Part shown: positions 1 to 62,888 of the stretch, piece by piece
How the letters are laid out: each line of letters opens with the position of its first letter
How positions within the stretch are numbered: the first letter of the stretch is position 1
NCBI GenBank assembly: GCA_003023725.1
Contig: PXYT01000017.1
Location: 1,488 to 64,375 of the forward strand
Direction: 5' to 3'
Length of the DNA stretch: 62,888 bases
From: Sulfobacillus benefaciens
Lineage (GTDB): Bacteria > Bacillota > Sulfobacillia > Sulfobacillales > Sulfobacillaceae
Notes under the pieces: model-generated
Databases searched by the model: none
Told to the model about the DNA's origin: nothing
What the model saw: the letters and a program-made list of their open reading frames with translations, nothing else
Made by a program: the position numbers and the translations under genes

Positions 1-96
1 CGACAAGGTTTGAAGCCCCGTCCGCTGAATCCTTATGAGCCTTTTGGCGTGTACCCCTCTTTCTACTTCCGCTCACATAAACGAGGAGGGTGGTGA
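1..96 (+). CDS. C-terminal end of an unidentified gene (partial)
   Basis: An open frame enters from the left edge and gives 31 codons ending in TGA at 94-96. The TGA overlaps the ATG of the amidase at 96 (TGATG), an arrangement typical of translationally coupled neighbours, and the amidase ribosome binding site lies inside this frame. The tail is rich in aromatic and basic residues (Tyr-Pro-Ser-Phe-Tyr-Phe-Arg). The fragment is too short to assign a family. The stop/start overlap is the main reason to call it a gene. Confidence 0.45.
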   Translation, partial: RQGLKPRPLNPYEPFGVYPSFYFRSHKRGGW

Positions 97-1442
97 TGGC
101 GTCTCGGATAGAGGCATTGCACCAAGACTTTTTAAGCGGCCGCCGCGATCCGGTGTCATGGCTTGAGGAGATGGAGGACAAGATTGTTCAGGTTCAACAA
201 ACCACCAACGCCTTCATCCATTTGGATATCCGCCGCGCCCGGCGGCGTGCTGAAGAATCATGGAAACGTTATTGCGAGAATCGCTCCCGCGGTGTAATGG
301 ATGGCATGTTGGTCGGACTTAAGGATTTGTTCGAAACAGCCAACATGCCTACGACAGCCGGTTCACAAATCCTTCGTGACTATCGTCCCGCTCATGACGC
401 GCAAATTGTCCAGATATTGCGGCAATGGGGAGCCAATTGCGACTTGGGAAAACTGAATCTTCATGAGTTTGCTTTTGGTCCGACGAGTACCCATTCCTTT
501 TTCGGGCCTGTTCGTCATCCTCTTGATTTTGGCAAGATGGCCGGCGGATCCAGCGGGGGTTCGGCAGTGGCAGTAGCTACCGGTTTGACGTTTTTGGCGC
601 TGGGAACCGATACCGGGGGCTCGGTGCGGATTCCTGCGGCATTGTGTGGTGTGATCGGGTTGAAGCCAACCTATGAGCGAATAAGCCGAGGGGGTGTGAT
701 TCCGTTATCCTGGACACTGGATCATGTGGGGCCCTTGACCGAGAATTTAGACGACATGGCAGTGTTTATGGATCTGTTATTTCCCCAGGAACGGTTTAAG
801 GAACAAATGGCGCTGCATCCCCACACATTGAAGGTTCTGGTGCCCGAGGGTCCCGAAGGAACGGCTCTCGATGAGGATCTTCAACGTCGGTTTGAACGTG
901 CCCTGGCCATCTTGTCGGCATCGGGGGAGGTGCATATTCATCACGCGTCTCTTCCCGAAATGGAGCGAATTCGTGCAGCGCAACTGGTTATTATCGGTTC
1001 GGAGGCTGCCAATTATCACTGGAAGTGGCTGCAGGAAAGGGCCGCAGATTATCAGGAGGACGTACGGGAACGTCTCACGGCCCGCTCGTCTTACCTGGCT
1101 GTCCAGTATATTGAGGGATTACGTGCCAGGCAGGAACTCATGGAGGTATACGGGACATTGCTTAACGACTATGACGTGCTCATTTTGCCGACGGTGCCGG
1201 TATACCCACCCGATCTCAACACCACAGTCATGACAGGGTACGACGGTCAGCAGACCGACATCAGAAATTTGCTGGTCTGGATGACGGCACCTTTTAACCT
1301 TTTAGGCCTTCCGGCCTTAACTCTTCCTGTCGACAAAAATGACGAGGGATTTGCGGTATCGGCTCAAATCGTGGCGCTCTGGGGCCAGGAGGGAAGGTTA
1401 TTGCAGGTTGCAAAAATGTGGCAGGACGCCATTTTTGCATAG
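96..1442 (+). CDS. Amidase signature family hydrolase
   Basis: About 448 residues, the usual length for amidase-signature enzymes (GatA, AtzF, indoleacetamide hydrolase types), which hydrolyse C-N bonds of amides. The Ser-cisSer-Lys triad is visible: Lys76 in VGLKDLF, the Gly/Ser-rich loop GGSSGGSA at about 150-157, and the nucleophile Ser176 in TGGSVRIP. The ATG at 96 is chosen because GAGGAGG lies 6 nt upstream; GTG codons at 90 and 93 are worse spaced. No gatB or gatC neighbour is present, so a stand-alone amidase is more likely than the glutamyl-tRNA amidotransferase subunit. The substrate cannot be told. It overlaps the upstream partial gene and is closely followed by a FUSC-like membrane protein. 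Confidence 0.9.
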   Translation: MASRIEALHQDFLSGRRDPVSWLEEMEDKIVQVQQTTNAFIHLDIRRARRRAEESWKRYCENRSRGVMDGMLVGLKDLFETANMPTTAGSQILRDYRPAHDAQIVQILRQWGANCDLGKLNLHEFAFGPTSTHSFFGPVRHPLDFGKMAGGSSGGSAVAVATGLTFLALGTDTGGSVRIPAALCGVIGLKPTYERISRGGVIPLSWTLDHVGPLTENLDDMAVFMDLLFPQERFKEQMALHPHTLKVLVPEGPEGTALDEDLQRRFERALAILSASGEVHIHHASLPEMERIRAAQLVIIGSEAANYHWKWLQERAADYQEDVRERLTARSSYLAVQYIEGLRARQELMEVYGTLLNDYDVLILPTVPVYPPDLNTTVMTGYDGQQTDIRNLLVWMTAPFNLLGLPALTLPVDKNDEGFAVSAQIVALWGQEGRLLQVAKMWQDAIFA

Positions 1443-1454
1443 ACCTTGGGTGGC

Positions 1455-1479
1455 TGCTTCATGCTACCAGCATGAAGCA
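1455..1479 (+). repeat. Perfect 10-bp inverted repeat over the next gene's start
   Basis: TGCTTCATGC (1455-1464) and GCATGAAGCA (1470-1479) form a perfect stem with a 5-nt loop, followed by a moderately T-rich stretch. It lies 13 nt after the amidase stop. It could be a weak terminator, but it also buries the best ATG (1472) of the following gene, so it could limit translation of that gene. No function is proven. Confidence 0.5.
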
Positions 1480-2593
1480 GCATTTATTTTCTCAATTGCG
1501 GGGATTATTTCGCAGTGGCATTGACGCGCAGGTGTTGAAAACGGGTATTGCCGCCGGAGCTTCCTGGTCGGTGGCCCACTGGCTTTTTCAGACACCGCGT
1601 CCGTATTTTGCGCCTTTGGCAGCCATTTTGTCTCTGCAAGTCAGTGTGGCCGACTCGGTTTCCAAAGGAATACAGCGTGTGGCAGGCGTCGGTGCCGGGA
1701 TTGTGGTGGCGATTGTCGCCGGTCATTTTTTTCGGTTGTCGGCATGGTCGGTGGGTATTGTTGTGTATGTGGCCGTGTTCGTGTCGAGTCGCCTTAAGAT
1801 GGGACCTCAGGGCATTCCCCAGGCCGCCATTACTGCCCTTCTGGTTTTGACGGTGGGACGCTTGGCCCCGGGATATGCCTGGCTGCGGGTTGTGGACACC
1901 ATGGTCGGCGTGGCCGTGGCCGTTGTGGTCAATGCTTTGATTTGGCCACCCGATGCGACGCCGTCAGCCGAAACCGCAATGATTGCTCTGGCTCAGGCAA
2001 TCAGCGAAGTGTTACTGGCTCTCTGCCGGGATTTGCTTGACGGGCTCAGCCCCAGCGAGGCAAATAACCATTTGCGCCGGGCGCGCCAAGTTGAGCAGTC
2101 CTTGGACGCTGTGCATGATGCCATTAAACGCGCCGAAAAGAGTTTGAAGTGGAATTTTTTGTTGGTGAAACGCCGCAAGCGACTCACAACTCTCAGGCAA
2201 GCGGGCACTGTTCTGGAACACGCGTTATCTCAGGTTCGCGGGATTGCTCGAACTCTGTTTGTGAGTGTGGGGCGTGATCATTATCCTGTGCAGTTATTCC
2301 TGTCCCACAGAGTGGTCCGGAACCTGGCGAAATTACTGTCTTTGATGGGTATGAGTCTCAAAATTTATGTGCGCATCACCTTGGGGGCCCGCCCGGATGC
2401 CGCGTATCAGTTGGAAAGAATACTAAAACAGGCGTCAATGATTCAACGCCTGTTGGTCGAGGAGATCGGCAACACCCCGGGGGAGTGGGGGGACCTTTCG
2501 GCCATCTTGATGGATGTAGAAAAAATGACGGAGGACCTTCTGGTCTCCTCTCACCGCCTGGTTCCCCTGGTGTTTCCGAATAGTCAGGTTTAA
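1472..2593 (+). CDS. FUSC/aromatic-acid-exporter-like membrane protein
   Basis: About 373 residues. The N-terminal ~170 residues are strongly hydrophobic with several membrane segments and include the PRPYFAPLAAIL stretch typical of FUSC/ArAE_1 (DUF939) proteins. A long, charged, probably helical cytoplasmic domain follows (about 180-370). Relatives of this fold export aromatic acids such as p-hydroxybenzoate, but many are uncharacterised. The start is uncertain: ATG 1472 lies inside a hairpin and lacks a good ribosome binding site, while an in-frame GTG at 1418 would overlap the amidase. The 3' end overlaps the convergent ppa gene by 4 nt. An aromatic-efflux role would fit the degradation genes 36 kb away, but that link is only an inference. 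Confidence 0.7.
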   Translation: MKQHLFSQLRGLFRSGIDAQVLKTGIAAGASWSVAHWLFQTPRPYFAPLAAILSLQVSVADSVSKGIQRVAGVGAGIVVAIVAGHFFRLSAWSVGIVVYVAVFVSSRLKMGPQGIPQAAITALLVLTVGRLAPGYAWLRVVDTMVGVAVAVVVNALIWPPDATPSAETAMIALAQAISEVLLALCRDLLDGLSPSEANNHLRRARQVEQSLDAVHDAIKRAEKSLKWNFLLVKRRKRLTTLRQAGTVLEHALSQVRGIARTLFVSVGRDHYPVQLFLSHRVVRNLAKLLSLMGMSLKIYVRITLGARPDAAYQLERILKQASMIQRLLVEEIGNTPGEWGDLSAILMDVEKMTEDLLVSSHRLVPLVFPNSQV

Positions 2594-3078
2594 TGTTGAG
2601 TTTTGGCGAAGCGCTCCTGGCTTTCCCGTAGAATCCGTTCACCCTCCTCGGCTTCGAGCCACCCGCCGACATGGGATTCCTTACCACCCTCAAGATCTTT
2701 GTATGTGGCAAAAAAATGGGCAATTTCTTTAAGAGTGTGGGCCGGAACGTCTTGAAGCCTGGTGATTTGATCCATCCGGGGATCATCGGCGGCAACCGCC
2801 AAAATTTTGTTGTCGATCCCGTTTTCGTCACGCATTTCCAAGAGCCCCACAATCCGGGCACGCACGATACAACCCGGGAACGTGCTGAGAGACATTACGA
2901 CCATGACATCGATGGGATCGCCATCTTCGCCAAGTGTGTGTTCAACAAATCCGTATTCCGTGGGATAATGGAAAGGTGAATAGAGAACCCGGTCCAGTCG
3001 AACGCGACCGGTTTCATGATCAACTTCATATTTATTTTGGCTTCCGCGGGGAATTTCCACAACAACATCGACAACCAC
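2590..3078 (-). CDS. ppa: Inorganic pyrophosphatase, family I
   Basis: A 162-residue soluble enzyme that hydrolyses pyrophosphate to two phosphates and pulls biosynthetic reactions forward. The family I signature DGDPIDVMV is present in the middle of the protein, with the EIPRGS start and the Y-x-F-x-Y-P-x-E-Y-G block expected for bacterial Ppa. Length is slightly short of the usual 170-180 residues. The start is GTG at 3078, supported by AAGGAGG eight nucleotides upstream. The gene stands alone on the minus strand and ends in a 4-nt convergent overlap with the FUSC-like gene. Confidence 0.95.
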   Translation of the reverse strand: MVVDVVVEIPRGSQNKYEVDHETGRVRLDRVLYSPFHYPTEYGFVEHTLGEDGDPIDVMVVMSLSTFPGCIVRARIVGLLEMRDENGIDNKILAVAADDPRMDQITRLQDVPAHTLKEIAHFFATYKDLEGGKESHVGGWLEAEEGERILRESQERFAKTQH

Positions 3079-3315
3079 GGTGTTGACCTCCTTATTTTGG
3101 TCGCGGGTTTTGGATTCCTTTGACTATGTAACTTCACACCTGCACTGGCTCACCCTGAGGCGATAAATATCGCGGGGTCTCTGTCCATTGTGAGAGAAGA
3201 AGGAGGAAAAATCAATCGGCAGTCCCAGTTAAAGAGAGGGACTTCCGGATTATTCGACAATTGAAGCTTTGCGTTCTATAACAGGGTTAGTTAAGATTAG
3301 GCGGGAGGGAACAGC

Positions 3316-4530
3316 GTGCAGCGACGGTGGGCCAATATTACTCTAGGCATAGCTTTGGGATTGTTTTTGATTGGACTGGCATTTCATCGGCAATTCTGGG
3401 CACCTTATCTGGAGTCGATGGCGCTTGCCGGACTGGCCGGCGGCGTGGCGGACTGGTATGCCGTGACAGCCCTGTTTCGTCATCCTCTGGGTCTTAAATG
3501 GCTTCCTCACACTTCCATAATCTCCGCAAACCGTGAGCGGATTGTTGAGGCGATTTCTAATCTGGTGGAAACAGAATTACTCTCCGTATCCTTTATAGAG
3601 GCCAATATCGAGAAACTCGAGATCGGCAGAAAAATCGTTGATTTTTTGGATAAGCCGATTGACCCGGTTCTCCAGAGCCAGCTTCGAGATACCATGAGCC
3701 AGCTTTTGGATTTCATTCCCGAAGACCGGTTAGCCGCGTACCTGGAAGAGTTTACATCCGAAAAAGTGGCGGATTTACAGGTGTCGGATTACATTGTGCG
3801 CCTAATCAAATGGCTTGTGCAGTCGGAAAATGATCGGGCTCTCTTCAGTTTTCTCTCCCGCCACGTTGTTGAAGTTCTAAACAGTGTGGAATTCACCGAA
3901 GATATGGAAGCCCGGCTCAAGGATATGTTGGAGAAATATACCAAAACCACAACGCAAAAACTGGTTCTGGGATTGCTGGAGTCTTTGGGGACGGTAGATT
4001 ACAAAGACTTAAGCGTGACGGTCAAAAGTCAGCTTATCGACTGGCTGCAATCGGAGAAAGCGTTTGAGCAATTTGAACTGGCTATTGTCCGTATAATGAT
4101 CACGGTCAGGGACGACGGTGCTCTGCGCGCCCGTATCGAGGGAGCCAAGAACGATCTGGTTCGCACAGTACCATGGGAACGAGCCGTTAACTGGGTTATG
4201 GCGGAAGTGCGTCATCGTGTCGAAGACGACCAGGTGTGGGCGACTCTGAGCCACTTTGCGCGGGATATCGCCGACAATTTTCGTGCCTACCCCGAACGGC
4301 AGGCGCAACTGGAAAATATGATTAAGCGTTTAACGGTGTCTTTGCTTCACCGGTATCATCCCGTCATCGGACGTCTAGTCCGAGACAATCTCAACCACAT
4401 GGACGACAGAGAATGGATTGACAAGCTCGAATGGTATGTAGGGCGGGACTTACAATGGATTCGAGTGAATGGTGCGATTGTGGGCGGTCTCGTCGGGCTC
4501 ATTTTGGCCTTCCTGATTCATTTTCTCTGA
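3316..4530 (+). CDS. DUF445 family membrane protein (YheB-like)
   Basis: 404 residues with one N-terminal and one C-terminal membrane segment enclosing a long, charged, helical domain. The conserved DUF445 block GGVADWYAVTALFRHPLGL followed by PHTSII is clear at about residues 42-68. Members occur widely in bacteria; the Bacillus YheB protein is linked to spores or membranes, but no reaction is known. The GTG start at 3316 has GGGAGGGA just upstream. The last 32 nt overlap the convergent YihY-type gene. Confidence 0.9.
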   Translation: MQRRWANITLGIALGLFLIGLAFHRQFWAPYLESMALAGLAGGVADWYAVTALFRHPLGLKWLPHTSIISANRERIVEAISNLVETELLSVSFIEANIEKLEIGRKIVDFLDKPIDPVLQSQLRDTMSQLLDFIPEDRLAAYLEEFTSEKVADLQVSDYIVRLIKWLVQSENDRALFSFLSRHVVEVLNSVEFTEDMEARLKDMLEKYTKTTTQKLVLGLLESLGTVDYKDLSVTVKSQLIDWLQSEKAFEQFELAIVRIMITVRDDGALRARIEGAKNDLVRTVPWERAVNWVMAEVRHRVEDDQVWATLSHFARDIADNFRAYPERQAQLENMIKRLTVSLLHRYHPVIGRLVRDNLNHMDDREWIDKLEWYVGRDLQWIRVNGAIVGGLVGLILAFLIHFL

Positions 4531-5380
4531 GAACTTTCCTGCTGTGCGGTGGGTCTTGTGCATTGTGATGAGACAGGGCATTGACTTCTACCCCCAGAAG
4601 TATGGCCAGTGAAAACAGATATAAATACAGGAGCAACAGAATGACGGCACCCAAACTTCCGTACATTTTGTTATAGGAATGAAAATGGCTGGTGTAGAGG
4701 GAAAATCCCAAGGACAAGACAAGGAAAACGATGGTGGCCAGAACGGTTCCGGGGCTGAGCAGCCTAAATGACAGTTTCGTATCGGGTAGAATCGAATACA
4801 GAACGTCTAGGCTTATCACCATGAGTGCGAGCAAGAGCACCCAATGCAACACGAAGGAGGCGGCTTGGTCAATGGGCAAATGCAGTATATGGCCTAAAAG
4901 CCAGTGTGTAAATAACGTGCCTCCCGCTGCCACCAGCAACATGACCACAAACAATATACCGAAGATGATGCCGGTGCCGATGCCCAAAGCGTAGCGCTGC
5001 AATGCGGTTCTCCGGAACGGATAGGGGAGCTCATAGGCGTGATTAAAGGCATCCATCAACTCCATAAAGGCTCCCGTCATGCCCCAGATAAAGCCGAGGA
5101 TGCCCAAAGATAAAATGGTCGGATTTTCGTGAGTCACGGCCTCGGCAATATTGTTCTGGAGTAAATTTACCACCGCTTGGGGCATCAGGTTGGATAAGGG
5201 GCCGACGATGCTCTGGACGGTTCTGGGCAAATGCATAAACGCCAATAATGCCGTGAGAAAGAGAGCCAGTGGGAAGAGGGCAAACAAGAATTTATAAGCC
5301 AAAGCTGCCGCGTAGGACGTCATATCATCGCGGCCAAGACGTGTAAGCAACTGTTTGGAGTAGGTAAAAACATTTTTCAT
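4499..5380 (-). CDS. YihY/BrkB (UPF0761) inner-membrane protein
   Basis: 293 residues with about six membrane segments and the family hallmark near the N terminus (MTSYAAALAYKFLFALFP). Members were once proposed to be ribonuclease BN, now rejected; their function is open, with suggestions of transport or virulence-related roles. The ATG at 5380 follows GGGGGAG at a normal distance. It overlaps the 3' end of the convergent DUF445 gene by 32 nt. A polar, charged tail after the last membrane segment (about 270-293) is the overlapping part. Confidence 0.9.
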   Translation of the reverse strand: MKNVFTYSKQLLTRLGRDDMTSYAAALAYKFLFALFPLALFLTALLAFMHLPRTVQSIVGPLSNLMPQAVVNLLQNNIAEAVTHENPTILSLGILGFIWGMTGAFMELMDAFNHAYELPYPFRRTALQRYALGIGTGIIFGILFVVMLLVAAGGTLFTHWLLGHILHLPIDQAASFVLHWVLLLALMVISLDVLYSILPDTKLSFRLLSPGTVLATIVFLVLSLGFSLYTSHFHSYNKMYGSLGAVILLLLYLYLFSLAILLGVEVNALSHHNAQDPPHSRKVLRENESGRPK

Positions 5381-5463
5381 GAGTCATCTCCCCCTTGTAC
5401 ATGATTGGAGCCATGCCAGCGCATCCTATCCGTGTATCACACCACGAACGGGGAGGATGCGCA

Positions 5464-6291
5464 ATGCTTGCTGGTGAGTTCATGACAGGCGTACTGGCAT
5501 TGTCCAGCGGCATGGCGATGGGTGTTCTGCTGGCCAGAGCCGGAGGCGGTACGCTCATTTTGTCCATTATTATCCTGCACTATTTGCTGCATCTTAGGCA
5601 TTCCATCTTGTTTGGCACTTCCGCAGCAGTAACCACTGTCAATGCCGTGATGTTATATGGCGTCCGCCGCCGGGCGTTGCAGGGAGCCCTGAAACCTGCC
5701 ATTTGGTTCACGCTCCCGGGACTTTTAGGCATGATTCTGTCACGGGGTATTCCTCACACAGTCTCGACGCCCTTTCGCCTGGCGTTGCTGGGGCTTCTTA
5801 TGGTGGTTAATACGTCGATTTCTTTAATCTTACCAAAAAACGTCGGTCTGCCCCCAGTCGTCCACCTCAAACGATTGGCTCTAGTGGGCTGTGCGATAGG
5901 CATTATTGTCGGATACTTCGGGGGAGCCGGGGGATTTTTGGCATTTCCAACCATGCTCATCAGCGGATTGCCCCAGAGTCTTGCCGTGGGCAGTTCAACA
6001 TTGACCGTTGCCGGGTTTTCCCTGACGGCTGCTGTTCGGGACATTTTACGCGCCGACGTTAATTGGATGGTAGTACTCCCCTATATCGCCGGAGCTTCAG
6101 TAGGATTATTCGCGGCCGTGTACTGGGTGCGACTGAGAATCCCAGCAAAGATGTGGCATTGGACGGCGACGATTTTGATTTTAGCTGCCGGATTATTTTT
6201 GCTCCAACAGAATTGGGGTAGTCTTTACAGGCCTTCCATAGCCATTTATGATGGGATAAAAGGAGGGCTACTACATGAGTTTAGAGATTGA
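5464..6291 (+). CDS. TauE/SafE family membrane transporter
   Basis: 275 residues with about eight hydrophobic segments in two repeats, each with a glycine-rich loop (ARAGGGTLILS near the start, FGGAGGFLAFP in the middle). This pattern is typical of TauE/SafE/YfcA proteins, which are thought to export sulfite, sulfonates or related organic anions. The substrate is unknown here. ATG 5464 is preferred over upstream in-frame ATGs because GGGGAGG sits 7 nt before it. The gene overlaps the following HesB-like gene by 17 nt, so the two are probably cotranscribed. Confidence 0.85.
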   Translation: MLAGEFMTGVLALSSGMAMGVLLARAGGGTLILSIIILHYLLHLRHSILFGTSAAVTTVNAVMLYGVRRRALQGALKPAIWFTLPGLLGMILSRGIPHTVSTPFRLALLGLLMVVNTSISLILPKNVGLPPVVHLKRLALVGCAIGIIVGYFGGAGGFLAFPTMLISGLPQSLAVGSSTLTVAGFSLTAAVRDILRADVNWMVVLPYIAGASVGLFAAVYWVRLRIPAKMWHWTATILILAAGLFLLQQNWGSLYRPSIAIYDGIKGGLLHEFRD

Positions 6292-6595
6292 GGTCACTCC
6301 CCAGGCAATAGCCAAATTGGCGGAACTGGGAACGGACAAAAAAGGCGATTACGTGCGCGTCAGTGCACAACAAACTTGTGGCTGCGGTCGTATAGGCTAC
6401 CGCATGGCTTGGGAGGATGCGGTGGCTGAAGGTGATGAGCAGTTGCATGCTGCTGGAATCACGCTTGTTGTTGATGCTGACAGTCGTCCTTTTATTGAGG
6501 GGGGCATTTTGGATTACGAGGCCGATCCCATGCAGGAAGGTTTTGTGTTAACCAATCCTCATGCTCAAAGCGGTTGCAGTTGTGGAAGCCATTAA
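6275..6595 (+). CDS. HesB/IscA-like iron-sulfur protein
   Basis: 106 residues. The fold pattern and three cysteine positions match A-type iron-sulfur carrier or HesB-like proteins: TCGCGRIGYRM in the centre and a C-terminal GCSCGSH. The central motif has two cysteines (C-x-C) rather than the single one of classic IscA, as in the HesB-like subgroup. A role in Fe-S handling is a family-based inference. The start ATG has AGGAGGG 7 nt upstream inside the TauE-like gene. A strong terminator begins at the stop codon. Confidence 0.8.
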   Translation: MSLEIEVTPQAIAKLAELGTDKKGDYVRVSAQQTCGCGRIGYRMAWEDAVAEGDEQLHAAGITLVVDADSRPFIEGGILDYEADPMQEGFVLTNPHAQSGCSCGSH

Positions 6596-6621
6596 CACCG
6601 CGTATACGCGGTGTTTTTTTT
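6595..6621 (+). terminator. Rho-independent terminator after HesB-like gene
   Basis: Perfect 8-bp stem ACACCGCG/CGCGGTGT with a TATA loop, followed by seven further T residues. It starts at the last base of the stop codon and reaches the stop of the convergent gene at 6620. The T-run lies on the plus-strand side only, so it ends the TauE-HesB transcript. Confidence 0.93.
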
Positions 6622-7852
6622 ACGCAACCCAGTGAGCCGTGGCGAACAGCGAAACAAATAGCACACCCAAGGGCAATGCAAGAACAAAATATGTCAGCCG
6701 ACGTCCTGGGTTCTGATGAATAGCCAGGCCCAGGGCGATGAAAGCTGGGAAGGCTTCCATGACCAGCCTTGGCAGCGACATTAAGGCATAGCCGGTGGCT
6801 GGATAGGAAAACGGGACCATGATGGCCAAAAACTCGTAAACCCAGAGATACAAGGGAAGACGCCTTATGGAAAACACGAGCACGGCAATCAAAAAGATGG
6901 CGAACAGCCAGTTGTAAAAGTTGCTGGGGCCAAGTTGTGGCATGCCGTGGGCAAAGATCTGGTGGAGGTTTATCGCTTGTCCCCGAGCTTTCCAGGCCTC
7001 AAGCGTTGCCGCCCAGAAGGTCGAGCCGAACCAATCGAAATGGCGGGCCCAGTTGCTTTGGGCGTGTTCGAACACCAGAGGATCGCCGAAACGGATGAGC
7101 AGAAACGTCATGTACACCGCGAGCCCCAAAGGTGGCCAGAGTACGTTAAGCAAGGGCCGCAGCCGATGATGTTCCTGACGCCATATGAGTAAAAGCAGCG
7201 GAACCGAGAGTAATATGCCGTACATGCTGGCCAAGGTGGCTGCCATAGCCATGGGACCGGCTACCATGTATTGGCGAGTTCGCGCAAAATAAAGCGCGCC
7301 GATGGCTAGTGCCATAAATAAGGGCTCTGAATAGACGGCGTTGGCGTAAAACGCCGTCGGGAAAAACGCCAGAACCAGAACCGCGTCCCAGGCTACTCCG
7401 GAGCCAAATTCCAATCGCGTGAGATGAAACAAAAACCAAAGGGTTAGACCAAAACAGAGGAGACTTAAGAAAACACCGGAAATCACTCCTCCGCCGAATA
7501 AACGGATGAGCCAGGGGTAAAGCGGGAAGAATGCCGTGGCGGTGGGATGATTCAAATATCCCCTGTTGGCGATGGATAAATACCATAACCCGTCCCAGTG
7601 AGACCACAATCCAAATGTCACGTGATAGAGCAACTGTCCACCCGGGGGCAGTGTCCCTGGTGGCGATTCAACCCAGGCATGAGGTAAATAGATATAGGCC
7701 AAACCGCCGATTTCCATGAAAAACGCTCGGGAAATCAGGAACAGCCATAGTAACGGCCGAATCGCAGACCACTTTAGGTGCGGTGACAGATGGAGTAGTG
7801 GCGCTTTGCGCCCCACGGCGACGGCGGCATCGGATACCGGGTCTTTAGCCAT
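6620..7852 (-). CDS. PIG-V-like mannosyltransferase, membrane GT-C protein
   Basis: 410 residues with about ten membrane segments. The luminal/extracellular motif HWDGLWYLSIANRGY followed by AFFPLYP (about residues 84-113) is the signature of the PIG-V mannosyltransferase group and of bacterial GT-C relatives that use a polyprenyl-phosphate sugar donor. A role in glycosylating an envelope component is inferred from the family. Its ATG (7852) overlaps the stop of the upstream LCP-like gene by 8 nt, so the two are coupled; that pairing fits envelope-polymer work. Confidence 0.8.
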   Translation of the reverse strand: MAKDPVSDAAVAVGRKAPLLHLSPHLKWSAIRPLLWLFLISRAFFMEIGGLAYIYLPHAWVESPPGTLPPGGQLLYHVTFGLWSHWDGLWYLSIANRGYLNHPTATAFFPLYPWLIRLFGGGVISGVFLSLLCFGLTLWFLFHLTRLEFGSGVAWDAVLVLAFFPTAFYANAVYSEPLFMALAIGALYFARTRQYMVAGPMAMAATLASMYGILLSVPLLLLIWRQEHHRLRPLLNVLWPPLGLAVYMTFLLIRFGDPLVFEHAQSNWARHFDWFGSTFWAATLEAWKARGQAINLHQIFAHGMPQLGPSNFYNWLFAIFLIAVLVFSIRRLPLYLWVYEFLAIMVPFSYPATGYALMSLPRLVMEAFPAFIALGLAIHQNPGRRLTYFVLALPLGVLFVSLFATAHWVA

Positions 7853-8591
7853 GCGTCCTCCTCGCAGGATGATATTGTAATTGCTGAATGGTGCCTAATC
7901 GTAAGGCGTCGCCCCGAATGTAATTGGCCAGGGAAAAGACCTGATACGCGGTTAAATTGGTCCTGGATGTTTTCGCCATTCCCAACAATTCACCACCCAC
8001 CAACGGGTTCACATCGGGTAACTTGTTTACGATTTCCGACAACAGCTCCACTTGGCCTTTTGGGCTGGCCGCGCCGTCGGGATAGCCAAACGTGCCCAAC
8101 ATCGCCGAGGGCGTTAACCCTTTGGGCCAATGGTTATTGGTGTGATAGTAAAGGGCATTCATGACCTGCAGCAAATCGTTGGTGGTGAAATAAAAGTAAT
8201 GGTGGATGGGAACATGGATGGACTGGGACACCATCTGCGTGAGAGCGATAGGGCTGGCCTGGCTAGTCTCGGTATAGAGCGGTGCGATTTTGCCATTTGG
8301 ACCTCTAACTTCAGTGGTTCCGGATATCGGCACGACTGTAAGAATCTGGCTATTAGGTTTTACCACCGCGAGGAATCCGATAAATGCAGGGTTCGTGCTC
8401 GTACCACGAATACCTACGAGAACTTTGACCGGTTGCTTTTGATTGATAGCGATGGTGCTCACCCGAGAGTGGATGCGTGCATGCATGGCGACGGAAAAGG
8501 CGACAAAGAACGCTCCTAAAATCGCCAGAACGCCAGTGATCCATCGCTGACGAGATGTAAACCCTATGTGTGGTTTCTCGGGCGTTTGCAT
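7845..8591 (-). CDS. Divergent LytR-CpsA-Psr (LCP)-like envelope protein
   Basis: 248 residues with one N-terminal membrane anchor (about 18-37) and an external domain. The order of hydrophobic strands (a short strand with GIRGTS, then FLAVVKPNSQILTVVPISG, later IHVPIHHYFYFTTNDLLQVMNAL) resembles LCP ligases, which attach glycopolymers to peptidoglycan. The classic D-S-R and PRD motifs are weak or replaced, so catalytic activity is doubtful. It is translationally coupled to the PIG-V-like glycosyltransferase downstream. The alternative is an unrelated anchored extracellular protein. Confidence 0.5.
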   Translation of the reverse strand: MQTPEKPHIGFTSRQRWITGVLAILGAFFVAFSVAMHARIHSRVSTIAINQKQPVKVLVGIRGTSTNPAFIGFLAVVKPNSQILTVVPISGTTEVRGPNGKIAPLYTETSQASPIALTQMVSQSIHVPIHHYFYFTTNDLLQVMNALYYHTNNHWPKGLTPSAMLGTFGYPDGAASPKGQVELLSEIVNKLPDVNPLVGGELLGMAKTSRTNLTAYQVFSLANYIRGDALRLGTIQQLQYHPARRTHG

Positions 8592-8739
8592 CGGTCCATC
8601 CCCAATCCTTTACGTCATCGGTCATTACCGTTACCGTTCCAGCGTACACAAGAGTAAATTGTATCATGAATCCGGATCAAGTGTTGCTCTTCGGGAAGCA
8701 CGGAAATCGTTTTTCCAGGATTCCCCATACGGTTGATAT

Positions 8740-9582
8740 TTAGTCCTGAAGCCAGGCTACATTACCATTCCATTGGACGCCGGCCAGGCGAGAAGAGGGG
8801 GGACACTTGGCACGATACACGAACAGAGCCGGGGCTGGCAACCTACGGTGTGAGAGGATTTCGAGATTGGCTATGCCTTTGATAATGAATCCGTCATAGC
8901 GTTGCCCGAAACTGCGGGTGTCATGAAAGTCCACTCGCCAGAGAGCAAAATCGTCTCCCAAGTCGAGGATTTCATCACAGACCTCTTCAAGGTGGAGGGA
9001 GCCGATGTCGTCTCTAGTCACGTCGTTCAGAAAGGGTTGGTGCCGAACCAGGACATGAATCCGCCATTCGTTGTACTGCAAACTCCTCATCAGCTCCCGG
9101 TCAAAAATGATTTCGCCGGCATTGTCGGTAATGTAAAGAATCGTTCCGCGCTTCGGAACTTGATTGAGAAATTGCGCGGAATCGTCTCTTGCCATCCCTT
9201 CAGCGATGGCTTGTTCCACCTGTTGTGAAATCTCGTCGGGAGGCATGCCTAAGCCGGCATCGATGATATTGCCGGCTGCAGCGTAAAGCACACGCGCCGG
9301 AATGTCCGACAGCGCAATGGGGTGGTCGTTCCAATAGCGGTCAGCCAGGCGATTAACGCGTCGTTTGTCTTCAACATAGGCGTCATCGGCACCCGTGTTT
9401 TCGTTGGCAATCTTGTACATCATGTTTAGCGCTATTCCGGGGTTGTCCAGAGTTTCCCATTGTGCACCCAGTACCGTCATGATTTCCGCCTGAATGGCGC
9501 GCTGATCAGGAATTTTTTGATGATCTAAGGTTCGCATCAGCTGAAGGTAAACGCAAGGGGCACATTCAGAAGAAATTTTCAT
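8740..9582 (-). CDS. DUF89 / ARMT1-like damage-control phosphatase
   Basis: 280 residues. Typical DUF89 features are seen in order: N-terminal SSECAPC (the C-x-x-C of the bacterial/archaeal subgroup), ARVLYAAAGNIIDAG, the metal site TDNAGEIIFD and a late IKGIANLE block with the final metal-binding region. DUF89 enzymes are metal-dependent phosphatases that hydrolyse damaged or stray sugar phosphates and related metabolites. The start ATG 9582 gives the N terminus normal for the subgroup; earlier in-frame ATGs would add an unconserved extension. It is transcribed alone. Confidence 0.88.
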   Translation of the reverse strand: MKISSECAPCVYLQLMRTLDHQKIPDQRAIQAEIMTVLGAQWETLDNPGIALNMMYKIANENTGADDAYVEDKRRVNRLADRYWNDHPIALSDIPARVLYAAAGNIIDAGLGMPPDEISQQVEQAIAEGMARDDSAQFLNQVPKRGTILYITDNAGEIIFDRELMRSLQYNEWRIHVLVRHQPFLNDVTRDDIGSLHLEEVCDEILDLGDDFALWRVDFHDTRSFGQRYDGFIIKGIANLEILSHRRLPAPALFVYRAKCPPSSRLAGVQWNGNVAWLQD

Positions 9583-9747
9583 CACTCGCCTCGCTATTCT
9601 TGGGATTTCAGGTCCTGTCGTGTAATATGGTGGAAAGCACAAATCAGGCGGATCCTGTGCTTGATGATCCCGTTGATAATACGCCAGCATAACGAGAATA
9701 CTCAATTGTCTGTTCCCATTTTATATTTTCTTAAGGAAGAGTCTAGC

Positions 9748-10371
9748 ATGTGCGGACGATTTAGTGCCACATTTACATGGAATGATCTGAAAACGTGGTG
9801 GCCTGTCGACAACGACATTGAACCGGGGTTCTCTCCGCGTTTCAATATTGCCCCCGGGCAAAATATTTTGACGGTGGGCCGTGGAGCGGGTGGCGAGTGG
9901 AGGGCGGCTTGGATTCATTGGGGCTTTCCGCTTGCTCGTAAACTTGTCATCAACGCCAGACGAGAATCAATTGAGAACAAACCACTTTTTCGTTATGCTT
10001 ATCATCACCAACGGGTGATTGTGCCTGCCGATGGATTTTATGAGTGGAAAAGGCCGGCTCGCCAGCCTTTTCGTTTTACACTGGACCAGCCTTTCGCTAT
10101 CGCAGCTATCCTGCTGCCGAATAGGGACCGGACGTGGCATGTGGTGCTTTTGACCACTGAGGCAGATGAGAATGTGGGAGCAATTCACGACCGCATGCCC
10201 TGGATTTTGTCTTCCGATCAAGTGCCCATGTGGTTAAGCCGCCAGGAGAGCCAGTATTTAAATCTGGACGTGAAGCCGGCGACATGGGTCGTTTACCCCG
10301 TAACCCGCCGGCTTAATAACGTCAAAAACGATGATCCCGGCTTAATCTTGCCCTCCGTTGAGCACTCTTAA
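9748..10371 (+). CDS. SRAP-domain protein (HMCES/YedK family)
   Basis: 207 residues. Members form a thiazolidine crosslink between Cys2 and abasic sites in single-stranded DNA, shielding them during replication. The key residues are present: Met-Cys2-Gly-Arg start, PRFNIAPGQ, NARRE at 69-73, GFYEW at 96-100 with Glu99, and HDRMP. The ATG at 9748 must be the start because the mature chain has to begin with Cys2. AAGGAAG lies upstream. Its last 30 nt overlap the convergent phosphatase gene. Confidence 0.95.
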   Translation: MCGRFSATFTWNDLKTWWPVDNDIEPGFSPRFNIAPGQNILTVGRGAGGEWRAAWIHWGFPLARKLVINARRESIENKPLFRYAYHHQRVIVPADGFYEWKRPARQPFRFTLDQPFAIAAILLPNRDRTWHVVLLTTEADENVGAIHDRMPWILSSDQVPMWLSRQESQYLNLDVKPATWVVYPVTRRLNNVKNDDPGLILPSVEHS

Positions 10372-10818
10372 AAAATTATCCAATGCTTCATCCAAGAGCC
10401 GGTAAACATGCTCAAAACCACCGGTATAAAAAGGGTCCGGGACATTTTTCTCCGCACCCGAAGAGAATTCCAGCACTTTGAACACATTTCGGGCATTGGG
10501 AGTCAAGTCGTGAATATCTTCCCAGTTTTCCTGGTCCATCACCAAAATCCAGTCATAGCGGGAAATGTCTTCGCGCGTTATTTGCCGGGCCTGGATGCCG
10601 TCAAACGAAATATCGTGGGTTTGAAGTACTTGCTGCGTGCCTTTGTGGGGTCTTTCACCAATATGCCAGTTGCCCGTTCCGGCAGAGTCCACGATAATTC
10701 GGCCGTTTAACCCCCGTTTTGCAACTTTGTCCCGGAACAGGGCCTCGGCCATGGGAGACCGGCAAATATTGCCGGAACACACAAATAACACGCGAATCGG
10801 TTGTTGCGGGTTTTGCAT
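10342..10818 (-). CDS. Low-molecular-weight protein tyrosine phosphatase
   Basis: 158 residues. The catalytic P-loop CSGNICRS begins with Cys14 and ends with Arg20, and the general acid Asp sits in DPFY (about residue 126). Family members dephosphorylate tyrosine or, in Gram-positives, arginine residues (YwlE type). The P-loop residue after CxGN is Ile rather than Thr; Thr is common in arginine phosphatases, so a tyrosine phosphatase is favoured, though not proven. It overlaps the convergent SRAP gene by 30 nt. Confidence 0.92.
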   Translation of the reverse strand: MQNPQQPIRVLFVCSGNICRSPMAEALFRDKVAKRGLNGRIIVDSAGTGNWHIGERPHKGTQQVLQTHDISFDGIQARQITREDISRYDWILVMDQENWEDIHDLTPNARNVFKVLEFSSGAEKNVPDPFYTGGFEHVYRLLDEALDNFLRVLNGGQD

Positions 10819-10874
10819 GCCAAAGTCATCCTCACTTATCCGATATCTTAATTCCTGTCATCCTGGAAAGGGCC

Positions 10875-11543
10875 TTAGCTTCCGCTTACAGAAATCGTTA
10901 CCGCTGTGATGTAATAGGGATGAACCGGTAACGAATGTTCTTTGGTTTGGGGATTGGTTTTTACCGGACCGTCGGCAATCTTCTGGACAACATTCCAGCC
11001 TTTCGTCACCCGTCCTAATTCAGTGTAAATCGGATCTTGGTTCAAGCTGGCGCTCTCGGGTCCGGTGCAAACGAAAAACTGGCTGCCGTTGGTGTTAGGA
11101 TTGCCGGTATTAGCCATGGCGACGATCCCGGGTTGGTAAGGATACGTGGGAGTTTCTCCGTTCCATTCGTAGCCGGGACCCCCTCTTCCGTCATTCAGCG
11201 GATCACCAGTCTGAAACATAAAGGGCTTGATGACCCGGAAAATTTCATCGCCGTTGAAGAATTGGTGGTGGGCCAAAAAGACAAAATTGTTCACCGCGGC
11301 GGGATCCTGCTTCGCAAACAGGGTCATGACAAAGGTTCCCGCCGTTGTTTTAATGGCCGCTTTATGAGTCTTATTCGGATTGATAAACATCTTGGGAGGA
11401 CTTGGCCACCGCAAATTGCGCCCACTGGTCACACTCTGAGCGTGACCGGCACTTTTAGCCGCCTGTTGGCCGCAGCCGGAAACGGCCAGAGGAACTGCCA
11501 AGCTCACGGCCGTCATAAGGAGCCGTAAATTTTTTGTCAACAT
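10875..11543 (-). CDS. Cyclophilin-type peptidyl-prolyl isomerase, lipoprotein
   Basis: About 222 residues. A signal peptide ends in the lipobox AVSGC, so the protein should be lipid-anchored outside the membrane. The rest is a bacterial cyclophilin: TTAGTFVMTLFAK, FFNGDEIFRVIKPFMFQTGDP, MANTGNPNTNGSQFFVCTG. It would catalyse cis-trans isomerisation of prolyl bonds to help exported proteins fold. Start ATG 11543 is chosen to give a normal signal peptide; a GAGGTGG stretch lies very close upstream, so the neighbouring TTG at 11540 is also possible. Confidence 0.92.
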   Translation of the reverse strand: MLTKNLRLLMTAVSLAVPLAVSGCGQQAAKSAGHAQSVTSGRNLRWPSPPKMFINPNKTHKAAIKTTAGTFVMTLFAKQDPAAVNNFVFLAHHQFFNGDEIFRVIKPFMFQTGDPLNDGRGGPGYEWNGETPTYPYQPGIVAMANTGNPNTNGSQFFVCTGPESASLNQDPIYTELGRVTKGWNVVQKIADGPVKTNPQTKEHSLPVHPYYITAVTISVSGS

Positions 11544-11597
11544 CTCCACCTCATCAATCATATTTCGCCGCTCATTGTATCATGATGCAGCCGGAGT

Positions 11598-12773
11598 TCA
11601 CATAGATTTTGCCAGGGGACGCTGTTTAAGGCTTAAGATATGCATAATATAGGCGACACTCAATAAGGCAAGCGCACTGAGGGAGACGCCGGTCCACCCC
11701 GACTGGGACCAGGCCATACTGGCGATCCCCGATCCTAATGAGCCGCCAATGAAATAACTGACCATGTACACCGTGTTTATCCGGGCTCTGGCGTCCGATC
11801 GCAGGGCATAGACACGGGACTGATTCGAAATCTGCCCGGCCTGGACCCCGAGGTCAAGCAGGATAATCCCGATGATCATGGCCCAAAGATGAGAGGACAG
11901 AGGCCACATCCACAGCCAGGCCACGGTCACGAGGATAATTGATGCACTGAGTGTGACGCGCGGATCTCTTTTGTCGGCTATGCGACCCGCCACCGGGGCA
12001 ATGCTGGCGCCGGCAATACCTAAGAGTCCAAATAACCCGATGACCGATGCCGTGTAGTGGTAGGGTGCGGCACTCAGCCGAAAGGTTAGTGTGGTCCAAA
12101 ATGCGCTGAATGCGCCAAAGAGTGCTCCTCCTGTCAAGGACGCCTTCACCAATTCCGGTTCGGAGCGGATGATGGGACCTAACGAGCGAATAAGCTCTAA
12201 ATAATTGTGGGATGGGGAACGGGGCATGGAACGAGGAAAGACAACGAGTACGATGATGGCGAAGAGGACCATGAGAATACCCGCCAAGCGGAAGACGTTG
12301 CGCCAACCTAGCCAGTCTCCGGTCATACCGCTAATCATGCGGGCTGCCAACACCCCGATTAGCAAGCCTGTCATAACCACGCCGACCACTCGTCCTCTTC
12401 GTTCATCCGGAGCCAAATCCGCGGCCACCGGTACAATAACCTGGGGGACGGATGTGAAGGCTCCCATTACGAAGTTGGCGAGAAGAAAAATGGAAAACTG
12501 TGTTGACGCGCCCACGAATTCCAAAGCAACCGCCGTCAAAAGAAAGAGGGCGATAATTAATTTCTTTCGTTCCATCAGATCCGCGAGCGGAACAAACAAC
12601 AGAAGCCCGGTGGCGTATCCGACTTGGGTAAGCATGGTGACGAGTCCCGCTGAACCGGGACTGACATGAAAGCTGTGCGCCATGAGGGCCAGAAGTGGTT
12701 GATTATAGTAAAGATTAGCCACACTGGCACCTGTTGTTACAGCCATAAACAATACGAGAGCAGAAAACGGCAT
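11598..12773 (-). CDS. MFS transporter (YnfM/arabinose-efflux-like)
   Basis: 391 residues with twelve hydrophobic segments. The loop 2-3 signature PLADLMERKK and the motif ADLAPDERRGRVVGVV after segment 4 place it in the drug/sugar efflux branch of the major facilitator superfamily. The NLYYNQPLL motif at the first helix is common in the YnfM-like group. The ATG at 12773 follows AGGAGG by 5 nt, which excludes the much longer open frame upstream. The substrate is unknown. It is transcribed divergently from the quinone oxidoreductase. Confidence 0.88.
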   Translation of the reverse strand: MPFSALVLFMAVTTGASVANLYYNQPLLALMAHSFHVSPGSAGLVTMLTQVGYATGLLLFVPLADLMERKKLIIALFLLTAVALEFVGASTQFSIFLLANFVMGAFTSVPQVIVPVAADLAPDERRGRVVGVVMTGLLIGVLAARMISGMTGDWLGWRNVFRLAGILMVLFAIIVLVVFPRSMPRSPSHNYLELIRSLGPIIRSEPELVKASLTGGALFGAFSAFWTTLTFRLSAAPYHYTASVIGLFGLLGIAGASIAPVAGRIADKRDPRVTLSASIILVTVAWLWMWPLSSHLWAMIIGIILLDLGVQAGQISNQSRVYALRSDARARINTVYMVSYFIGGSLGSGIASMAWSQSGWTGVSLSALALLSVAYIMHILSLKQRPLAKSM

Positions 12774-13056
12774 AATATCCTCCTGACCAAGGTTTTGATC
12801 CGGGGCAGTCCCCTTGAATAATGCATACCTTCCCATTCTGCCCACGGATGACTCGACGAACATTGTTGAGAGTCCTGTGATTGTCAAGTTTGTGATGCCC
12901 CGATCTACGCCAGGCTCTGAGAACACGTTGCGAATCCGCACAGGAAGTATAACAATGGGGGTTGAAACTCGAAAGAGGTTTGAACTGCCAGTGAACCGAG
13001 GTGAGTGGTACAATTTTTTCGGCACCAGGCAGTCAATGAATTTGGGAGGAATCATC

Positions 13057-14049
13057 ATGAAAGCCATTGTATTAAAAGAATTTGGAGGGCCTGAGGTCTT
13101 GCGGGTTGAAGATATTCCGCTCCCCGAATGCGGCCCCGACGACATTTTGATCCGCATTCGCGCAACAGGAGTTAACCGAGCGGACTTGTTGGAACGGCAA
13201 GGGCTTTATCCGCCTCCGGATCCCCAGCCTCGCTATCAAATTCCGGGACTGGAATGCGCCGGAGTAGTGGAGAAAGTTGGGCAGCGGGTGACCCGTTTTC
13301 ATCCGGGCGACCGGGTCATGGCTTTGGTGAGCGGGGGCGCTTATGCCGAGTATGTGAGTTGTCCGGCAGACAACGCCTGGATTATTCCCGAAGGGCTAAG
13401 TGATGTGCAAGCGGCTGGCATTCCCGAAGCTTTTGTCACCGCGTACGATGCATTGGTGGACAAGGCCGGATTAAAAGTCGGGCAGCGAGTGTTGATTCAT
13501 TCCGGAGCGGGAGGGGTCGGATCCGCGGCAATTCAACTGGCTCGGCAAATGGGATTACATATCGCAACCACGGTAGGATCTGCGGAGAAAGCCGAGCACA
13601 CGAAGAATTTTGGTGCGGAAATCGCCGTAAATTACCATGAGCAGGATTTTGTGGAGGAGGTCCGCAAGTGGTCGGGTGCTCAGGGTGTGGATGCGGTGTT
13701 GGATTTTGTGGGACAAAACTATTTGCAACGGAATTTGTCCGTCTTGCGTACAGGAGGAGTGGTCGTGGTTATTGGCACCCTGAGCGGAGCCAAAGGCCAA
13801 ATTGATTTGGGTGAGTTGTTGAAGAAGCGCCTTATTGTTCGCGGCACGGCTCTTCGATCCCGTCCCAGCTATGACAAAATGCACTTGGTGCAGGAGTTCC
13901 AGGAGGCAACCGGAGCATTGTTTGAAACGGGGCGTTTACGGGCCGTTATCGACCGAACCCTTCCATTGGATCAGGCACCGGAAGCACACCGATACATGGC
14001 AACAAACAAGAATATCGGAAAAATTATCCTGAGTGTGTCTCAAGGCTGA
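13057..14049 (+). CDS. NAD(P)H:quinone oxidoreductase, PIG3-like MDR family
   Basis: 330 residues in the medium-chain dehydrogenase fold without the catalytic zinc ligands. The GroES-like N-terminal half carries ATGVNRADLLERQGLYPPP, a signature of PIG3/TP53I3-type quinone reductases. The nucleotide site HSGAGGVGSAAIQLA lies at about 148-162. It would reduce quinones with NADPH in the cytoplasm. The start ATG has GGGAGGA 6 nt upstream. Its 3' end overlaps the convergent DHH gene by 26 nt. Confidence 0.9.
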   Translation: MKAIVLKEFGGPEVLRVEDIPLPECGPDDILIRIRATGVNRADLLERQGLYPPPDPQPRYQIPGLECAGVVEKVGQRVTRFHPGDRVMALVSGGAYAEYVSCPADNAWIIPEGLSDVQAAGIPEAFVTAYDALVDKAGLKVGQRVLIHSGAGGVGSAAIQLARQMGLHIATTVGSAEKAEHTKNFGAEIAVNYHEQDFVEEVRKWSGAQGVDAVLDFVGQNYLQRNLSVLRTGGVVVVIGTLSGAKGQIDLGELLKKRLIVRGTALRSRPSYDKMHLVQEFQEATGALFETGRLRAVIDRTLPLDQAPEAHRYMATNKNIGKIILSVSQG

Positions 14050-14911
14050 GGTGTAAATACTCGCTCACACGCTTTAATACAGCATGAGCGTGAGATGGGT
14101 CATATGGTCCCGGATAATCCAGCCGCCCTCCCGCTGCGCGGGCATGGCCGCCTCCGTTGAATAGCCGCTCCATCAGGTGCGCGGCATTGACACGTCCGTC
14201 GCTGCGCACGGATAACCGTCCGTCCGGCTTGATAAGAATGACCAAGGCCATGTTCTGGTTCAGCAAGTGATGGGCAATTTCATTGGTTGCTCCTTCTCGG
14301 GTTAAGGGGATGGCAACGATAGGCAAAGGCGACGAGATTTTGAGTGCACGTGCCAATTGCTCCTCTGTGTACTGCCTTTCTTGGAAAATCAAGTCGGCGA
14401 GTAATTTCTGTTCGTCGGGAGTGTAAGGGGCCCACCCCCTCGCAAATCGGTTTTTATACCAGTTATAACCCAAGGCCTGAAATAAGCGGTTGAGATTTTG
14501 GCCCGCTTCGCGGCAAGGCTTCCATAAGTCATAGCGCTCCACGGCACGAATCAGGCGATCCCATTCGGCTGATGTGTTGAGCCAGTGTTGCTGAATGGCA
14601 AAGTCATAAAACAAGTGAGATCCTGATTTTTTCATGTCGACCAGCACGTTGGCATACTGACTGATGGCCAGGGCTGATTGGTGATGATCTAAAACTTTTG
14701 CGATACGGGGCCCGACGAGGGTGTACTGCTCAGGTTTAATAGAAACATCTGCCAAATAGAGGGCCGCTTCCCGGGGAACTTCTTCGATACCTTGAAGAAC
14801 CCGGTCGGGCTCCACGAAGATGGGAGTGATTCCGGCGTGTTCTGCAATGAGGGCAGCCGTTGCCCCGTCCAGACAATTTTTGTGTGTAATCAGCGATCCG
14901 CGGTTCGTCAT
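14024..14911 (-). CDS. DHH-family phosphoesterase
   Basis: 295 residues. DHH motifs are recognisable but altered: THKNCLDGATAALI in place of the first D-x-D motif, VLDHHQSA for the DHH motif, and the DHHA1 signature GGGHARAAGG near the C terminus. Relatives include oligoribonuclease/pAp phosphatase NrnA and cyclic-dinucleotide phosphodiesterases, but this protein has the short-chain form with no sensor domain. A nucleotide phosphodiester substrate is likely. ATG 14911 has GGGAGG 5 nt upstream. A small exported-protein gene lies 46 nt upstream on the same strand. Confidence 0.85.
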   Translation of the reverse strand: MTNRGSLITHKNCLDGATAALIAEHAGITPIFVEPDRVLQGIEEVPREAALYLADVSIKPEQYTLVGPRIAKVLDHHQSALAISQYANVLVDMKKSGSHLFYDFAIQQHWLNTSAEWDRLIRAVERYDLWKPCREAGQNLNRLFQALGYNWYKNRFARGWAPYTPDEQKLLADLIFQERQYTEEQLARALKISSPLPIVAIPLTREGATNEIAHHLLNQNMALVILIKPDGRLSVRSDGRVNAAHLMERLFNGGGHARAAGGRLDYPGPYDPSHAHAVLKRVSEYLHLSLETHSG

Positions 14912-14957
14912 GACAGCCTCCCTGGAATGTGTCGTGTCGTGTGGCCAGCCCTTTAAG

Positions 14958-15257
14958 TTAAGAGGGATCCAGCCGCAATACGTCGATTCTGCGGGCACTT
15001 ATGGTATGGCCTTTTATCGTGCCTGCCAACCGTATGGTTGTTCCGGCCTGTAACAGGTCCAGCCGGGAAATTGCCGTGTCCTGGGAGAGTTCAATGGTAT
15101 AAACGACCGGACGGTCGGAGTGGATCTGGGAATAGGCCAAAAGCCGTTCTGAGATCCTGCGAGTTTCGGACGGCGCAACATGATGAATCGAGGTGAGAAG
15201 GGTGGCGGTCATTAACATGATGACCAGCTGCCTGGATGATCCCTTTCGCACCGCCAT
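14958..15257 (-). CDS. Small exported or anchored protein, unknown
   Basis: 99 residues: a short basic N terminus, a hydrophobic segment at about 9-24 that could be a signal peptide or anchor, then about 70 polar residues with alternating hydrophobics that may form a small beta-barrel (end: AGTTIRLAGTIKGHTISARR). AAAGGAGG lies about 10 nt before ATG 15257. No family was recognised. It precedes the DHH gene on the same strand by 46 nt, so cotranscription is plausible. Confidence 0.6.
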   Translation of the reverse strand: MAVRKGSSRQLVIMLMTATLLTSIHHVAPSETRRISERLLAYSQIHSDRPVVYTIELSQDTAISRLDLLQAGTTIRLAGTIKGHTISARRIDVLRLDPS

Positions 15258-15372
15258 CGCATATCGTCCTCCTTTGTGGATAATAGTCGTTTCAGACTTA
15301 CATAAAGAATTATTCGGGAATCTTTGCGAAAGTCCTGCTGTCAGGGGCCGGCTATTTGTATTCGAAATGAGT

Positions 15373-16623
15373 TTAGGCTGTTTGGCGCACCCGGAATATG
15401 AGAACGGATCCCAACGCGAAATAAATAAACGTGACCAGGAAGAGCAGCCGATAGGCTTCGCCCAAAGGAACCAGATGCGACAAGGGGGCAATTACCAGAC
15501 CGGCAATAAATCCGGCGCCCACTTGGCCGAGATTGAAGGATGCCTGCCATAAGCCCATGCTTCTTCCCTGAGAGGGGCCTGGGGGCAGTACGTCTACCGC
15601 CAGGGCCCAGTCGGTGGAGAGATAGATTCCATAACCTATTCCAAAAACCAGTCCCATGGCCAAAATAAGGAACATGCTATCCGTAAATACAAAGGTGAGG
15701 GCCGTGGCACCCATGAGCAAGCCCCCAGTGAACACCAGAATCTTTCGTTTGTGTACCCGATCGGAAATCCAGCCGGCGATCAACACCGAAATGAGGGAAC
15801 CCAGGGTTAGCAAAACCAGGATGCGAAAGACGGTCGCTTCCGGGCTCTTCAATCCTACGGTGAATTTCAGGTAGTAAAACAGATAGTTTTCCAAGGTGGC
15901 AAATCCTAGCATGACCATCAAACGAGTGGTGAAGACCCACCAAAAGTCCGGAAAAGATCGGGGCGATATCCACAGCTGGCGGAGTCCCTGGGCAACAGTG
16001 ACCACAGGAACGGTAAGGGAACGCGAATCGTGTTCATGCACTCCAAACTGGGTAATGGCCCATCCCAGCACCAATATCGCAGACAGAATCCAGAATACGG
16101 TCTTGTCTCCAAAATAATTCGGGGCCAGAGCCCCGAAAATGATAGCGAATTGTGTCATAAACCCCATCCATCCGGAGGCCAGTCCGCGTTGATCTTCCGA
16201 AACCAAGTCCGGAATTAGTGCCTGGTACGCTGCTTGTGCCAAGTTGGAAAAAAATTGAACCATCAGGTATCCGGCGGCAAAGAGGATGAGCGAACGGCCG
16301 GAATACCCCATTATCAAAAGCCCTAGCACATTGCCGAACGTTCCCCACATGATATAGGGCCGTCTTCGTCCCCAAGCATGGCGGACACGGTCGCTCACCC
16401 ATCCGGCCCACGGTTGCACAAAAGTGGCGATGAGGGACCCACCGACAACCAAAGCCGACAATACACTGGTTGACGCATTACGACCGACAATATATAAGAC
16501 CGCCCGGGGAACCACGATGATAATGAGAGCGGTCCATTGAATATTGGAGGCGAGCCAATAAAAACTCAATGCCAAATTTTGCATTATTGATAAGTGCTGT
16601 TTTGTGTCCTGGGTATTCTGCAT
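15373..16623 (-). CDS. MFS transporter (sugar/cation symporter-like)
   Basis: About 416 residues with twelve membrane segments. The loop motif AGWVSDRVRHAWGRRRPYI between segments 2 and 3 and the repeated AGWISDRVHKRK in the second half resemble GPH- and SLC45-type sugar transporters. The substrate is not visible. The start is uncertain: ATG 16623 has only a moderate purine-rich site upstream, and ATG 16650 is in frame. It faces away from the downstream PLP-enzyme gene. Confidence 0.82.
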   Translation of the reverse strand: MQNTQDTKQHLSIMQNLALSFYWLASNIQWTALIIIVVPRAVLYIVGRNASTSVLSALVVGGSLIATFVQPWAGWVSDRVRHAWGRRRPYIMWGTFGNVLGLLIMGYSGRSLILFAAGYLMVQFFSNLAQAAYQALIPDLVSEDQRGLASGWMGFMTQFAIIFGALAPNYFGDKTVFWILSAILVLGWAITQFGVHEHDSRSLTVPVVTVAQGLRQLWISPRSFPDFWWVFTTRLMVMLGFATLENYLFYYLKFTVGLKSPEATVFRILVLLTLGSLISVLIAGWISDRVHKRKILVFTGGLLMGATALTFVFTDSMFLILAMGLVFGIGYGIYLSTDWALAVDVLPPGPSQGRSMGLWQASFNLGQVGAGFIAGLVIAPLSHLVPLGEAYRLLFLVTFIYFALGSVLIFRVRQTA

Positions 16624-16906
16624 AACGTGCGCCGCCCTTTCCAAGGCCATTCCTTGCTTTATTTTACATCGGGCGTAAATAATCCTGCTTTATTGAGGAT
16701 GATAAAGCCGTTATCGATCGACATCCCGCCGATTGCCCAGACATGCCATAATCAGGGCCCGGATTCTCTGCGTGGGGAACTTAGAACGATAGCGGAGCCT
16801 ACACGAGAGCCACACAAAAGGGCTAGAAGAGAGTTTGTTGGCATCACTTCACGGTAATGGGTCAGGTATAATGAAAAAGAATGCGGTAAGGGGGAGACAG
16901 AAAGTC

Positions 16907-17839
16907 ATGTCGGATAGGGACGGTATCTTGCCGGATGTTCTTGCGGCTGTGGGCCACACACCTCTCGTGGCTCTTCGGCGCATTGTGCCGGACAACGGGG
17001 TCGACGTGGTTCTGAAGTTAGAAGCGGTTAATCCGGGAGGCAGTATCAAAGACCGGATCGCGCGCAGTTTAATTGCTGTGGCCGAGAGTTCGGGGCGTCT
17101 CAGGCCGGGAGGCGTGATAGTCGAGGCGACCGCCGGGAATACTGGCATTGCTCTGGCTATGGCGGCGGCGGTTAAAGGGTACCGGTCCATGTTTGTGGTG
17201 CCGGACAAGATGAGTGCGGATAAAATCTCGATCCTCAAGGCTTATGGAGCCGAGGTCCAAGTGGTTCCGGATGTGCCTCGAGATAACGACAATAATTATC
17301 AACACGTTGCCAAACGTTTGGCCCAGGAGATTCCTGGGGGTTGTTACATGGGTCAGTTCGAAGAAGCTGCAAATCCCGAAGCACATTACCTCTCAACCGG
17401 ACCGGAAATCTGGGATGGAACTCAAGGGCGTGTGGATGCGGTTGTGGCCGGAGCGGGAACCGGGGGAACCATCAGCGGAATAGGGCGATTCTTAAAAGAA
17501 AAAAAACCCGGAATATTAGTGGTAGGCGCCGATCCCGTTGGGTCCATCTTTACCGGGCCGGTGTCTCCTTTTAAAATTGAAGGGATGGGCGAAGACTACT
17601 ATCCAGCGACTTTGGATGTCACGGTAGTAGATCGTTGGCTGGCGGTATCCGATGACGAAGCGTTTGCCATGACCAGACGTTTGGCCCAGGAAGAAGGTAT
17701 TCTGGTTGGAGGCTCAAGCGGAGCCATTGTCCATGTGGCACTAAGGGTTGCAAAGGAGTTGAAGCCCGGCTCCCTGATTGTGGCCGTGGCCCCGGACACG
17801 GGGCGTAATTATTTGAGCAACATCTTTTCCGGTGTGTGA
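16907..17839 (+). CDS. PLP-dependent cysteine synthase / cystathionine beta-synthase-type enzyme
   Basis: 310 residues, fold-type II PLP enzyme. The cofactor lysine is Lys48 in PGGSIKDRIA, followed by the substrate loop EATAGNTGIALA and the phosphate-binding GAGTGGTISG. It would form cysteine from O-acetylserine and sulfide, or cystathionine from serine and homocysteine. The EGMGEDYYPATLD stretch is more like catalytic cores of cystathionine beta-synthase than CysK, but no regulatory CBS domain is present. ATG 16907 has GGGGGAG 10 nt upstream. A rhodanese follows about 340 nt later, a sulfur-related neighbour. Confidence 0.88.
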   Translation: MSDRDGILPDVLAAVGHTPLVALRRIVPDNGVDVVLKLEAVNPGGSIKDRIARSLIAVAESSGRLRPGGVIVEATAGNTGIALAMAAAVKGYRSMFVVPDKMSADKISILKAYGAEVQVVPDVPRDNDNNYQHVAKRLAQEIPGGCYMGQFEEAANPEAHYLSTGPEIWDGTQGRVDAVVAGAGTGGTISGIGRFLKEKKPGILVVGADPVGSIFTGPVSPFKIEGMGEDYYPATLDVTVVDRWLAVSDDEAFAMTRRLAQEEGILVGGSSGAIVHVALRVAKELKPGSLIVAVAPDTGRNYLSNIFSGV

Positions 17840-18176
17840 GGGGGCAAAGAAGCGCCAGAGGTACGAGACTGTAGTCTCACAGCCCCACGATTTTTCTCTC
17901 CCCGGGATGTTTTACGGATTCCCGAGGACTGTAAATCATCGGAAACTGAGGGGGGAGAAGCGGACAGGCCAATCTCGTTAGGCCGCCTATCAATTCTAGG
18001 GATGTGGCTTCCCGTCTCGGGGCGTGGTGGCAGGGAACGGACATGGAAGCATCCTTTTTGGCCGGTGAGAAGGTGTGCCTCCAGCTTTATAGCCACGTCT
18101 GTGACAAAGAATCGGTGATACAATGGCACTCAGAATATCCGAAACAATGACTGGTGAGAAAGGGCGGGATGCACGG

Positions 18177-18527
18177 ATGTTGGAATGGCTCGTCGGGAAA
18201 AGGCGCGAAAACGCTTCCCCAAAAGTTCCGACGACAATAGATCCTGAGGAAGTGAAGGAACTTTTGGATAAAGGCGAGAAAATTGTTGTTCTCGATGTGC
18301 GGCAGCAACACGAATACCGCAGCGGCCATATTAAAGGGGCTCAACACATTCCCCTTATGGAATTGAACAAACGGGTCCATGAGTTAAGAAAGGACAACAC
18401 CATTATTACGGTGTGCCACTCAGGACGGCGTAGTGCCCAGGCCGCGAGACTTCTTCGCGCGGAAGGATTCACTGTGCGCAATATGGCCGGAGGAATGATG
18501 AGATGGCGTGGCAGGATCGTGAGATAA
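18177..18527 (+). CDS. Rhodanese-like sulfurtransferase
   Basis: About 116 residues, one rhodanese domain. The active-site loop CHSGRRS starts at Cys80, and LDVRQQHEYRSGHIKGAQHIP is the conserved first half. Single-domain rhodaneses carry persulfide sulfur to acceptors such as cysteine desulfurase partners or cyanide. The start is uncertain: ATG 18177 has a GGGCGGG stretch upstream, and in-frame ATGs at 18147 and 18123 would extend it. A short basic N-terminal segment precedes the domain. A small membrane protein follows 38 nt later. Confidence 0.88.
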   Translation: MLEWLVGKRRENASPKVPTTIDPEEVKELLDKGEKIVVLDVRQQHEYRSGHIKGAQHIPLMELNKRVHELRKDNTIITVCHSGRRSAQAARLLRAEGFTVRNMAGGMMRWRGRIVR

Positions 18528-18565
18528 CCGGTCAGTGTGGGCCATGCAGAAAAGAGGTTTAGATT

Positions 18566-18865
18566 ATGTGGGCATTGGTGGACCGTACTATCGTGAGGGC
18601 GACGGGGATTGTCGCGATTATCGGAGGTTTGATTTTCCTGGCTATCGGGGTTCCGTCGATTGCTTATTACTTGATTCCGGCGGGAATCGTCTTTTTAGCC
18701 TTCACAGTTAACTGGAAGGCACGCTATGAAAATATTTTGGATGAACCCCCTGCAGGATACGAACCCACTGGGGAAGTGTACGCAAATCCCGGAGGTGATC
18801 CCGTGGAAGTTTGGCACTCCGGGATTCGGCGCATCTATGTCCGACACAAGAAGGCGGCCGAATGA
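18566..18865 (+). CDS. Small membrane protein, unknown
   Basis: 99 residues with two adjacent membrane segments (about 12-30 and 33-48), then a polar tail of 50 residues. An AGAGG site lies 8 nt before the ATG. It ends directly at the start codon of the EamA transporter (TGA then ATG, no gap), so the two are coupled. No known family was recognised. Confidence 0.7.
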   Translation: MWALVDRTIVRATGIVAIIGGLIFLAIGVPSIAYYLIPAGIVFLAFTVNWKARYENILDEPPAGYEPTGEVYANPGGDPVEVWHSGIRRIYVRHKKAAE

Positions 18866-19771
18866 ATGCGCGTGAAATTTATTCTATATCTGGTCGGGGC
18901 CAACGTGTTGTGGGCCGGGAACTACTTGGCGGGACGGGTGCTGCGTCTCAGCATGGGACCCTTTACCCTCAATGCTATACGCTGGATTGTCTCAGCTCTG
19001 ATTCTTTTGGCCATTGCGTCTTATCGCGGTGAACACGTGCCATTGCGCCGTGAATGGAAAGCGTTTCTTCTGTTAGGATTTTTCGGAATGCTGTTATTCT
19101 CCAGTTTCACGTATTGGGGTTTGAGCATGGTTCCGGCGGGAGAGGCTGGCTTATTATCAGGATTTACTCCTCTAGCGGTACTGGTGGCTGGCTTTCTTAT
19201 CGCTCGCGACGCGGTGCGCATTTGGCAATGGCTGATGGTTGCAGTGTCGATTACGGGTGAAATTCTTTTGCTGGGAGGAGCAGCCCATGGCCCCGGCGGG
19301 AGTATTTTCGGCGCCCTGGTCCTAATATGTGCAGCGTTGGCGTGGGGCATTTATACGGCGCTGGGGCGCCGGTACCGGCACCGTTTTTCGCCGTTGGTTC
19401 TGACGGCGGGGGCGGCGGTATGGGGGGCCATTCCGTCGGCGGTGCTCGGAATAGGGAACATGGCGACACACTCCATGAAACTGACGGTGGGTAGTGCCCT
19501 GGCTTTGTTATATGTCAGTACGATGGCGTCGGTGGTCGCCTTTATGATGTGGAGTGCCGGGGTGAATAAATTGGGAAGCGGTACCGCGGCTCCGTATTTA
19601 AACCTGTTACCCGTGTTTACAGCATTGCTGGCGATTGTTCTGCTGCACGAATCGTTGAGTCTCTCCCAACTCGAAGGCGGTTTGATTGTAGTGGCGGGTG
19701 CTGTAGGGGCAGGATTTTCCAAACCCGTTCCCAATTCCCTTAAGAAGACTCCGACATCGATGCCTGAATAA
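18866..19771 (+). CDS. EamA/DMT family transporter
   Basis: 301 residues with ten membrane segments in two EamA repeats. The first begins with NVLWAGNYLAGRVLRLSMGPF and the second includes ALAWGIYTALGRRYR; both patterns are typical of the drug/metabolite transporter superfamily. Such proteins usually export amino acids or other metabolites. It begins immediately after the preceding small membrane gene. The last 32 nt overlap the convergent disulfide oxidoreductase gene. Confidence 0.9.
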   Translation: MRVKFILYLVGANVLWAGNYLAGRVLRLSMGPFTLNAIRWIVSALILLAIASYRGEHVPLRREWKAFLLLGFFGMLLFSSFTYWGLSMVPAGEAGLLSGFTPLAVLVAGFLIARDAVRIWQWLMVAVSITGEILLLGGAAHGPGGSIFGALVLICAALAWGIYTALGRRYRHRFSPLVLTAGAAVWGAIPSAVLGIGNMATHSMKLTVGSALALLYVSTMASVVAFMMWSAGVNKLGSGTAAPYLNLLPVFTALLAIVLLHESLSLSQLEGGLIVVAGAVGAGFSKPVPNSLKKTPTSMPE

Positions 19772-20378
19772 GATAGGCAGCAAAATGTTGCGGGGATACC
19801 GTGCCGGTAAAGACATAAGGGCCCGGCTCGCACCATGTGGTGGGGACTCCCATGACATGGTGCGTTTTTGCTATTTCGGGAAACTGGTCCGTTTGAATGA
19901 CGTGGACCGTGATCAGAGGCTGCTTCGCGGAAAAATTAATAGCCATGTTCACGACATGGGGACACCGGGTTCACGTGGGCGAGACGAATATTTTCGCGTG
20001 CACCGGATGATGAATTTCCTGTAATAATTGGCCCCAAGGCGTGGATTCGATTTCATATGGACGACTTGAGGCCACGATTGCGTCAATAAAGGCCCGGTAT
20101 TCCAAACCACTGGGTGTGCCAACGAAATGAACGCCAAATACTTGTCCGTCCCGGTTCCGAATTGTCAAGGTGGGATCTCCCCAAGAGCCGGCACCGGACC
20201 TGGCTAACTCACGGGAAATTTTCCCCGGCATTAGACTGACGGTATAATCAATTAAATCCTGGGCAGCTAGAGAGCCAGGAGTATCCCAGTGGTCGCTGTG
20301 AATGGTCAGCACAACCGGTGTGGATAATGCAGACAAGATTTCAATAACGTTTTGTTCTTGATCGGGACCCAAAATCAT
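19740..20378 (-). CDS. Glutaredoxin-like protein disulfide oxidoreductase, candidate selenoprotein
   Basis: Read through one in-frame TGA (19971-19973), this frame gives 212 residues, close to the roughly 220 of two-domain PDO-type oxidoreductases. The N-terminal thioredoxin fold (1-125) has no CxxC and holds DPTLTIRN and FVGTPSGLEY. The second domain reads KIFVSPT-(TGA)-TRCPHV, then GVPTTW with its cis-proline. Family members have a cysteine at the TGA position (PTCPYCP type), so TGA replaces the first cysteine of CxxC, giving U-T-R-C. The frame is open and conserved on both sides of the TGA. ATG 20378 follows AAGGAGA. The alternative is a nonsense mutation (TGC or TGT to TGA). The end overlaps EamA by 32 nt. 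Confidence 0.75.
19943..19959 (-). promoter_or_regulatory. Candidate bacterial SECIS hairpin after the TGA
   Basis: On the minus strand, 11 nt after the TGA, CCATGT pairs perfectly with ACATGG around the 5-nt loop CGTGA. The loop begins 18 nt after the TGA and has a G at its second position. Known bacterial SECIS elements lie just downstream of the UGA, inside the coding region, with a small apical loop that has an early G. The geometry fits that description. The stem is short, so chance cannot be excluded. Confidence 0.55.
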
Positions 20379-20668
20379 CGGTTTGTGATCTCCTTAGGTA
20401 GCTGACAGTCCGAGAGATGTCCTTGTGTATATATCCGGCTATTGGTGACGATAGCATAAAACGAGAATACCATATTTTCCGGCAAGCCTGGGACCTCCTG
20501 GCAAGAGAATGGGTTCTTTTGACCGCCTCTTGATTAGGCGGGAGGATTCCGGGTTATGAATGTTCCTCTTGACCTGAAGGAAGCCTCAAGTCCGAACTGC
20601 GGGCATCGGGCAATTTTTCAGAGCGACACCACAACCTGGCGCCGGAGGAGGCAGAAGTCATTGTCTCG

Positions 20669-21463
20669 TCAAGATTCGACTGTTTTTTGACACCATTTCT
20701 CCGTGACGTCGTCCAAAGGATAATAATGTGTCACCGTGAGGTCAGGGCGCAGAGGAACGGGAACGGAATTGGACCGGAAACGGAGAGCTGCCGGCTCTCC
20801 GTCTGCTGCGAATACCAAGATCTCCGACGTCGAGGGAATAGAGTCCTCCAAAATGACATGATATGTGGCCAAAAGAGTGTTCCATGACATCCCAATACGC
20901 CGGCTGATATTGTCTTTCAACCGGCTAAGCCAGGGATCGCCCACATAGGGTTGCCACTGAATGACGAGCCGATGCAGCATATGTCTGAGCAGTTCGTCGG
21001 ACCATCTTCCGGAGAAGAGGCCATCTGAGGCAAACAACTGTACGATAAGATTGGCTTCCAGACCTTTTAGCGACTCCCGGGGGATGCGAAGAAGGCCGCC
21101 CATTTCCCGGTTCCAGTCCCGGATAAACCATCCGATATCCAAAAGCAAGGCCGGCAAAGGGGAAAAACGATTGAGCCATGGATAGGTTTGGGGTAACTCC
21201 AACAGGGGTTCAACGTAAGGGCGGAATCCGGAGTCGTAGAGCCATTCATTCACTTCCCCGTTGATGACGGGTTCTTTGAGCGAACGGGCTATCTGAATGA
21301 TGAGATCGCGGGACAATTCTGACACTTGGGACGTTTCGACGCGGGACAGCTGTTTCTGAGATAGAGCGACTTGCTGGGCCAGACGAAGCTGGGACCAGCC
21401 CCGCCGCTCGCGGTAAAACCGGATACGCTCCCCTATCGCAGCGCGTTCATGTTCGGATTGAAT
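20669..21463 (-). CDS. XRE-family transcription regulator with C-terminal sensor-like domain
   Basis: 264 residues if read from an ATT codon at 21463. The first ~60 residues form a complete HTH_3 domain (IGERIRFYRERRGWSQ, then QQVALSQKQLSRVE), and the rest (about 70-264) is a helical and mixed domain of unknown fold. The HTH frame has no ATG, GTG, TTG or CTG between the upstream in-frame stop (TAG) and the domain. An AGGAGG site sits 8 nt before ATT 21463, so a non-standard start is the simplest reading. The first standard start (GTG 21325) would delete the DNA-binding domain. A frameshift is the alternative. Confidence 0.7.
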   Translation of the reverse strand: MQSEHERAAIGERIRFYRERRGWSQLRLAQQVALSQKQLSRVETSQVSELSRDLIIQIARSLKEPVINGEVNEWLYDSGFRPYVEPLLELPQTYPWLNRFSPLPALLLDIGWFIRDWNREMGGLLRIPRESLKGLEANLIVQLFASDGLFSGRWSDELLRHMLHRLVIQWQPYVGDPWLSRLKDNISRRIGMSWNTLLATYHVILEDSIPSTSEILVFAADGEPAALRFRSNSVPVPLRPDLTVTHYYPLDDVTEKWCQKTVES

Positions 21464-21603
21464 TTTCTGACCCTCCTCATCCTAAGAACTCTCATGCCAC
21501 AACATTTGGTGAACATCCCCGTAAAATGACAAATTGCTTCTCCCTGCATAATAGCGCAGCAAGCAGCCAAGCTAAATACTAAAAATCCTGAGGAGGTTGT
21601 GCC

Positions 21604-21831
21604 GTGAAAATCAAAGCATTCCGTTTCACCGGAAAATATCCCAATTTCGAAGTGCACAGCATTGTGACCGACGATAACAATGACGAACAGGACATTGAGC
21701 TCGGGGATTTGGAATACGTGGGCACTTTGAATGAAAAACAACTAAAGGAACTCATTCAAGAAACTTTGGAGGGCCGTCAGCAACCAAAATTGACTAACGC
21801 TATGCAGCAATTGACGGGCAAAGCGCTGTAG
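21604..21831 (+). CDS. Small acidic protein, unknown
   Basis: 75 residues starting with GTG 21604, with AGGAGG 7 nt upstream, an excellent site. The protein has a short beta-like start (MKIKAFRFTGKYPNFEVHS), an acidic middle and a helical tail. It is soluble and has no family that I recognise. It lies head-to-head with the XRE regulator and 79 nt before a dehydrogenase gene. Confidence 0.7.
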   Translation: MKIKAFRFTGKYPNFEVHSIVTDDNNDEQDIELGDLEYVGTLNEKQLKELIQETLEGRQQPKLTNAMQQLTGKAL

Positions 21832-21910
21832 AAGACATTGTGCCAAGGGCCAAAGGAAAAGGTGCTACAATCTTACGTACCATAACAATTGTATAAGAGG
21901 AGACGTTCTC

Positions 21911-22999
21911 ATGACGAACTACAAGAGAAAGCGGCCCTTGGTAATATCTTTTGCGCTACAACCGGTGATGAAACAAATGACGGGCCATTTTTCCCAACTC
22001 GAAGTGCGGTTCGTGGACGATATTGCGGCGCCTCAAAGAATCGCGGCGTATAATCAGGCTGCTGCCATGATTGCCGCCGGCAATGCCGTGAGTGCCAATA
22101 CACTGGAACCGTGGCATAATCTTGAATTCGTTCAGACCTTGGGGTCAGGGTACAACAACCTGGACATTGAGGAACTGCGAAAACGGGGGATTGTGGTGGC
22201 TCATAACCCTGCTCACAACGCTCAGGCAGTAGCCGAGCATGCGATAATGTCCGCCATGTACTTGCTTAGGGACATGGACCGGGCGCACCGTATGGTTGCC
22301 GAGGGACGCTTTGCAGACCGGCGCCATCTGGCGGGTCAAATCCGCGATCTGAGCGGCCTGATTGTTGGGCTGTACGGCTTTGGGCACATCGGTCAAACCA
22401 TGACACGTCTTCTTCAGCCATTTGGTGCCGACGTTCTGTATTATCAACGGCACCGGGTTCCCGCTGAGGAAGAGCGATACGGAGCCCGGTACGTGTCTGC
22501 CAATGAACTCTGGACAACCGCCGATATTGTTGTATTAAGTGTTCCCTTGACGCAAGACACCTATCATTTAGTGTCGGAGCCGCAGTTTGCGGCCTTGAAG
22601 TCCACCGCGATTGTGATTAACGTCGGACGAGGTCCCGTGGTGGACGAAAAGGCCTTGGCTTTGGCTCTGACGGAAGGTCAAATTGCGGGGGCTGCCCTGG
22701 ATGTTTTTGAAACCGAACCCTTAAGTCCCGACAGCCCCCTATTACATTTACCGGAAGCTATTCGCTCGCGGATCCTCTTTTCCCCGCATGTTTCGGGTGT
22801 TACGCAACAGGCTCTCAAGAAGATGACGCTGGCCGCATTGGAGAATGTCCAACGTTTCTTTAGTCATGAGCAGCCCCTTCATCTGCTGGTGCCGGAAGAA
22901 GCTGTTCCGCCGTGGACTTGGCAACACGTCGTGCGCCAGAAACGAGCTGCCATCCATCGGAGTGAGGAATCAGCGGACATCCGTTCACCAAGGCGCTAG
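21911..22999 (+). CDS. D-isomer-specific 2-hydroxyacid dehydrogenase
   Basis: 362 residues. The NAD-binding motif GLYGFGHIGQ lies at about 155-164, the catalytic arginine in NVGRGPVVDE, and the His of SPHVSG near 294. The catalytic Glu lies in VFETEPL. It would interconvert a 2-keto acid and a D-2-hydroxy acid in the cytoplasm; the substrate (glycerate, phosphoglycerate, lactate or other) is not evident. The start ATG has GAGGAG upstream. About 40 residues at the C terminus lie outside the conserved domain, and they overlap the convergent protease gene. Confidence 0.9.
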   Translation: MTNYKRKRPLVISFALQPVMKQMTGHFSQLEVRFVDDIAAPQRIAAYNQAAAMIAAGNAVSANTLEPWHNLEFVQTLGSGYNNLDIEELRKRGIVVAHNPAHNAQAVAEHAIMSAMYLLRDMDRAHRMVAEGRFADRRHLAGQIRDLSGLIVGLYGFGHIGQTMTRLLQPFGADVLYYQRHRVPAEEERYGARYVSANELWTTADIVVLSVPLTQDTYHLVSEPQFAALKSTAIVINVGRGPVVDEKALALALTEGQIAGAALDVFETEPLSPDSPLLHLPEAIRSRILFSPHVSGVTQQALKKMTLAALENVQRFFSHEQPLHLLVPEEAVPPWTWQHVVRQKRAAIHRSEESADIRSPRR

Positions 23000-23288
23000 C
23001 AGCCGTCCACAAAAACGCTCCTTTTGCCCACACGGCGCCCAAATGAATCCACAGCAAACAGGAGAGGGTAGCCATAACCAGATCGACTAGAACGCCGGCC
23101 ACGGCAATCTGACGGTGAGCTCCGACATTCAGCCCGGTGATATCTACCGCCGTCGACAGGCGGCCCTTGTGCCAGCTGACACCAAGCCAGTGGCCTCCGA
23201 GTCTGCGGGCCGCCAGTCCATGAGCGCTTTCATGGGCGATAACGTTGATGATGGCGGCAACGGCAACCGACAAATAGAGAATGGGCAT
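22860..23288 (-). CDS. M50-family (site-2-protease-like) membrane metalloprotease, short
   Basis: 142 residues with about four membrane segments. The zinc motif HESAH is at 19-23 in the first helix, and the second metal motif NGCPLIPHSDGW is at 102-113, giving Asp111 as third ligand. This matches the minimal core of M50 peptidases that cleave within membranes. ATG 23288 has AAAGGAGG 8 nt upstream. The last 140 nt overlap the convergent dehydrogenase gene, an unusually long overlap; both frames carry family motifs outside the shared part. Confidence 0.8.
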   Translation of the reverse strand: MPILYLSVAVAAIINVIAHESAHGLAARRLGGHWLGVSWHKGRLSTAVDITGLNVGAHRQIAVAGVLVDLVMATLSCLLWIHLGAVWAKGAFLWTAASALVNGCPLIPHSDGWQLVSGARRVAKSTAEQLLPAPADEGAAHD

Positions 23289-23497
23289 CGACGACACCTC
23301 CTTTACTGATGTCAAGCCCGGCCATGGTTTCCTGTTATTGGCAGTTAAAGTGTACGTCATTTTTCAGGCAAAACCAAGAGCAGGAACAGGATCAACATTA
23401 TGTCGACTATTATCAGAAAATATAAGGGTTCGTCAAGTGAAGGGTAGTTGGGATATAGTTAATCGTGGTGTTAAATTCAGTGATAGGGGACCGATGA

Positions 23498-25141
23498 GTG
23501 ATGATGATACAGAAGCTTCAACCCATTACCGAAGTGAGCGGGCAACTGGGTCTGTCGCCCCAAGATATTATTCAATACGGCCCATATAAGGCTAAAATCC
23601 CCTTGGATGTTATTTATCAAAGGCAGCGCCGCGCCAAGTTGGTGCTGATGACATCCATTAACCCCACGCCTGCGGGAGAGGGAAAGACGACAATGTCGGT
23701 AGGGTTGTCCCAGGCTTTGACAAAAATCGGAGTGAAGGCCGTAGCAGTTCTGCGCGAACCGTCAATGGGCCCGACATTCGGCATGAAAGGCGGTGCAACA
23801 GGGGGCGGTGCCTCCCGCGTGGAACCGTCGACTGAAATTAATCTTCACTTCACCGGCGACTTTCATGCTATTACTGCTGCGCATAATTTACTGGCGGCTA
23901 TCATCGACAATGAATTATTTCATGGGAGTCGGCTGCAGATTAATCCCAAACATGTTCTTTGGAAACGGGTGCTGGATGTTAACGACCGTGCCCTGCGCCA
24001 CGTCGTAATCGGTCTTGGCGGAGCTTCTCAAGGCGTAACGCGTGAGACGGGATTCGATATTACCGCTGCCTCCGAAGTTATGGCGGTACTGACCTTGGCA
24101 CACGACTTGCCTGATCTCAAACGCCGGTTGGGACGGATGGTCGTGGCGGCTCGGGGCAATGAGATGGTGAGTGTCTCTGATATCGGAGCACAAGAGGTTC
24201 TCACGGCGATTCTAAACGAGGCCATGCTGCCCAACCTGGTCCAAACCAAAGAACATACTCCGGTGATAATGCATGGAGGGCCTTTTGCCAACATTGCGCA
24301 TGGCTGCAACAGCATTGTGGCCACGGAAGCCGGACTCAGAATGTCCGATGTGGTAATAACGGAAGCCGGGTTTGGCGCGGATCTGGGAGCGGAAAAGTTT
24401 TTGGATATCAAAGCCCCCGAGGCCCGGCTTACTCCGGACTTGGCCGTTGTTGTGGTTACGCTTCGGGCACTGCGCTATCACGGAGGACAATCCCTCAAGG
24501 ACATCAGCCAACCCGATTTGAATGCCTTGCGCGCAGGAATGTCCAATTTGAACAAGCATCTCGACAACCTCAAACGTTTCGGTTTACCGGTTGTCGTGGC
24601 GATTAACAAATTTCCCACGGACACTAAGGAAGAGACGGACTGGTTACTGCGGGAGATGGCGCGCCAGGGAATTGGGGCAGCCCCTGCAGACGTGTTTGCT
24701 CAGGGCGGCCAGGGCGGAGAGATGCTAGGTCATCTGGTTATGCAGGAATTGCGTGATGGAAAGAGCCAATACACTCCTTTGTATCACGCCCTAGAGCCGC
24801 TGGAAGAAAAAATCGACAAGATTGCCACCCAAATCTATGGAGCCGACGGTGTGGATTACGCTCCTGCCGCGTTAAAGACGCTGAGGCGTCTTCACAAATG
24901 GGGGGAAGACAACCTGCAGGTCTGTATTGCCAAAACCCAATATTCTCTCAGTGACAATCCCAAATTGTTGGGACGCCCTGAAGGTTTCCGTCTCACGATA
25001 CGCGATATTGATATTGCCCGTGGTGCGGGGTATATCGTGCCTCTGGCAGGCGACATGATTCGTATGCCGGGACTCCCCAAGGAACCGACATCATTTCGTG
25101 TGCGGGTTGACGATGAGGGAAACATCTTTGGTATCGAGTGA
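23498..25141 (+). CDS. fhs: Formate-tetrahydrofolate ligase
   Basis: 547 residues, the usual length. It uses ATP to join formate to tetrahydrofolate, giving 10-formyl-THF for one-carbon metabolism. The P-loop TPAGEGKTT is at 57-65, followed by the family block REPSMGPTFGMKGGATGGG. Upstream GTG 23498 and two in-frame ATGs right after are all possible starts; a GGGGA site favours this cluster. A HAD phosphatase follows after 6 nt, suggesting an operon. Confidence 0.97.
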   Translation: MMMIQKLQPITEVSGQLGLSPQDIIQYGPYKAKIPLDVIYQRQRRAKLVLMTSINPTPAGEGKTTMSVGLSQALTKIGVKAVAVLREPSMGPTFGMKGGATGGGASRVEPSTEINLHFTGDFHAITAAHNLLAAIIDNELFHGSRLQINPKHVLWKRVLDVNDRALRHVVIGLGGASQGVTRETGFDITAASEVMAVLTLAHDLPDLKRRLGRMVVAARGNEMVSVSDIGAQEVLTAILNEAMLPNLVQTKEHTPVIMHGGPFANIAHGCNSIVATEAGLRMSDVVITEAGFGADLGAEKFLDIKAPEARLTPDLAVVVVTLRALRYHGGQSLKDISQPDLNALRAGMSNLNKHLDNLKRFGLPVVVAINKFPTDTKEETDWLLREMARQGIGAAPADVFAQGGQGGEMLGHLVMQELRDGKSQYTPLYHALEPLEEKIDKIATQIYGADGVDYAPAALKTLRRLHKWGEDNLQVCIAKTQYSLSDNPKLLGRPEGFRLTIRDIDIARGAGYIVPLAGDMIRMPGLPKEPTSFRVRVDDEGNIFGIE

Positions 25142-25147
25142 GGAATT

Positions 25148-25894
25148 ATGACCCTAAAGAGCGTGATCTTTGATGTAGACGGAACCTTGGCGGATACGGA
25201 AAAAGAGGGACATTTGTGGGCGTTTAACCGAGCTTTCCAGCTCTGGAACCTGCCTTTTCGGTGGGGGGTGCCTTTATATCGCGAGCTGCTCAACATATCC
25301 GGCGGGAAGGAACGTCTGGCATATTATTTGGCGCAGCATCCCGAATACCACCCATTATCCAACGATGAGATCCGTGAGATTTACCGTCTCAAAACCAACT
25401 TGTTTATGGAGCGGGTTCGAGCTGGGGTCGTAGCACTTCGGCCTGGTGTTCGCTCTCTTATTGGACAGTGTTATCAAGAAGGAATTCCTGTTGGCATCGC
25501 CACAACCACGAATTATGACAACGTGGAAACTTTGCTGTTGAGACATTTTGGCGTTCAGTGGAAGCACATGTTTCCGGTGGTCGTGGCGGGAGACGAGGTG
25601 CCGATCAAGAAACCGGATCCGGCGGTATACGTGCGGTGTTTGGAACAACTCGGGGTTAGTGCATCAGAGGCCATAGCAGTGGAAGATTCGGCTGTGGGTT
25701 TAAAAGCTGCAACGGGGGCGAGGATTTCGACTATCGTGACGATGAACACGTGGACTTATCACCACACATTCTTGGGAGCACTGGCTATTCTAACTAGCCT
25801 GGGTACGACGCAGACTCCGGCCTATGGGACAGGACCCGACGGGTGGGGCCGGTACCGGGTGACGGTGGACCAGTTACGGGCCTGGCTGGTTTAG
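25148..25894 (+). CDS. HAD-superfamily phosphatase, CbbY-like
   Basis: 248 residues. HAD motifs are in order: DVDGTLADTE (nucleophile Asp9), ATTTNYDNV (motif II), KKPDP (motif III Lys) and AVEDSAVGLKAA (motif IV). The cap contains SGGKERL, typical of the CbbY/plant CbbY-like group that dephosphorylates xylulose-1,5-bisphosphate and similar sugar phosphates. It starts 6 nt after fhs. The last 50 residues (about 200-248) extend past the core and are not recognised. Confidence 0.9.
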   Translation: MTLKSVIFDVDGTLADTEKEGHLWAFNRAFQLWNLPFRWGVPLYRELLNISGGKERLAYYLAQHPEYHPLSNDEIREIYRLKTNLFMERVRAGVVALRPGVRSLIGQCYQEGIPVGIATTTNYDNVETLLLRHFGVQWKHMFPVVVAGDEVPIKKPDPAVYVRCLEQLGVSASEAIAVEDSAVGLKAATGARISTIVTMNTWTYHHTFLGALAILTSLGTTQTPAYGTGPDGWGRYRVTVDQLRAWLV

Positions 25895-27386
25895 AAGATG
25901 CGAGAGGGGATGGCCAAGGATGTCAGATAGGGACACTACGCATTAATTTTCAGTCATCTCCCGTAAACATTGCCCATGAAGCCGACAGAAAAGGCTCTGA
26001 TTGAAAAGTCCCGAGAGGATCTGGCAGAACCATTTGGTCGCTCACACCGGTCCCTGGCAACGTGAAGAGTGCCAATCTCTAATTTTGCTGGGAAGAATCC
26101 CGAAGCCGTTTTGCACGGCTCAGGGATGCATTTACAAGAACGGGGGACGGCTCACGTGACTGTGAGCTGTCCCCCGTTAAGGCGCCGGCGAGGGAGCTCT
26201 TGATGCCTGGTAGACGAGATCCTTCACAGGCAGCGGCCTCGGGCGGCTACTGATGACTCTGGCGATTTTTTTCGCGGCAAGAAGCGGCCAGCAATCGTAG
26301 GAAGGGTTGCGCGTCAGATCTGCGAATAACCGCGCATAGGCGCTTTCTTGTTTGGAGGATCCTCATCGAAGATGAGGAATCCCACGCGTTGTCTTTTGGC
26401 TTTCCACAACGCGGGTATTGATGGTGTCCGTTGCGTATTGCCGCTCGCCTTGATCGCCGTGGGTCTCCCCGGTCTTCATGAGCCTCTTGTTCGATCACGG
26501 AGGCCCTATTCGCCAACAGGAAGGGCGCATGACAGTCTTGTTCGACCATGGCCGAGGTTTTCTCCGAAAATTCTCCCCTTTACTGCCCCTTGGCCTTGGG
26601 TGTCTTCCTCGTGGGTTTGAACGCCTCAGCACTGAACCTAGTACCGTTTAAACCCGAGATTCCCGGATCTGGCTCGGCTCGGCATCACATTCGTCATCAA
26701 CGATGCTGGTTCCACGTGATCAGAGAGCCGTCCCAAAGCACAGTGCCCTGCGCCCGGGGTCGTCGTGCTTGCTCCGCACTTCCGGGTACACAGCCGAGGA
26801 GATCCCCATCCCATAGTGTGGGTTGTGCTCTGTCCCATCGAGGAGACAGCCCACATTATGGGTCTTCCAATCAAACAAGAGGCACTCCCGTATCAATCAA
26901 CAACCAACCTCAGAGACGTGACCCCGTGATCCGAACAAGCTCCGCATATCCACACCCAATCTCATAATGGCACATAGAAATTCTGTGTACTGTATTGCGA
27001 AGCTTGGCTGGAAACAATTCGAGCTATCAGAAGTGGAGCAGGAGCTACAACCCCGTGCATTGTCCCACTCCAAAGCACAGGACATCACGTTGGCCTAAGA
27101 TTGACCATTGTTTGGGGATTGGCAGGCGGTCTGTTCAGAAGAATCCTAAATTATAAGAATTTTATACAGTCATTACGTATTCGGTATTGGTCGAAAACGG
27201 TTCGATTTGTTATAACAAAAACAATTCTAAGACACACGATAACCACAATCCTGATCCGCTTGCCAGAGCGTTTGGGGAACTTCACAGAAATCCCCAGTAG
27301 CTTACTATCAAAACCAAAACGTCAAGTGCTCCCATGCGAAATCAGGTAACCTGGTTCAGCTTCAGCGACCAAAGGAGGGGAAGGAA
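25895..27386 (+). other. Gene-poor stretch with decayed DNA
   Basis: No intact gene was recognised in about 1.5 kb. It holds a long hairpin (26139-26178). On the minus strand at about 26210-26900 several frames are open in turn, shifting between frames with stops. That looks like a broken gene, possibly a transposase, but I cannot name a family. The last ~280 nt are A+T-rich and lead into the XRE regulator. Confidence 0.4.
26139..26178 (+). repeat. Long inverted repeat (17-bp imperfect stem)
   Basis: AACGGGGGACGGCTCAC (26139-26155) and GTGAGCTGTCCCCCGTT (26162-26178) pair with one G:T wobble around a 6-nt loop. It lies next to decayed DNA, which suits an end of a former mobile element or a REP-like unit. 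It is not followed by a T-run, so a terminator is less likely. Confidence 0.7.
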
Positions 27387-27848
27387 GTGACCGGAAAAGA
27401 AATTAAACGCATACGTTTGGAAAACCATTTTTCGCAAAAGGAGCTGGGAAACAAATCGTTCTCTGCGGCATATATTAGCCGAGTCGAGCGAGGACGTCAG
27501 AAACCTTCAAAGAAATTTCTTGATCATGTGTCGACAATGCGCGGTTACCAGGCGCAAAAATGCCGGGACTTCGACAGCAACGATCATCTTGTCGATGTAT
27601 TGCTGCATCTTGCGTCAAGTCTGGTGGAGTTGAATCAGCTGGAAGTTGCGTCGGCGGTGGCCAAACACGCCCTCCAACAGGCGTCTGGGTCCGGAAATCT
27701 TCGGATGACTGCCGGGATGTTACAAATATCTTTGGTTGTTAACGGGGAACGGGTCGTAGATATTCCACAAAAAATAAGGAACATCATGGTTACTCTCGAT
27801 TTTTCAAAATCCACATTGGACGATATCCTGCGCTTAGTGAATCCGTGA
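27387..27848 (+). CDS. XRE-family helix-turn-helix regulator, possibly truncated
   Basis: 153 residues. The N-terminal ~60 residues are an HTH_3 domain (GKEIKRIRLENHFSQKELG, SFSAAYISRVERG). The remainder looks like one or two helical TPR-type repeats (HLASSLVELNQLEVASAVAKHALQQ). Regulators of this type with TPR sensor regions usually exceed 300 residues, so this copy may be shortened. The GTG start has AAGGAGGGG close upstream. It is isolated between non-coding stretches. Confidence 0.72.
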   Translation: MTGKEIKRIRLENHFSQKELGNKSFSAAYISRVERGRQKPSKKFLDHVSTMRGYQAQKCRDFDSNDHLVDVLLHLASSLVELNQLEVASAVAKHALQQASGSGNLRMTAGMLQISLVVNGERVVDIPQKIRNIMVTLDFSKSTLDDILRLVNP

Positions 27849-28780
27849 GATGGTCGTGAATTGGGGCGGATCCGTAGCCCAAATAAATTGTGGCGGTAAT
27901 GACAGGCACTTTCGACTGAAAAGATAATCTTTCGCCATAGATCAACGTCGATATGCTCCCGGGACATCCGGGGCGCTAGCTATTGACATCCTCATGGGTT
28001 TGTTTCTCGAAAATCTCCGTAGGGAACCAGTTGTGGCATTTAGATATCCCAATATAGGCACCTGACTCCTCGTAGTGACAAGGTCTTAGAATAAGGATAT
28101 GCGAGATTTCAAGATTTATCGACAGTTGTTTGAACGGCTGGCCTCCTGCTTGGCCGGTATCTCTACATACATCGTGGTCGGAGAGCTCGCCTTGTCTCGG
28201 AGGTTAGTGGGATCCGTGACGAAACTGAGTTATCTCCCATTAATCTGTGAAATAGCGTCCCACTTCTGGCATGAATCGGCTTTGTTGAGTCTTCAATAGG
28301 CCGAGGATGCGTACGCTCCTTGCGAGGATATCATCGGGGGTTCGGGCTCACTCTCTCGGGCCATTATGTGAAGAAGCACACGCGCTGCTGGTCCTGCACA
28401 TCTGCCGCGGCATGTCTGGCGAGTAGCCCAAGACAGCCTCTATAGAGGACGAACCCCTCAAATACCGCGAACAGCCAATGCGTCAGGACATCCGAAGAGC
28501 CCGCTATGGACCGCTATTTTAGGGTTTTCTCGCCAATCCTCAGAGGAAAGGATTTGTGGTTTGGCGCCCTTGTCGTTCTCGGATCGCAATGGATCCCGCG
28601 TGATAGATCCGGCTCCCCCATTAGGTGTGGCCGTTCCAACAAGACACTGAGGTATACTGAACTGGTGGCAGGGCCTGGTGCAATAAGGCCATGCTCGATG
28701 TGCAGACAGGTCAACACCGAAGCGAGTTCGGCAGACGTGCTATAGTTTTTCTAAATGGCTTGCTTATTGGAGGGATGATA
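27849..28780 (+). other. Stretch without a recognisable gene
   Basis: About 930 nt. Only short open frames occur (for example 28099-28299, 66 codons, without a good ribosome binding site). I see no family motif and no clear hairpin terminator. Confidence 0.4.
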
Positions 28781-29173
28781 TTGAAATTATCGCATGTTCG
28801 GTTGCTGGTAAAAGATTATCTTTCTTGCCTCGAGTTCTATCGCGATGTGATGGAATTGGAAGTTAGTTGGGGAGACGAAGAAACGAATTATATCAGTTTC
28901 AAAACTGGCGGGTCACAAATTGGATTGTTTCCCCGATCGGATATGGCAACGGCCGTGGGCGAAGCGCACAAACCCGTGAACGCAGAGCATCAGCCTAGTC
29001 AATGTCTCATTATGGCGGTGGATGACGTTGATGCCATCTACGCGTTGTTGAAATCTAAAGGCGTCCGGTGCATCAATACGCCGCATGATATGAACAATTG
29101 GGGTGTTCGCTGTTTTCATCTGTACGATCCCGACGGTAATTTAATCGAAGTAAACAAAGAGATGGCTGTATGA
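28781..29173 (+). CDS. VOC/glyoxalase-fold protein
   Basis: 130 residues with two beta-alpha-beta-beta-beta units, the vicinal-oxygen-chelate fold: LSHVRLLVKDYLSCLEFYRDVM at the start and FHLYDPDGNLIEVN at the end. Metal ligands are plausible at His and Glu in these blocks. Members are glyoxalases, dioxygenases or resistance proteins; the reaction is unknown here. The start is TTG 28781, because GGAGGG lies 6 nt upstream; ATG 28775 would directly abut that site. Confidence 0.82.
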   Translation: MKLSHVRLLVKDYLSCLEFYRDVMELEVSWGDEETNYISFKTGGSQIGLFPRSDMATAVGEAHKPVNAEHQPSQCLIMAVDDVDAIYALLKSKGVRCINTPHDMNNWGVRCFHLYDPDGNLIEVNKEMAV

Positions 29174-29422
29174 CATAGAAAACCCGCATGAGCCCATATG
29201 TCCGACTTAAGTCGAGCCATTCAACGGTACGAACATGCCATTAGGATTCAAAGCTTACGGTTCGCTTGCGGTTCGACCCCACGATTTGTCTACGGAGACG
29301 CATGCCTCAAAGGCAGCCCTATTATGGCGTCTGTGGTTTTGGGAGACGGCGAGCGCCTTATATCCCCATCCATAAATCGACGGGTTTTACGGCACATTTG
29401 ATAAATCGGTCAGGAGAATGCC

Positions 29423-29920
29423 ATGAATTGGGAAATATCCAGAATCTTAGATAATCAAGTTGGAGACTTCTCTTCGATCCTCATGGAGGCAACCGAATGG
29501 TTGAGGAGGACCGGCAAAGAAATGTGGACTTCGGAGCAGGTGTCTGTCGACAGTCTGCTCATGGTCTGTGCTCCCGAAGAGATGTTTCTGGGGTACATCG
29601 ATGGAGTCCCGGCGGCAACAATGATTCTTCAAGAAAACGACGAGATTTTTTGGCCGGACGCTCCGAAAGGTGAGTCGCTGTTTCTCCACAAATTGAGTGT
29701 GCGTCGGCGGTTTGCCGGGACGAGCTTGGCTGTGGAAATGATAAATTGGGCGAAACTTAAAGCAAAGCATGACAGTAAGAAATTTCTCCGGCTGGACTGC
29801 GCGGCGGACAGAGGGAAACTGTGTAGATTCTATGAAGCGCAGGGGTTTGAAAAGGTCCGGGAGCAAGTGATGTTTGGAACATGGCCCACTGCTTTTTATG
29901 AACTGGCGACCGCATATTGA
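29423..29920 (+). CDS. GNAT-family N-acetyltransferase
   Basis: 165 residues. The LHKLSVRRRFAGTSLAVEMINWA stretch is the beta4/alpha3 region with the acetyl-CoA pyrophosphate loop (R-x-x-x-G-T-S), and RLDCAADRGKLCRFYEAQGFEKV is the usual C-terminal half. It would transfer an acetyl group to a small molecule or protein amine. AGGAGA lies upstream of the ATG. It follows the VOC gene by 249 nt on the same strand but has its own start region. Confidence 0.85.
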   Translation: MNWEISRILDNQVGDFSSILMEATEWLRRTGKEMWTSEQVSVDSLLMVCAPEEMFLGYIDGVPAATMILQENDEIFWPDAPKGESLFLHKLSVRRRFAGTSLAVEMINWAKLKAKHDSKKFLRLDCAADRGKLCRFYEAQGFEKVREQVMFGTWPTAFYELATAY

Positions 29921-30458
29921 ACGCATCCAAGGCCGGGTGCGGGTTGGGCGGAGACTGGTACCCCAATAGGATGACATTGCTAGTTCGGCACTTATCGTGG
30001 TGAATTTGCCCAATGCCATGGTTTATGAGACCGTTCGGGTTCACCAAGGCGGCTTGATCAAGAACCGTCAACGAGTAACCAAAGAAAGCACAAGAGCTGG
30101 CGAAAGACCAAACACATACATCCGACACGACAGCGACATTGGGTCCATCTTGACACAGGGATTGGCTGCATGCGAGATTAATCCAGCGACGGCGCCCCGA
30201 CGACGTGCCGTCGCTATAGAGAAGAAGATCCCCGGATTCCTCCCACGAACCGCCCTTGGTATTGTGCTTCTGAGCCACCGTCAACCGAAAGGGGCAGACA
30301 ATAGAGCGGCGCTCCCCCTATTTTTCCAAGGCGCCAGCCTCTTGCCTGGTAAACGGCGGGACGACACCAAAAGAATCTCTCGAGTCTGTTCTCTCCCAAA
30401 TTTCAGTTGTTCGATAAAGTGCACTGAATGCGGTCTTGTCATCCGTCGGCAGTAGATC
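29921..30458 (+). other. Stretch without a recognisable gene
   Basis: About 540 nt between GNAT and LysR genes. Both strands have open frames (29997-30455 plus; 29757-30284 minus), but neither has a convincing ribosome binding site or a family motif. It may be eroded coding DNA. Confidence 0.35.
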
Positions 30459-31352
30459 TCACGGGGCCATGTCAATTTCTTTTACGACGCGCATAAATGA
30501 CTGCATTGCTGACGAAATCCAGCGGTGCTTGTTCCATGCCATCTGGGTTGGGATTTGAATGGATGGCCAGCCGCAAATCTTGAGTTTTTTGTCGGCAATC
30601 TCATGACGAACCGTAATTTCGGGCAGCAAGGCAATGCCCACTCCGGAAATCGCACATTGCTTGATGGCCTCCACGCTCGAAAATTCTAGCCATTGCGAGG
30701 GACGCACGTCTGTTTCGACCATTTCATTTTCAAAAATCTCACGATAACTCCAGCCGCCACGCGTTGATTCGACCATAAGAAGCACTTCCCCAGTCAGGTC
30801 TGCTGCCTCAATGGCGTCCATTTCGGCCAACGGATGAGACGGTGCGGAAACCAACACAATTTGTTCGTTAATCAAACCCTCGGTAATGAGATTGTCTGCC
30901 GCCACCGGGGCTTCGATAAGTAGGGCGATATCAACCGCGCCAACTTCCAAGGATGATCGCAGTTCGGCGCAGGTGCCCAGCTGAAATTTAAGTTCCACTT
31001 TTGGAAAGCGTTTGCGAAACTCTACAAGGACTCGCGGCAGTCGATAGGCGATGATGCTCTCAGGTGCCCCGATTACCAAAGTCCCACACGGTTCATCGCA
31101 GCCCAAGGCGATGGATCGGATTTGCTGTTCAATCCCAGACAAGTTCTCCACGTGCACGAGAATCCTTTTTCCCGCTTCGGTCAGCAACACACCGCGTCCT
31201 AACCTATCGAAGAGCGGCACTCCCAACTCTCGTTCCAGAGCGTGGATATGTTCGGAAACAGTCGACTGCGAATAATTCAAAAGCTCGGCTGCGCGGGAGA
31301 AATTTTGTTCTTTCGCCACCACCGCGAACGTGTGCAGTTGTTTGAAATCCAT
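30459..31352 (-). CDS. LysR-family transcription regulator
   Basis: 297 residues, standard length. The N-terminal winged HTH reads MDFKQLHTFAVVAKEQNFSRAAELLNYSQSTVS, followed by the LysR substrate-binding domain (about 90-290). ATG 31352 has GGTGAG upstream and gives the canonical start. LysR proteins usually control a divergent neighbour; here the divergent unit is a YqcI-like fragment, a cupin and an APC permease, so it may control amino-acid or amine uptake. Confidence 0.93.
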   Translation of the reverse strand: MDFKQLHTFAVVAKEQNFSRAAELLNYSQSTVSEHIHALERELGVPLFDRLGRGVLLTEAGKRILVHVENLSGIEQQIRSIALGCDEPCGTLVIGAPESIIAYRLPRVLVEFRKRFPKVELKFQLGTCAELRSSLEVGAVDIALLIEAPVAADNLITEGLINEQIVLVSAPSHPLAEMDAIEAADLTGEVLLMVESTRGGWSYREIFENEMVETDVRPSQWLEFSSVEAIKQCAISGVGIALLPEITVRHEIADKKLKICGWPSIQIPTQMAWNKHRWISSAMQSFMRVVKEIDMAP

Positions 31353-31501
31353 CCATGTCTCACCCATCGCGAATATCGATTGTACCGATTGGATTTATCG
31401 CATGCAGACAGCGTATTACATTTTTTATCATTATTCCAGCAACTCTCAGCAGGTATGAAGGAGCGAGCTCTATTATCACAAACAATGAGGAAGCGACAGA
31501 G

Positions 31502-31774
31502 ATGGATAGTCGGATTTTACTGATAGGGAAAGACATCAACTCAAATGACGGCGTGCCGGATGGGCTGGCATGGAAATATAATATGTTTCACGGCCAAGTA
31601 ATGAGCAGTGAATTTCCGTGCGGCTTTGGAATCAACGCCGAGCGGATGGGCACTTGGGTATCTTTATATTGGCCGGGAAAACAGCATCTCGCGTCTGCCC
31701 TCCACCGTCGTCGGAAAATATCTCTTCCGTATGGAGACACTGGGAACCGGCCCCTGGCCAAAGTCCCAGGCTAA
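31502..31774 (+). pseudogene. YqcI/YcgG-like fragment
   Basis: A 90-codon frame containing SSEFPCGFGINAERMG, which resembles the F-P-C-x-F-G block of YqcI/YcgG proteins. Those are normally about 230-260 residues, so this copy seems cut short after the block. GAGGAAG precedes ATG 31502. The cupin gene begins 18 nt later. I treat it as a remnant; a genuine short protein is possible. Confidence 0.4.
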
Positions 31775-31791
31775 GAGGAGGAAGCGAACCC

Positions 31792-32127
31792 ATGGGACAT
31801 TGTGAGAAGCTGCGAATTCTGCGCGGAACTTCACTGTGCATGGAGTCAGCAGTCTACGGCCTATTGCCAGAAACCGGCTCGGTGGATGTCCAGCGCGGGA
31901 CACCAGGTCCCCACCACGCCAAACACACTCATCCAACTCCCGAAATCTTGTTGATCGTAAGTGGCACCATCCCGTATCACCTCGACAAAGATGACGACAG
32001 ATGCACATGCAGGGATAGTCTGTCTCGACCGGCGAATACCCAGCTCGCATCTACAACGGGAAATAAGGGCTACCTGGGTATAATGGCCACATTGTCGCCG
32101 ATCATCCTTCAGCGAGGTGGAGTATGA
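31792..32127 (+). CDS. Small cupin-domain protein, locally scrambled
   Basis: 111 residues starting at ATG 31792 after AGGAGGAAG. A cupin pattern is visible: PGPHHAKHTHPTPEILLIVSG (metal-binding His/Glu motif 1), then RPANTQLASTTG (part of motif 2). Between them, at about 31990-32030, the reading frame gives an unlikely Cys-rich segment. Another frame there reads more like a cupin (DAHAGIV), suggesting two compensating frameshifts. Its TGA overlaps the ATG of the APC permease (ATGA), so the gene is still coupled. Function is unknown. Confidence 0.55.
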   Translation: MGHCEKLRILRGTSLCMESAVYGLLPETGSVDVQRGTPGPHHAKHTHPTPEILLIVSGTIPYHLDKDDDRCTCRDSLSRPANTQLASTTGNKGYLGIMATLSPIILQRGGV

Positions 32128-33431
32128 TGGAAGAAAAGTGCCGCAGTGATCTGGTGCCGAGCTTGACCGTGGGACGCGCCGTCGCGTTGGCGTTGGGGAT
32201 TGTTATGGGGGCTGGGCTTTTGGTTTTGCCCGGCCTCGCCTATGTCCGGGCGGGTAATGCCGCAGTTTATGCTTGGGTCGTTGATGGGATCATTATCATC
32301 CCTTTGCTTGTCATTTTTGGGATCCTGGGCTCCCGTTATCCCAGCGCCGGTGGCGTGGCGGGATTTGTGCGCACGGCATTTGGAGCCATTGCCGGGAGCA
32401 TCACCGAAATGATTCTCATGGGCGCATTTTTTTTGGGAATTCCGGGAATCGCGTTGACGGGCGCAAATTATTTGGTATATCTGTTCCATGCTGAACAACG
32501 CGGCACAGTTCTTTTTGCCATCGTCTTGCTCCTTTTTGCGGGTGCGCTGAATTACCTGGGGACTCCATTATCCGGGAAGACACAGCAGATTTTGTCTTAC
32601 AGTTTGGTCATCATTCTGGCGGCCGTGGCGGCCGCGGCGATCATTTTCGCTTCCCCGCATCCTGATTCGATAGCTCCACCCCAACATTGGCTCGAGGCAT
32701 TGCCGGTACTGGGTATGGTGTTCTTCGCGTTTACCGGATGGGAAATGCTGTCCTTCATGGGCGAAGAGTTTCACAACCCCAAACGAGATTTCCCGATCGC
32801 TGTAACTGTGAGTTTTGTACTTGTGCTCCTCCTCTATCTGGGCATTGCATTCGCCATTCAATGGACACTGTCTCCGCACAATCCGCAAACAGCGGAAGCC
32901 CCGATCGCGGCGATTTTAGCGCACGTGCTGGGCAATTGGAGCGGTGGCGTCGTGGCGGTCATTGGTGTTCTCATCATTATGGCGAATCTCAATGGCGCTA
33001 CTTGGGCAGCATCTCGGTTGGTATTTGCATCCGCCCGCGAAGGGTTTTTGCCAGCCTATTTGTCCCATGTGGATGCCAAAGCCCGGGTCCCGCGACGGGC
33101 AATTTGGGTTAGCGTGTCGGCGTTCGTCCTGGTCGCTATTTTGCATGGGGTCAGATGGATACCGCTTCACGCGATGTTTTCGCTCGCAGGTCAAAATTTT
33201 TTCCTGCTGTACCTGTTCAGCGTAATCGCGTTTCTCAAATTGGTGCCTAACCTCTTTGCTGCCATTTTTGGACTGGGAACGATGGCTTGTTGTCTCGTGG
33301 TTGCGGGATCTTTCGGAACATCCTTACTCTATCCTGCGATGTTAATGTTGGTCGGCTTCACTGTCGGATTCCTCCGGGTGAGGTCTAAAGGGACGATACA
33401 TAAAAAGCTCCGGGATATGAAACGACGATGA
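32124..33431 (+). CDS. APC-superfamily amino acid/amine permease
   Basis: 435 residues with about twelve membrane segments. The first helix carries GIVMGAGLLVLPGLAY, the unwound substrate-binding turn of APC transporters, and FFAFTGWEMLSFMGEEFHNPKRDFP in the middle is typical of the YjeH-like branch. It would import or export amino acids or amines. The start overlaps the cupin stop. The divergent LysR gene is the likely regulator. Confidence 0.9.
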   Translation: MMEEKCRSDLVPSLTVGRAVALALGIVMGAGLLVLPGLAYVRAGNAAVYAWVVDGIIIIPLLVIFGILGSRYPSAGGVAGFVRTAFGAIAGSITEMILMGAFFLGIPGIALTGANYLVYLFHAEQRGTVLFAIVLLLFAGALNYLGTPLSGKTQQILSYSLVIILAAVAAAAIIFASPHPDSIAPPQHWLEALPVLGMVFFAFTGWEMLSFMGEEFHNPKRDFPIAVTVSFVLVLLLYLGIAFAIQWTLSPHNPQTAEAPIAAILAHVLGNWSGGVVAVIGVLIIMANLNGATWAASRLVFASAREGFLPAYLSHVDAKARVPRRAIWVSVSAFVLVAILHGVRWIPLHAMFSLAGQNFFLLYLFSVIAFLKLVPNLFAAIFGLGTMACCLVVAGSFGTSLLYPAMLMLVGFTVGFLRVRSKGTIHKKLRDMKRR

Positions 33432-35318
33432 GGCTGTGCCAATGTCCTTTTCCGCCGACGAAGACCGAACCGGCCGCGGTTGGCCAACTGCGGAGAAGGG
33501 ACAAGGGCGAGGATGTCGCGGACTCGGGGAAAGTGAAAGCTGTCGCCTCTACCTATGGACGTCTTACCCGGGCACTAATACAATGATATTGAAAACAGCG
33601 CTCTGGCGGGAATGCAGAGCAACCCCCGGCAGAACACCGTCATGTGAATGATTTCCGGGCGATTTGTGAATTAGACTATGTCTTAGCGGAAAGTTGTGGA
33701 ATGTCCTTAGCAGATCGCAGAAAATTTAATTCCTTCTTCTGCCAGTTTTTGTTGTTATCACAATGTGAAGATTCGTCCCACATATTGGCATTCGATCCCG
33801 GTGACCTTGGATGGACACGAAGGGAAGCCGATGGGCGATGGAAAGCAGACTAACACGCCGGAAACCACAAAAGCGCCGTCAGGGCCGCCGGCGGCAAAAA
33901 GACTTGCCAAAGATATGCTGGACGTCCACCAATCCTAGTGAGTGGCAATTGCCGCCGGGGGCCGTCGGATGGGGTTTAGCGCACAGCCGATGGCATCGTT
34001 TGGGGATGTTGTCGCACCTGGATTGGTTTCCGGTTAGCTGGTCGGATCAAAGAGCGTGGCTGGTGTGGTGCCGCGTAAACGGAGTGCTGGTGTTCGCTGA
34101 TTTTGAGGTAGCGGATTCCTTATCCCGTTTAAGTACGGTGCATGCCATTGCACGGCCTGGAGGTCCGGTGGTTTTGCGGGAAGCTCTGTCAATTGAAGGG
34201 AATCTGGGTTGCGTGTCATAAAATGACTCAGATGTGTCCTGAAAGTTTCGATATCCGGTCCATAAGCCCGCTTGACCGGCTTTGCCAAGCTATGCCCATT
34301 TTGACGGTACAGGAGTCAACCTTGTCATGCAAGACGGACGTGTTTCGGATGAGTCCAGTGCGACGGCGCTAAAGACGGCCGCCTCCTTGTCTTGAAGGCA
34401 TTCGGCTGAATTCCCCGGGTCTTTGTGCGTCACCCCCTTCAAGTCCTAACCACGATTCTGGGGATGTCATTACGGGCCATCTTTCCTCTTGTCACGTAAG
34501 CGTCACCTTTTATCGAGCGGTGTAGGCAGGGTAATAGTCCGTGTCATAAGGGACACGGACTTTGTGGGTGAGCCTTCAAAGCAAGGCCCTCACAATTTCT
34601 TGACCCGGCAACGCCCCGCGAGGCGAGGAGAGCGTCAAATGAATCGGATTCTCTTCTGCTTTCGGTCATGGTGCGCGCTGGGGGGTGAGGACGGACTCTT
34701 GCCAAATCATTGATGATGCCCATCTCTTGAGAGACGGTGTCTCTCAGCTCAACAGCGGGAGGCTTTGGCGCTCAATGGGAGATAGCCGGGATTTAGGTCG
34801 GGGAGCAGGGAGGAGGACTTAACTGTCTTATCTTGTTCCCCTTTTGAGACGCAGAGTGAGATCAGCCGGCATCAGGCCTCCTACCGCAAATAAAAGTGAT
34901 GACAATCCTTCATCCACGCCATCTCAAATCCGGTGGCGTTGAATATTTTGGGTGTTGTGTAAGATGGTTTGTGAGGTCTATGGAATCAGGGATCAAAAAC
35001 GGTGACTTAATGCTCAAATCGAACGTTGAATCATTGGTATCCTTGAAAACGTCTTAAGGTTGTGGCTACAATTGACCATGTCGCAATCCGCTGGATAGAG
35101 CTAGGGAGTATTCGGGAGAAAGATGTCGAATGAAATCCTTGGATTTTGCGAAAAGTCTCGGGCAGTGCCATTTATGAGAATCGTGGAATAGAGTGAAGCC
35201 ATACAGAGTCGACAACAGGAGTGAACATTGTTATGGCACAAGGAAATCCAAACGATTCAACGAGGTTCGGTGCCAACTCCATCTACGGATTTATTAAATT
35301 TGACAATTGAGGTGAGTT
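33432..35318 (+). other. Gene-poor stretch with remnants and hairpins
   Basis: About 1.9 kb. A plus-strand frame at 33811-34221 has coding-like composition in its second half (SWSDQRAWLVWCRVNGVLVF), and another frame continues near 34280-34395. A broken transporter ATPase was considered, but the match is too weak to claim. Two hairpins occur: AGTCCGTGTC/GACACGGACT (34536-34561) and GAGAGAC/GTCTCTC (34729-34745). The last 500 nt before the glucosidase show no gene. Confidence 0.4.
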
Positions 35319-37721
35319 ATGCGTCCTTTGAAAACGTTGCATGATCGTTCCATAGACGTCTGGAGTGGCCGTGTGGGAGCCGTGGAACAGATCGACGAGT
35401 ACGTGGTGCGGTGGGTGAATGCTCAGAATATGGATCAGTGCGTCTATTTTCGCATGTCCCGGTCCGGTGTGGTCCAGGTACAGATCGGAGAGGGGGCGAA
35501 TCTCTTTGCCGAGACGGGTCAAGCACTGGGATGGGACCGGGAGCCATGGGCGCGGTTGACGCTGCGGGCTGCCGGGAAGGACTGGCAGATTTCCAGTCCC
35601 CGGGCGTCTGTGCTCTTGTCCGGTGAGCGGGCTGTGGTGACGGCCGGCCCCCGGGTGTTTGTCTTGACCCAGTGGGGCAACGCCGAGTGCAGCATTCAGT
35701 GCCGGCTGGATCTGGCCTCCTCGGAACGGGTGTTCGGGCTGGGCGAAAAAGTGGGCGGTTTGGATAAACGGGGGCGGATGTGGACACAGTGGAGCACCGA
35801 TGTGACCCCGCATACGCCCGACACCGATCCCTTATATCAAGCGATTCCATTTGCACTTCTCGGATCCCAGGCCGGATGGCGGGGGCTCTTTGCCGCCACC
35901 AGTGCGCGGACGTATTTTGATTTAACCCAAGAGGAAGCACTATGGATCGGCGTGGACGAAGGACCTTTGGTTTTAGAATTGATGGGGGGAGACACGCCGG
36001 ATACGGTAATCGCCCAGTATACTGCTCTGTGTGGACGAATGGCGTTACCGTCACTCATGGCCTTAGGGTTTCATCAAAGCCGTTATAGCTATTTGCGGGC
36101 TGCGGATGTACTCGCCGTGGCCCGGCAATTTCGGCACCATGACGTGCCCTTAGATGCGATTCATCTGGATATCGATTACATGGACGGGTACCGCGTTTTT
36201 ACCTTTAATCCCGAAACGTTTGCCGATCCCGCAGAACTGGCCGAAACCACTGGGGCTCTGGGGGTGTCCTTGGTGTCTATTGTAGACCCCGGGGTCAAAG
36301 TCGACGACACCTACGCCGTCTATCAAGAAGGACACGCCCGGAACTATTTTATCCGCTACGCGAACGGTCGCGAGTTTCACAGCCGGGTCTGGCCGGGAGT
36401 GTGTGCATTTCCGGACTTTTTGCGGCAGGATGTCCGGGCCTGGTGGGGGGAGTGGACCCAGCGATGGCTGGCGAAGGGGATCACCGGCATTTGGAATGAC
36501 ATGAATGAACCGGCGTGGTGGGGGATGGACCCCGATCATCATCTGCCCGATGCGGCGGAAGAATCCGGAATTCTTCATCACGAGGATAATGGGACGGTGT
36601 GGCCGCATCAGGCAGTTCACAACCTCTACGCATTATTGGAAGCGGCGGCGACCTATCAGGGTATGCAATCCACCCAACCCCGGCCCTTTATTCTCACCCG
36701 ATCCGGATTTAGCGGGATTCAGCGCTATGCGGCGGTCTGGACCGGAGACAATTCGAGCACATGGGAGCATTTGGCGATGGCGATTCCCATGTGTTTGAAT
36801 CTGGGCCTGTCAGGCGTTCCGCTGGTAGGCACCGACATTGGCGGATTTCTCGGGGAATGTTCGGCCGAGTTATATGTGCGCTGGGTGCAACTGGGCAGTT
36901 TTCTGCCTTTTGCCCGTGCGCATACGGATCGCGACACGCCCGCCAACGAGCCCTGGGCCTATGGAGCGGAGGTTCTCGCGATTGCCCGCGACTACATTCG
37001 TTACCGCTACCGTTTATTGGCCTACTGGTACACCTTGGCCCGCGAGGCCGAGAGCACGGGAGCCCCACTAATGCGACCTGTGTGGTGGCGCGATGCCGAC
37101 TCAGTGGCCCAGGAGTGCGAGGACGAGTTTTTGGTGGGAGACAGCCTACTGGTGGCTCCCGTGGTCCAGGAAGGTGCTACTCAACGTGACGTCTATTTGC
37201 CGGAAGGACAGTGGTGGAATGTGTGGGAACACACCTGGCATGCCGGGCGGGAGCGGACGCTGGTGTCGGCACCCCGGGACCGGCTGCCTCTGTTTCTTCG
37301 CGCAGGGGCCATTATTCCCTTGACGCCCGTAGTCGCGTCCACTCGGCAGTGGCGTACGAGTCCTTGGCCGGATACCCTGTTAGTGATTCGGGGCACGGGC
37401 GAAGGGAGCCTCTTTGCGGATGACGGACAGTCCACCCGGTATCGGGAAGGGGAATATTGGGATATTGCCATGGCAACCCAGGATCAGGGCGATCAGATGC
37501 GGATTCGCTGGACCCTGCGCAACCGGCCTACCCAGAACGCTTTGTTGTCCCTGCCTCCGCTCCTGTTCCGTGTCGGGCCGTTTGCAAAGGCGCCACATGG
37601 GGTGATGCTGCATCAGGCTGGCCGGCAGCGTGAGCTGGATTGGCACATGTCTCAGCAATTCTGTGAATTTACGGTGGATCTTTTAAGGGATTCGGGAATG
37701 ATTGAAATTAAGACGACGTGA
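35319..37721 (+). CDS. GH31 alpha-glucosidase/alpha-xylosidase
   Basis: 800 residues, a full-length GH31 hydrolase without a signal peptide, so cytoplasmic. The nucleophile is Asp394 in GIWNDMNEP and the acid/base is Asp477 in WTGDNSSTW. An N-terminal beta-sandwich (1-230), the catalytic barrel (about 240-600) and C-terminal beta domains follow in order. It would release glucose from the non-reducing ends of alpha-glucans or disaccharides. GAGGTGAG precedes the ATG. It stands alone with no sugar transporter nearby. Confidence 0.95.
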   Translation: MRPLKTLHDRSIDVWSGRVGAVEQIDEYVVRWVNAQNMDQCVYFRMSRSGVVQVQIGEGANLFAETGQALGWDREPWARLTLRAAGKDWQISSPRASVLLSGERAVVTAGPRVFVLTQWGNAECSIQCRLDLASSERVFGLGEKVGGLDKRGRMWTQWSTDVTPHTPDTDPLYQAIPFALLGSQAGWRGLFAATSARTYFDLTQEEALWIGVDEGPLVLELMGGDTPDTVIAQYTALCGRMALPSLMALGFHQSRYSYLRAADVLAVARQFRHHDVPLDAIHLDIDYMDGYRVFTFNPETFADPAELAETTGALGVSLVSIVDPGVKVDDTYAVYQEGHARNYFIRYANGREFHSRVWPGVCAFPDFLRQDVRAWWGEWTQRWLAKGITGIWNDMNEPAWWGMDPDHHLPDAAEESGILHHEDNGTVWPHQAVHNLYALLEAAATYQGMQSTQPRPFILTRSGFSGIQRYAAVWTGDNSSTWEHLAMAIPMCLNLGLSGVPLVGTDIGGFLGECSAELYVRWVQLGSFLPFARAHTDRDTPANEPWAYGAEVLAIARDYIRYRYRLLAYWYTLAREAESTGAPLMRPVWWRDADSVAQECEDEFLVGDSLLVAPVVQEGATQRDVYLPEGQWWNVWEHTWHAGRERTLVSAPRDRLPLFLRAGAIIPLTPVVASTRQWRTSPWPDTLLVIRGTGEGSLFADDGQSTRYREGEYWDIAMATQDQGDQMRIRWTLRNRPTQNALLSLPPLLFRVGPFAKAPHGVMLHQAGRQRELDWHMSQQFCEFTVDLLRDSGMIEIKTT

Positions 37722-38623
37722 TCTCTTCCATAACAGGCCATCACACCCTCACGAAATTCGGAGGCTGGGCAACGCGACCGGTTCGGCCCCACCATCGCCG
37801 TCATGTTGTGATGGGGCCGTCCTGGCCGTGCCTGGCACCGAAATGGCATGGCCGGAGTCCGTCTTCGTGATGAGGATCAACGCCAGCCTTCGGACCGAGG
37901 CGAGTCTCTTTGGCTAGCGGTTTCAGACAGAACGGCAGGGGTCCTGCCTCTGGTCACGCTTGCCGGCTCCACTTGTCGCATCATACTCGGGCTGATTTGA
38001 TGACGTCGGGCCACCAAGGTGGCATTGGGCGCGTCTTCTTGTGCCCCCTGCTGTTTGAATTGGGCGGAATACGTTTGACTCATTCGTTCCTCTCTCTCTC
38101 CTTTTATACTCAATGTTAGCCTGCCAGGAGAGATCGCGATCATCATGTTTTCTTAGGGGGCTTAAAGGAAGGGTCACAAACCTGCGGAGGGGAGATCAGT
38201 AAGCCAGGAGATCTCCACCTCAACCTGATAAGGTTAGGTGGCGGGAGAGTTCATGAAACCATCTTCGTCGCCTTAAAGCTTCGATCCGCTTCCATCCGAA
38301 GGAATATTTCCATTATCACCGGCAACTTTATTTATGCTGACAACTGGGGAAGGGGCGGGTATTGCCCCGCTTTTCGCCAGTTTTACCTGGTCTCTTCCGG
38401 GGCTCACCGGACGACATTGAGCCATGAATGCAAGACCGCCGAAGGAGAGAGCGAATTTTTCTGATCCCATGCAAATGCTCTAGAGAAATGGGGTCTTCGC
38501 GTCATGTTGGATCGCTTCTCTCCATCTAGAATGAAATCGCATCGATCAATCAATCGTCCGATTACCTAGTAATGTCAGAAGTTTGCAACTTTGATATAGC
38601 CAGGTGCCGAGAAAGGAGAGCGC
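37722..38623 (+). other. Stretch between glucosidase and aromatic operon
   Basis: About 900 nt holding the IS3-type remnant (37877-38083, minus) and a good hairpin CCACCTCAACCT/AGGTTAGGTGG (38215-38241). It also has the promoter region of the TetR-led operon, where no operator could be assigned with confidence. The short palindrome AAGTT-TGC-AACTT near 38580 is a possible regulator site. Confidence 0.4.
37877..38083 (-). pseudogene. IS3-family orfA remnant
   Basis: A 68-codon minus-strand frame starts with a typical IS3/IS911 OrfA N terminus (MSQTYSAQFKQQ, then ATLVARRHQISPSMMRQ), the helix-turn-helix that binds insertion sequence ends. The later part loses the pattern, and no orfB with the DDE domain follows. 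It is therefore a broken insertion sequence at the left border of the aromatic degradation genes. Confidence 0.65.
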
Positions 38624-39235
38624 ATGACAGGGTACGAACAGCGGCGGGAACAGGTACTGGATGGGTGTGCCCACGTCTTCGCCGAAAAAGGATATGACTC
38701 TGCATCGATTCGGGACATCGCCAAAGCGGTGAAAATGAGTTCGGGAGGGTTATATCACTACTGCATCAATAAACAGGATTTGCTCTTTCAAGTGTGCGAG
38801 AGGGCATTTCGTTCCCTTACAGCGCGTTTGGATGAGGCATTGTCTTCGGTTCACGAACCCAAAGAGCGCTTGTATACCGTATTCGCGACCCATCTCGCGT
38901 ACTTCCTGGAGCGTCCCCACGAACTGATTACTTTGACAGAGAATTTGTCGTCATTGGAGCCTCCTGGTTCGGGGAAGATCCGAACGTTGCAACGTCGGTA
39001 TTACGAGGTCGTATCGGGCGTGCTCAAATCTTTTCCCGAAATAACGGAAGAGTCACTCCGTGTGGCCACGATGACGCTATTTGGTTCGATAAACTGGGTG
39101 CACACCTGGTACCGCCGCGATGTCGATGGGGATGCAGAGAATTTGGCCCGCGTCATGACCGATTTATTCCTACATGGTCTGGCTCCGTCCTATCAGTATG
39201 TTCCGCCGTCCGAACAAGAAACGGGCCCTAACTAG
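38624..39235 (+). CDS. TetR-family regulator leading the benzoyl-CoA operon
   Basis: 203 residues. The N-terminal HTH reads VLDGCAHVFAEKGYDSASIRDIAKAVKMSSGGLYHYCINKQDLL, a textbook TetR domain, followed by a helical ligand domain. AAGGAGAG precedes the ATG. The dienoyl-CoA hydratase gene begins 31 nt after its stop, so the regulator is probably the first gene of its own operon and autoregulated. By analogy with FadR/PaaR-type TetR proteins, an acyl-CoA such as benzoyl-CoA may be the inducer; that is inference. Confidence 0.9.
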   Translation: MTGYEQRREQVLDGCAHVFAEKGYDSASIRDIAKAVKMSSGGLYHYCINKQDLLFQVCERAFRSLTARLDEALSSVHEPKERLYTVFATHLAYFLERPHELITLTENLSSLEPPGSGKIRTLQRRYYEVVSGVLKSFPEITEESLRVATMTLFGSINWVHTWYRRDVDGDAENLARVMTDLFLHGLAPSYQYVPPSEQETGPN

Positions 39236-39266
39236 ATGTGGGGACCACAGGGAGGAGGAAGTGTTC

Positions 39267-40031
39267 GTGTCTAGGGGAATTGATGTGGAGCATCAAGATC
39301 GCCATGTGATTATTACGTTGAATCATCCCCCCCTAAATATTCTTGAGAAAGGTCATATTGCAACGTTATGCCAAATTCTAGGCGAAGTCCGCGAGCAAGA
39401 CGATGTGGACTTGGTGTGGATCCGTGCCGGAGAGACCAAGGCATTTTGCGCTGGAGTGTCGATAGAGGACCACCTGAGAGACAGGGCTTATCCCATGCTG
39501 GATGCCTTTCGCAACCTGGCTGAAATCATGATGGCTCTTCCACAGGTGATCTTGACCGAGGTTTTCGGCGCAGTCTTGGGAGGCGGCATGGAACTGGTCT
39601 TGGTGAGCGATCTGGTGATATCCGCGGACGACGCTAAATTCGGGCAACCGGAAATATTGCTGGCCCAAACCCCGCCGGTTGCTGCAGCTCTCTTGCCGCA
39701 CCGCGTGGGATGGCAAGAGGCTTGCCGGATTTGCCTTTTGGGCGAAAGTATGAGTGCAGCTTGGGCTAAAGACAAAGGGCTGTTAACGCAGGTGGTTCCT
39801 CGTGCCCAACTTCCGCAAGCGGCTCGTGAGATGGCCACCCGGATTTTGAAAATGAGCGGTCCGGCTCTCAGAACCACAAAACGCAGTTTACAAGGGCCGG
39901 AGGGAAATCGACTGGCGGCATTACGATACAGTTTTCAGGTCTATCTGGCTGATTTGCTTCCGACCCACGACAGTCAGGAAGGTCTTGAGGCCTTTTTGGC
40001 CAAAAGGCAGCCAATGTGGACTCATCGTTAA
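39267..40031 (+). CDS. dch: Cyclohexa-1,5-diene-1-carbonyl-CoA hydratase (Dch-like)
   Basis: 254 residues of the crotonase fold. LNHPPLNILEKGHI, AFCAGVSIEDH and GAVLGGGMELVLVSDLVI with AKFGQPEI are close to the Dch/BzdW pattern rather than to fatty-acid enoyl-CoA hydratases, whose second catalytic Glu region differs. The enzyme would add water to the diene made by benzoyl-CoA reductase. GTG 39267 is chosen because AGGAGG lies 8 nt upstream. It follows the TetR gene and ends 41 nt before the next crotonase-family gene. Confidence 0.82.
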   Translation: MSRGIDVEHQDRHVIITLNHPPLNILEKGHIATLCQILGEVREQDDVDLVWIRAGETKAFCAGVSIEDHLRDRAYPMLDAFRNLAEIMMALPQVILTEVFGAVLGGGMELVLVSDLVISADDAKFGQPEILLAQTPPVAAALLPHRVGWQEACRICLLGESMSAAWAKDKGLLTQVVPRAQLPQAAREMATRILKMSGPALRTTKRSLQGPEGNRLAALRYSFQVYLADLLPTHDSQEGLEAFLAKRQPMWTHR

Positions 40032-40072
40032 ATCAAATCATGACGAAGATTACGTCCAAGGAGGTTGGGAAT

Positions 40073-41017
40073 ATGAGTGCAAAGTTCGAAGACATTTTAT
40101 ATGAGGTATCGCCGAAAGGCGTGGCACGGCTGACCATTAATCGGGAACATGCCTATAACGCGTATACCGCCCAGACATTGCAGGAGATGCGCGAGGCCGT
40201 GCGTATGGCGGCCTTTGACGACAGTGTGTATATGCTCGTGGTAAGCGGAGCGGGAAGAAAAGCTTTTTGTACTGGCGGCGACGTTAAAGAGTACGCCGAC
40301 CATTACGTGAACCATCCCCACGATTTTTGGCAGTACATGGTGCATTTTCAGGATTGTCTCGATGCGATTCGTCATTTGGGCAAGCCCACCATTGCCCGTT
40401 TAAATGGGATGGCTGTGGGGGGCGGAAACGAAGTTAATATGGCCTGCGATCTGGCGGTTATGGCGGATCACGCGGTCATTCGGCAAGTCGGCACCCGGGT
40501 GGGGAGTGTTGCTGCCGGGGGAGGAACCCAGTGGTTGCCCATTATGGTCGGGGACAGGCGGGCTCGGGAATTGCTTTATTTTTCGGAGCCGATTTCTTCG
40601 GCTACGGCATTGGACTGGGGTTTGGTGAACCGCGTCGTGCCTTACGAGGCCTTGGATGATGTCATTGACGAATGGACGGAAAAACTGACCGATAAGTTCG
40701 GCGAGTGCCTGCGCTACACCCAGGAAGCCACCAATTATTGGAAAGACAGTTCCTGGTACGGCACTATTGGTCACGCCAGGGAGTGGTTGTCGCTGCACTT
40801 TGCGCATCCGGAACCTCAAGAGGGCATGCAAGCATTTGTCGAAAAACGCAGTCCGGACTATCGTGCCATTCGGGAACGGCAAAAGGAAGGCCGTGGAGAC
40901 TTTTGGTACGGAGCACCCACGCGGGTTTGCCCGTCATGTGGCGCGCACGCCATTCCTCAGGATTTCCGATTTTGTGGGGTGTGCGGGCAGGAAATGCCGA
41001 AAGAAGGCGAAAAATGA
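40073..41017 (+). CDS. Ring-opening 6-oxocyclohexene-1-carbonyl-CoA hydrolase (Oah/BadI-like) with zinc ribbon
   Basis: 314 residues. The crotonase core (FEDILYEVSPKG start, FCTGGD oxyanion loop, GMAVGGGNEVNMACDLA, GSVAAGGGTQWLP) is of the MenB/BadI/Oah type that opens cyclic beta-keto acyl-CoA rings. In the benzoyl-CoA pathway this role is Oah (BamA). It is shorter than the roughly 375-residue Oah proteins but carries a C-terminal zinc ribbon with Cys286, 289, 301 and 304 (C-x2-C-x11-C-x2-C). The ATG has AAGGAGG 8 nt upstream. Its stop overlaps the dehydrogenase start (ATGA). Context supports Oah; a BadI-like substrate is the alternative. Confidence 0.72.
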   Translation: MSAKFEDILYEVSPKGVARLTINREHAYNAYTAQTLQEMREAVRMAAFDDSVYMLVVSGAGRKAFCTGGDVKEYADHYVNHPHDFWQYMVHFQDCLDAIRHLGKPTIARLNGMAVGGGNEVNMACDLAVMADHAVIRQVGTRVGSVAAGGGTQWLPIMVGDRRARELLYFSEPISSATALDWGLVNRVVPYEALDDVIDEWTEKLTDKFGECLRYTQEATNYWKDSSWYGTIGHAREWLSLHFAHPEPQEGMQAFVEKRSPDYRAIRERQKEGRGDFWYGAPTRVCPSCGAHAIPQDFRFCGVCGQEMPKEGEK

Positions 41018-42039
41018 AAGCCGCTGTATTTTATGGACCGCACCAACCTTTGGCAGTCAAAACGGTGCCCGATCCCGAGATTGGTCCTGATGAGGTGTTG
41101 GTCAAAGTAGCAGCTTGCGGCTTATGTCATACGGATCTGCATTACATTGATCACGACGTGCCGACCGCCAAGAAGCCTCCTTTGATCCTGGGACATGAGG
41201 TGTCGGGAACCATTCAGGAGATGGGCGAAGCGGTGAGAGGATTTTCGTTAGGGGAGCATGTTTTGGTGCCTGCCGTCTTCAGCTGCGGACGCTGCCGCTA
41301 CTGCCGTCAAGGACGGGAAAATATCTGTGAAAATATGACGATGCCAGGCAATCATGTCGACGGCGGATATGCGGAATTGATGGCGGCTCCTGCCAAAGAT
41401 GTTCTGTCTTTGCCCGATACTCTTCCCTTGGTTGACAGTTGCATTATTGCCGATGCTCTATCCACGCCGTATAACGCCGTCAAAAATCGTGGCAAGGTGC
41501 GGCCCGGGGATCGAGTGGCGGTCTTTGGCTGCGGGGGTGTGGGACTGAACGTGGTGCAAATTGCGGCGGCTGCCGGGGCCTTCGTTATTGCGGTCGATAT
41601 CGCCCCGGACAAATTGGAAGCGGCTGAAAAACTGGGAGCATCAGCCAGTGTGCTCGGCCGTGAGGGGAAAGAGACTGCCAGGGAAATCCGGCGCCTGACA
41701 GGCGGCGGGGTAGATATCGCTTTTGAGGCCATTGGTAACCCGCCTACCATCGAACAGGCGTTTGACAGCCTGGCTAAGGGAGGCCGTTTAGTGGTCGTGG
41801 GATATTGTCGGCACCCGGCCTCCATTAACGTTTCCAAACTTATGTTTTATGAGATGGAAATCGTGGGGTCGCTGGGCTGCCATCCCCTGGATTACATTCC
41901 CTTAATCGATATGGTGGCCCGGGGGACTTTACAATTGTCCCCGTTGATTAGTCACCGGGTGTCGCTGGACCAAATTAACGAGGGTTTGGATTACCTTCGC
42001 CACGGCCAGGGATTGCGGAACATTGTGGTAATGGATTAA
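41014..42039 (+). CDS. had: 6-Hydroxycyclohex-1-ene-1-carbonyl-CoA dehydrogenase (Had-like)
   Basis: 341 residues, zinc-dependent alcohol dehydrogenase. Catalytic zinc ligands are in CGLCHTDLHY and GHEVSG, and the structural zinc site has CGRCRYCRQGRENIC. The NAD site FGCGGVGLNVVQIA is in the second half. On sequence alone it is a general alcohol dehydrogenase. Its position between the ring hydrolase and bcrC, with a 4-nt overlap with the former, points to Had, which oxidises the hydroxyl made by Dch to a ketone. It ends 30 nt before bcrC. Confidence 0.78.
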   Translation: MKAAVFYGPHQPLAVKTVPDPEIGPDEVLVKVAACGLCHTDLHYIDHDVPTAKKPPLILGHEVSGTIQEMGEAVRGFSLGEHVLVPAVFSCGRCRYCRQGRENICENMTMPGNHVDGGYAELMAAPAKDVLSLPDTLPLVDSCIIADALSTPYNAVKNRGKVRPGDRVAVFGCGGVGLNVVQIAAAAGAFVIAVDIAPDKLEAAEKLGASASVLGREGKETAREIRRLTGGGVDIAFEAIGNPPTIEQAFDSLAKGGRLVVVGYCRHPASINVSKLMFYEMEIVGSLGCHPLDYIPLIDMVARGTLQLSPLISHRVSLDQINEGLDYLRHGQGLRNIVVMD

Positions 42040-42069
42040 AGCTAAAAGATTTGAGAGGGAGGTGGGATC

Positions 42070-43254
42070 ATGGCCACAACAGTGTCTAGCAGCCAAGAAA
42101 CTGAAAATCTGCCCGGAATCGTCAATGGACTGCGTAATCTTTTTGAAGACCCGGATTTTCAGGCTGTGGCGGAAATTAAAAGAGCGTCGGGTAAACCCGT
42201 GGTGGGTCACTTTCCCGTGTATAGCCCCGTGGAATTGATTTACGCGGCCGGTATCCATCCCGTGGGAGTGGTGGGCGCCGGCAATCAAATTGAAATTGCC
42301 CATGCCGATTCCCGGTTTCAATCCTTTGTCTGTTCGGTCATTAAGAGTACTCTCGAGCTCGGATTTACGGACCGCCTCCAGATCTTTGAGGGAATGCTGT
42401 TTCACTCGATCTGTGACCCGGCCCGCAATCTGGCCAGCGTCTTTAAACGGAATTTTCCGGATCAGTGGGTCGAATACATTCATTTTCCGCAAAACATGGT
42501 CACGGAGGGAAGTCTCGACTATCTGGAAAGCGAATACCGGCGCATTCTCGCCCGACTGGAGGATCTTTCCGGAAAAAAAGTTCGGAATGATGATATTAAT
42601 GAAGCCATCGGCAAGTATAACCGGGCCCGGCAGCTGATGCGGGATCTCTACCAGTTTCGCCGGGAACATCCCGACATTCTGACGACAAAAGAACTCTATA
42701 CGCTGGTGCGGGCCGGCCATATTCTGAGTGTCGAAGATCATATTGGACTCTTGGAAAAAGCCAAGGTTCTGGCGGGCAAAAAGACGCCTCTCGTTCGTGA
42801 CCACATCAAAGTGATTCTCGTGGGATCGTTCTGCGAACAGCCGCCTTTGGACCTGATATTTTCTATGGAAGAGGCTGGTCTAGACGTCCTGGACGATGAT
42901 TTTCTCTTGGGACGGAGGTGGTTTACGGAGGATGTTCCCGACGACGGCGACGGAATCCGGAATTTGGCCAACTCTTATCGCGACCGGTCGGTCATTGCGG
43001 CCGTCAAGCACGATTCCCGCCAGCAAAAAGGAAAGGAATTGGTCGACCGGGTAAGAAGGTTTGGCGCAGATGCCGTCATTGTGTCGGTGGCCAAATTCTG
43101 CGAACCGGGACTTTTCGACTACGCACTCTACCGAAAAGCCCTAATGGAAGCGGGAATACCCCACCTCTTTGTGGAGTTCGAGGAGAAGATGTGGCTGTTC
43201 GACAAGATTCAGACGGAAATCGAAACCTTCGTCGAGTCTTTGCTACTGGACTAA
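42070..43254 (+). CDS. bcrC: Benzoyl-CoA reductase subunit BcrC-like (substrate-binding component)
   Basis: 394 residues, matching BcrC/BadD in length. It belongs to the 2-hydroxyacyl-CoA dehydratase D superfamily: HFPVYSPVELIYAAGIHPVGV near the start, FHSICDPARNLASVF, VILVGSFCEQPPLDLI and AKFCEPGLFDYAL. The conserved cysteines in these blocks would hold a [4Fe-4S] cluster. With BcrB it forms the module that binds benzoyl-CoA and reduces the ring. GGGAGGTG precedes the ATG. Members of this superfamily also dehydrate hydroxyacyl-CoAs, but the flanking genes favour benzoyl-CoA reductase. Confidence 0.87.
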   Translation: MATTVSSSQETENLPGIVNGLRNLFEDPDFQAVAEIKRASGKPVVGHFPVYSPVELIYAAGIHPVGVVGAGNQIEIAHADSRFQSFVCSVIKSTLELGFTDRLQIFEGMLFHSICDPARNLASVFKRNFPDQWVEYIHFPQNMVTEGSLDYLESEYRRILARLEDLSGKKVRNDDINEAIGKYNRARQLMRDLYQFRREHPDILTTKELYTLVRAGHILSVEDHIGLLEKAKVLAGKKTPLVRDHIKVILVGSFCEQPPLDLIFSMEEAGLDVLDDDFLLGRRWFTEDVPDDGDGIRNLANSYRDRSVIAAVKHDSRQQKGKELVDRVRRFGADAVIVSVAKFCEPGLFDYALYRKALMEAGIPHLFVEFEEKMWLFDKIQTEIETFVESLLLD

Positions 43255-43309
43255 CCGAGAACGAAACGAACCGAGAAGCGTGAAATCAGGAGAAAAGGAG
43301 GAAGAGAGG

Positions 43310-44602
43310 ATGGCAAACGCAGCCAAAGAATCCCAGGAACCCCAAAGCCACTACCAGGGGGGCTTTCATCTGCTGCAAAAGGAGCTGATGAATGACTATT
43401 TTGACCAAATGACCCGCGCCGCGGAAGGGGACGGGCCACCCGCTGTGTATTTGCTGATTAGCGGGAATCCCGTTGAATTGATTCGGGCTTTCGATCTGCT
43501 CCCGGTCTTTCCGGAAATCAATGCTCTGCAGATTGCCGCCAAGCATCAGTCATTGCCCTTTATTCAGAAGGCCGAAGAAGTGGGGTATTCGACTGATAAC
43601 TGTGCCTATGTTAAGGCAGACGTGGGGTTATGGTACCAGGACGGGCAAGCCCCCATGGCTAAAGTGCCGAAACCGGACTTGCTCTTGACCAATTATGTCG
43701 GGTGCAACGTCTATCTTCATTGGTGGGAACATTTGGCGGAATTGTCTCACGCTCCCATCTTTGATATCGACATTCCTTTCATTCGCACCTCGGACGGAGA
43801 GCCCCGGGCAGAGGACATTACCTATGTGGTGCGCCAGCTCGAGGAACTTATTCCGGTATTCGAAAAGGTGTCGGGCAAGAAGTTTGACCCCGATAAACTC
43901 ACTGAGGTGATGGAATATTCCAAGGAAACTGGTGAACTGTGGGCTCAGATTAAGCGCATGACAGTCAACCGGCCCAGTCCCTTTGACGCCTATTTCGATG
44001 CCGTCACCATGATGGGACCGCTTTACACCTTACGCGGGACTAAGGAAGGGCGAGATTTCTTTCGCGATGTTCTCAAAATGGTCGAGGAAATTAAAAGTCA
44101 AGGAAAGGGGCCGCTTCCGGAGGAAAAATTCCGTTTGGTGGTGGAAGGTCCGCCGCCTTGGCCGTACCTCAGAATCTTTCGGGACATGTTTGCAAGGTGG
44201 GGGGCCGTGTTCGTCGCGTCCACTTATTCCACTGTCGGCGGTCTGTGGGAATTTGGATTTAGCCACGACCCCTCGGATCCTTTGAGAAGCGTGGCCATGC
44301 ACATGTTGAAGTGGAACTTGACCAACCGCAATTTTCTCCAGCGCTACCAGCAGTTAAAGAGTTATGTCGACGAATGGGGAGCGGACGGACTTGTGATTCA
44401 TTCTGTTAAGAGTTGCCGGTTGTTCTCCGCCGGCCAGGGAGATATGCGCGAGTACTTTGCCCGTCAGGTGGGGGTACCCACTCTGCTCGTGGAATCAGAC
44501 CTGGAAGATCCCCGTTACTTTTCCAAAGCCCAGATGCGTACCCGCATCGATGCGTTCATGGAATCTCTGGAACACCATAAGCTCGTGGGATTGCATACGT
44601 GA
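43310..44602 (+). CDS. bcrB: Benzoyl-CoA reductase subunit BcrB-like
   Basis: 430 residues, the length of BcrB/BadE. The HgdB/BcrB-type fold shows SGNPVELIRAFDLLPVFPEINALQ, LLTNYVGCNVYLHWWEHLAEL and a C-terminal ADGLVIHSVKSCRLFSAGQGD, all with cluster-binding cysteines. It pairs with BcrC and carries a second [4Fe-4S] cluster. The ATG follows AAAGGAGG at a good distance; the longer upstream frame lacks a site. It lies 55 nt after bcrC in the same operon. Confidence 0.87.
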   Translation: MANAAKESQEPQSHYQGGFHLLQKELMNDYFDQMTRAAEGDGPPAVYLLISGNPVELIRAFDLLPVFPEINALQIAAKHQSLPFIQKAEEVGYSTDNCAYVKADVGLWYQDGQAPMAKVPKPDLLLTNYVGCNVYLHWWEHLAELSHAPIFDIDIPFIRTSDGEPRAEDITYVVRQLEELIPVFEKVSGKKFDPDKLTEVMEYSKETGELWAQIKRMTVNRPSPFDAYFDAVTMMGPLYTLRGTKEGRDFFRDVLKMVEEIKSQGKGPLPEEKFRLVVEGPPPWPYLRIFRDMFARWGAVFVASTYSTVGGLWEFGFSHDPSDPLRSVAMHMLKWNLTNRNFLQRYQQLKSYVDEWGADGLVIHSVKSCRLFSAGQGDMREYFARQVGVPTLLVESDLEDPRYFSKAQMRTRIDAFMESLEHHKLVGLHT

Positions 44603-44657
44603 AGAGACGGGGGAGAGAGACAAGGGAAGAGGAAGAGGAAGAGAAGGAGGGAACTTT

Positions 44658-45446
44658 ATGCGCTACATGGCGGGAGTCGATGTGGGGTCAACCCAGACTA
44701 AAGCCGTTTTAGTGGATGAAGAAGGAAATATCGTCTCTTCGACGCTGGTGGACACCGGCAGTAACGTTGTCAGAGCGGCTGAGCGGGCCTTCAGTGAGGC
44801 TATAGTGTTGGCGCATCTGAACCGGGACGATATTGAATACATCATTGGTACCGGATACGGGCGCTTTAACGTCACTTTCGGCAATGACCAGATCACGGAG
44901 ATTAGTTGCCATGCCAAAGGAATTACTCACGTCAATCCCAAGGTGAGGACGGTCATCGATATTGGCGGCCAGGATGCCAAGGCCATTCACGTTGACGAAA
45001 CGGGCGATGTCAAGGATTTTGTGATGAACGACAAGTGTGCAGCGGGAACCGGAAGATTCCTCGGGAATTCCGCCGAAGTGCTGAACTTGGAGCTCGACGA
45101 AATCGGCCCCAGGTCACTGGAGGCCACAAATCCGGTGCGCCTGAGTACAGTATGCACGGTTTTTGTGGAGTCCGACATTATGTCTCATCTGGCACTGGGA
45201 CGCAGTGTCGAAAATATCCTGGGTGGTGTTCACCGGGCCGTGGCGGCCCGAGTTGTGGCCTTGGCACGCCGGGTCGGCATCGAGGAAGTGGTGGCGTTAA
45301 CAGGGGGTGTAGCCCGCAACGTGGGGATGGTTCACGCTTTGGAAGAACATCTCGGGGTCAAAATTTTTGTGGCGCCTAACGCTCATTTTATTGGCGCCCT
45401 GGGAGCTGCTTTGTTTGCCCGCGAGAGATCCCTGGCCTTGAAATGA
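44658..45446 (+). CDS. bcrA: Benzoyl-CoA reductase ATPase subunit BcrA-like (ASKHA)
   Basis: 262 residues of the BadF/BadG/BcrA/BcrD ATPase family. Phosphate-binding motifs are DVGSTQTKAV and IDIGGQDAKAI, with GGVARNVG near the end. Cys127 in NDKCAAGTG and Cys166 in STVCTVF would coordinate a [4Fe-4S] cluster bridging two ATPase subunits. ATP hydrolysis lowers the redox potential for electron transfer to the ring. It lacks the ~170-residue N-terminal extension of Thauera BcrA and is the size of Azoarcus-type subunits. GAGG-rich DNA precedes it. Confidence 0.87.
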   Translation: MRYMAGVDVGSTQTKAVLVDEEGNIVSSTLVDTGSNVVRAAERAFSEAIVLAHLNRDDIEYIIGTGYGRFNVTFGNDQITEISCHAKGITHVNPKVRTVIDIGGQDAKAIHVDETGDVKDFVMNDKCAAGTGRFLGNSAEVLNLELDEIGPRSLEATNPVRLSTVCTVFVESDIMSHLALGRSVENILGGVHRAVAARVVALARRVGIEEVVALTGGVARNVGMVHALEEHLGVKIFVAPNAHFIGALGAALFARERSLALK

Positions 45447-45521
45447 AGACGCGGCGGGAATAGCATGAGGCAAGTTTAGGGCCGATAGAAGAAGTTGTGG
45501 AAAAAAGGGGGAGGATGCGCG

Positions 45522-46313
45522 ATGCTATGTTTGGGTCTCGACATGGGATCGAGGTATACCAAGGCGGTGATCATGGATCAAACGGGAGAGGTTCTGGGTT
45601 CTACGGTACTACGAACACGACCGCCTTTTGAAGGGATAGCTAGAGAGGCTATGGGCAGGACTCTGGAAATGGCAGACTTGAAAGAAGATGATTTGGACTA
45701 TGTGGCGACAACCGGATTTGCCAGGTTTTCGGTTCCCTTTCGCCAAATTCAAATCACGGATTTAACCTGTGCGGCCCGGGGCGTGATTATGCTCTTTCCC
45801 CAAACCCGGACGGTACTGGATATCGGCTTTCAAAGCACGCGTACTATTCGGATTTTACCTAACGGGCATGTCAAGGAATTCAAGACCAATGACAAATGTG
45901 CTGCAGGAGCCGGCGGTTTTGTCGAACGCAGTGCTCGTTACCTGGAAGTGGACCTGGACCAAGTCGGCCCTTTATCCATGCAAGCTACCGATCCGGTCTC
46001 GATTAGCAGCGTGTGTGCGGTATTGGCGGAATCTGAAATCATCAATCATGTGAGCGACAACCGTCAGGTTCCGGATATTTTAAGGGGCGTCCACAACTCG
46101 CTGGCGACCCGGGCGTTGGGACTTATGCGCCGGATAGGAGTGGAACCGGAGCTGACCATGGTGGGGGGCATTGCCTTGCAAGCAGGGATGGTCGAAGAAG
46201 TGGAAAAGGTATTTAAAATGAAAGTTAACGTGCCGCCTACCCCGCAGCTCATAGCCGCTATGGGAGCGGCGAGACTTGGACTCAACCGTTTAATGGCCAA
46301 ACAAGCCGGTTGA
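45522..46313 (+). CDS. bcrD: Benzoyl-CoA reductase ATPase subunit BcrD-like (ASKHA)
   Basis: 263 residues. The fold is as in BcrA, with DMGSRYTKAV at the start, Cys126 in NDKCAAGAGGF and Cys165 in SSVCAVL as cluster ligands. The CAAGAG form marks the delta-type subunit. The second phosphate motif reads DIGFQSTRTI, where BcrA has DIGGQDAKAI, so the Asp of GGQD is replaced. Delta subunits of known enzymes also vary here. GGGGGAGG lies 8 nt before the ATG. It is followed 40 nt later by the ferredoxin. Confidence 0.85.
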   Translation: MLCLGLDMGSRYTKAVIMDQTGEVLGSTVLRTRPPFEGIAREAMGRTLEMADLKEDDLDYVATTGFARFSVPFRQIQITDLTCAARGVIMLFPQTRTVLDIGFQSTRTIRILPNGHVKEFKTNDKCAAGAGGFVERSARYLEVDLDQVGPLSMQATDPVSISSVCAVLAESEIINHVSDNRQVPDILRGVHNSLATRALGLMRRIGVEPELTMVGGIALQAGMVEEVEKVFKMKVNVPPTPQLIAAMGAARLGLNRLMAKQAG

Positions 46314-46353
46314 GCGGGCCGGCAAGAACAAAGGAGAGGGAAGGAATAGTCTC

Positions 46354-46593
46354 ATGGCCTATGTCATCGCTGAACCCTGTATTGATGTGAAAGACGCTTC
46401 ATGTGTGGAAGTCTGTCCAGTGGATTGTATCGCGACCACTGACGAGGCCAATCAATATTATATCGACCCCGAAACTTGTATAGACTGTGGGGCCTGTGTT
46501 CCCGAATGTCCGGTTCAGGCCATTTTCGAGTTGTCGGAACTGCCTCCTGAGTGGGAATCCTTCATTCAATTGAATGCAGATTTCTTCAAGTAA
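46354..46593 (+). CDS. Seven-iron-type ferredoxin
   Basis: 79 residues. Cys9, 17, 21, 25, 42, 45, 48 and 52 are seen; the C-x7-C-x3-C spacing in the first half (PCIDVKDASCVEVCPVDC) is that of [3Fe-4S][4Fe-4S] ferredoxins like those of Thermus and Azotobacter. The second half (CIDCGACVPECP) has the standard 4Fe pattern. Placed last in the operon, it is the likely electron donor to benzoyl-CoA reductase, a role filled in Thauera by a 2[4Fe-4S] ferredoxin. Confidence 0.9.
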   Translation: MAYVIAEPCIDVKDASCVEVCPVDCIATTDEANQYYIDPETCIDCGACVPECPVQAIFELSELPPEWESFIQLNADFFK

Positions 46594-46642
46594 GAAAATG
46601 GTGCATCCGCAAATCTGAGGGTTTTGGCTAAGCATGGGAGTC

Positions 46643-46681
46643 CCCGGGCCGCTTGGGTCATTATGGCCCGGGAAGTTTTTG
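46643..46681 (+). terminator. Terminator after the benzoyl-CoA operon
   Basis: CCCGGGCC (46643-46650) and GGCCCGGG (46665-46672) form a perfect GC stem with a 14-nt loop, followed by AAG and five T residues. It lies about 50 nt after the ferredoxin stop and should end the transcript. Confidence 0.85.
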
Positions 46682-48533
46682 AGAAAAAGCGTGTTCCTAT
46701 CGCATAGGGCCCCGTTCCCCAAGGGGTCATCCGGAAATTACGACATGCCTGAAGGACGTCCACCGCTGACGCACGTATCACTCTGTGTCCATCACCGAGA
46801 TCCGTTCCCGTAGACAGATTTTCGATGGCTGCCGCGAGCTCTGGGAATTGATCGTAATGATGCGGATAGACACAACCGGTTTTCACGAACTTCCGGAGGG
46901 TGTCGATAAGATTTAAATTTAAAAGGAAATTGCTCTAATTGGCGGGCTGACGAGATGTGAAAACCTCTGAAGAGGTCTGTGGCGAACCTCCATGGGTCAA
47001 TGAGTTGATCAGGACGAATCGAGCGTTGGAGGATCGGCAAGCACCTTTGGAGTCAGCCGTGTGGGCCCGGGCCAGATAACGAATACGCGGGGATTGCAGC
47101 TGCACAAGGACCCGTTCATAGCATGACCCGATTAGGACAAGGGAAGACAGGCCCCAGAGAGGGTGGATATTGGGGCCGTTAGCCAACCGTGTCGGAAATT
47201 CTTTCCGGTCAAATGGCCTTGGTTTCTTCTTTGCGGACAGGGCCTATAATCATGGTTCGGGAGTTGTTGCGGACGATCATTTTGTGCAGTGATGCGAACG
47301 AGGCACGGAGGCTTTCCTTTCCGTTTTGGGGCGGATGGCATTGCTCCAAAACATCTTTGCTCGCCGGAAGTGGTCGGGTAATCCGCGGCTCACTAAGCGG
47401 GGGATTCGGTGTGGGCAATCCCTCTGTGCGGGGATTGCGCGGGAAAGCATGGCAAGGCGATCAGGGGATAGACTCATCAGTCCTTGTGCTATGATAGTCA
47501 AGAAAGGAAGAAAGGAAGGGTGCTGGGTGAACGAATCCGCGATGCGTGCCAGCGCGTCCGATGCCATATCGCAATTGGCGCAGAGGTCTTGTTTGCAAGC
47601 ATCGTACGGGGCGGATGGTAACACTTTAGGTCTTCCGAATAAAAGTTGGGTCTGTTGCGATTTAGTTTTCTTGTCTCAGGAGCCTTTAAATATTCTTCCC
47701 GGAGTTCTGGCACAATTTCATCAAAATACGGCGCGGCGGATGCCTCGGGATTAAGGCCCAAGGTCGTTGACAAGCACGTCAATGGCGAGATCGCGATAGG
47801 GAGCCAAACTGTGGGTCAAGTCCATTATGGTCTGAACGGTGGATTGGTGCCTTTTTTGGTTGATTGAGAACGTGGCGGCAACTCGCTGTATCGAATGTTC
47901 GAGATATCATCATGCACAAAGCGAACAGCATCGGGCGAGGCGCTCAACGCCTCGGCGACTGTCACATCTATGAAGCACTGACGAGGGGAATTTTTCCTTT
48001 ATTGAATTGATCGAACAGATGCGGGGAGTCCTGTAACGGAAACTTTTGCCCTGTCTGTTTTTGCGCAAATTGCTCGATGCCAAAGGCCTATCGGATAAGG
48101 AGGACGCTATCGCCGAGTTGATATAAGGCGGATCCGAATTCACCAACGACGATTCGGCAGTACGTTCACTGTTATGAGGCCGACCGCTGGGGTGCCGAAC
48201 GACATGCTCGGAGATCTCCCGATGATTGGGCAACCCGAACCCCCAGATAAAATGCGTTGTTTGGGGATGTGCTGATGGAATCATGTGTCGACCGAGATCG
48301 GCTGATGCACTGCAAGGGAAGGGTGTGTTGTCGCCCGCAGGCGAATGGTTTTGAACTTGGCTTTGGCCGGGCTTTCAGTTTGAATGCCGGTACTCTGTGT
48401 TCTCGGGTGCAGAATGTGACCGGCATCCCGCGTGATTTCGTCTCGTGCGCGAATCGGGTTTTTGCGGCTCTTTCGATTTTTGATTGCGTCTGCCATCTTA
48501 AGCGGATATTATAAAGCGACAGGAGGTTGTAGA
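46682..48533 (+). other. Gene-poor stretch inside the aromatic island
   Basis: About 1.85 kb without an intact gene. On the minus strand near 47500-47890 two frames in succession look protein-like (AATFSINQKRHQSTV, then a frameshifted PYFDEIVPELREEY), suggesting a broken gene of unknown family. The last 300 nt before the thioesterase hold nothing recognisable. Confidence 0.4.
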
Positions 48534-48956
48534 GTGGTTTTTCAGGGATACGATACCGTGATGTTTGGAGATGTCGATGCATCGGGAATCGGGCATTTTG
48601 CTCACCAGGTGCGTTTTATCGAGCGCGCAGAATTTCTTTTCATGAAGCACATCCACTTGAATCCCCGTGACTGGTTTTTGGAAAACTATCTTTTTCCCCG
48701 TGTGAAACTGGAGGTGGAATACCTTTCCCCCTTGCATTTTGCCGACGAAATGCGTATGGATGTGCAGGTGGGGCATTTAGGCAATACCTCGTATTCTCTG
48801 GTTGTAGAGGTCATGAATTTGAGTACGCAGATGACTGCCATGTCGTGCCGGGTGGTTATCGTGGTGGTAGATCCGGCAACCCAAAGACCCGTTCCCCTTC
48901 CATCTGCTTTGCGTAGGGCGTTAGAGCCCTATCTGCTGTCGTCGGAGAATGAATGA
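48534..48956 (+). CDS. 4HBT/YbgC-like hotdog acyl-CoA thioesterase
   Basis: 140 residues. The first strand-loop FGDVDASGIGHFAHQVRFIERAE matches the catalytic Asp loop (D-x-D-x-x-G-I) of 4-hydroxybenzoyl-CoA/YbgC thioesterases. It would hydrolyse aryl- or acyl-CoA esters to recycle CoA. The start is GTG 48534, because AGGAGG lies 7 nt upstream. Whether it acts on a pathway intermediate or a dead-end product is unknown. Confidence 0.82.
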   Translation: MVFQGYDTVMFGDVDASGIGHFAHQVRFIERAEFLFMKHIHLNPRDWFLENYLFPRVKLEVEYLSPLHFADEMRMDVQVGHLGNTSYSLVVEVMNLSTQMTAMSCRVVIVVVDPATQRPVPLPSALRRALEPYLLSSENE

Positions 48957-49043
48957 CCATCTTCTCCTGCTTGGGCGTCTGGTCGAAGATTAGCGACGAG
49001 GCGCCCAAAAGGGGAACGAGCAGGATTTCGAGGATTTCGAGCG

Positions 49044-49472
49044 TCAGCCACGGGTCTCGGCACTTAAGCGGGCCCGTTTGTGCTGGATTTGATCATCCAG
49101 CCGTTGTTTGGGCATGCAAAATCGGCTATGTTCGGCTTCTCCCACTAAGTCGAGATTATCGTATACTTTGATCTGAAATTCGATCTTTTGCCGATCGATG
49201 GCCACTACGACAGCTTCCGCCCAGAGTGTAAAACCCTCAGGGGTCAGCTTGAGATGTTTCAGATTCGCGGAAACTCCCACAGATATCCAATCTTCCGGCA
49301 TGACAGGCCGGACGGCTTGGTCAGCCGCTATTTCCATGAGATCCAGCAACATGGGAGTAGCCAGAACCGGTACCCCATCATTGCCAAAAGACTCGGCAAG
49401 GTGTTGGGAACTGACAGTCCATTGGGCCTTTCCCTTAAGGCCGACGACGGGGGAGAATGATGATGATGACAC
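49044..49472 (-). CDS. FlK-like hotdog thioesterase
   Basis: 142 residues. VLATPMLLDLMEIAADQAV followed by SVGVSANLKHLKLTPEGFTLWAEA matches the fluoroacetyl-CoA thioesterase-like group: the active-site Thr of ATPMLL, a Glu in the helix and the His of the later strand are present. The GTG start at 49472 has GGAAGGAG 8 nt upstream. It converges with the other thioesterase gene, with an imperfect hairpin (about 48977-49015) between them. The substrate is likely an activated acyl-CoA, but it is not known. Confidence 0.78.
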   Translation of the reverse strand: MSSSSFSPVVGLKGKAQWTVSSQHLAESFGNDGVPVLATPMLLDLMEIAADQAVRPVMPEDWISVGVSANLKHLKLTPEGFTLWAEAVVVAIDRQKIEFQIKVYDNLDLVGEAEHSRFCMPKQRLDDQIQHKRARLSAETRG

Positions 49473-50085
49473 AGGAAAGACTCCTTCCGTGATATGACAT
49501 ACATAAAGAAAACGCCCCAGATTCCGGCAAAGTCTCGTATCGAAAGACACTGTTAATAGGATCGGTACAGCCGATCTCATTTTACGGTAAAAAGAATCAG
49601 CCAGGCTCTGCCAGCCAAGTGTTGTTCGACATTTGCCTAATGCTTCATTGGGTAGCAAGCTGAGCCGCTTTCACAACGCTGAAGACCCTGCCGAAGAAGA
49701 GTTCACCCGTTCGCTGCTGAAGGCCACATCTGACGGCTTCGTCAATGCAATACATAGGTGCTGGGGCGATTAGTTAAAATCATAGCACATATTCCTCCCT
49801 GAGCAGACACCGTTGTTTATTGTCAAGGATCAGGAACTGCCTTACACATGATCGGGCCACATAATAGTGAACACATGCGGCAAGGGCTGTCTCCACTGTG
49901 GGCCGCTATTCACAAAATCCCAAGATATGAAGGAAAATGACAAATGATTCCGTGAGGTTTGAGGAGTATTTAATAAATGGGGCAATAGGGAAGACGGTGT
50001 CCATGGAAAGTCGATTATCAGGAAGGCATTCGCCCAGGAATCGTAAGGAACGGCCTTATTAAAGACAGCTTGGGCTGAATGCCCC
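49473..50085 (+). other. Stretch without an intact gene
   Basis: About 610 nt. A plus-strand frame at roughly 49655-49773 reads like the end of a protein (AEDPAEEEFTRSLLKATSDGF...GD stop) but has no start, so it is probably a remnant. Nothing else was recognised. Confidence 0.35.
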
Positions 50086-50883
50086 TTAAGACAGGAGCAA
50101 TGCCCCACTTAGATGATGCTCAATATACGCATTAGCCGGGTCATACCACTGATCATACAAATGGTGAAATAACGCTCTCGCTTCCGTCCGGGAGAAGTCG
50201 TCAGGCACCAAAGCGTGGGGCAAGCCGGGATCAATGAACAAGAATTTTCGCCAGGCATGAACGAGAAAAATGCGATGGCGAAACGATTCGGATTCGGAAA
50301 GGTGAAGGGGAGCCTGGGCCCATTCACGGATGAAATCGCGATAACGCTGGTCCAAGAACTGAATGGGATATAAATTCGCTGCCCAACTTGCGGGATCCGG
50401 GGTGGCGAGAGCGCCATTCATGATCCATGCAGAACCCTCAAGATTAAACCGCCGCAGAATGTCCAGGGTTTCCTCATGACGAACCAAAGGTGTCGCCCAT
50501 TGGTAGGGCGCTAAAGCAGCCCAGCCTACGAATTCCAATTCCCGGATAAGGCGGCGGCGTACACTCGGTGCCAACGCCGGCACATTCAAGCCCAATATCG
50601 TAAAGCCTCCGTCCCAAGGTTCGTCATCTTGCCGATAGATGCGGGTTCTGGCATGCATGAGCCGTTCGTAGCCCCGGGATGTCAATTGGTAGAAGCTCTG
50701 GCGTCCGCGTCGCTCGGACGTAAACCAGCCTTCTCGTGCTGTGCGCGACAAAGCGGCGCGTGCTGCCTCGGGACCAATGTCCAGCGTTTGCAACAAGGCA
50801 GTGGCGCAAGCCAAGGGAATCGGGTCTGGGCGCTGCATAAAGGCATCCCCAAACAGGGTGAATAAGATCGATCGCGCACTCAT
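50086..50883 (-). CDS. paaX: PaaX-family transcription repressor
   Basis: 265 residues. The N-terminal winged HTH (SARSILFTLFGDAF, ARAALSRTAREGWFTSERRGRQSFYQLTSRG) and the C-terminal PaaX_C region (RIFLVHAWRKFLFIDPGLPHALVPDDF) are characteristic. PaaX represses aromatic-acid catabolic genes and is released by the aryl-CoA (phenylacetyl-CoA in Escherichia coli). It is divergent from the acyl-CoA ligase and MFS transporter genes, its probable targets. The ATG at 50883 begins the conserved domain. Confidence 0.92.
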   Translation of the reverse strand: MSARSILFTLFGDAFMQRPDPIPLACATALLQTLDIGPEAARAALSRTAREGWFTSERRGRQSFYQLTSRGYERLMHARTRIYRQDDEPWDGGFTILGLNVPALAPSVRRRLIRELEFVGWAALAPYQWATPLVRHEETLDILRRFNLEGSAWIMNGALATPDPASWAANLYPIQFLDQRYRDFIREWAQAPLHLSESESFRHRIFLVHAWRKFLFIDPGLPHALVPDDFSRTEARALFHHLYDQWYDPANAYIEHHLSGALLLS

Positions 50884-51246
50884 GGTCAACCCCCCATTAC
50901 CCTTAAAGATATAAAATCAAAATTTATGCTTATTATAACGCCTGTTGTGCTAAGCATGCGGAGGAATTGGGATGAGCCTGTGCCAACCCGGCGGACGATC
51001 CGCTAAAATGCGTAATCTTTGCTCGTTGCATATGGCGAGAACGTGACTGAAAACGATGCGATGAGCTCGTCATAATACAGAATAGTATGGCGTTTGTACT
51101 AAGAAAGACAATTCAAATGGTTCTGTCTCGATGAGGGTTAAGTCAGATATAACCAAGATGATTGAGAAGGGAGAACAGTGCCTTCGGGGCGGTGCCTTTC
51201 TTAAGAACCGGAATTAGAAATTCTTGCGAGGTAAGGAGGGACAGGT
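50884..51246 (+). other. Divergent promoter region between paaX and the ligase
   Basis: About 360 nt. A+T-rich near paaX (50910-50940). It should hold promoters and a PaaX operator, but I could not assign a clear operator palindrome. AAGGAGG at 51233-51239 is the ribosome binding site of the ligase. Confidence 0.5.
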
Positions 51247-52812
51247 TTGGTCACTATCCGTGATTACGATAGGAGACTGGTTGTGGACAGAGAGCCGTCG
51301 GAAGAGAGCGTAGGCACGTTGTGGGACATTGTACGCGCGCAAGAAACTGACGGGATCGCTGCTTTCATTCCTGAAGGACAAGAAACGAAAAGGTTCGGGG
51401 ACTTACAGTGTGATGCCGCGTCATGGTCCCGGAAATGGTGGGCGCAAGGGGTACGCCCCGGTGATGTTGTCGGGGTTCAATTACCCAACATCTGGGACTT
51501 TATCCGGGCCCATACCGCTTTAGCCCGTATTGGGGCGGTGATGGCGCCTATTCACACACCTTATTCCGACGAAGAGCGGGAAGAATTGTTAAGCTTTGTC
51601 GGCGCTAAAGGGTGGATTGGGAAGGGGAACCAGGACGCACGGCTTCAGTTAGTGAATCATGAGATCAAGGACTCGTCTCGATTTCCCCAGGACCTGCATA
51701 TTGGAGTAAACGACCCGCTAGCTATCTTCTTCACTTCCGGAACGCACTCCTTAAAGCCGAAATCGTGTTTGCATTCTCACGGAGGTCTTCTGGGGAATGC
51801 CCGGATGCTCGCCCGCCATGCGGGAATCGGGAAGAATGACCGGATTGTTTCCGCCAGTCCGTTTACGCATTTGTTCGGCATTCTTGCACTGCATTTAACT
51901 TTTGTCACGGGGGCGCCTCAGATCTTGATCAACCGTTTTCGCCCCCGGGAATTTGTCGCGGCATGCCGTGAAGCTAACGCTACGGTCGCGTTTATGGTCC
52001 CTACGCACATCCGGGACACTCTGGGCTACCTCAAGGAAAATCCTGAAGCCGGAAAAGGTCTGGTCTTGCGAGAAGTTCGGGTGGCCGGAGCTCAGCTTCC
52101 GCCTGATATGGTCTATGGCGTCAAAGATTTCCTCCACGCGCATGTGGTCAATCACTGGGGGATGTCGGAACTGGGAGCGGGTCTCAGCACTCACTGGACC
52201 GACCATTCCGATGTCCCCAGCCGCAGTATAGGTCGTCTTTTGCCTGGCAGCCAAATCACCATCGTAAAAGAAGACGGAAAGCCGGCGCAGACGGGGGAAA
52301 CTGGGGAGTTGTGGTTCCGCGGCCCCTCTTTGTTCTATGGATACTCCCAGAATCCGGAGGCGACAGATGAAAGCCTTGAGAGGGATGAACACGGGCGGTA
52401 CTGGTTTAAAACGGGGGATTTAGCAAGATGGGGACCTGACGGCCTGGTGGAATATGCGGGAAGGGTTAAAGATCTGGTCGTTCGTGGAGGCATGAAAATC
52501 AGTGCAATCGAAGTCGAGTCGGCGGTGTTGGAGATGCCGGGAGTACGCCAAGCCGCCCTCATAGCCGAACCGGATGAAAGACTGGGTGAATTGGGGTGTC
52601 TGGTGATGGCGACGGAACCCGGCACACACTATCGGTTGAGAGATGTCCTGCGCTACCTGGAGGCTCGTCACATGGCCAAGTTTAAGTGGCCTGAGCGTCT
52701 GGTCGTGTGGGAGTCATTGCCGACGACCGCCACGGGGAAAATTGCTAAGGCCAAGGTCAAGAGCCGGTTGTTTGAGGAATCCCAAATTACGCGTTCCGGT
52801 CAGAAAGGTTAA
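51247..52812 (+). CDS. AMP-dependent acyl/aryl-CoA ligase
   Basis: 521 residues of the ANL superfamily. Motifs: a divergent P-loop FFTSGTHSLKPKSCLHSH, NHWGMSELG, WFKTGDLARW, and the C-terminal catalytic Lys in TATGKIAKAKV. It activates a carboxylic acid with ATP and CoA. Overall shape resembles cyclohexanecarboxylate- and dihydroxybenzoate-type ligases; benzoate is a reasonable substrate given the operon downstream of benzoyl-CoA. The start is TTG 51247 with AAGGAGG 7 nt upstream. An MFS transporter follows after 38 nt. Confidence 0.87.
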   Translation: MVTIRDYDRRLVVDREPSEESVGTLWDIVRAQETDGIAAFIPEGQETKRFGDLQCDAASWSRKWWAQGVRPGDVVGVQLPNIWDFIRAHTALARIGAVMAPIHTPYSDEEREELLSFVGAKGWIGKGNQDARLQLVNHEIKDSSRFPQDLHIGVNDPLAIFFTSGTHSLKPKSCLHSHGGLLGNARMLARHAGIGKNDRIVSASPFTHLFGILALHLTFVTGAPQILINRFRPREFVAACREANATVAFMVPTHIRDTLGYLKENPEAGKGLVLREVRVAGAQLPPDMVYGVKDFLHAHVVNHWGMSELGAGLSTHWTDHSDVPSRSIGRLLPGSQITIVKEDGKPAQTGETGELWFRGPSLFYGYSQNPEATDESLERDEHGRYWFKTGDLARWGPDGLVEYAGRVKDLVVRGGMKISAIEVESAVLEMPGVRQAALIAEPDERLGELGCLVMATEPGTHYRLRDVLRYLEARHMAKFKWPERLVVWESLPTTATGKIAKAKVKSRLFEESQITRSGQKG

Positions 52813-52850
52813 CGACCTACAACGCGTCCAAGAAGAGGAGGAATGCCAGT

Positions 52851-54281
52851 ATGGAAAGAAATGTCGAGCCCTTGAATTCCGGAAGAATCTTGGCTCGGAT
52901 GGACCGTATTTCGGTGTGGTCATTGCCCTATTTATTTATCGGAATTATTGGCGTCGGATTTCTGTTTACGTTTTATGACATCTTTAATATCAACGTATCC
53001 TTTATCGAGACATGCGGCGCCATTGTTCCGGGGTGTACTCCCGTGGGTGCTGCGCACTTTATAGGGCTGCCGGTCATGATGAATTTGGTCGGTTATGTGG
53101 TGGGCACCTTGATTCTAAGCCCCTTGGCCGACCGTTTCGGTCGCCGGGATATGTTGCTGGTGACCATGATGATTACAGGACTCGGGTCTTTGTGGACAGC
53201 ATTTTCCCATGACTACAGTACGTTCATTTGGTCGAGAGCTCTGACTGGGGTGGGCGTGGGTGCCGATTTGGCCATTGTCAATACTTATATTAACGAGGTT
53301 GCGCCCAAGGAAGGTCGCGCACGGTACACCGCTCTAATTTTTATTATGTCGGGGATCGGGGCGTTTTTGGGAATATGGATTGGACTATGGCTAACCACAC
53401 CGGCCACACCTTTTCCACTGGGGCTTCCGATTGCCATGGCTGGCCCGCACTTTCTCAATGGATGGCGTCTGATGTATTTTGTCGGCGCATTCTTAGCGCT
53501 GGTTGGCGTGTTGCTCCGAGTGCGCATGCCAGAATCTCCCCGGTGGCTCATCACCCGGAATCGGACCGAGGAAGCAGAGCATATCGTCTTCCATATGGAA
53601 GAAATGGCACGGCAAAAACAGACCTTGCGCAATCCAGGTGCAGACGTTGAGGTGATACAAGCGAAAAAACCTCTTCCCTATTCGGAGATTTTTGCAGACC
53701 CTAAGTATCGTAAAAGGACCTTTCTTCTGTTGGCCATGTGGAGCATCGGTTATGTTACCGTTTATTCGTTTGCCGCAGGTTTTACCAGTCTTTTGGTCTC
53801 TTTACACTACCCGGTGCCTGAAGCCGGTCTGATTGCGGCCTTCGGCACTGTGGGAATGATTCTGAGCGGCGTGGTCGCATACGGCTGGGGAGAGCGGCTG
53901 GAGCGCAAGGTTTGGATGCTCTGGTCGGCATTGTTGACGCTTTTGGGAGGTTTCATCATTGCCGAAGCGGGTACCATTTTGTGGCTCAGTATGTTCGGGG
54001 CCATCATGGTCTTTTTTGGTTTCGATCTTTGGGTTCCCATTGCTTATGCGTGGTCTACGGAACATTATCCCACCAGAGCCCGAGCTTCCGGATTCGCTTT
54101 AGTGGACGGCTTGGGACATTTGGGAGGCGGTGTCGGTGTTCTCTTGGTTGTGCCTTTTGTGAGCGGATTGCCGGTGTTGGGAGCCTTTATGATTATTGGC
54201 GGATTTCTAGCGGTTAGTGCACTGGTGGCTCAAGGAGGGATGTCAACCAGGGGAATTGCCTTGGACGAACTCTCCCCTTGA
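52851..54281 (+). CDS. MFS transporter, probable aromatic-acid uptake
   Basis: 476 residues with twelve membrane segments. LSPLADRFGRRDMLL (loop 2-3) and MPESPRWLITRNRTEEAEHIV after segment 6 are of the sugar-porter/aromatic-acid:H+ symporter type. It is cotranscribed with the acyl-CoA ligase, 38 nt apart, so it probably brings in the acid the ligase activates. AGGAGGAA precedes the ATG. An inverted repeat follows 8 nt after the stop. Confidence 0.87.
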   Translation: MERNVEPLNSGRILARMDRISVWSLPYLFIGIIGVGFLFTFYDIFNINVSFIETCGAIVPGCTPVGAAHFIGLPVMMNLVGYVVGTLILSPLADRFGRRDMLLVTMMITGLGSLWTAFSHDYSTFIWSRALTGVGVGADLAIVNTYINEVAPKEGRARYTALIFIMSGIGAFLGIWIGLWLTTPATPFPLGLPIAMAGPHFLNGWRLMYFVGAFLALVGVLLRVRMPESPRWLITRNRTEEAEHIVFHMEEMARQKQTLRNPGADVEVIQAKKPLPYSEIFADPKYRKRTFLLLAMWSIGYVTVYSFAAGFTSLLVSLHYPVPEAGLIAAFGTVGMILSGVVAYGWGERLERKVWMLWSALLTLLGGFIIAEAGTILWLSMFGAIMVFFGFDLWVPIAYAWSTEHYPTRARASGFALVDGLGHLGGGVGVLLVVPFVSGLPVLGAFMIIGGFLAVSALVAQGGMSTRGIALDELSP

Positions 54282-54289
54282 ATGAGTCC

Positions 54290-54338
54290 GGTCAAAGAGG
54301 AGACCATCGGCAAAAGGGGATGCATCTCCTCTTTGACC
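54290..54338 (+). terminator. 14-bp perfect inverted repeat after the MFS gene
   Basis: GGTCAAAGAGGAGA (54290-54303) and TCTCCTCTTTGACC (54325-54338) pair perfectly around a 21-nt loop. No T-run follows, so it may be a processing or factor-dependent terminator. Its position right after the stop codon fits an end-of-transcript structure. Confidence 0.55.
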
Positions 54339-54535
54339 CATACGATTTGATAGAAAGGTGTCAAGATAATCGGCAGGTGTGTTGAGATAGTCCGCCTTTC
54401 TCTCAGATCAACATTTTTTGACGCAGAATCGACGCACTTTTGCGGTTTCTTACGATGAATCAATCCCACTGCCTCTTCAAGAGATGGACTCACAATCTGA
54501 ACCTTGAATAAAAATGTCGAAAAATGTCATCCACG

Positions 54536-55225
54536 TTATCGCCGAACGAAGGGGGCTTTGTTAGTGTGCTCCGCTTTGTCCGAACACGGCTCTTTTTTGA
54601 CTAACCCTTCCTGGAGGGCCACAACTACGGCCTCGACTCGGCTATGCACCCCCAGCTTGTCAAGGATATTTTGCACATGGTTCCTGACCGTGGCATAGCT
54701 GATATGAAGGAGATTGGCAATATCGTGAGAATCATGGCATTCCGCCATGAGGCTTAAAATCTGGAGTTCGCGAGCCGTCAAACTGACAGATGGAACCTCT
54801 TTCGGAGAAATGTCAGAAGCAGCTTGTACCGCCTCAGTAATCCAGCGCACGTCGTGGAATAGATGCAGGCACAAAGGATAGCTGTCGGTGTCGACGGTAA
54901 GAGTACTCACGTTGAGCAAAAGTTCGTTTCCGTCTTTGTCACGACTGCGAAGGATGTAGTCGTTGGGAATCTGGTTGAGATGAAGCATGCGCAGCACGCT
55001 GCAATTAGGATAACACAGAAGATTTCCTCGGGCATCATGGCCCTGGGTCAACTCGTAACAGTGACGATCCAGCGCTTGAGCGGCGTCCTGGCCGAATAAG
55101 TTCATGGCTGCCGAATTCCACAACATGATCCGTCCCGCCGGATTCACTCCCATGACGGCGATTGTGGTTTTATCAAACATTGATTCGAACATGGCGAAAG
55201 GAATGCGCGGCTCTGGGTCTTGCAC
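54536..55225 (-). CDS. PAS-domain LuxR-type transcription regulator
   Basis: 229 residues: an N-terminal PAS domain (about 12-135) and a C-terminal LuxR HTH (about 160-220: SLTARELQILSLMAE, then DIANLLHISYATVRNHVQNILDKLGV). The PAS domain contains Cys56, Cys71 and Cys75 (C-x14-C-x3-C), which could bind a metal, cluster or thiol signal. The start is GTG 55225 with GGAAGGTG 8 nt upstream; longer starts lack support. It has no response-regulator receiver domain, so it senses its signal directly. It could control the neighbouring operons. Confidence 0.86.
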   Translation of the reverse strand: MQDPEPRIPFAMFESMFDKTTIAVMGVNPAGRIMLWNSAAMNLFGQDAAQALDRHCYELTQGHDARGNLLCYPNCSVLRMLHLNQIPNDYILRSRDKDGNELLLNVSTLTVDTDSYPLCLHLFHDVRWITEAVQAASDISPKEVPSVSLTARELQILSLMAECHDSHDIANLLHISYATVRNHVQNILDKLGVHSRVEAVVVALQEGLVKKEPCSDKAEHTNKAPFVRR

Positions 55226-55547
55226 GGGTAGAACACCTTCCCTTCTCTTTCGCAAAGCGTCCCCGTGGCATGCTATCACGGACGGGGAACTGGAACAGCC
55301 CAAAACAATGGGAACAGGCAAAAATCAATGTGTGACAAAATGAGTGAGGTTAACATTAATTGTAGCACATGATGGAATTTCGTCACAATACAGTCAATTA
55401 TTTTTATTCGTCACCTTATGCGCCTCAAGGATTTTGACTGTTGGGTGTTTTGGGCTGTTCTTTCTTCGATAGTGTAGCCGAGAGGCTAATAAACAGGATC
55501 AAGAAAATCGGGTAACGGACCTTATCAAGAGTATCTACACGAATGAG
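55226..55547 (+). other. Intergenic stretch
   Basis: About 320 nt between the LuxR start and the hemerythrin stop. A+T-rich around 55360-55410; probably contains the LuxR promoter. No gene or strong hairpin seen. Confidence 0.4.
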
Positions 55548-55997
55548 TTATGGACCCTTGTCGTTGTCGGGCGGCATGATGTGTTCGTTTGGTTCTAATT
55601 CGAGGGTTTCCGGGGCCATCTGGCTTTCGGCTGCCGGGAACAGCATGTTTTCTTCCCTATCCAGATGATCTTGCAACATCCCGTCCAAAGCGAGCGTCAA
55701 AGACCGTCTCATGAGACTATCCGCGGAATACAGTTGGTCCCTGATGCTTTGGATTTGCCGGTGATCGTCGATGAAAGTTTGCACCATCTCTGACCCGATG
55801 GACTGGGCAAGGAGAGGAAACACGAGAGTGTCCTCCAGATCAATGTGGCGATCCAACTCGCCGGTCAAAGCCGCCTTGGCCATGTCCAAGGCTGTGTTCA
55901 CTTCCTGTTCGCTCTGCTCGTGACAGGATTGTGCCAACTTGCGTAAGAATGGTCTCAATTTTTGGTGATCATCCGTCAGCATGGTGATAGCATTCAT
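55548..55997 (-). CDS. Hemerythrin-domain protein
   Basis: 149 residues, a four-helix bundle. Di-iron ligands are visible in order: DDHQKL, DRHIDLEDTLVFPLL (H-x3-E), DDHRQI and DHLDREENMLFP (H-x3-E). Such proteins bind oxygen or nitric oxide or sense iron and redox state. The ATG at 55997 has GGAGAGG upstream. It sits next to an operon for oxygen-sensitive molybdenum and Fe-S enzymes, so a role in oxygen handling is plausible but not shown. Confidence 0.87.
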   Translation of the reverse strand: MNAITMLTDDHQKLRPFLRKLAQSCHEQSEQEVNTALDMAKAALTGELDRHIDLEDTLVFPLLAQSIGSEMVQTFIDDHRQIQSIRDQLYSADSLMRRSLTLALDGMLQDHLDREENMLFPAAESQMAPETLELEPNEHIMPPDNDKGP

Positions 55998-56314
55998 GAT
56001 ACCCCTCTCCTTTTCAAACACATCCATTGTTCAAATGAGGTAAACGGACGTTCGATTAACCCCCCGCCAATCGACCTTACCATATTGCCAACTTGACCCT
56101 TTGTCATGGGCCGAATGGTCCCGGGAAATGTAGCCGTTTGGCCCAAACTATTAGACCATTGACCCTTGGCCGTACGCTTTTTTGCAGGGGGTAAGTCAAA
56201 TAGCCTACGTGAGTTAGGGCCGATGATTCTGTGCAAATCTTTGTAATGTGACAAAAATATTGAATAGAAAGCGAATTCTGTCGTGCATGGCAGGTGTGAA
56301 GTCAAGGGGGAACA
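55998..56314 (+). other. Promoter region between hemerythrin and hcr genes
   Basis: About 317 nt. It contains spaced short inverted repeats (TCGATT/AATCGA at 56052-56074; TGGGCC/GGCCCA at 56107-56144) that may be operators for the divergent genes. No coding sequence seen. Confidence 0.45.
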
Positions 56315-56818
56315 ATGATGTCCGAAGGGTTCGTGGAATTGACAGTGAATGGCGCTCCTCAGGCGTTGTGGGCCCAGGAATCGGCTACTCTGCTGCAGGT
56401 TTTACGAGAGATCTTAGGACTCACCGGAACAAAAAACGGCTGTGAAACAGGCCACTGCGGTGCCTGCACGGTGTGGATAGACGATGTGCCCCGCTTAGCC
56501 TGTTTGACACCGGTAGGGTCCGTGGCCGGAAGTCGGATAACCACTGTGGAGGGTCTTGGAGCCTGGTGGGAAGAGAGCCATCCGTCATCTCATTACCATC
56601 CTGTGCAGACAGCCTTTGTGGAATTCGGGGCAGTCCAATGCGGGTTTTGCACGCCGGGCATGCTGATGGCGGCAGCGGCCCTCCTTCGCGATGAGCCTTT
56701 ACCCACCGAACAGGAAATTCTGGAGCGGTTGGCGGGCCATCTTTGCCGTTGCACCGGCTATGAACAGATCGTTCGAGCGATAAGACAGGCTGCTCTGACG
56801 GAGGTGAAGGAGCTATGA
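56315..56818 (+). CDS. hcrC: 4-Hydroxybenzoyl-CoA reductase gamma subunit ([2Fe-2S])
   Basis: 167 residues, the small iron-sulfur subunit of the xanthine oxidase family. The plant-type [2Fe-2S] cluster uses Cys43, 48, 51 and 63 (CETGHCGACTV), the second uses Cys109, 112, 144 and 146 (CGFCTPGM, CRCTGY). It passes electrons between the FAD/[4Fe-4S] subunit and the molybdenum centre. The stop overlaps the hcrA start (ATGA). A second ATG at 56318 may be the true start after AAGGGGGAA. Confidence 0.92.
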   Translation: MMSEGFVELTVNGAPQALWAQESATLLQVLREILGLTGTKNGCETGHCGACTVWIDDVPRLACLTPVGSVAGSRITTVEGLGAWWEESHPSSHYHPVQTAFVEFGAVQCGFCTPGMLMAAAALLRDEPLPTEQEILERLAGHLCRCTGYEQIVRAIRQAALTEVKEL

Positions 56819-59127
56819 CGATCAGAATCCCGAATCTCGTCAAAACTCCGGCTTCCCTATCGGCGGGGCCGCGCATTGATGCCTGGGCTAAAGTCACAGG
56901 CCAGGCCCTCTATGCCGATGACATCCGGTGGCCCAACATGGCTTATGGTGTGCTCGTGGCAAGCCCTTATCCCCATGCCCGCATCGTCAAAGTCGATTTG
57001 GAACCGGCCCAGGCCATGCCGGGGGTGTTGGCCGCCTTGGCGGGACCAGGCAGTGTCGCCCCTTATGGTATCATGCCGTCCACCCAGGACGAACACGCGC
57101 TGGCCACGGATAAGGTCGTTTATTTGGGAGAGCCGGTAGCGGCTGTCGCAGCCACGACGCTTGCGGCCGCACGAGATGCCGCCGGGAAAATTGTCTGCGA
57201 ATATGAGGTGTTGAAGCCTGTGCTCCGGCCTGGGATTGAAAAGGAAAACCCGGGAATGGAGCCGGTTCATCCCGGCCGTCTCGAGGGCAACCTCTTCAAG
57301 GAGGTGGATCTCGAATTCGGTGACACGGCCAAGGGATTTCTCCATGCCTACACCACGGCGGAAGACACTTTTTTCTATCAAGGCAGCGCCCACGTCGCCA
57401 TGGAACCCCATGCAGCTTTGGGGTACTGGACGCCGGAAGGACGGGTGGAACTGATCACGGCGACCCAAACGCCGCACTATGTGCAACGGGAACTGGCGGT
57501 TGCGCTGGGCATCGAGAGTTACCGCATTCGTGTGCGAGCCAGTGTTGTCGGCGGGGGATTCGGAGGCAAAAGTGAACTCTTTCCCCATGAGATTGCGGCG
57601 GTCTTGTTGTCCCGGGCATGTGGACGGCCAGTGAAAATCACGTTGAGCCGAGAAGAGGTCTTTTATGCTCACCGGGGGCGGCATCCCGTATCCATGCGGG
57701 TGCGGACAGCATGGAATAAAGATGGGCGGATTCAGGCCATGGACTTTCGATCGGTGCTGGACGGGGGAGCCTACGCTTCATACGGTCTGGCCACGACTTA
57801 TTACACCGGCGCGCTGCAAACTGTGACCTACACCATTCCTGCCTACCACTTTCACGGAGAACGATGGTATACGAACAAACCGCCTTGCGGTCCCAAGCGG
57901 GGTCATGGCACAACTCAGCCGCGGGCCTTGGTGGAAGTTCATTTGGACCGGGTGGCCCGTGCTCTCGGGATTGATCCTATTGAGCTGCGCAGAAGGAATT
58001 TGACGCCTGCGTATTCCGTGACGATCAATCAGCTTGAAGTCGGCTCATCCGGTTTACAGGCCTGTCTGGATGCGGTGGAATCCTTAAGCAATTGGCACGC
58101 CCGGCGTTCTCGCCCAGATCCCGACCGGGGACTCGGGTTTGCTTGTTCCGCGTACCTCAGTGGAGCGGGATTGCCGATCTATTGGAATCCCTTGCCCCAC
58201 TCAGGGGTCAGAATGGCTGTGAATCGCGACGGCGGTGTTCAAGTTTTCTGCGGGTTGACGGATATCGGACAGGGAGCCGAGACCATGCTGGTGGTGCTGG
58301 TCGCGAAAGCGCTCGGCATTAAGGCGGACCGTATTCGCGTTTATACCGCGGACACGGGGACGACACCTGTGGATTTGGGATCCTATTCCAGCCGGGTGAG
58401 CATGATGGCGGGAAATGCGGTGCTTGAAGCCGCTCAACGCATGCGCCAAATCTTGAAAGACAGTGTGTGTGCCCATAAGGGCGTGGCTCAAAGCATGGTC
58501 GTCCAGGACGGCGAACTCTTTTACGTACAAGGGGACGAGCCAATCTCCTTTACGCAGGCGGTTTTGTGGGCCGAAGAAGATTTGGGGCCCTTGACGACTT
58601 TTGGAGCCTATACCCCACCTAAAGCCCTGGGCCGCTATAAAGGGGCGGGGGTTGGCCCTTCTCCCGCTTATTCGTTTACCGCCTGTGTCGCCGATGTCAG
58701 CGTAGACCGGGAAGACGGCCGGGTTACGGTGCATCACTTGTGGGTTGCCCATGATCTCGGCACTCCTTTACACGCGCCTTCCGTGGAAGGACAGATTCGG
58801 GGAGGAGTCGTGATGGGACTCGGAGAAGTGCTCATGGAACGTCAAGCCTTTAACCCCGATGGACGGCACCGGGGTCCTCACCTTTTGGGATATCCTATAC
58901 CGACGATTCGCGACGTTCCTCCTATAACCATTGCCGTGGTGGGGGAGCCGGACCCCAGAGGACCGATGGGAGCCAAGGAAGTGGGCCAAGGCCCGCTAAA
59001 TCCTGTAATTCCGGCAGTCATCAACGCCATTTCTGATGCGGTAGGCATCGATGTCAACGAGACGCCGGTGACTCCCGACAAAGTGCTGCGGGCACTGAAC
59101 CAGAAGTCGAGGAGAAAAGGACTATGA
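56815..59127 (+). CDS. hcrA: 4-Hydroxybenzoyl-CoA reductase alpha subunit (molybdopterin)
   Basis: 770 residues, matching HcrA. Motifs: GGGFGGKSELFPHE, DGGAYASYG, a GSYSSRVSMMAGNA block, and the catalytic Glu region GPMGAKEVGQGPLNPVIPA near the C terminus. The molybdenum-dependent reaction removes the para-hydroxyl from 4-hydroxybenzoyl-CoA, giving benzoyl-CoA. The specific identity rests mainly on the neighbouring beta subunit with its extra cluster loop. The gene overlaps both neighbours by 4 nt. Confidence 0.9.
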   Translation: MTIRIPNLVKTPASLSAGPRIDAWAKVTGQALYADDIRWPNMAYGVLVASPYPHARIVKVDLEPAQAMPGVLAALAGPGSVAPYGIMPSTQDEHALATDKVVYLGEPVAAVAATTLAAARDAAGKIVCEYEVLKPVLRPGIEKENPGMEPVHPGRLEGNLFKEVDLEFGDTAKGFLHAYTTAEDTFFYQGSAHVAMEPHAALGYWTPEGRVELITATQTPHYVQRELAVALGIESYRIRVRASVVGGGFGGKSELFPHEIAAVLLSRACGRPVKITLSREEVFYAHRGRHPVSMRVRTAWNKDGRIQAMDFRSVLDGGAYASYGLATTYYTGALQTVTYTIPAYHFHGERWYTNKPPCGPKRGHGTTQPRALVEVHLDRVARALGIDPIELRRRNLTPAYSVTINQLEVGSSGLQACLDAVESLSNWHARRSRPDPDRGLGFACSAYLSGAGLPIYWNPLPHSGVRMAVNRDGGVQVFCGLTDIGQGAETMLVVLVAKALGIKADRIRVYTADTGTTPVDLGSYSSRVSMMAGNAVLEAAQRMRQILKDSVCAHKGVAQSMVVQDGELFYVQGDEPISFTQAVLWAEEDLGPLTTFGAYTPPKALGRYKGAGVGPSPAYSFTACVADVSVDREDGRVTVHHLWVAHDLGTPLHAPSVEGQIRGGVVMGLGEVLMERQAFNPDGRHRGPHLLGYPIPTIRDVPPITIAVVGEPDPRGPMGAKEVGQGPLNPVIPAVINAISDAVGIDVNETPVTPDKVLRALNQKSRRKGL

Positions 59128-60113
59128 CACTACACACCAGGTTGGTGCAGCCATCTACAGCCGAAGATGTTACACGGCTTCTGGGGGAGCCGGAGTCAAA
59201 AATTTTTGGGGGAGGCACGGACCTGGTGCCGAACCGGACATGGGGTCTCGACACGTCCGGCACATGGGTTCAACTTCGTGCCGTTCCCGAAGCGACCATG
59301 ATCTCTTTGGACGAGGAGGGGCAGTGGTCCATCGGGGCGGCTGTGACTCTCAAGGCCATCCTGGAACACCCGAAACTCCCCGGACTTTATCCTCTGCTTG
59401 CCGACGCCATCATGGCGGTGGCCACGCCTGAAATCCGCAATCAAGCGACCATCGGCGGCAATCTCTGCCTGGATACGCGCTGCCGGTTTCGCAATCAGCC
59501 GCCGATCTGGCGTCTGGGGCTGGAACCGTGTTTCAAATCGGGAGGCAGTCACTGTTATGCCGCGCCCGCGAGTTCACAGTGCGTAGCCATTCTTTCATCG
59601 GATACGGCACCCGCCTTCATTGCCCTGGGGGCCCGGCTAAAAGTCCACAGCCGCAGCAATTCCCGCTGGATCGAGGCTTTGGAGCTGTACACGGGGGATG
59701 GAGACCGGCATTTGACGCTGGCACCGGGGGAGTGGATCGAGACTATCCGGTTGCCGAGCCGTCCGCCCTTAGGGGTATTTGACAAATGGCGGATAAGAAA
59801 GAGCATCGATTTTCCCGAAGTGAACGTGGCGATCAGCGTGGCACCAGGGGAGAATTCCAGGGAGATGCGCATGGTGCTGGGAGCTGTAGCCCCGGGGCCG
59901 ATTCGTCTTCGGGAGGCCGAAAGACTGTTGGCCCAGGGGCCGTGGGACCAAGACCGACTCGTGCTGGCGGCTCATACGGTTACGGGTGCGATCCATCCCT
60001 ATGACAATGGACAAATGGGTGTGGTGGGCCGCAAACGAGCGGCTGAGCACATCCTTTACCGGGCGCTGGGGAAATTACGCAACATGATGGGAGAGAAAGG
60101 AGTAAGCGCATGA
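59124..60113 (+). CDS. hcrB: 4-Hydroxybenzoyl-CoA reductase beta subunit (FAD, [4Fe-4S])
   Basis: 329 residues. The FAD-binding loop is IFGGGTDLVP and the second motif TIGGNLCLDTRC. Within it lies an insertion absent from ordinary xanthine-dehydrogenase FAD subunits. It carries Cys120, 136, 144 and 153, spaced 16, 8 and 9 residues, the pattern of the extra [4Fe-4S] cluster in Thauera HcrB. This makes the assignment specific. The cluster feeds low-potential electrons inward from ferredoxin. It overlaps hcrA and the next gene by 4 nt. Confidence 0.94.
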   Translation: MTLHTRLVQPSTAEDVTRLLGEPESKIFGGGTDLVPNRTWGLDTSGTWVQLRAVPEATMISLDEEGQWSIGAAVTLKAILEHPKLPGLYPLLADAIMAVATPEIRNQATIGGNLCLDTRCRFRNQPPIWRLGLEPCFKSGGSHCYAAPASSQCVAILSSDTAPAFIALGARLKVHSRSNSRWIEALELYTGDGDRHLTLAPGEWIETIRLPSRPPLGVFDKWRIRKSIDFPEVNVAISVAPGENSREMRMVLGAVAPGPIRLREAERLLAQGPWDQDRLVLAAHTVTGAIHPYDNGQMGVVGRKRAAEHILYRALGKLRNMMGEKGVSA

Positions 60114-61336
60114 CCTGGGCAGAAACCATACTGGCGCGAAAAGCCAACCGAAGCCATGTCGACGCGGGAGAGTACGTGGTGGCCCGCCCCGATGCTTTTA
60201 TGATGCACGATATTTTTGCGGCCGACGTTCTTGAGCTTCTGGAGAAAAGCGGAATAGAGCGGATTAACGATCCGGATTGTGTCACCGTGGTGTTTGATCA
60301 CATGGTGCCCGCCCCCTCGGAATATGCCGCGACGCATCAACGAAAGGCAAGAACCTTGATTCGCAAGTACGGCATTGAGCATTTTTTCGAAGGGGGCCGG
60401 GGCATTTGCCACCAAGTCATGGTGGAGGAGGGCTTGGTCAAACCGGGAGATCTGGTCGTAGCCACCGATTCCCATACGACAACCTATGGAGCTTTGGGCG
60501 CTGTCAGTGCCGGCATCGGATCCACCGAGATGGCTTATGCCCTGGCCACCGGGACTTTGTGGTTCAAGGTTCCGGAAACGGTATTGGTTTGGCTGGAGAA
60601 TCAATGGCAAGACAGCGTATGCGGCAAAGACCTGATTCTGTCGCTCATGAAAACGATTGGTTCCGACAGTGCACAAAATCGGTCTTTGGAATTTCGGGGA
60701 CCGGGTGCGGCGGCGATGCCGCTGGCCGACAGACTGACTATTGCCAATATGGGGGTGGAAATGGGGGCGAAATTCGCGCTCTTTCCTCCCCAGCGGGAGT
60801 CTCGGGGCAGCGGTCCTTATGCCCATGAGTATTCTCTGGATCTTTCCCGATTAGAGCCTATGGTGGCCTTGCCCCATCATGTGGAAAACGTCGGCCCGGT
60901 GGCAGATCATCAAGGACTTGAAATGGATCAAGTCTTTATCGGCTCCTGCACCAATGGCCGTATCGAAGATTTGCGGGACGCCCAAAGAATCCTGGGGGGA
61001 CGGCATATTGCGCCACACGTGCGGCTCATTGTGACTCCGGCATCCCGCGAGATCTACCGGCAAGCTTTGCACGAAGGCATCTTGGAGGATCTGATTCAAG
61101 CCGGAGCCATTATCGAAGGCCCGGGCTGTGGTCCCTGTTTTGGAGGACATATGGGACTTTTGGCGGCCCAGGAGCGCTGCCTTGGGACCCATAACCGAAA
61201 CTTTCAAGGCCGCATGGGCAGCCTCCAGGCCGAAATCTACCTGGCGTCCCCTCTAACCGCCGCAGCCACTGCGTTAAAAGGTGTTTTGACCGACCCGCGG
61301 GATGTGCTCGGTGCGAGTCAGGAGGTGATTCAATGA
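60110..61336 (+). CDS. Aconitase/isopropylmalate dehydratase-like large subunit
   Basis: 408 residues. The [4Fe-4S] ligands are in GSCTNGR and GPGCGPCFGG, and ATDSHTTTYGALGA is the active-site block of LeuC-like hydro-lyases. It would reversibly move a hydroxyl group on a di- or tricarboxylic acid. Size and motifs fit the two-subunit LeuCD/homoaconitase/dimethylmaleate group. There are no leucine-biosynthesis neighbours; instead it is coupled by ATGA to hcrB. The substrate is open. Confidence 0.88.
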   Translation: MTWAETILARKANRSHVDAGEYVVARPDAFMMHDIFAADVLELLEKSGIERINDPDCVTVVFDHMVPAPSEYAATHQRKARTLIRKYGIEHFFEGGRGICHQVMVEEGLVKPGDLVVATDSHTTTYGALGAVSAGIGSTEMAYALATGTLWFKVPETVLVWLENQWQDSVCGKDLILSLMKTIGSDSAQNRSLEFRGPGAAAMPLADRLTIANMGVEMGAKFALFPPQRESRGSGPYAHEYSLDLSRLEPMVALPHHVENVGPVADHQGLEMDQVFIGSCTNGRIEDLRDAQRILGGRHIAPHVRLIVTPASREIYRQALHEGILEDLIQAGAIIEGPGCGPCFGGHMGLLAAQERCLGTHNRNFQGRMGSLQAEIYLASPLTAAATALKGVLTDPRDVLGASQEVIQ

Positions 61337-61845
61337 AAGAACCGTCGCTGCGTTACCAAGGCAGGGCATGGGTTTTGGGCGATAACATTTCCACCGATTT
61401 GCTGTCCCCGGGGCATTATGTTCACGATCCGATGCAGACTCGTCTGAAGCACGTATTGGAAGCCGTTCGCCCGGATTTTGCCCAAGGCGTCGGAGCCGGC
61501 GATATCGTGGTCGCCGGCAAGAACTTTGGCTGTGGATCCAGCCGGGAATCGGCACCCATGCATTTGAAGGATTTGGGTGTCGCAGGGGTTATTGCGGAGT
61601 CCTTCGCCCGGATATTTTCACGCAATGCGATAGCCATTGGCCTCCCGGTGCTGAGCTGCCCGTCTATAAGCAGCCGGGTAAAAGATGGCGAGTATATCGT
61701 TTTCGATCTGCGTGCCGGCGAGGTTATTTTGGCGGACGGATCGCGGCTGAAGTCGGAAAGATTGCCTGATCAAATGTTGGACGTGCTTGCCAAAGGCGGC
61801 ATTGTTCCAATTCTCGAAGAAATCGGACGCTCCATGAGATCTTAG
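61333..61845 (+). CDS. Aconitase/isopropylmalate dehydratase-like small subunit
   Basis: 170 residues, LeuD-like swivel domain. DNISTDLLSPG near the start and GKNFGCGSSRESAP in the centre are the expected substrate-binding motifs. It pairs with the preceding large subunit and starts in its stop codon (ATGA). Residues that read substrates differ among LeuD, homoaconitase and dimethylmaleate enzymes, and I cannot decide among them. A PaaK-type ligase follows after 99 nt. Confidence 0.88.
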   Translation: MKEPSLRYQGRAWVLGDNISTDLLSPGHYVHDPMQTRLKHVLEAVRPDFAQGVGAGDIVVAGKNFGCGSSRESAPMHLKDLGVAGVIAESFARIFSRNAIAIGLPVLSCPSISSRVKDGEYIVFDLRAGEVILADGSRLKSERLPDQMLDVLAKGGIVPILEEIGRSMRS

Positions 61846-61944
61846 CAAAAATCCGGATCTCAGGGGAAAGAGAGCAGGTACGGGTAAGAACGAACCATGG
61901 GGCCACAGTTTATGGATGAGATGAGATGAATGGAGGGAATAAAA

Positions 61945-62888
61945 TTGGCGATGACTCAGACGAAAGAAGAACACTTTAGTCGTGATTTCTTGGCATCCAA
62001 GGCTATAGAAGACTTCCAGGCCTTTATCGGCCGTGTGAAGAAGTCCGTTCCATTTTACCAGGCCAAACTGTCAGAGATAGATCCGGAATCGATTCGCACT
62101 CTTGACGACATTTCCCGTTTACCCTTTACCCACAAGGCCGATTTGCGTGAGGCCTATCCGTTTCAGATGTTGGGCGTGGATATGTCCCGGGTCCAGGAAA
62201 TTCACGCCACTTCGGGAACCAGCGGATCGGCTGTGGTCACGGCCTATACGGCCCATGACCTGAAGCTCTGGGGCGAGGCCATGGGCCGTGTCTTCAGACG
62301 GGCCGGAGTCGGTCCCGATGATGTGGTGCATAACGCCTATGGCTATGGACTCTTTACCGGAGGGCTGGGAATGCATTACGCAGCTCTAGAGGTTGGGGCT
62401 GCCGTGGTGCCGATGTCGGGCGGCTACACACAACGGCAGGGGAAGATGCTCAAAGATTTGGGTGCGACGGTCATTTGTTCCACACCGTCTTATGCTCAAC
62501 ACATTGCGGAAGCCATGGGGGAAATGGGGATATCCCGTGACGATCTTCATCTCAAAGTCGGCATTTTCGGGGCCGAATCATGGTCTTTGGAAATGTGCCG
62601 TGAACTCGAAACGCAACTGGGGATTACCGCATTGGATGTGTACGGGTTGGCTGAAATCATCGGTCCAGGTGTGGCGAGTGAATGTCTTATCGGTCATGAG
62701 GGACTGCACGTGGCCGAAGATCTCTTCTATTTTGAGGTGATCGATCCTGATACCGGCCGTCCGGTTCCCGACGGCGAGAGCGGAGAATTGGTCTTGAGTT
62801 CGCTCAAGCGGGAAGCCACGCCGATTATGCGCTACCGAACGGGAGACATCACCCGGATTCTCCCAGGCCCTTGTTCTTGCGGGCGCAC
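61945..62888 (+). CDS. PaaK-type aryl-CoA ligase (partial, runs off the end)
   Basis: 314 codons are present; the C terminus lies beyond the window. HATSGTSGSAVVTAYT is the ATP-binding loop, DVYGLAEIIGPG the adenylate-binding motif and MRYRTGDIT the hinge region of phenylacetate-CoA ligase relatives. It would convert an aromatic acid to its CoA ester. Because it follows the hcr operon, 4-hydroxybenzoate or a phenylacetate-like acid is possible. A TTG at 61945 has GGAGGG 7 nt upstream; the ATG at 61951 is an alternative. Confidence 0.85.
   Translation, partial: MAMTQTKEEHFSRDFLASKAIEDFQAFIGRVKKSVPFYQAKLSEIDPESIRTLDDISRLPFTHKADLREAYPFQMLGVDMSRVQEIHATSGTSGSAVVTAYTAHDLKLWGEAMGRVFRRAGVGPDDVVHNAYGYGLFTGGLGMHYAALEVGAAVVPMSGGYTQRQGKMLKDLGATVICSTPSYAQHIAEAMGEMGISRDDLHLKVGIFGAESWSLEMCRELETQLGITALDVYGLAEIIGPGVASECLIGHEGLHVAEDLFYFEVIDPDTGRPVPDGESGELVLSSLKREATPIMRYRTGDITRILPGPCSCGR

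Follow-up and report, generated by a model that had tools for sequence, protein, structure and literature searches.

A gene of Sulfobacillus benefaciens for a 212-residue, PDO-like protein almost certainly encodes a selenoprotein, in which an in-frame TGA would be decoded as selenocysteine (Sec) at position 136 by SelB and Sec-tRNA(UCA), by way of a downstream hairpin. The gene lies on the minus strand of the window, as we call the whole 62,888-nucleotide stretch of DNA analysed here (Table 1). Reading of the sequence identified every feature of the frame given in a preliminary description: 135 sense codons, the TGA, 76 further codons and a TAA, with the internal TGA falling in the motif S-P-T-U-T-R-C. 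About 50 mechanically defined one-TGA frames of roughly comparable size occur within the window, and such a frame accompanied by a hairpin is, without conservation, weak evidence. Conservation sets the present candidate apart from chance: it is seen in the TGA column and in the covarying stem, and purifying selection acts 3′ of the TGA. A Pfam scan of 10 one-TGA frames found no further selenoproteins in the window; the only match, to hemerythrin, was discarded, as the ordinary ORF for this protein begins 3′ of the TGA.

Table 1. Coordinates of the features discussed in the text (window positions unless a contig is given).
Feature	Position	Strand	Basis or remark
EamA-family transporter, convergent, overlapping the 3′ end of the PDO gene	18866..19771	+	Pfam EamA 1.6e-42
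Putative selenoprotein gene, 212-aa PDO-like protein (Sec136)	19740..20378	-	ATG at 20378-20376, TAA at 19742-19740
Putative bacterial SECIS upper hairpin, CCAUGU-CGUGA-ACAUGG	19943..19959	-	Stem conservation, covariation, folding probability 0.95
TGT codon, resolving Cys139 of UxxC	19962..19964	-	Invariant Cys in alignment A2
TGA codon, predicted Sec, residue 136, first of UxxC	19971..19973	-	TGA 41, Cys 9 in 50 homologues
Shine-Dalgarno-like AAGGAG, ~12 nt 5′ of the ATG	20387..20393	-	Read from the sequence
XRE/MmyB-like regulator frame upstream of the PDO gene	20669..21481	-	Lacks a standard start codon 5′ of the HTH
Additional TGA PDO-like gene L054	G000:C90:31747-32166		
Additional TGA PDO-like gene L055	G000:C1:140314-140865		
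Additional TGA PDO-like gene L056	G000:C68:48894-49211		

The two halves of the frame had been proposed to form one PDO-type protein, and both a structural model and a domain match extending across the TGA agree with this. AlphaFold models the 212 residues with a mean pLDDT of 93 and a pTM of 0.90, predicting two thioredoxin-fold domains, the C-terminal one with Sec136-Thr-Arg-Cys139 at the opening of its first helix. Pfam Thioredoxin_3 (E 1e-10) covers residues 127-200 and thus spans the TGA. A cis-Pro-type residue, Pro179, is conserved and belongs to the invariant columns of alignment A2, together with G87, P89, G91, T135, Sec/Cys136 and C139. The closest solved structures are the Aquifex PDO (2ywm, 2ayt), the N-terminal domains of AhpF and the Pyrococcus PDO (1a8l). 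The proteins of Aquifex aeolicus and Pyrococcus furiosus match the fold from end to end (TM 0.86-0.89 on the query, 23-24% identity) but have Cys where the window protein would have Sec. Archaeal-type PDOs carry a CxxC in both domains; the window protein, in contrast, has a single active site, with no CxxC in residues 1-120 of its N-terminal domain. In this respect it resembles the N-terminal domain of AhpF (1zyn, 5h29; TM 0.82-0.85 on the query), a double thioredoxin fold with one active CxxC. The latter is however fused to a flavoprotein reductase, whereas the window protein stands alone and carries the predicted Sec.

The mechanism of Sec decoding is itself textbook knowledge. Applied to this gene, SelB with Sec-tRNA(UCA) would bind the hairpin located at nt 12-28 after the UGA and direct selenocysteine to position 136, and read-through would yield the 212-residue protein with its two thioredoxin-fold domains. 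If the protein works as thioredoxin and AhpF do, Sec136 would be the attacking selenolate in thiol-disulfide exchange and Cys139 would resolve the intermediate. Its probable role, as for PDO proteins and the N-terminal domain of AhpF, is to reduce disulfides in client proteins or in peroxiredoxins, of which the source genome has some of the Sec type.

Conservation of the TGA was assessed among related genomes. Matches were found in 65 of 101 genomes, many of them being frames with one internal TGA, and 50 homologues were read and aligned at the motif column. The TGA had been placed exactly at the family cysteine, the first of the CxxC, and the alignment bears this out: the column holds TGA in 41 homologues and Cys in the other nine. 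TGA codons elsewhere in the gene, which would have spoken against a Sec codon, are absent from the 50 homologues read. Within the genus, the window-type gene has the TGA in G006, G002 (three copies), G003 and G004 (56-72% identity) and a Cys codon in G001 and G005. The EamA transporter adjoins the PDO gene in G000 (the source genome) to G006 (loci L017-L023) and provides a synteny marker. Since the Cys genes lie beside the same transporter, they are orthologues of the Sec genes; at this single syntenic locus, five genomes (source included) have Sec and two have Cys. In a tree for which the motif residue was masked, the starred branches require the Sec/Cys label to change at least five times. 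The window-type clade stands apart from the clade with UP[YH]C motifs by a deep split (support 94/95), the deep shape of the tree being uncertain because branches are long. One pair of close proteins, L038 (G085) and L046 (G097), differs by Cys and TGA at the motif, and neither gene has the usual SECIS stem. This may reflect either a recent exchange or a SECIS of different shape.

The stem of the hairpin begins at nt 12 after the TGA, leaving 11 nt between, and pairs nt 12-17 with nt 23-28. The 5-nt loop, CGUGA, occupies nt 18-22, with G19 as its second base followed by U20. The published bSECIS model specifies a loop of 3-9 nt, a stem of 4-16 bp, a G at loop position 1 or 2, a distance of 16-37 nt from the UGA and a minimum free energy of -7.5 kcal/mol or lower (PMC13188914). 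The window hairpin agrees with this model in loop (5 nt), stem (6 bp), position of the G (second) and spacing (17 nt). Its energy, -6.0 kcal/mol for the upper hairpin (folding probability 0.95), is weaker than the threshold, and the region around it folds no better than shuffled sequences (z = +0.61). The gap, loop position and early G originally described for this element were confirmed. As folding of a single sequence is uninformative here, the stem was tested by its conservation. All six base pairs of the stem are present in 36 of 40 distinct TGA genes versus one of nine Cys genes (Fisher p ~9e-6), bearing in mind that the 40 TGA sequences share history and are not independent. About 30% of synonymous recodings of the window protein retain the full stem. 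Synonymous recoding of the whole set leads one to expect 4.8 complete stems in 40, with a maximum of 14 in 20,000 simulations. Stem cells are paired in 95.7% of cases, a figure that falls to 20-44% when the partner is slid by 1-3 nt. Covariation in the stem amounts to 0.498 as compared to 0.259 after shuffling, and changes on both sides are seen in four of the six pairs. From these sequence comparisons we take the hairpin 3′ of the TGA to be a bacterial SECIS element.

The window hairpin is the weakest among the Sec orthologues, six Sec relatives of the genus ranging from -7.6 to -13.2 kcal/mol (42-nt fold). This difference would fit a scheme in which the TGA is a Sec codon decoded inefficiently or in a selenium-dependent manner, so that the truncated 135-residue N-terminal domain would be an additional product serving a separate role. 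We consider this improbable: the N-terminal domain lacks a CxxC, evolves faster than the part 3′ of the TGA and gives no sign of an independent function.

Read-through into a full-length selenoprotein is further consistent with the pattern of substitutions 3′ of the TGA. In the closest pairs, dN in this portion is 0.02-0.17 and dS 0.27-0.64, giving a ratio of ~0.09-0.36; the values are 0.075 versus 0.37 against G006 and 0.143 versus 0.47 against G002. Purifying selection thus acts 3′ of the TGA, and a pseudogene would not show such a ratio. These data bear on the idea that the TGA is a nonsense mutation (TGC or TGT to TGA) or a sequencing error in a Cys gene, resulting in a pseudogene or a truncated protein. 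Nonsense changes of this type do occur nearby: the XRE/MmyB regulator upstream of the PDO gene has a TGA in G002 (L019, reverse frame ~504-1292) where the window has a Trp codon. For the PDO gene, however, the same TGA recurs in five genomes of the genus as well as in more distant relatives, the 76 codons following it are under purifying selection and the SECIS is conserved. The presence of the TGA in the orthologues of four further genomes of the genus indicates that it is not a sequencing error. A chance nonsense change at the redox codon, already deemed unlikely in the preliminary description, is contradicted by all three lines of evidence and appears extremely improbable.

Search of the source genome (4.56 Mb, 155 contigs) for selA, selB, selC and selD, the check initially called for, returned the complete set. 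SelA (556 bits), SelB (358 bits) and SelD (358 bits) all exceed their curated cut-offs, and selD has a Sec codon of its own, an internal TGA in the motif SGUGCK. The tRNA-Sec, with anticodon UCA, scores 68.9 bits and is reported by ARAGORN as tRNA-SeC(tca). Two copies of formate dehydrogenase FdhA (CNRTUHAPS) and peroxiredoxins with TPVU and TPGU motifs make it clear that the genome uses standard Sec sites. Nothing was found in favour of the TGA being read as an amino acid other than Sec, through a Trp code or general suppression, and we regard this as scarcely conceivable given that 10 of 19 sizeable window ORFs taken as genes end in TGA, that the codon aligns with Cys and not Trp, and that the full Sec machinery coexists with standard Sec sites in FdhA and SelD. 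Besides the window gene, the source genome has three PDO-like genes in which a TGA interrupts this motif (UPYC, UPHC and UPKC), and thus at least four Sec PDO-like genes altogether.

A selenoprotein family described as "homolog of AhpF N-terminal domain / Grx-like domain protein" (TIGR02187, UxxC) is already known from Carboxydothermus and Symbiobacterium (PMC1794560, PMC9312934, PMC13188914). The window protein shares with it the two thioredoxin-fold domains, the UxxC in the C-terminal domain, Sec in place of the first Cys and the existence of Cys forms in relatives. It differs by having UTRC rather than UP[YH]C, by falling in a separate deep clade and by its score against the NCBIfam model TIGR02187 "PDO_seleno_TRX" (3.7e-27; 95.1 bits, below the curated cut-off of 185), whereas two of the three other TGA PDO-like genes of the source genome have UP[YH]C. 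In the Sulfobacillus literature covered here, only formate dehydrogenase and peroxiredoxin are named as Sec proteins. What is new, then, is the window gene and a divergent, mostly Sec group in the Sulfobacillus lineage, perhaps with the status of a new subfamily. Members from the genus carry an additional Cys following the cis-proline (PTTWCEPGP). We are evenly divided on whether these genes form a PDO-like selenoprotein subfamily of their own, with a single UxxC, that diversified in Sulfobacillus-group acidophiles, serves one particular partner, differs from the canonical UP[YH]C paralogues of the same cells and exchanges Sec and Cys naturally at one syntenic position.

Gene-calling software that takes TGA for a stop would end the protein at residue 135 and miss the active site. 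The five Sec and two Cys genomes amount to a natural experiment within the genus; because these orthologues share one locus, the catalytic value of Sec in the PDO fold is directly testable. The Cys copies at the syntenic locus lack the full SECIS stem. The hosts are acidophiles, and the source genome has several Sec genes.

The XRE/MmyB regulator frame looks like a gene in decay. Being interrupted in G002 and absent from G006, it is not an essential partner of the PDO gene. Elsewhere in the window, ARAGORN reports a tRNA-Ile(tat) at 58310-58399 on the plus strand, inside a 770-aa ORF, which is probably a false call.
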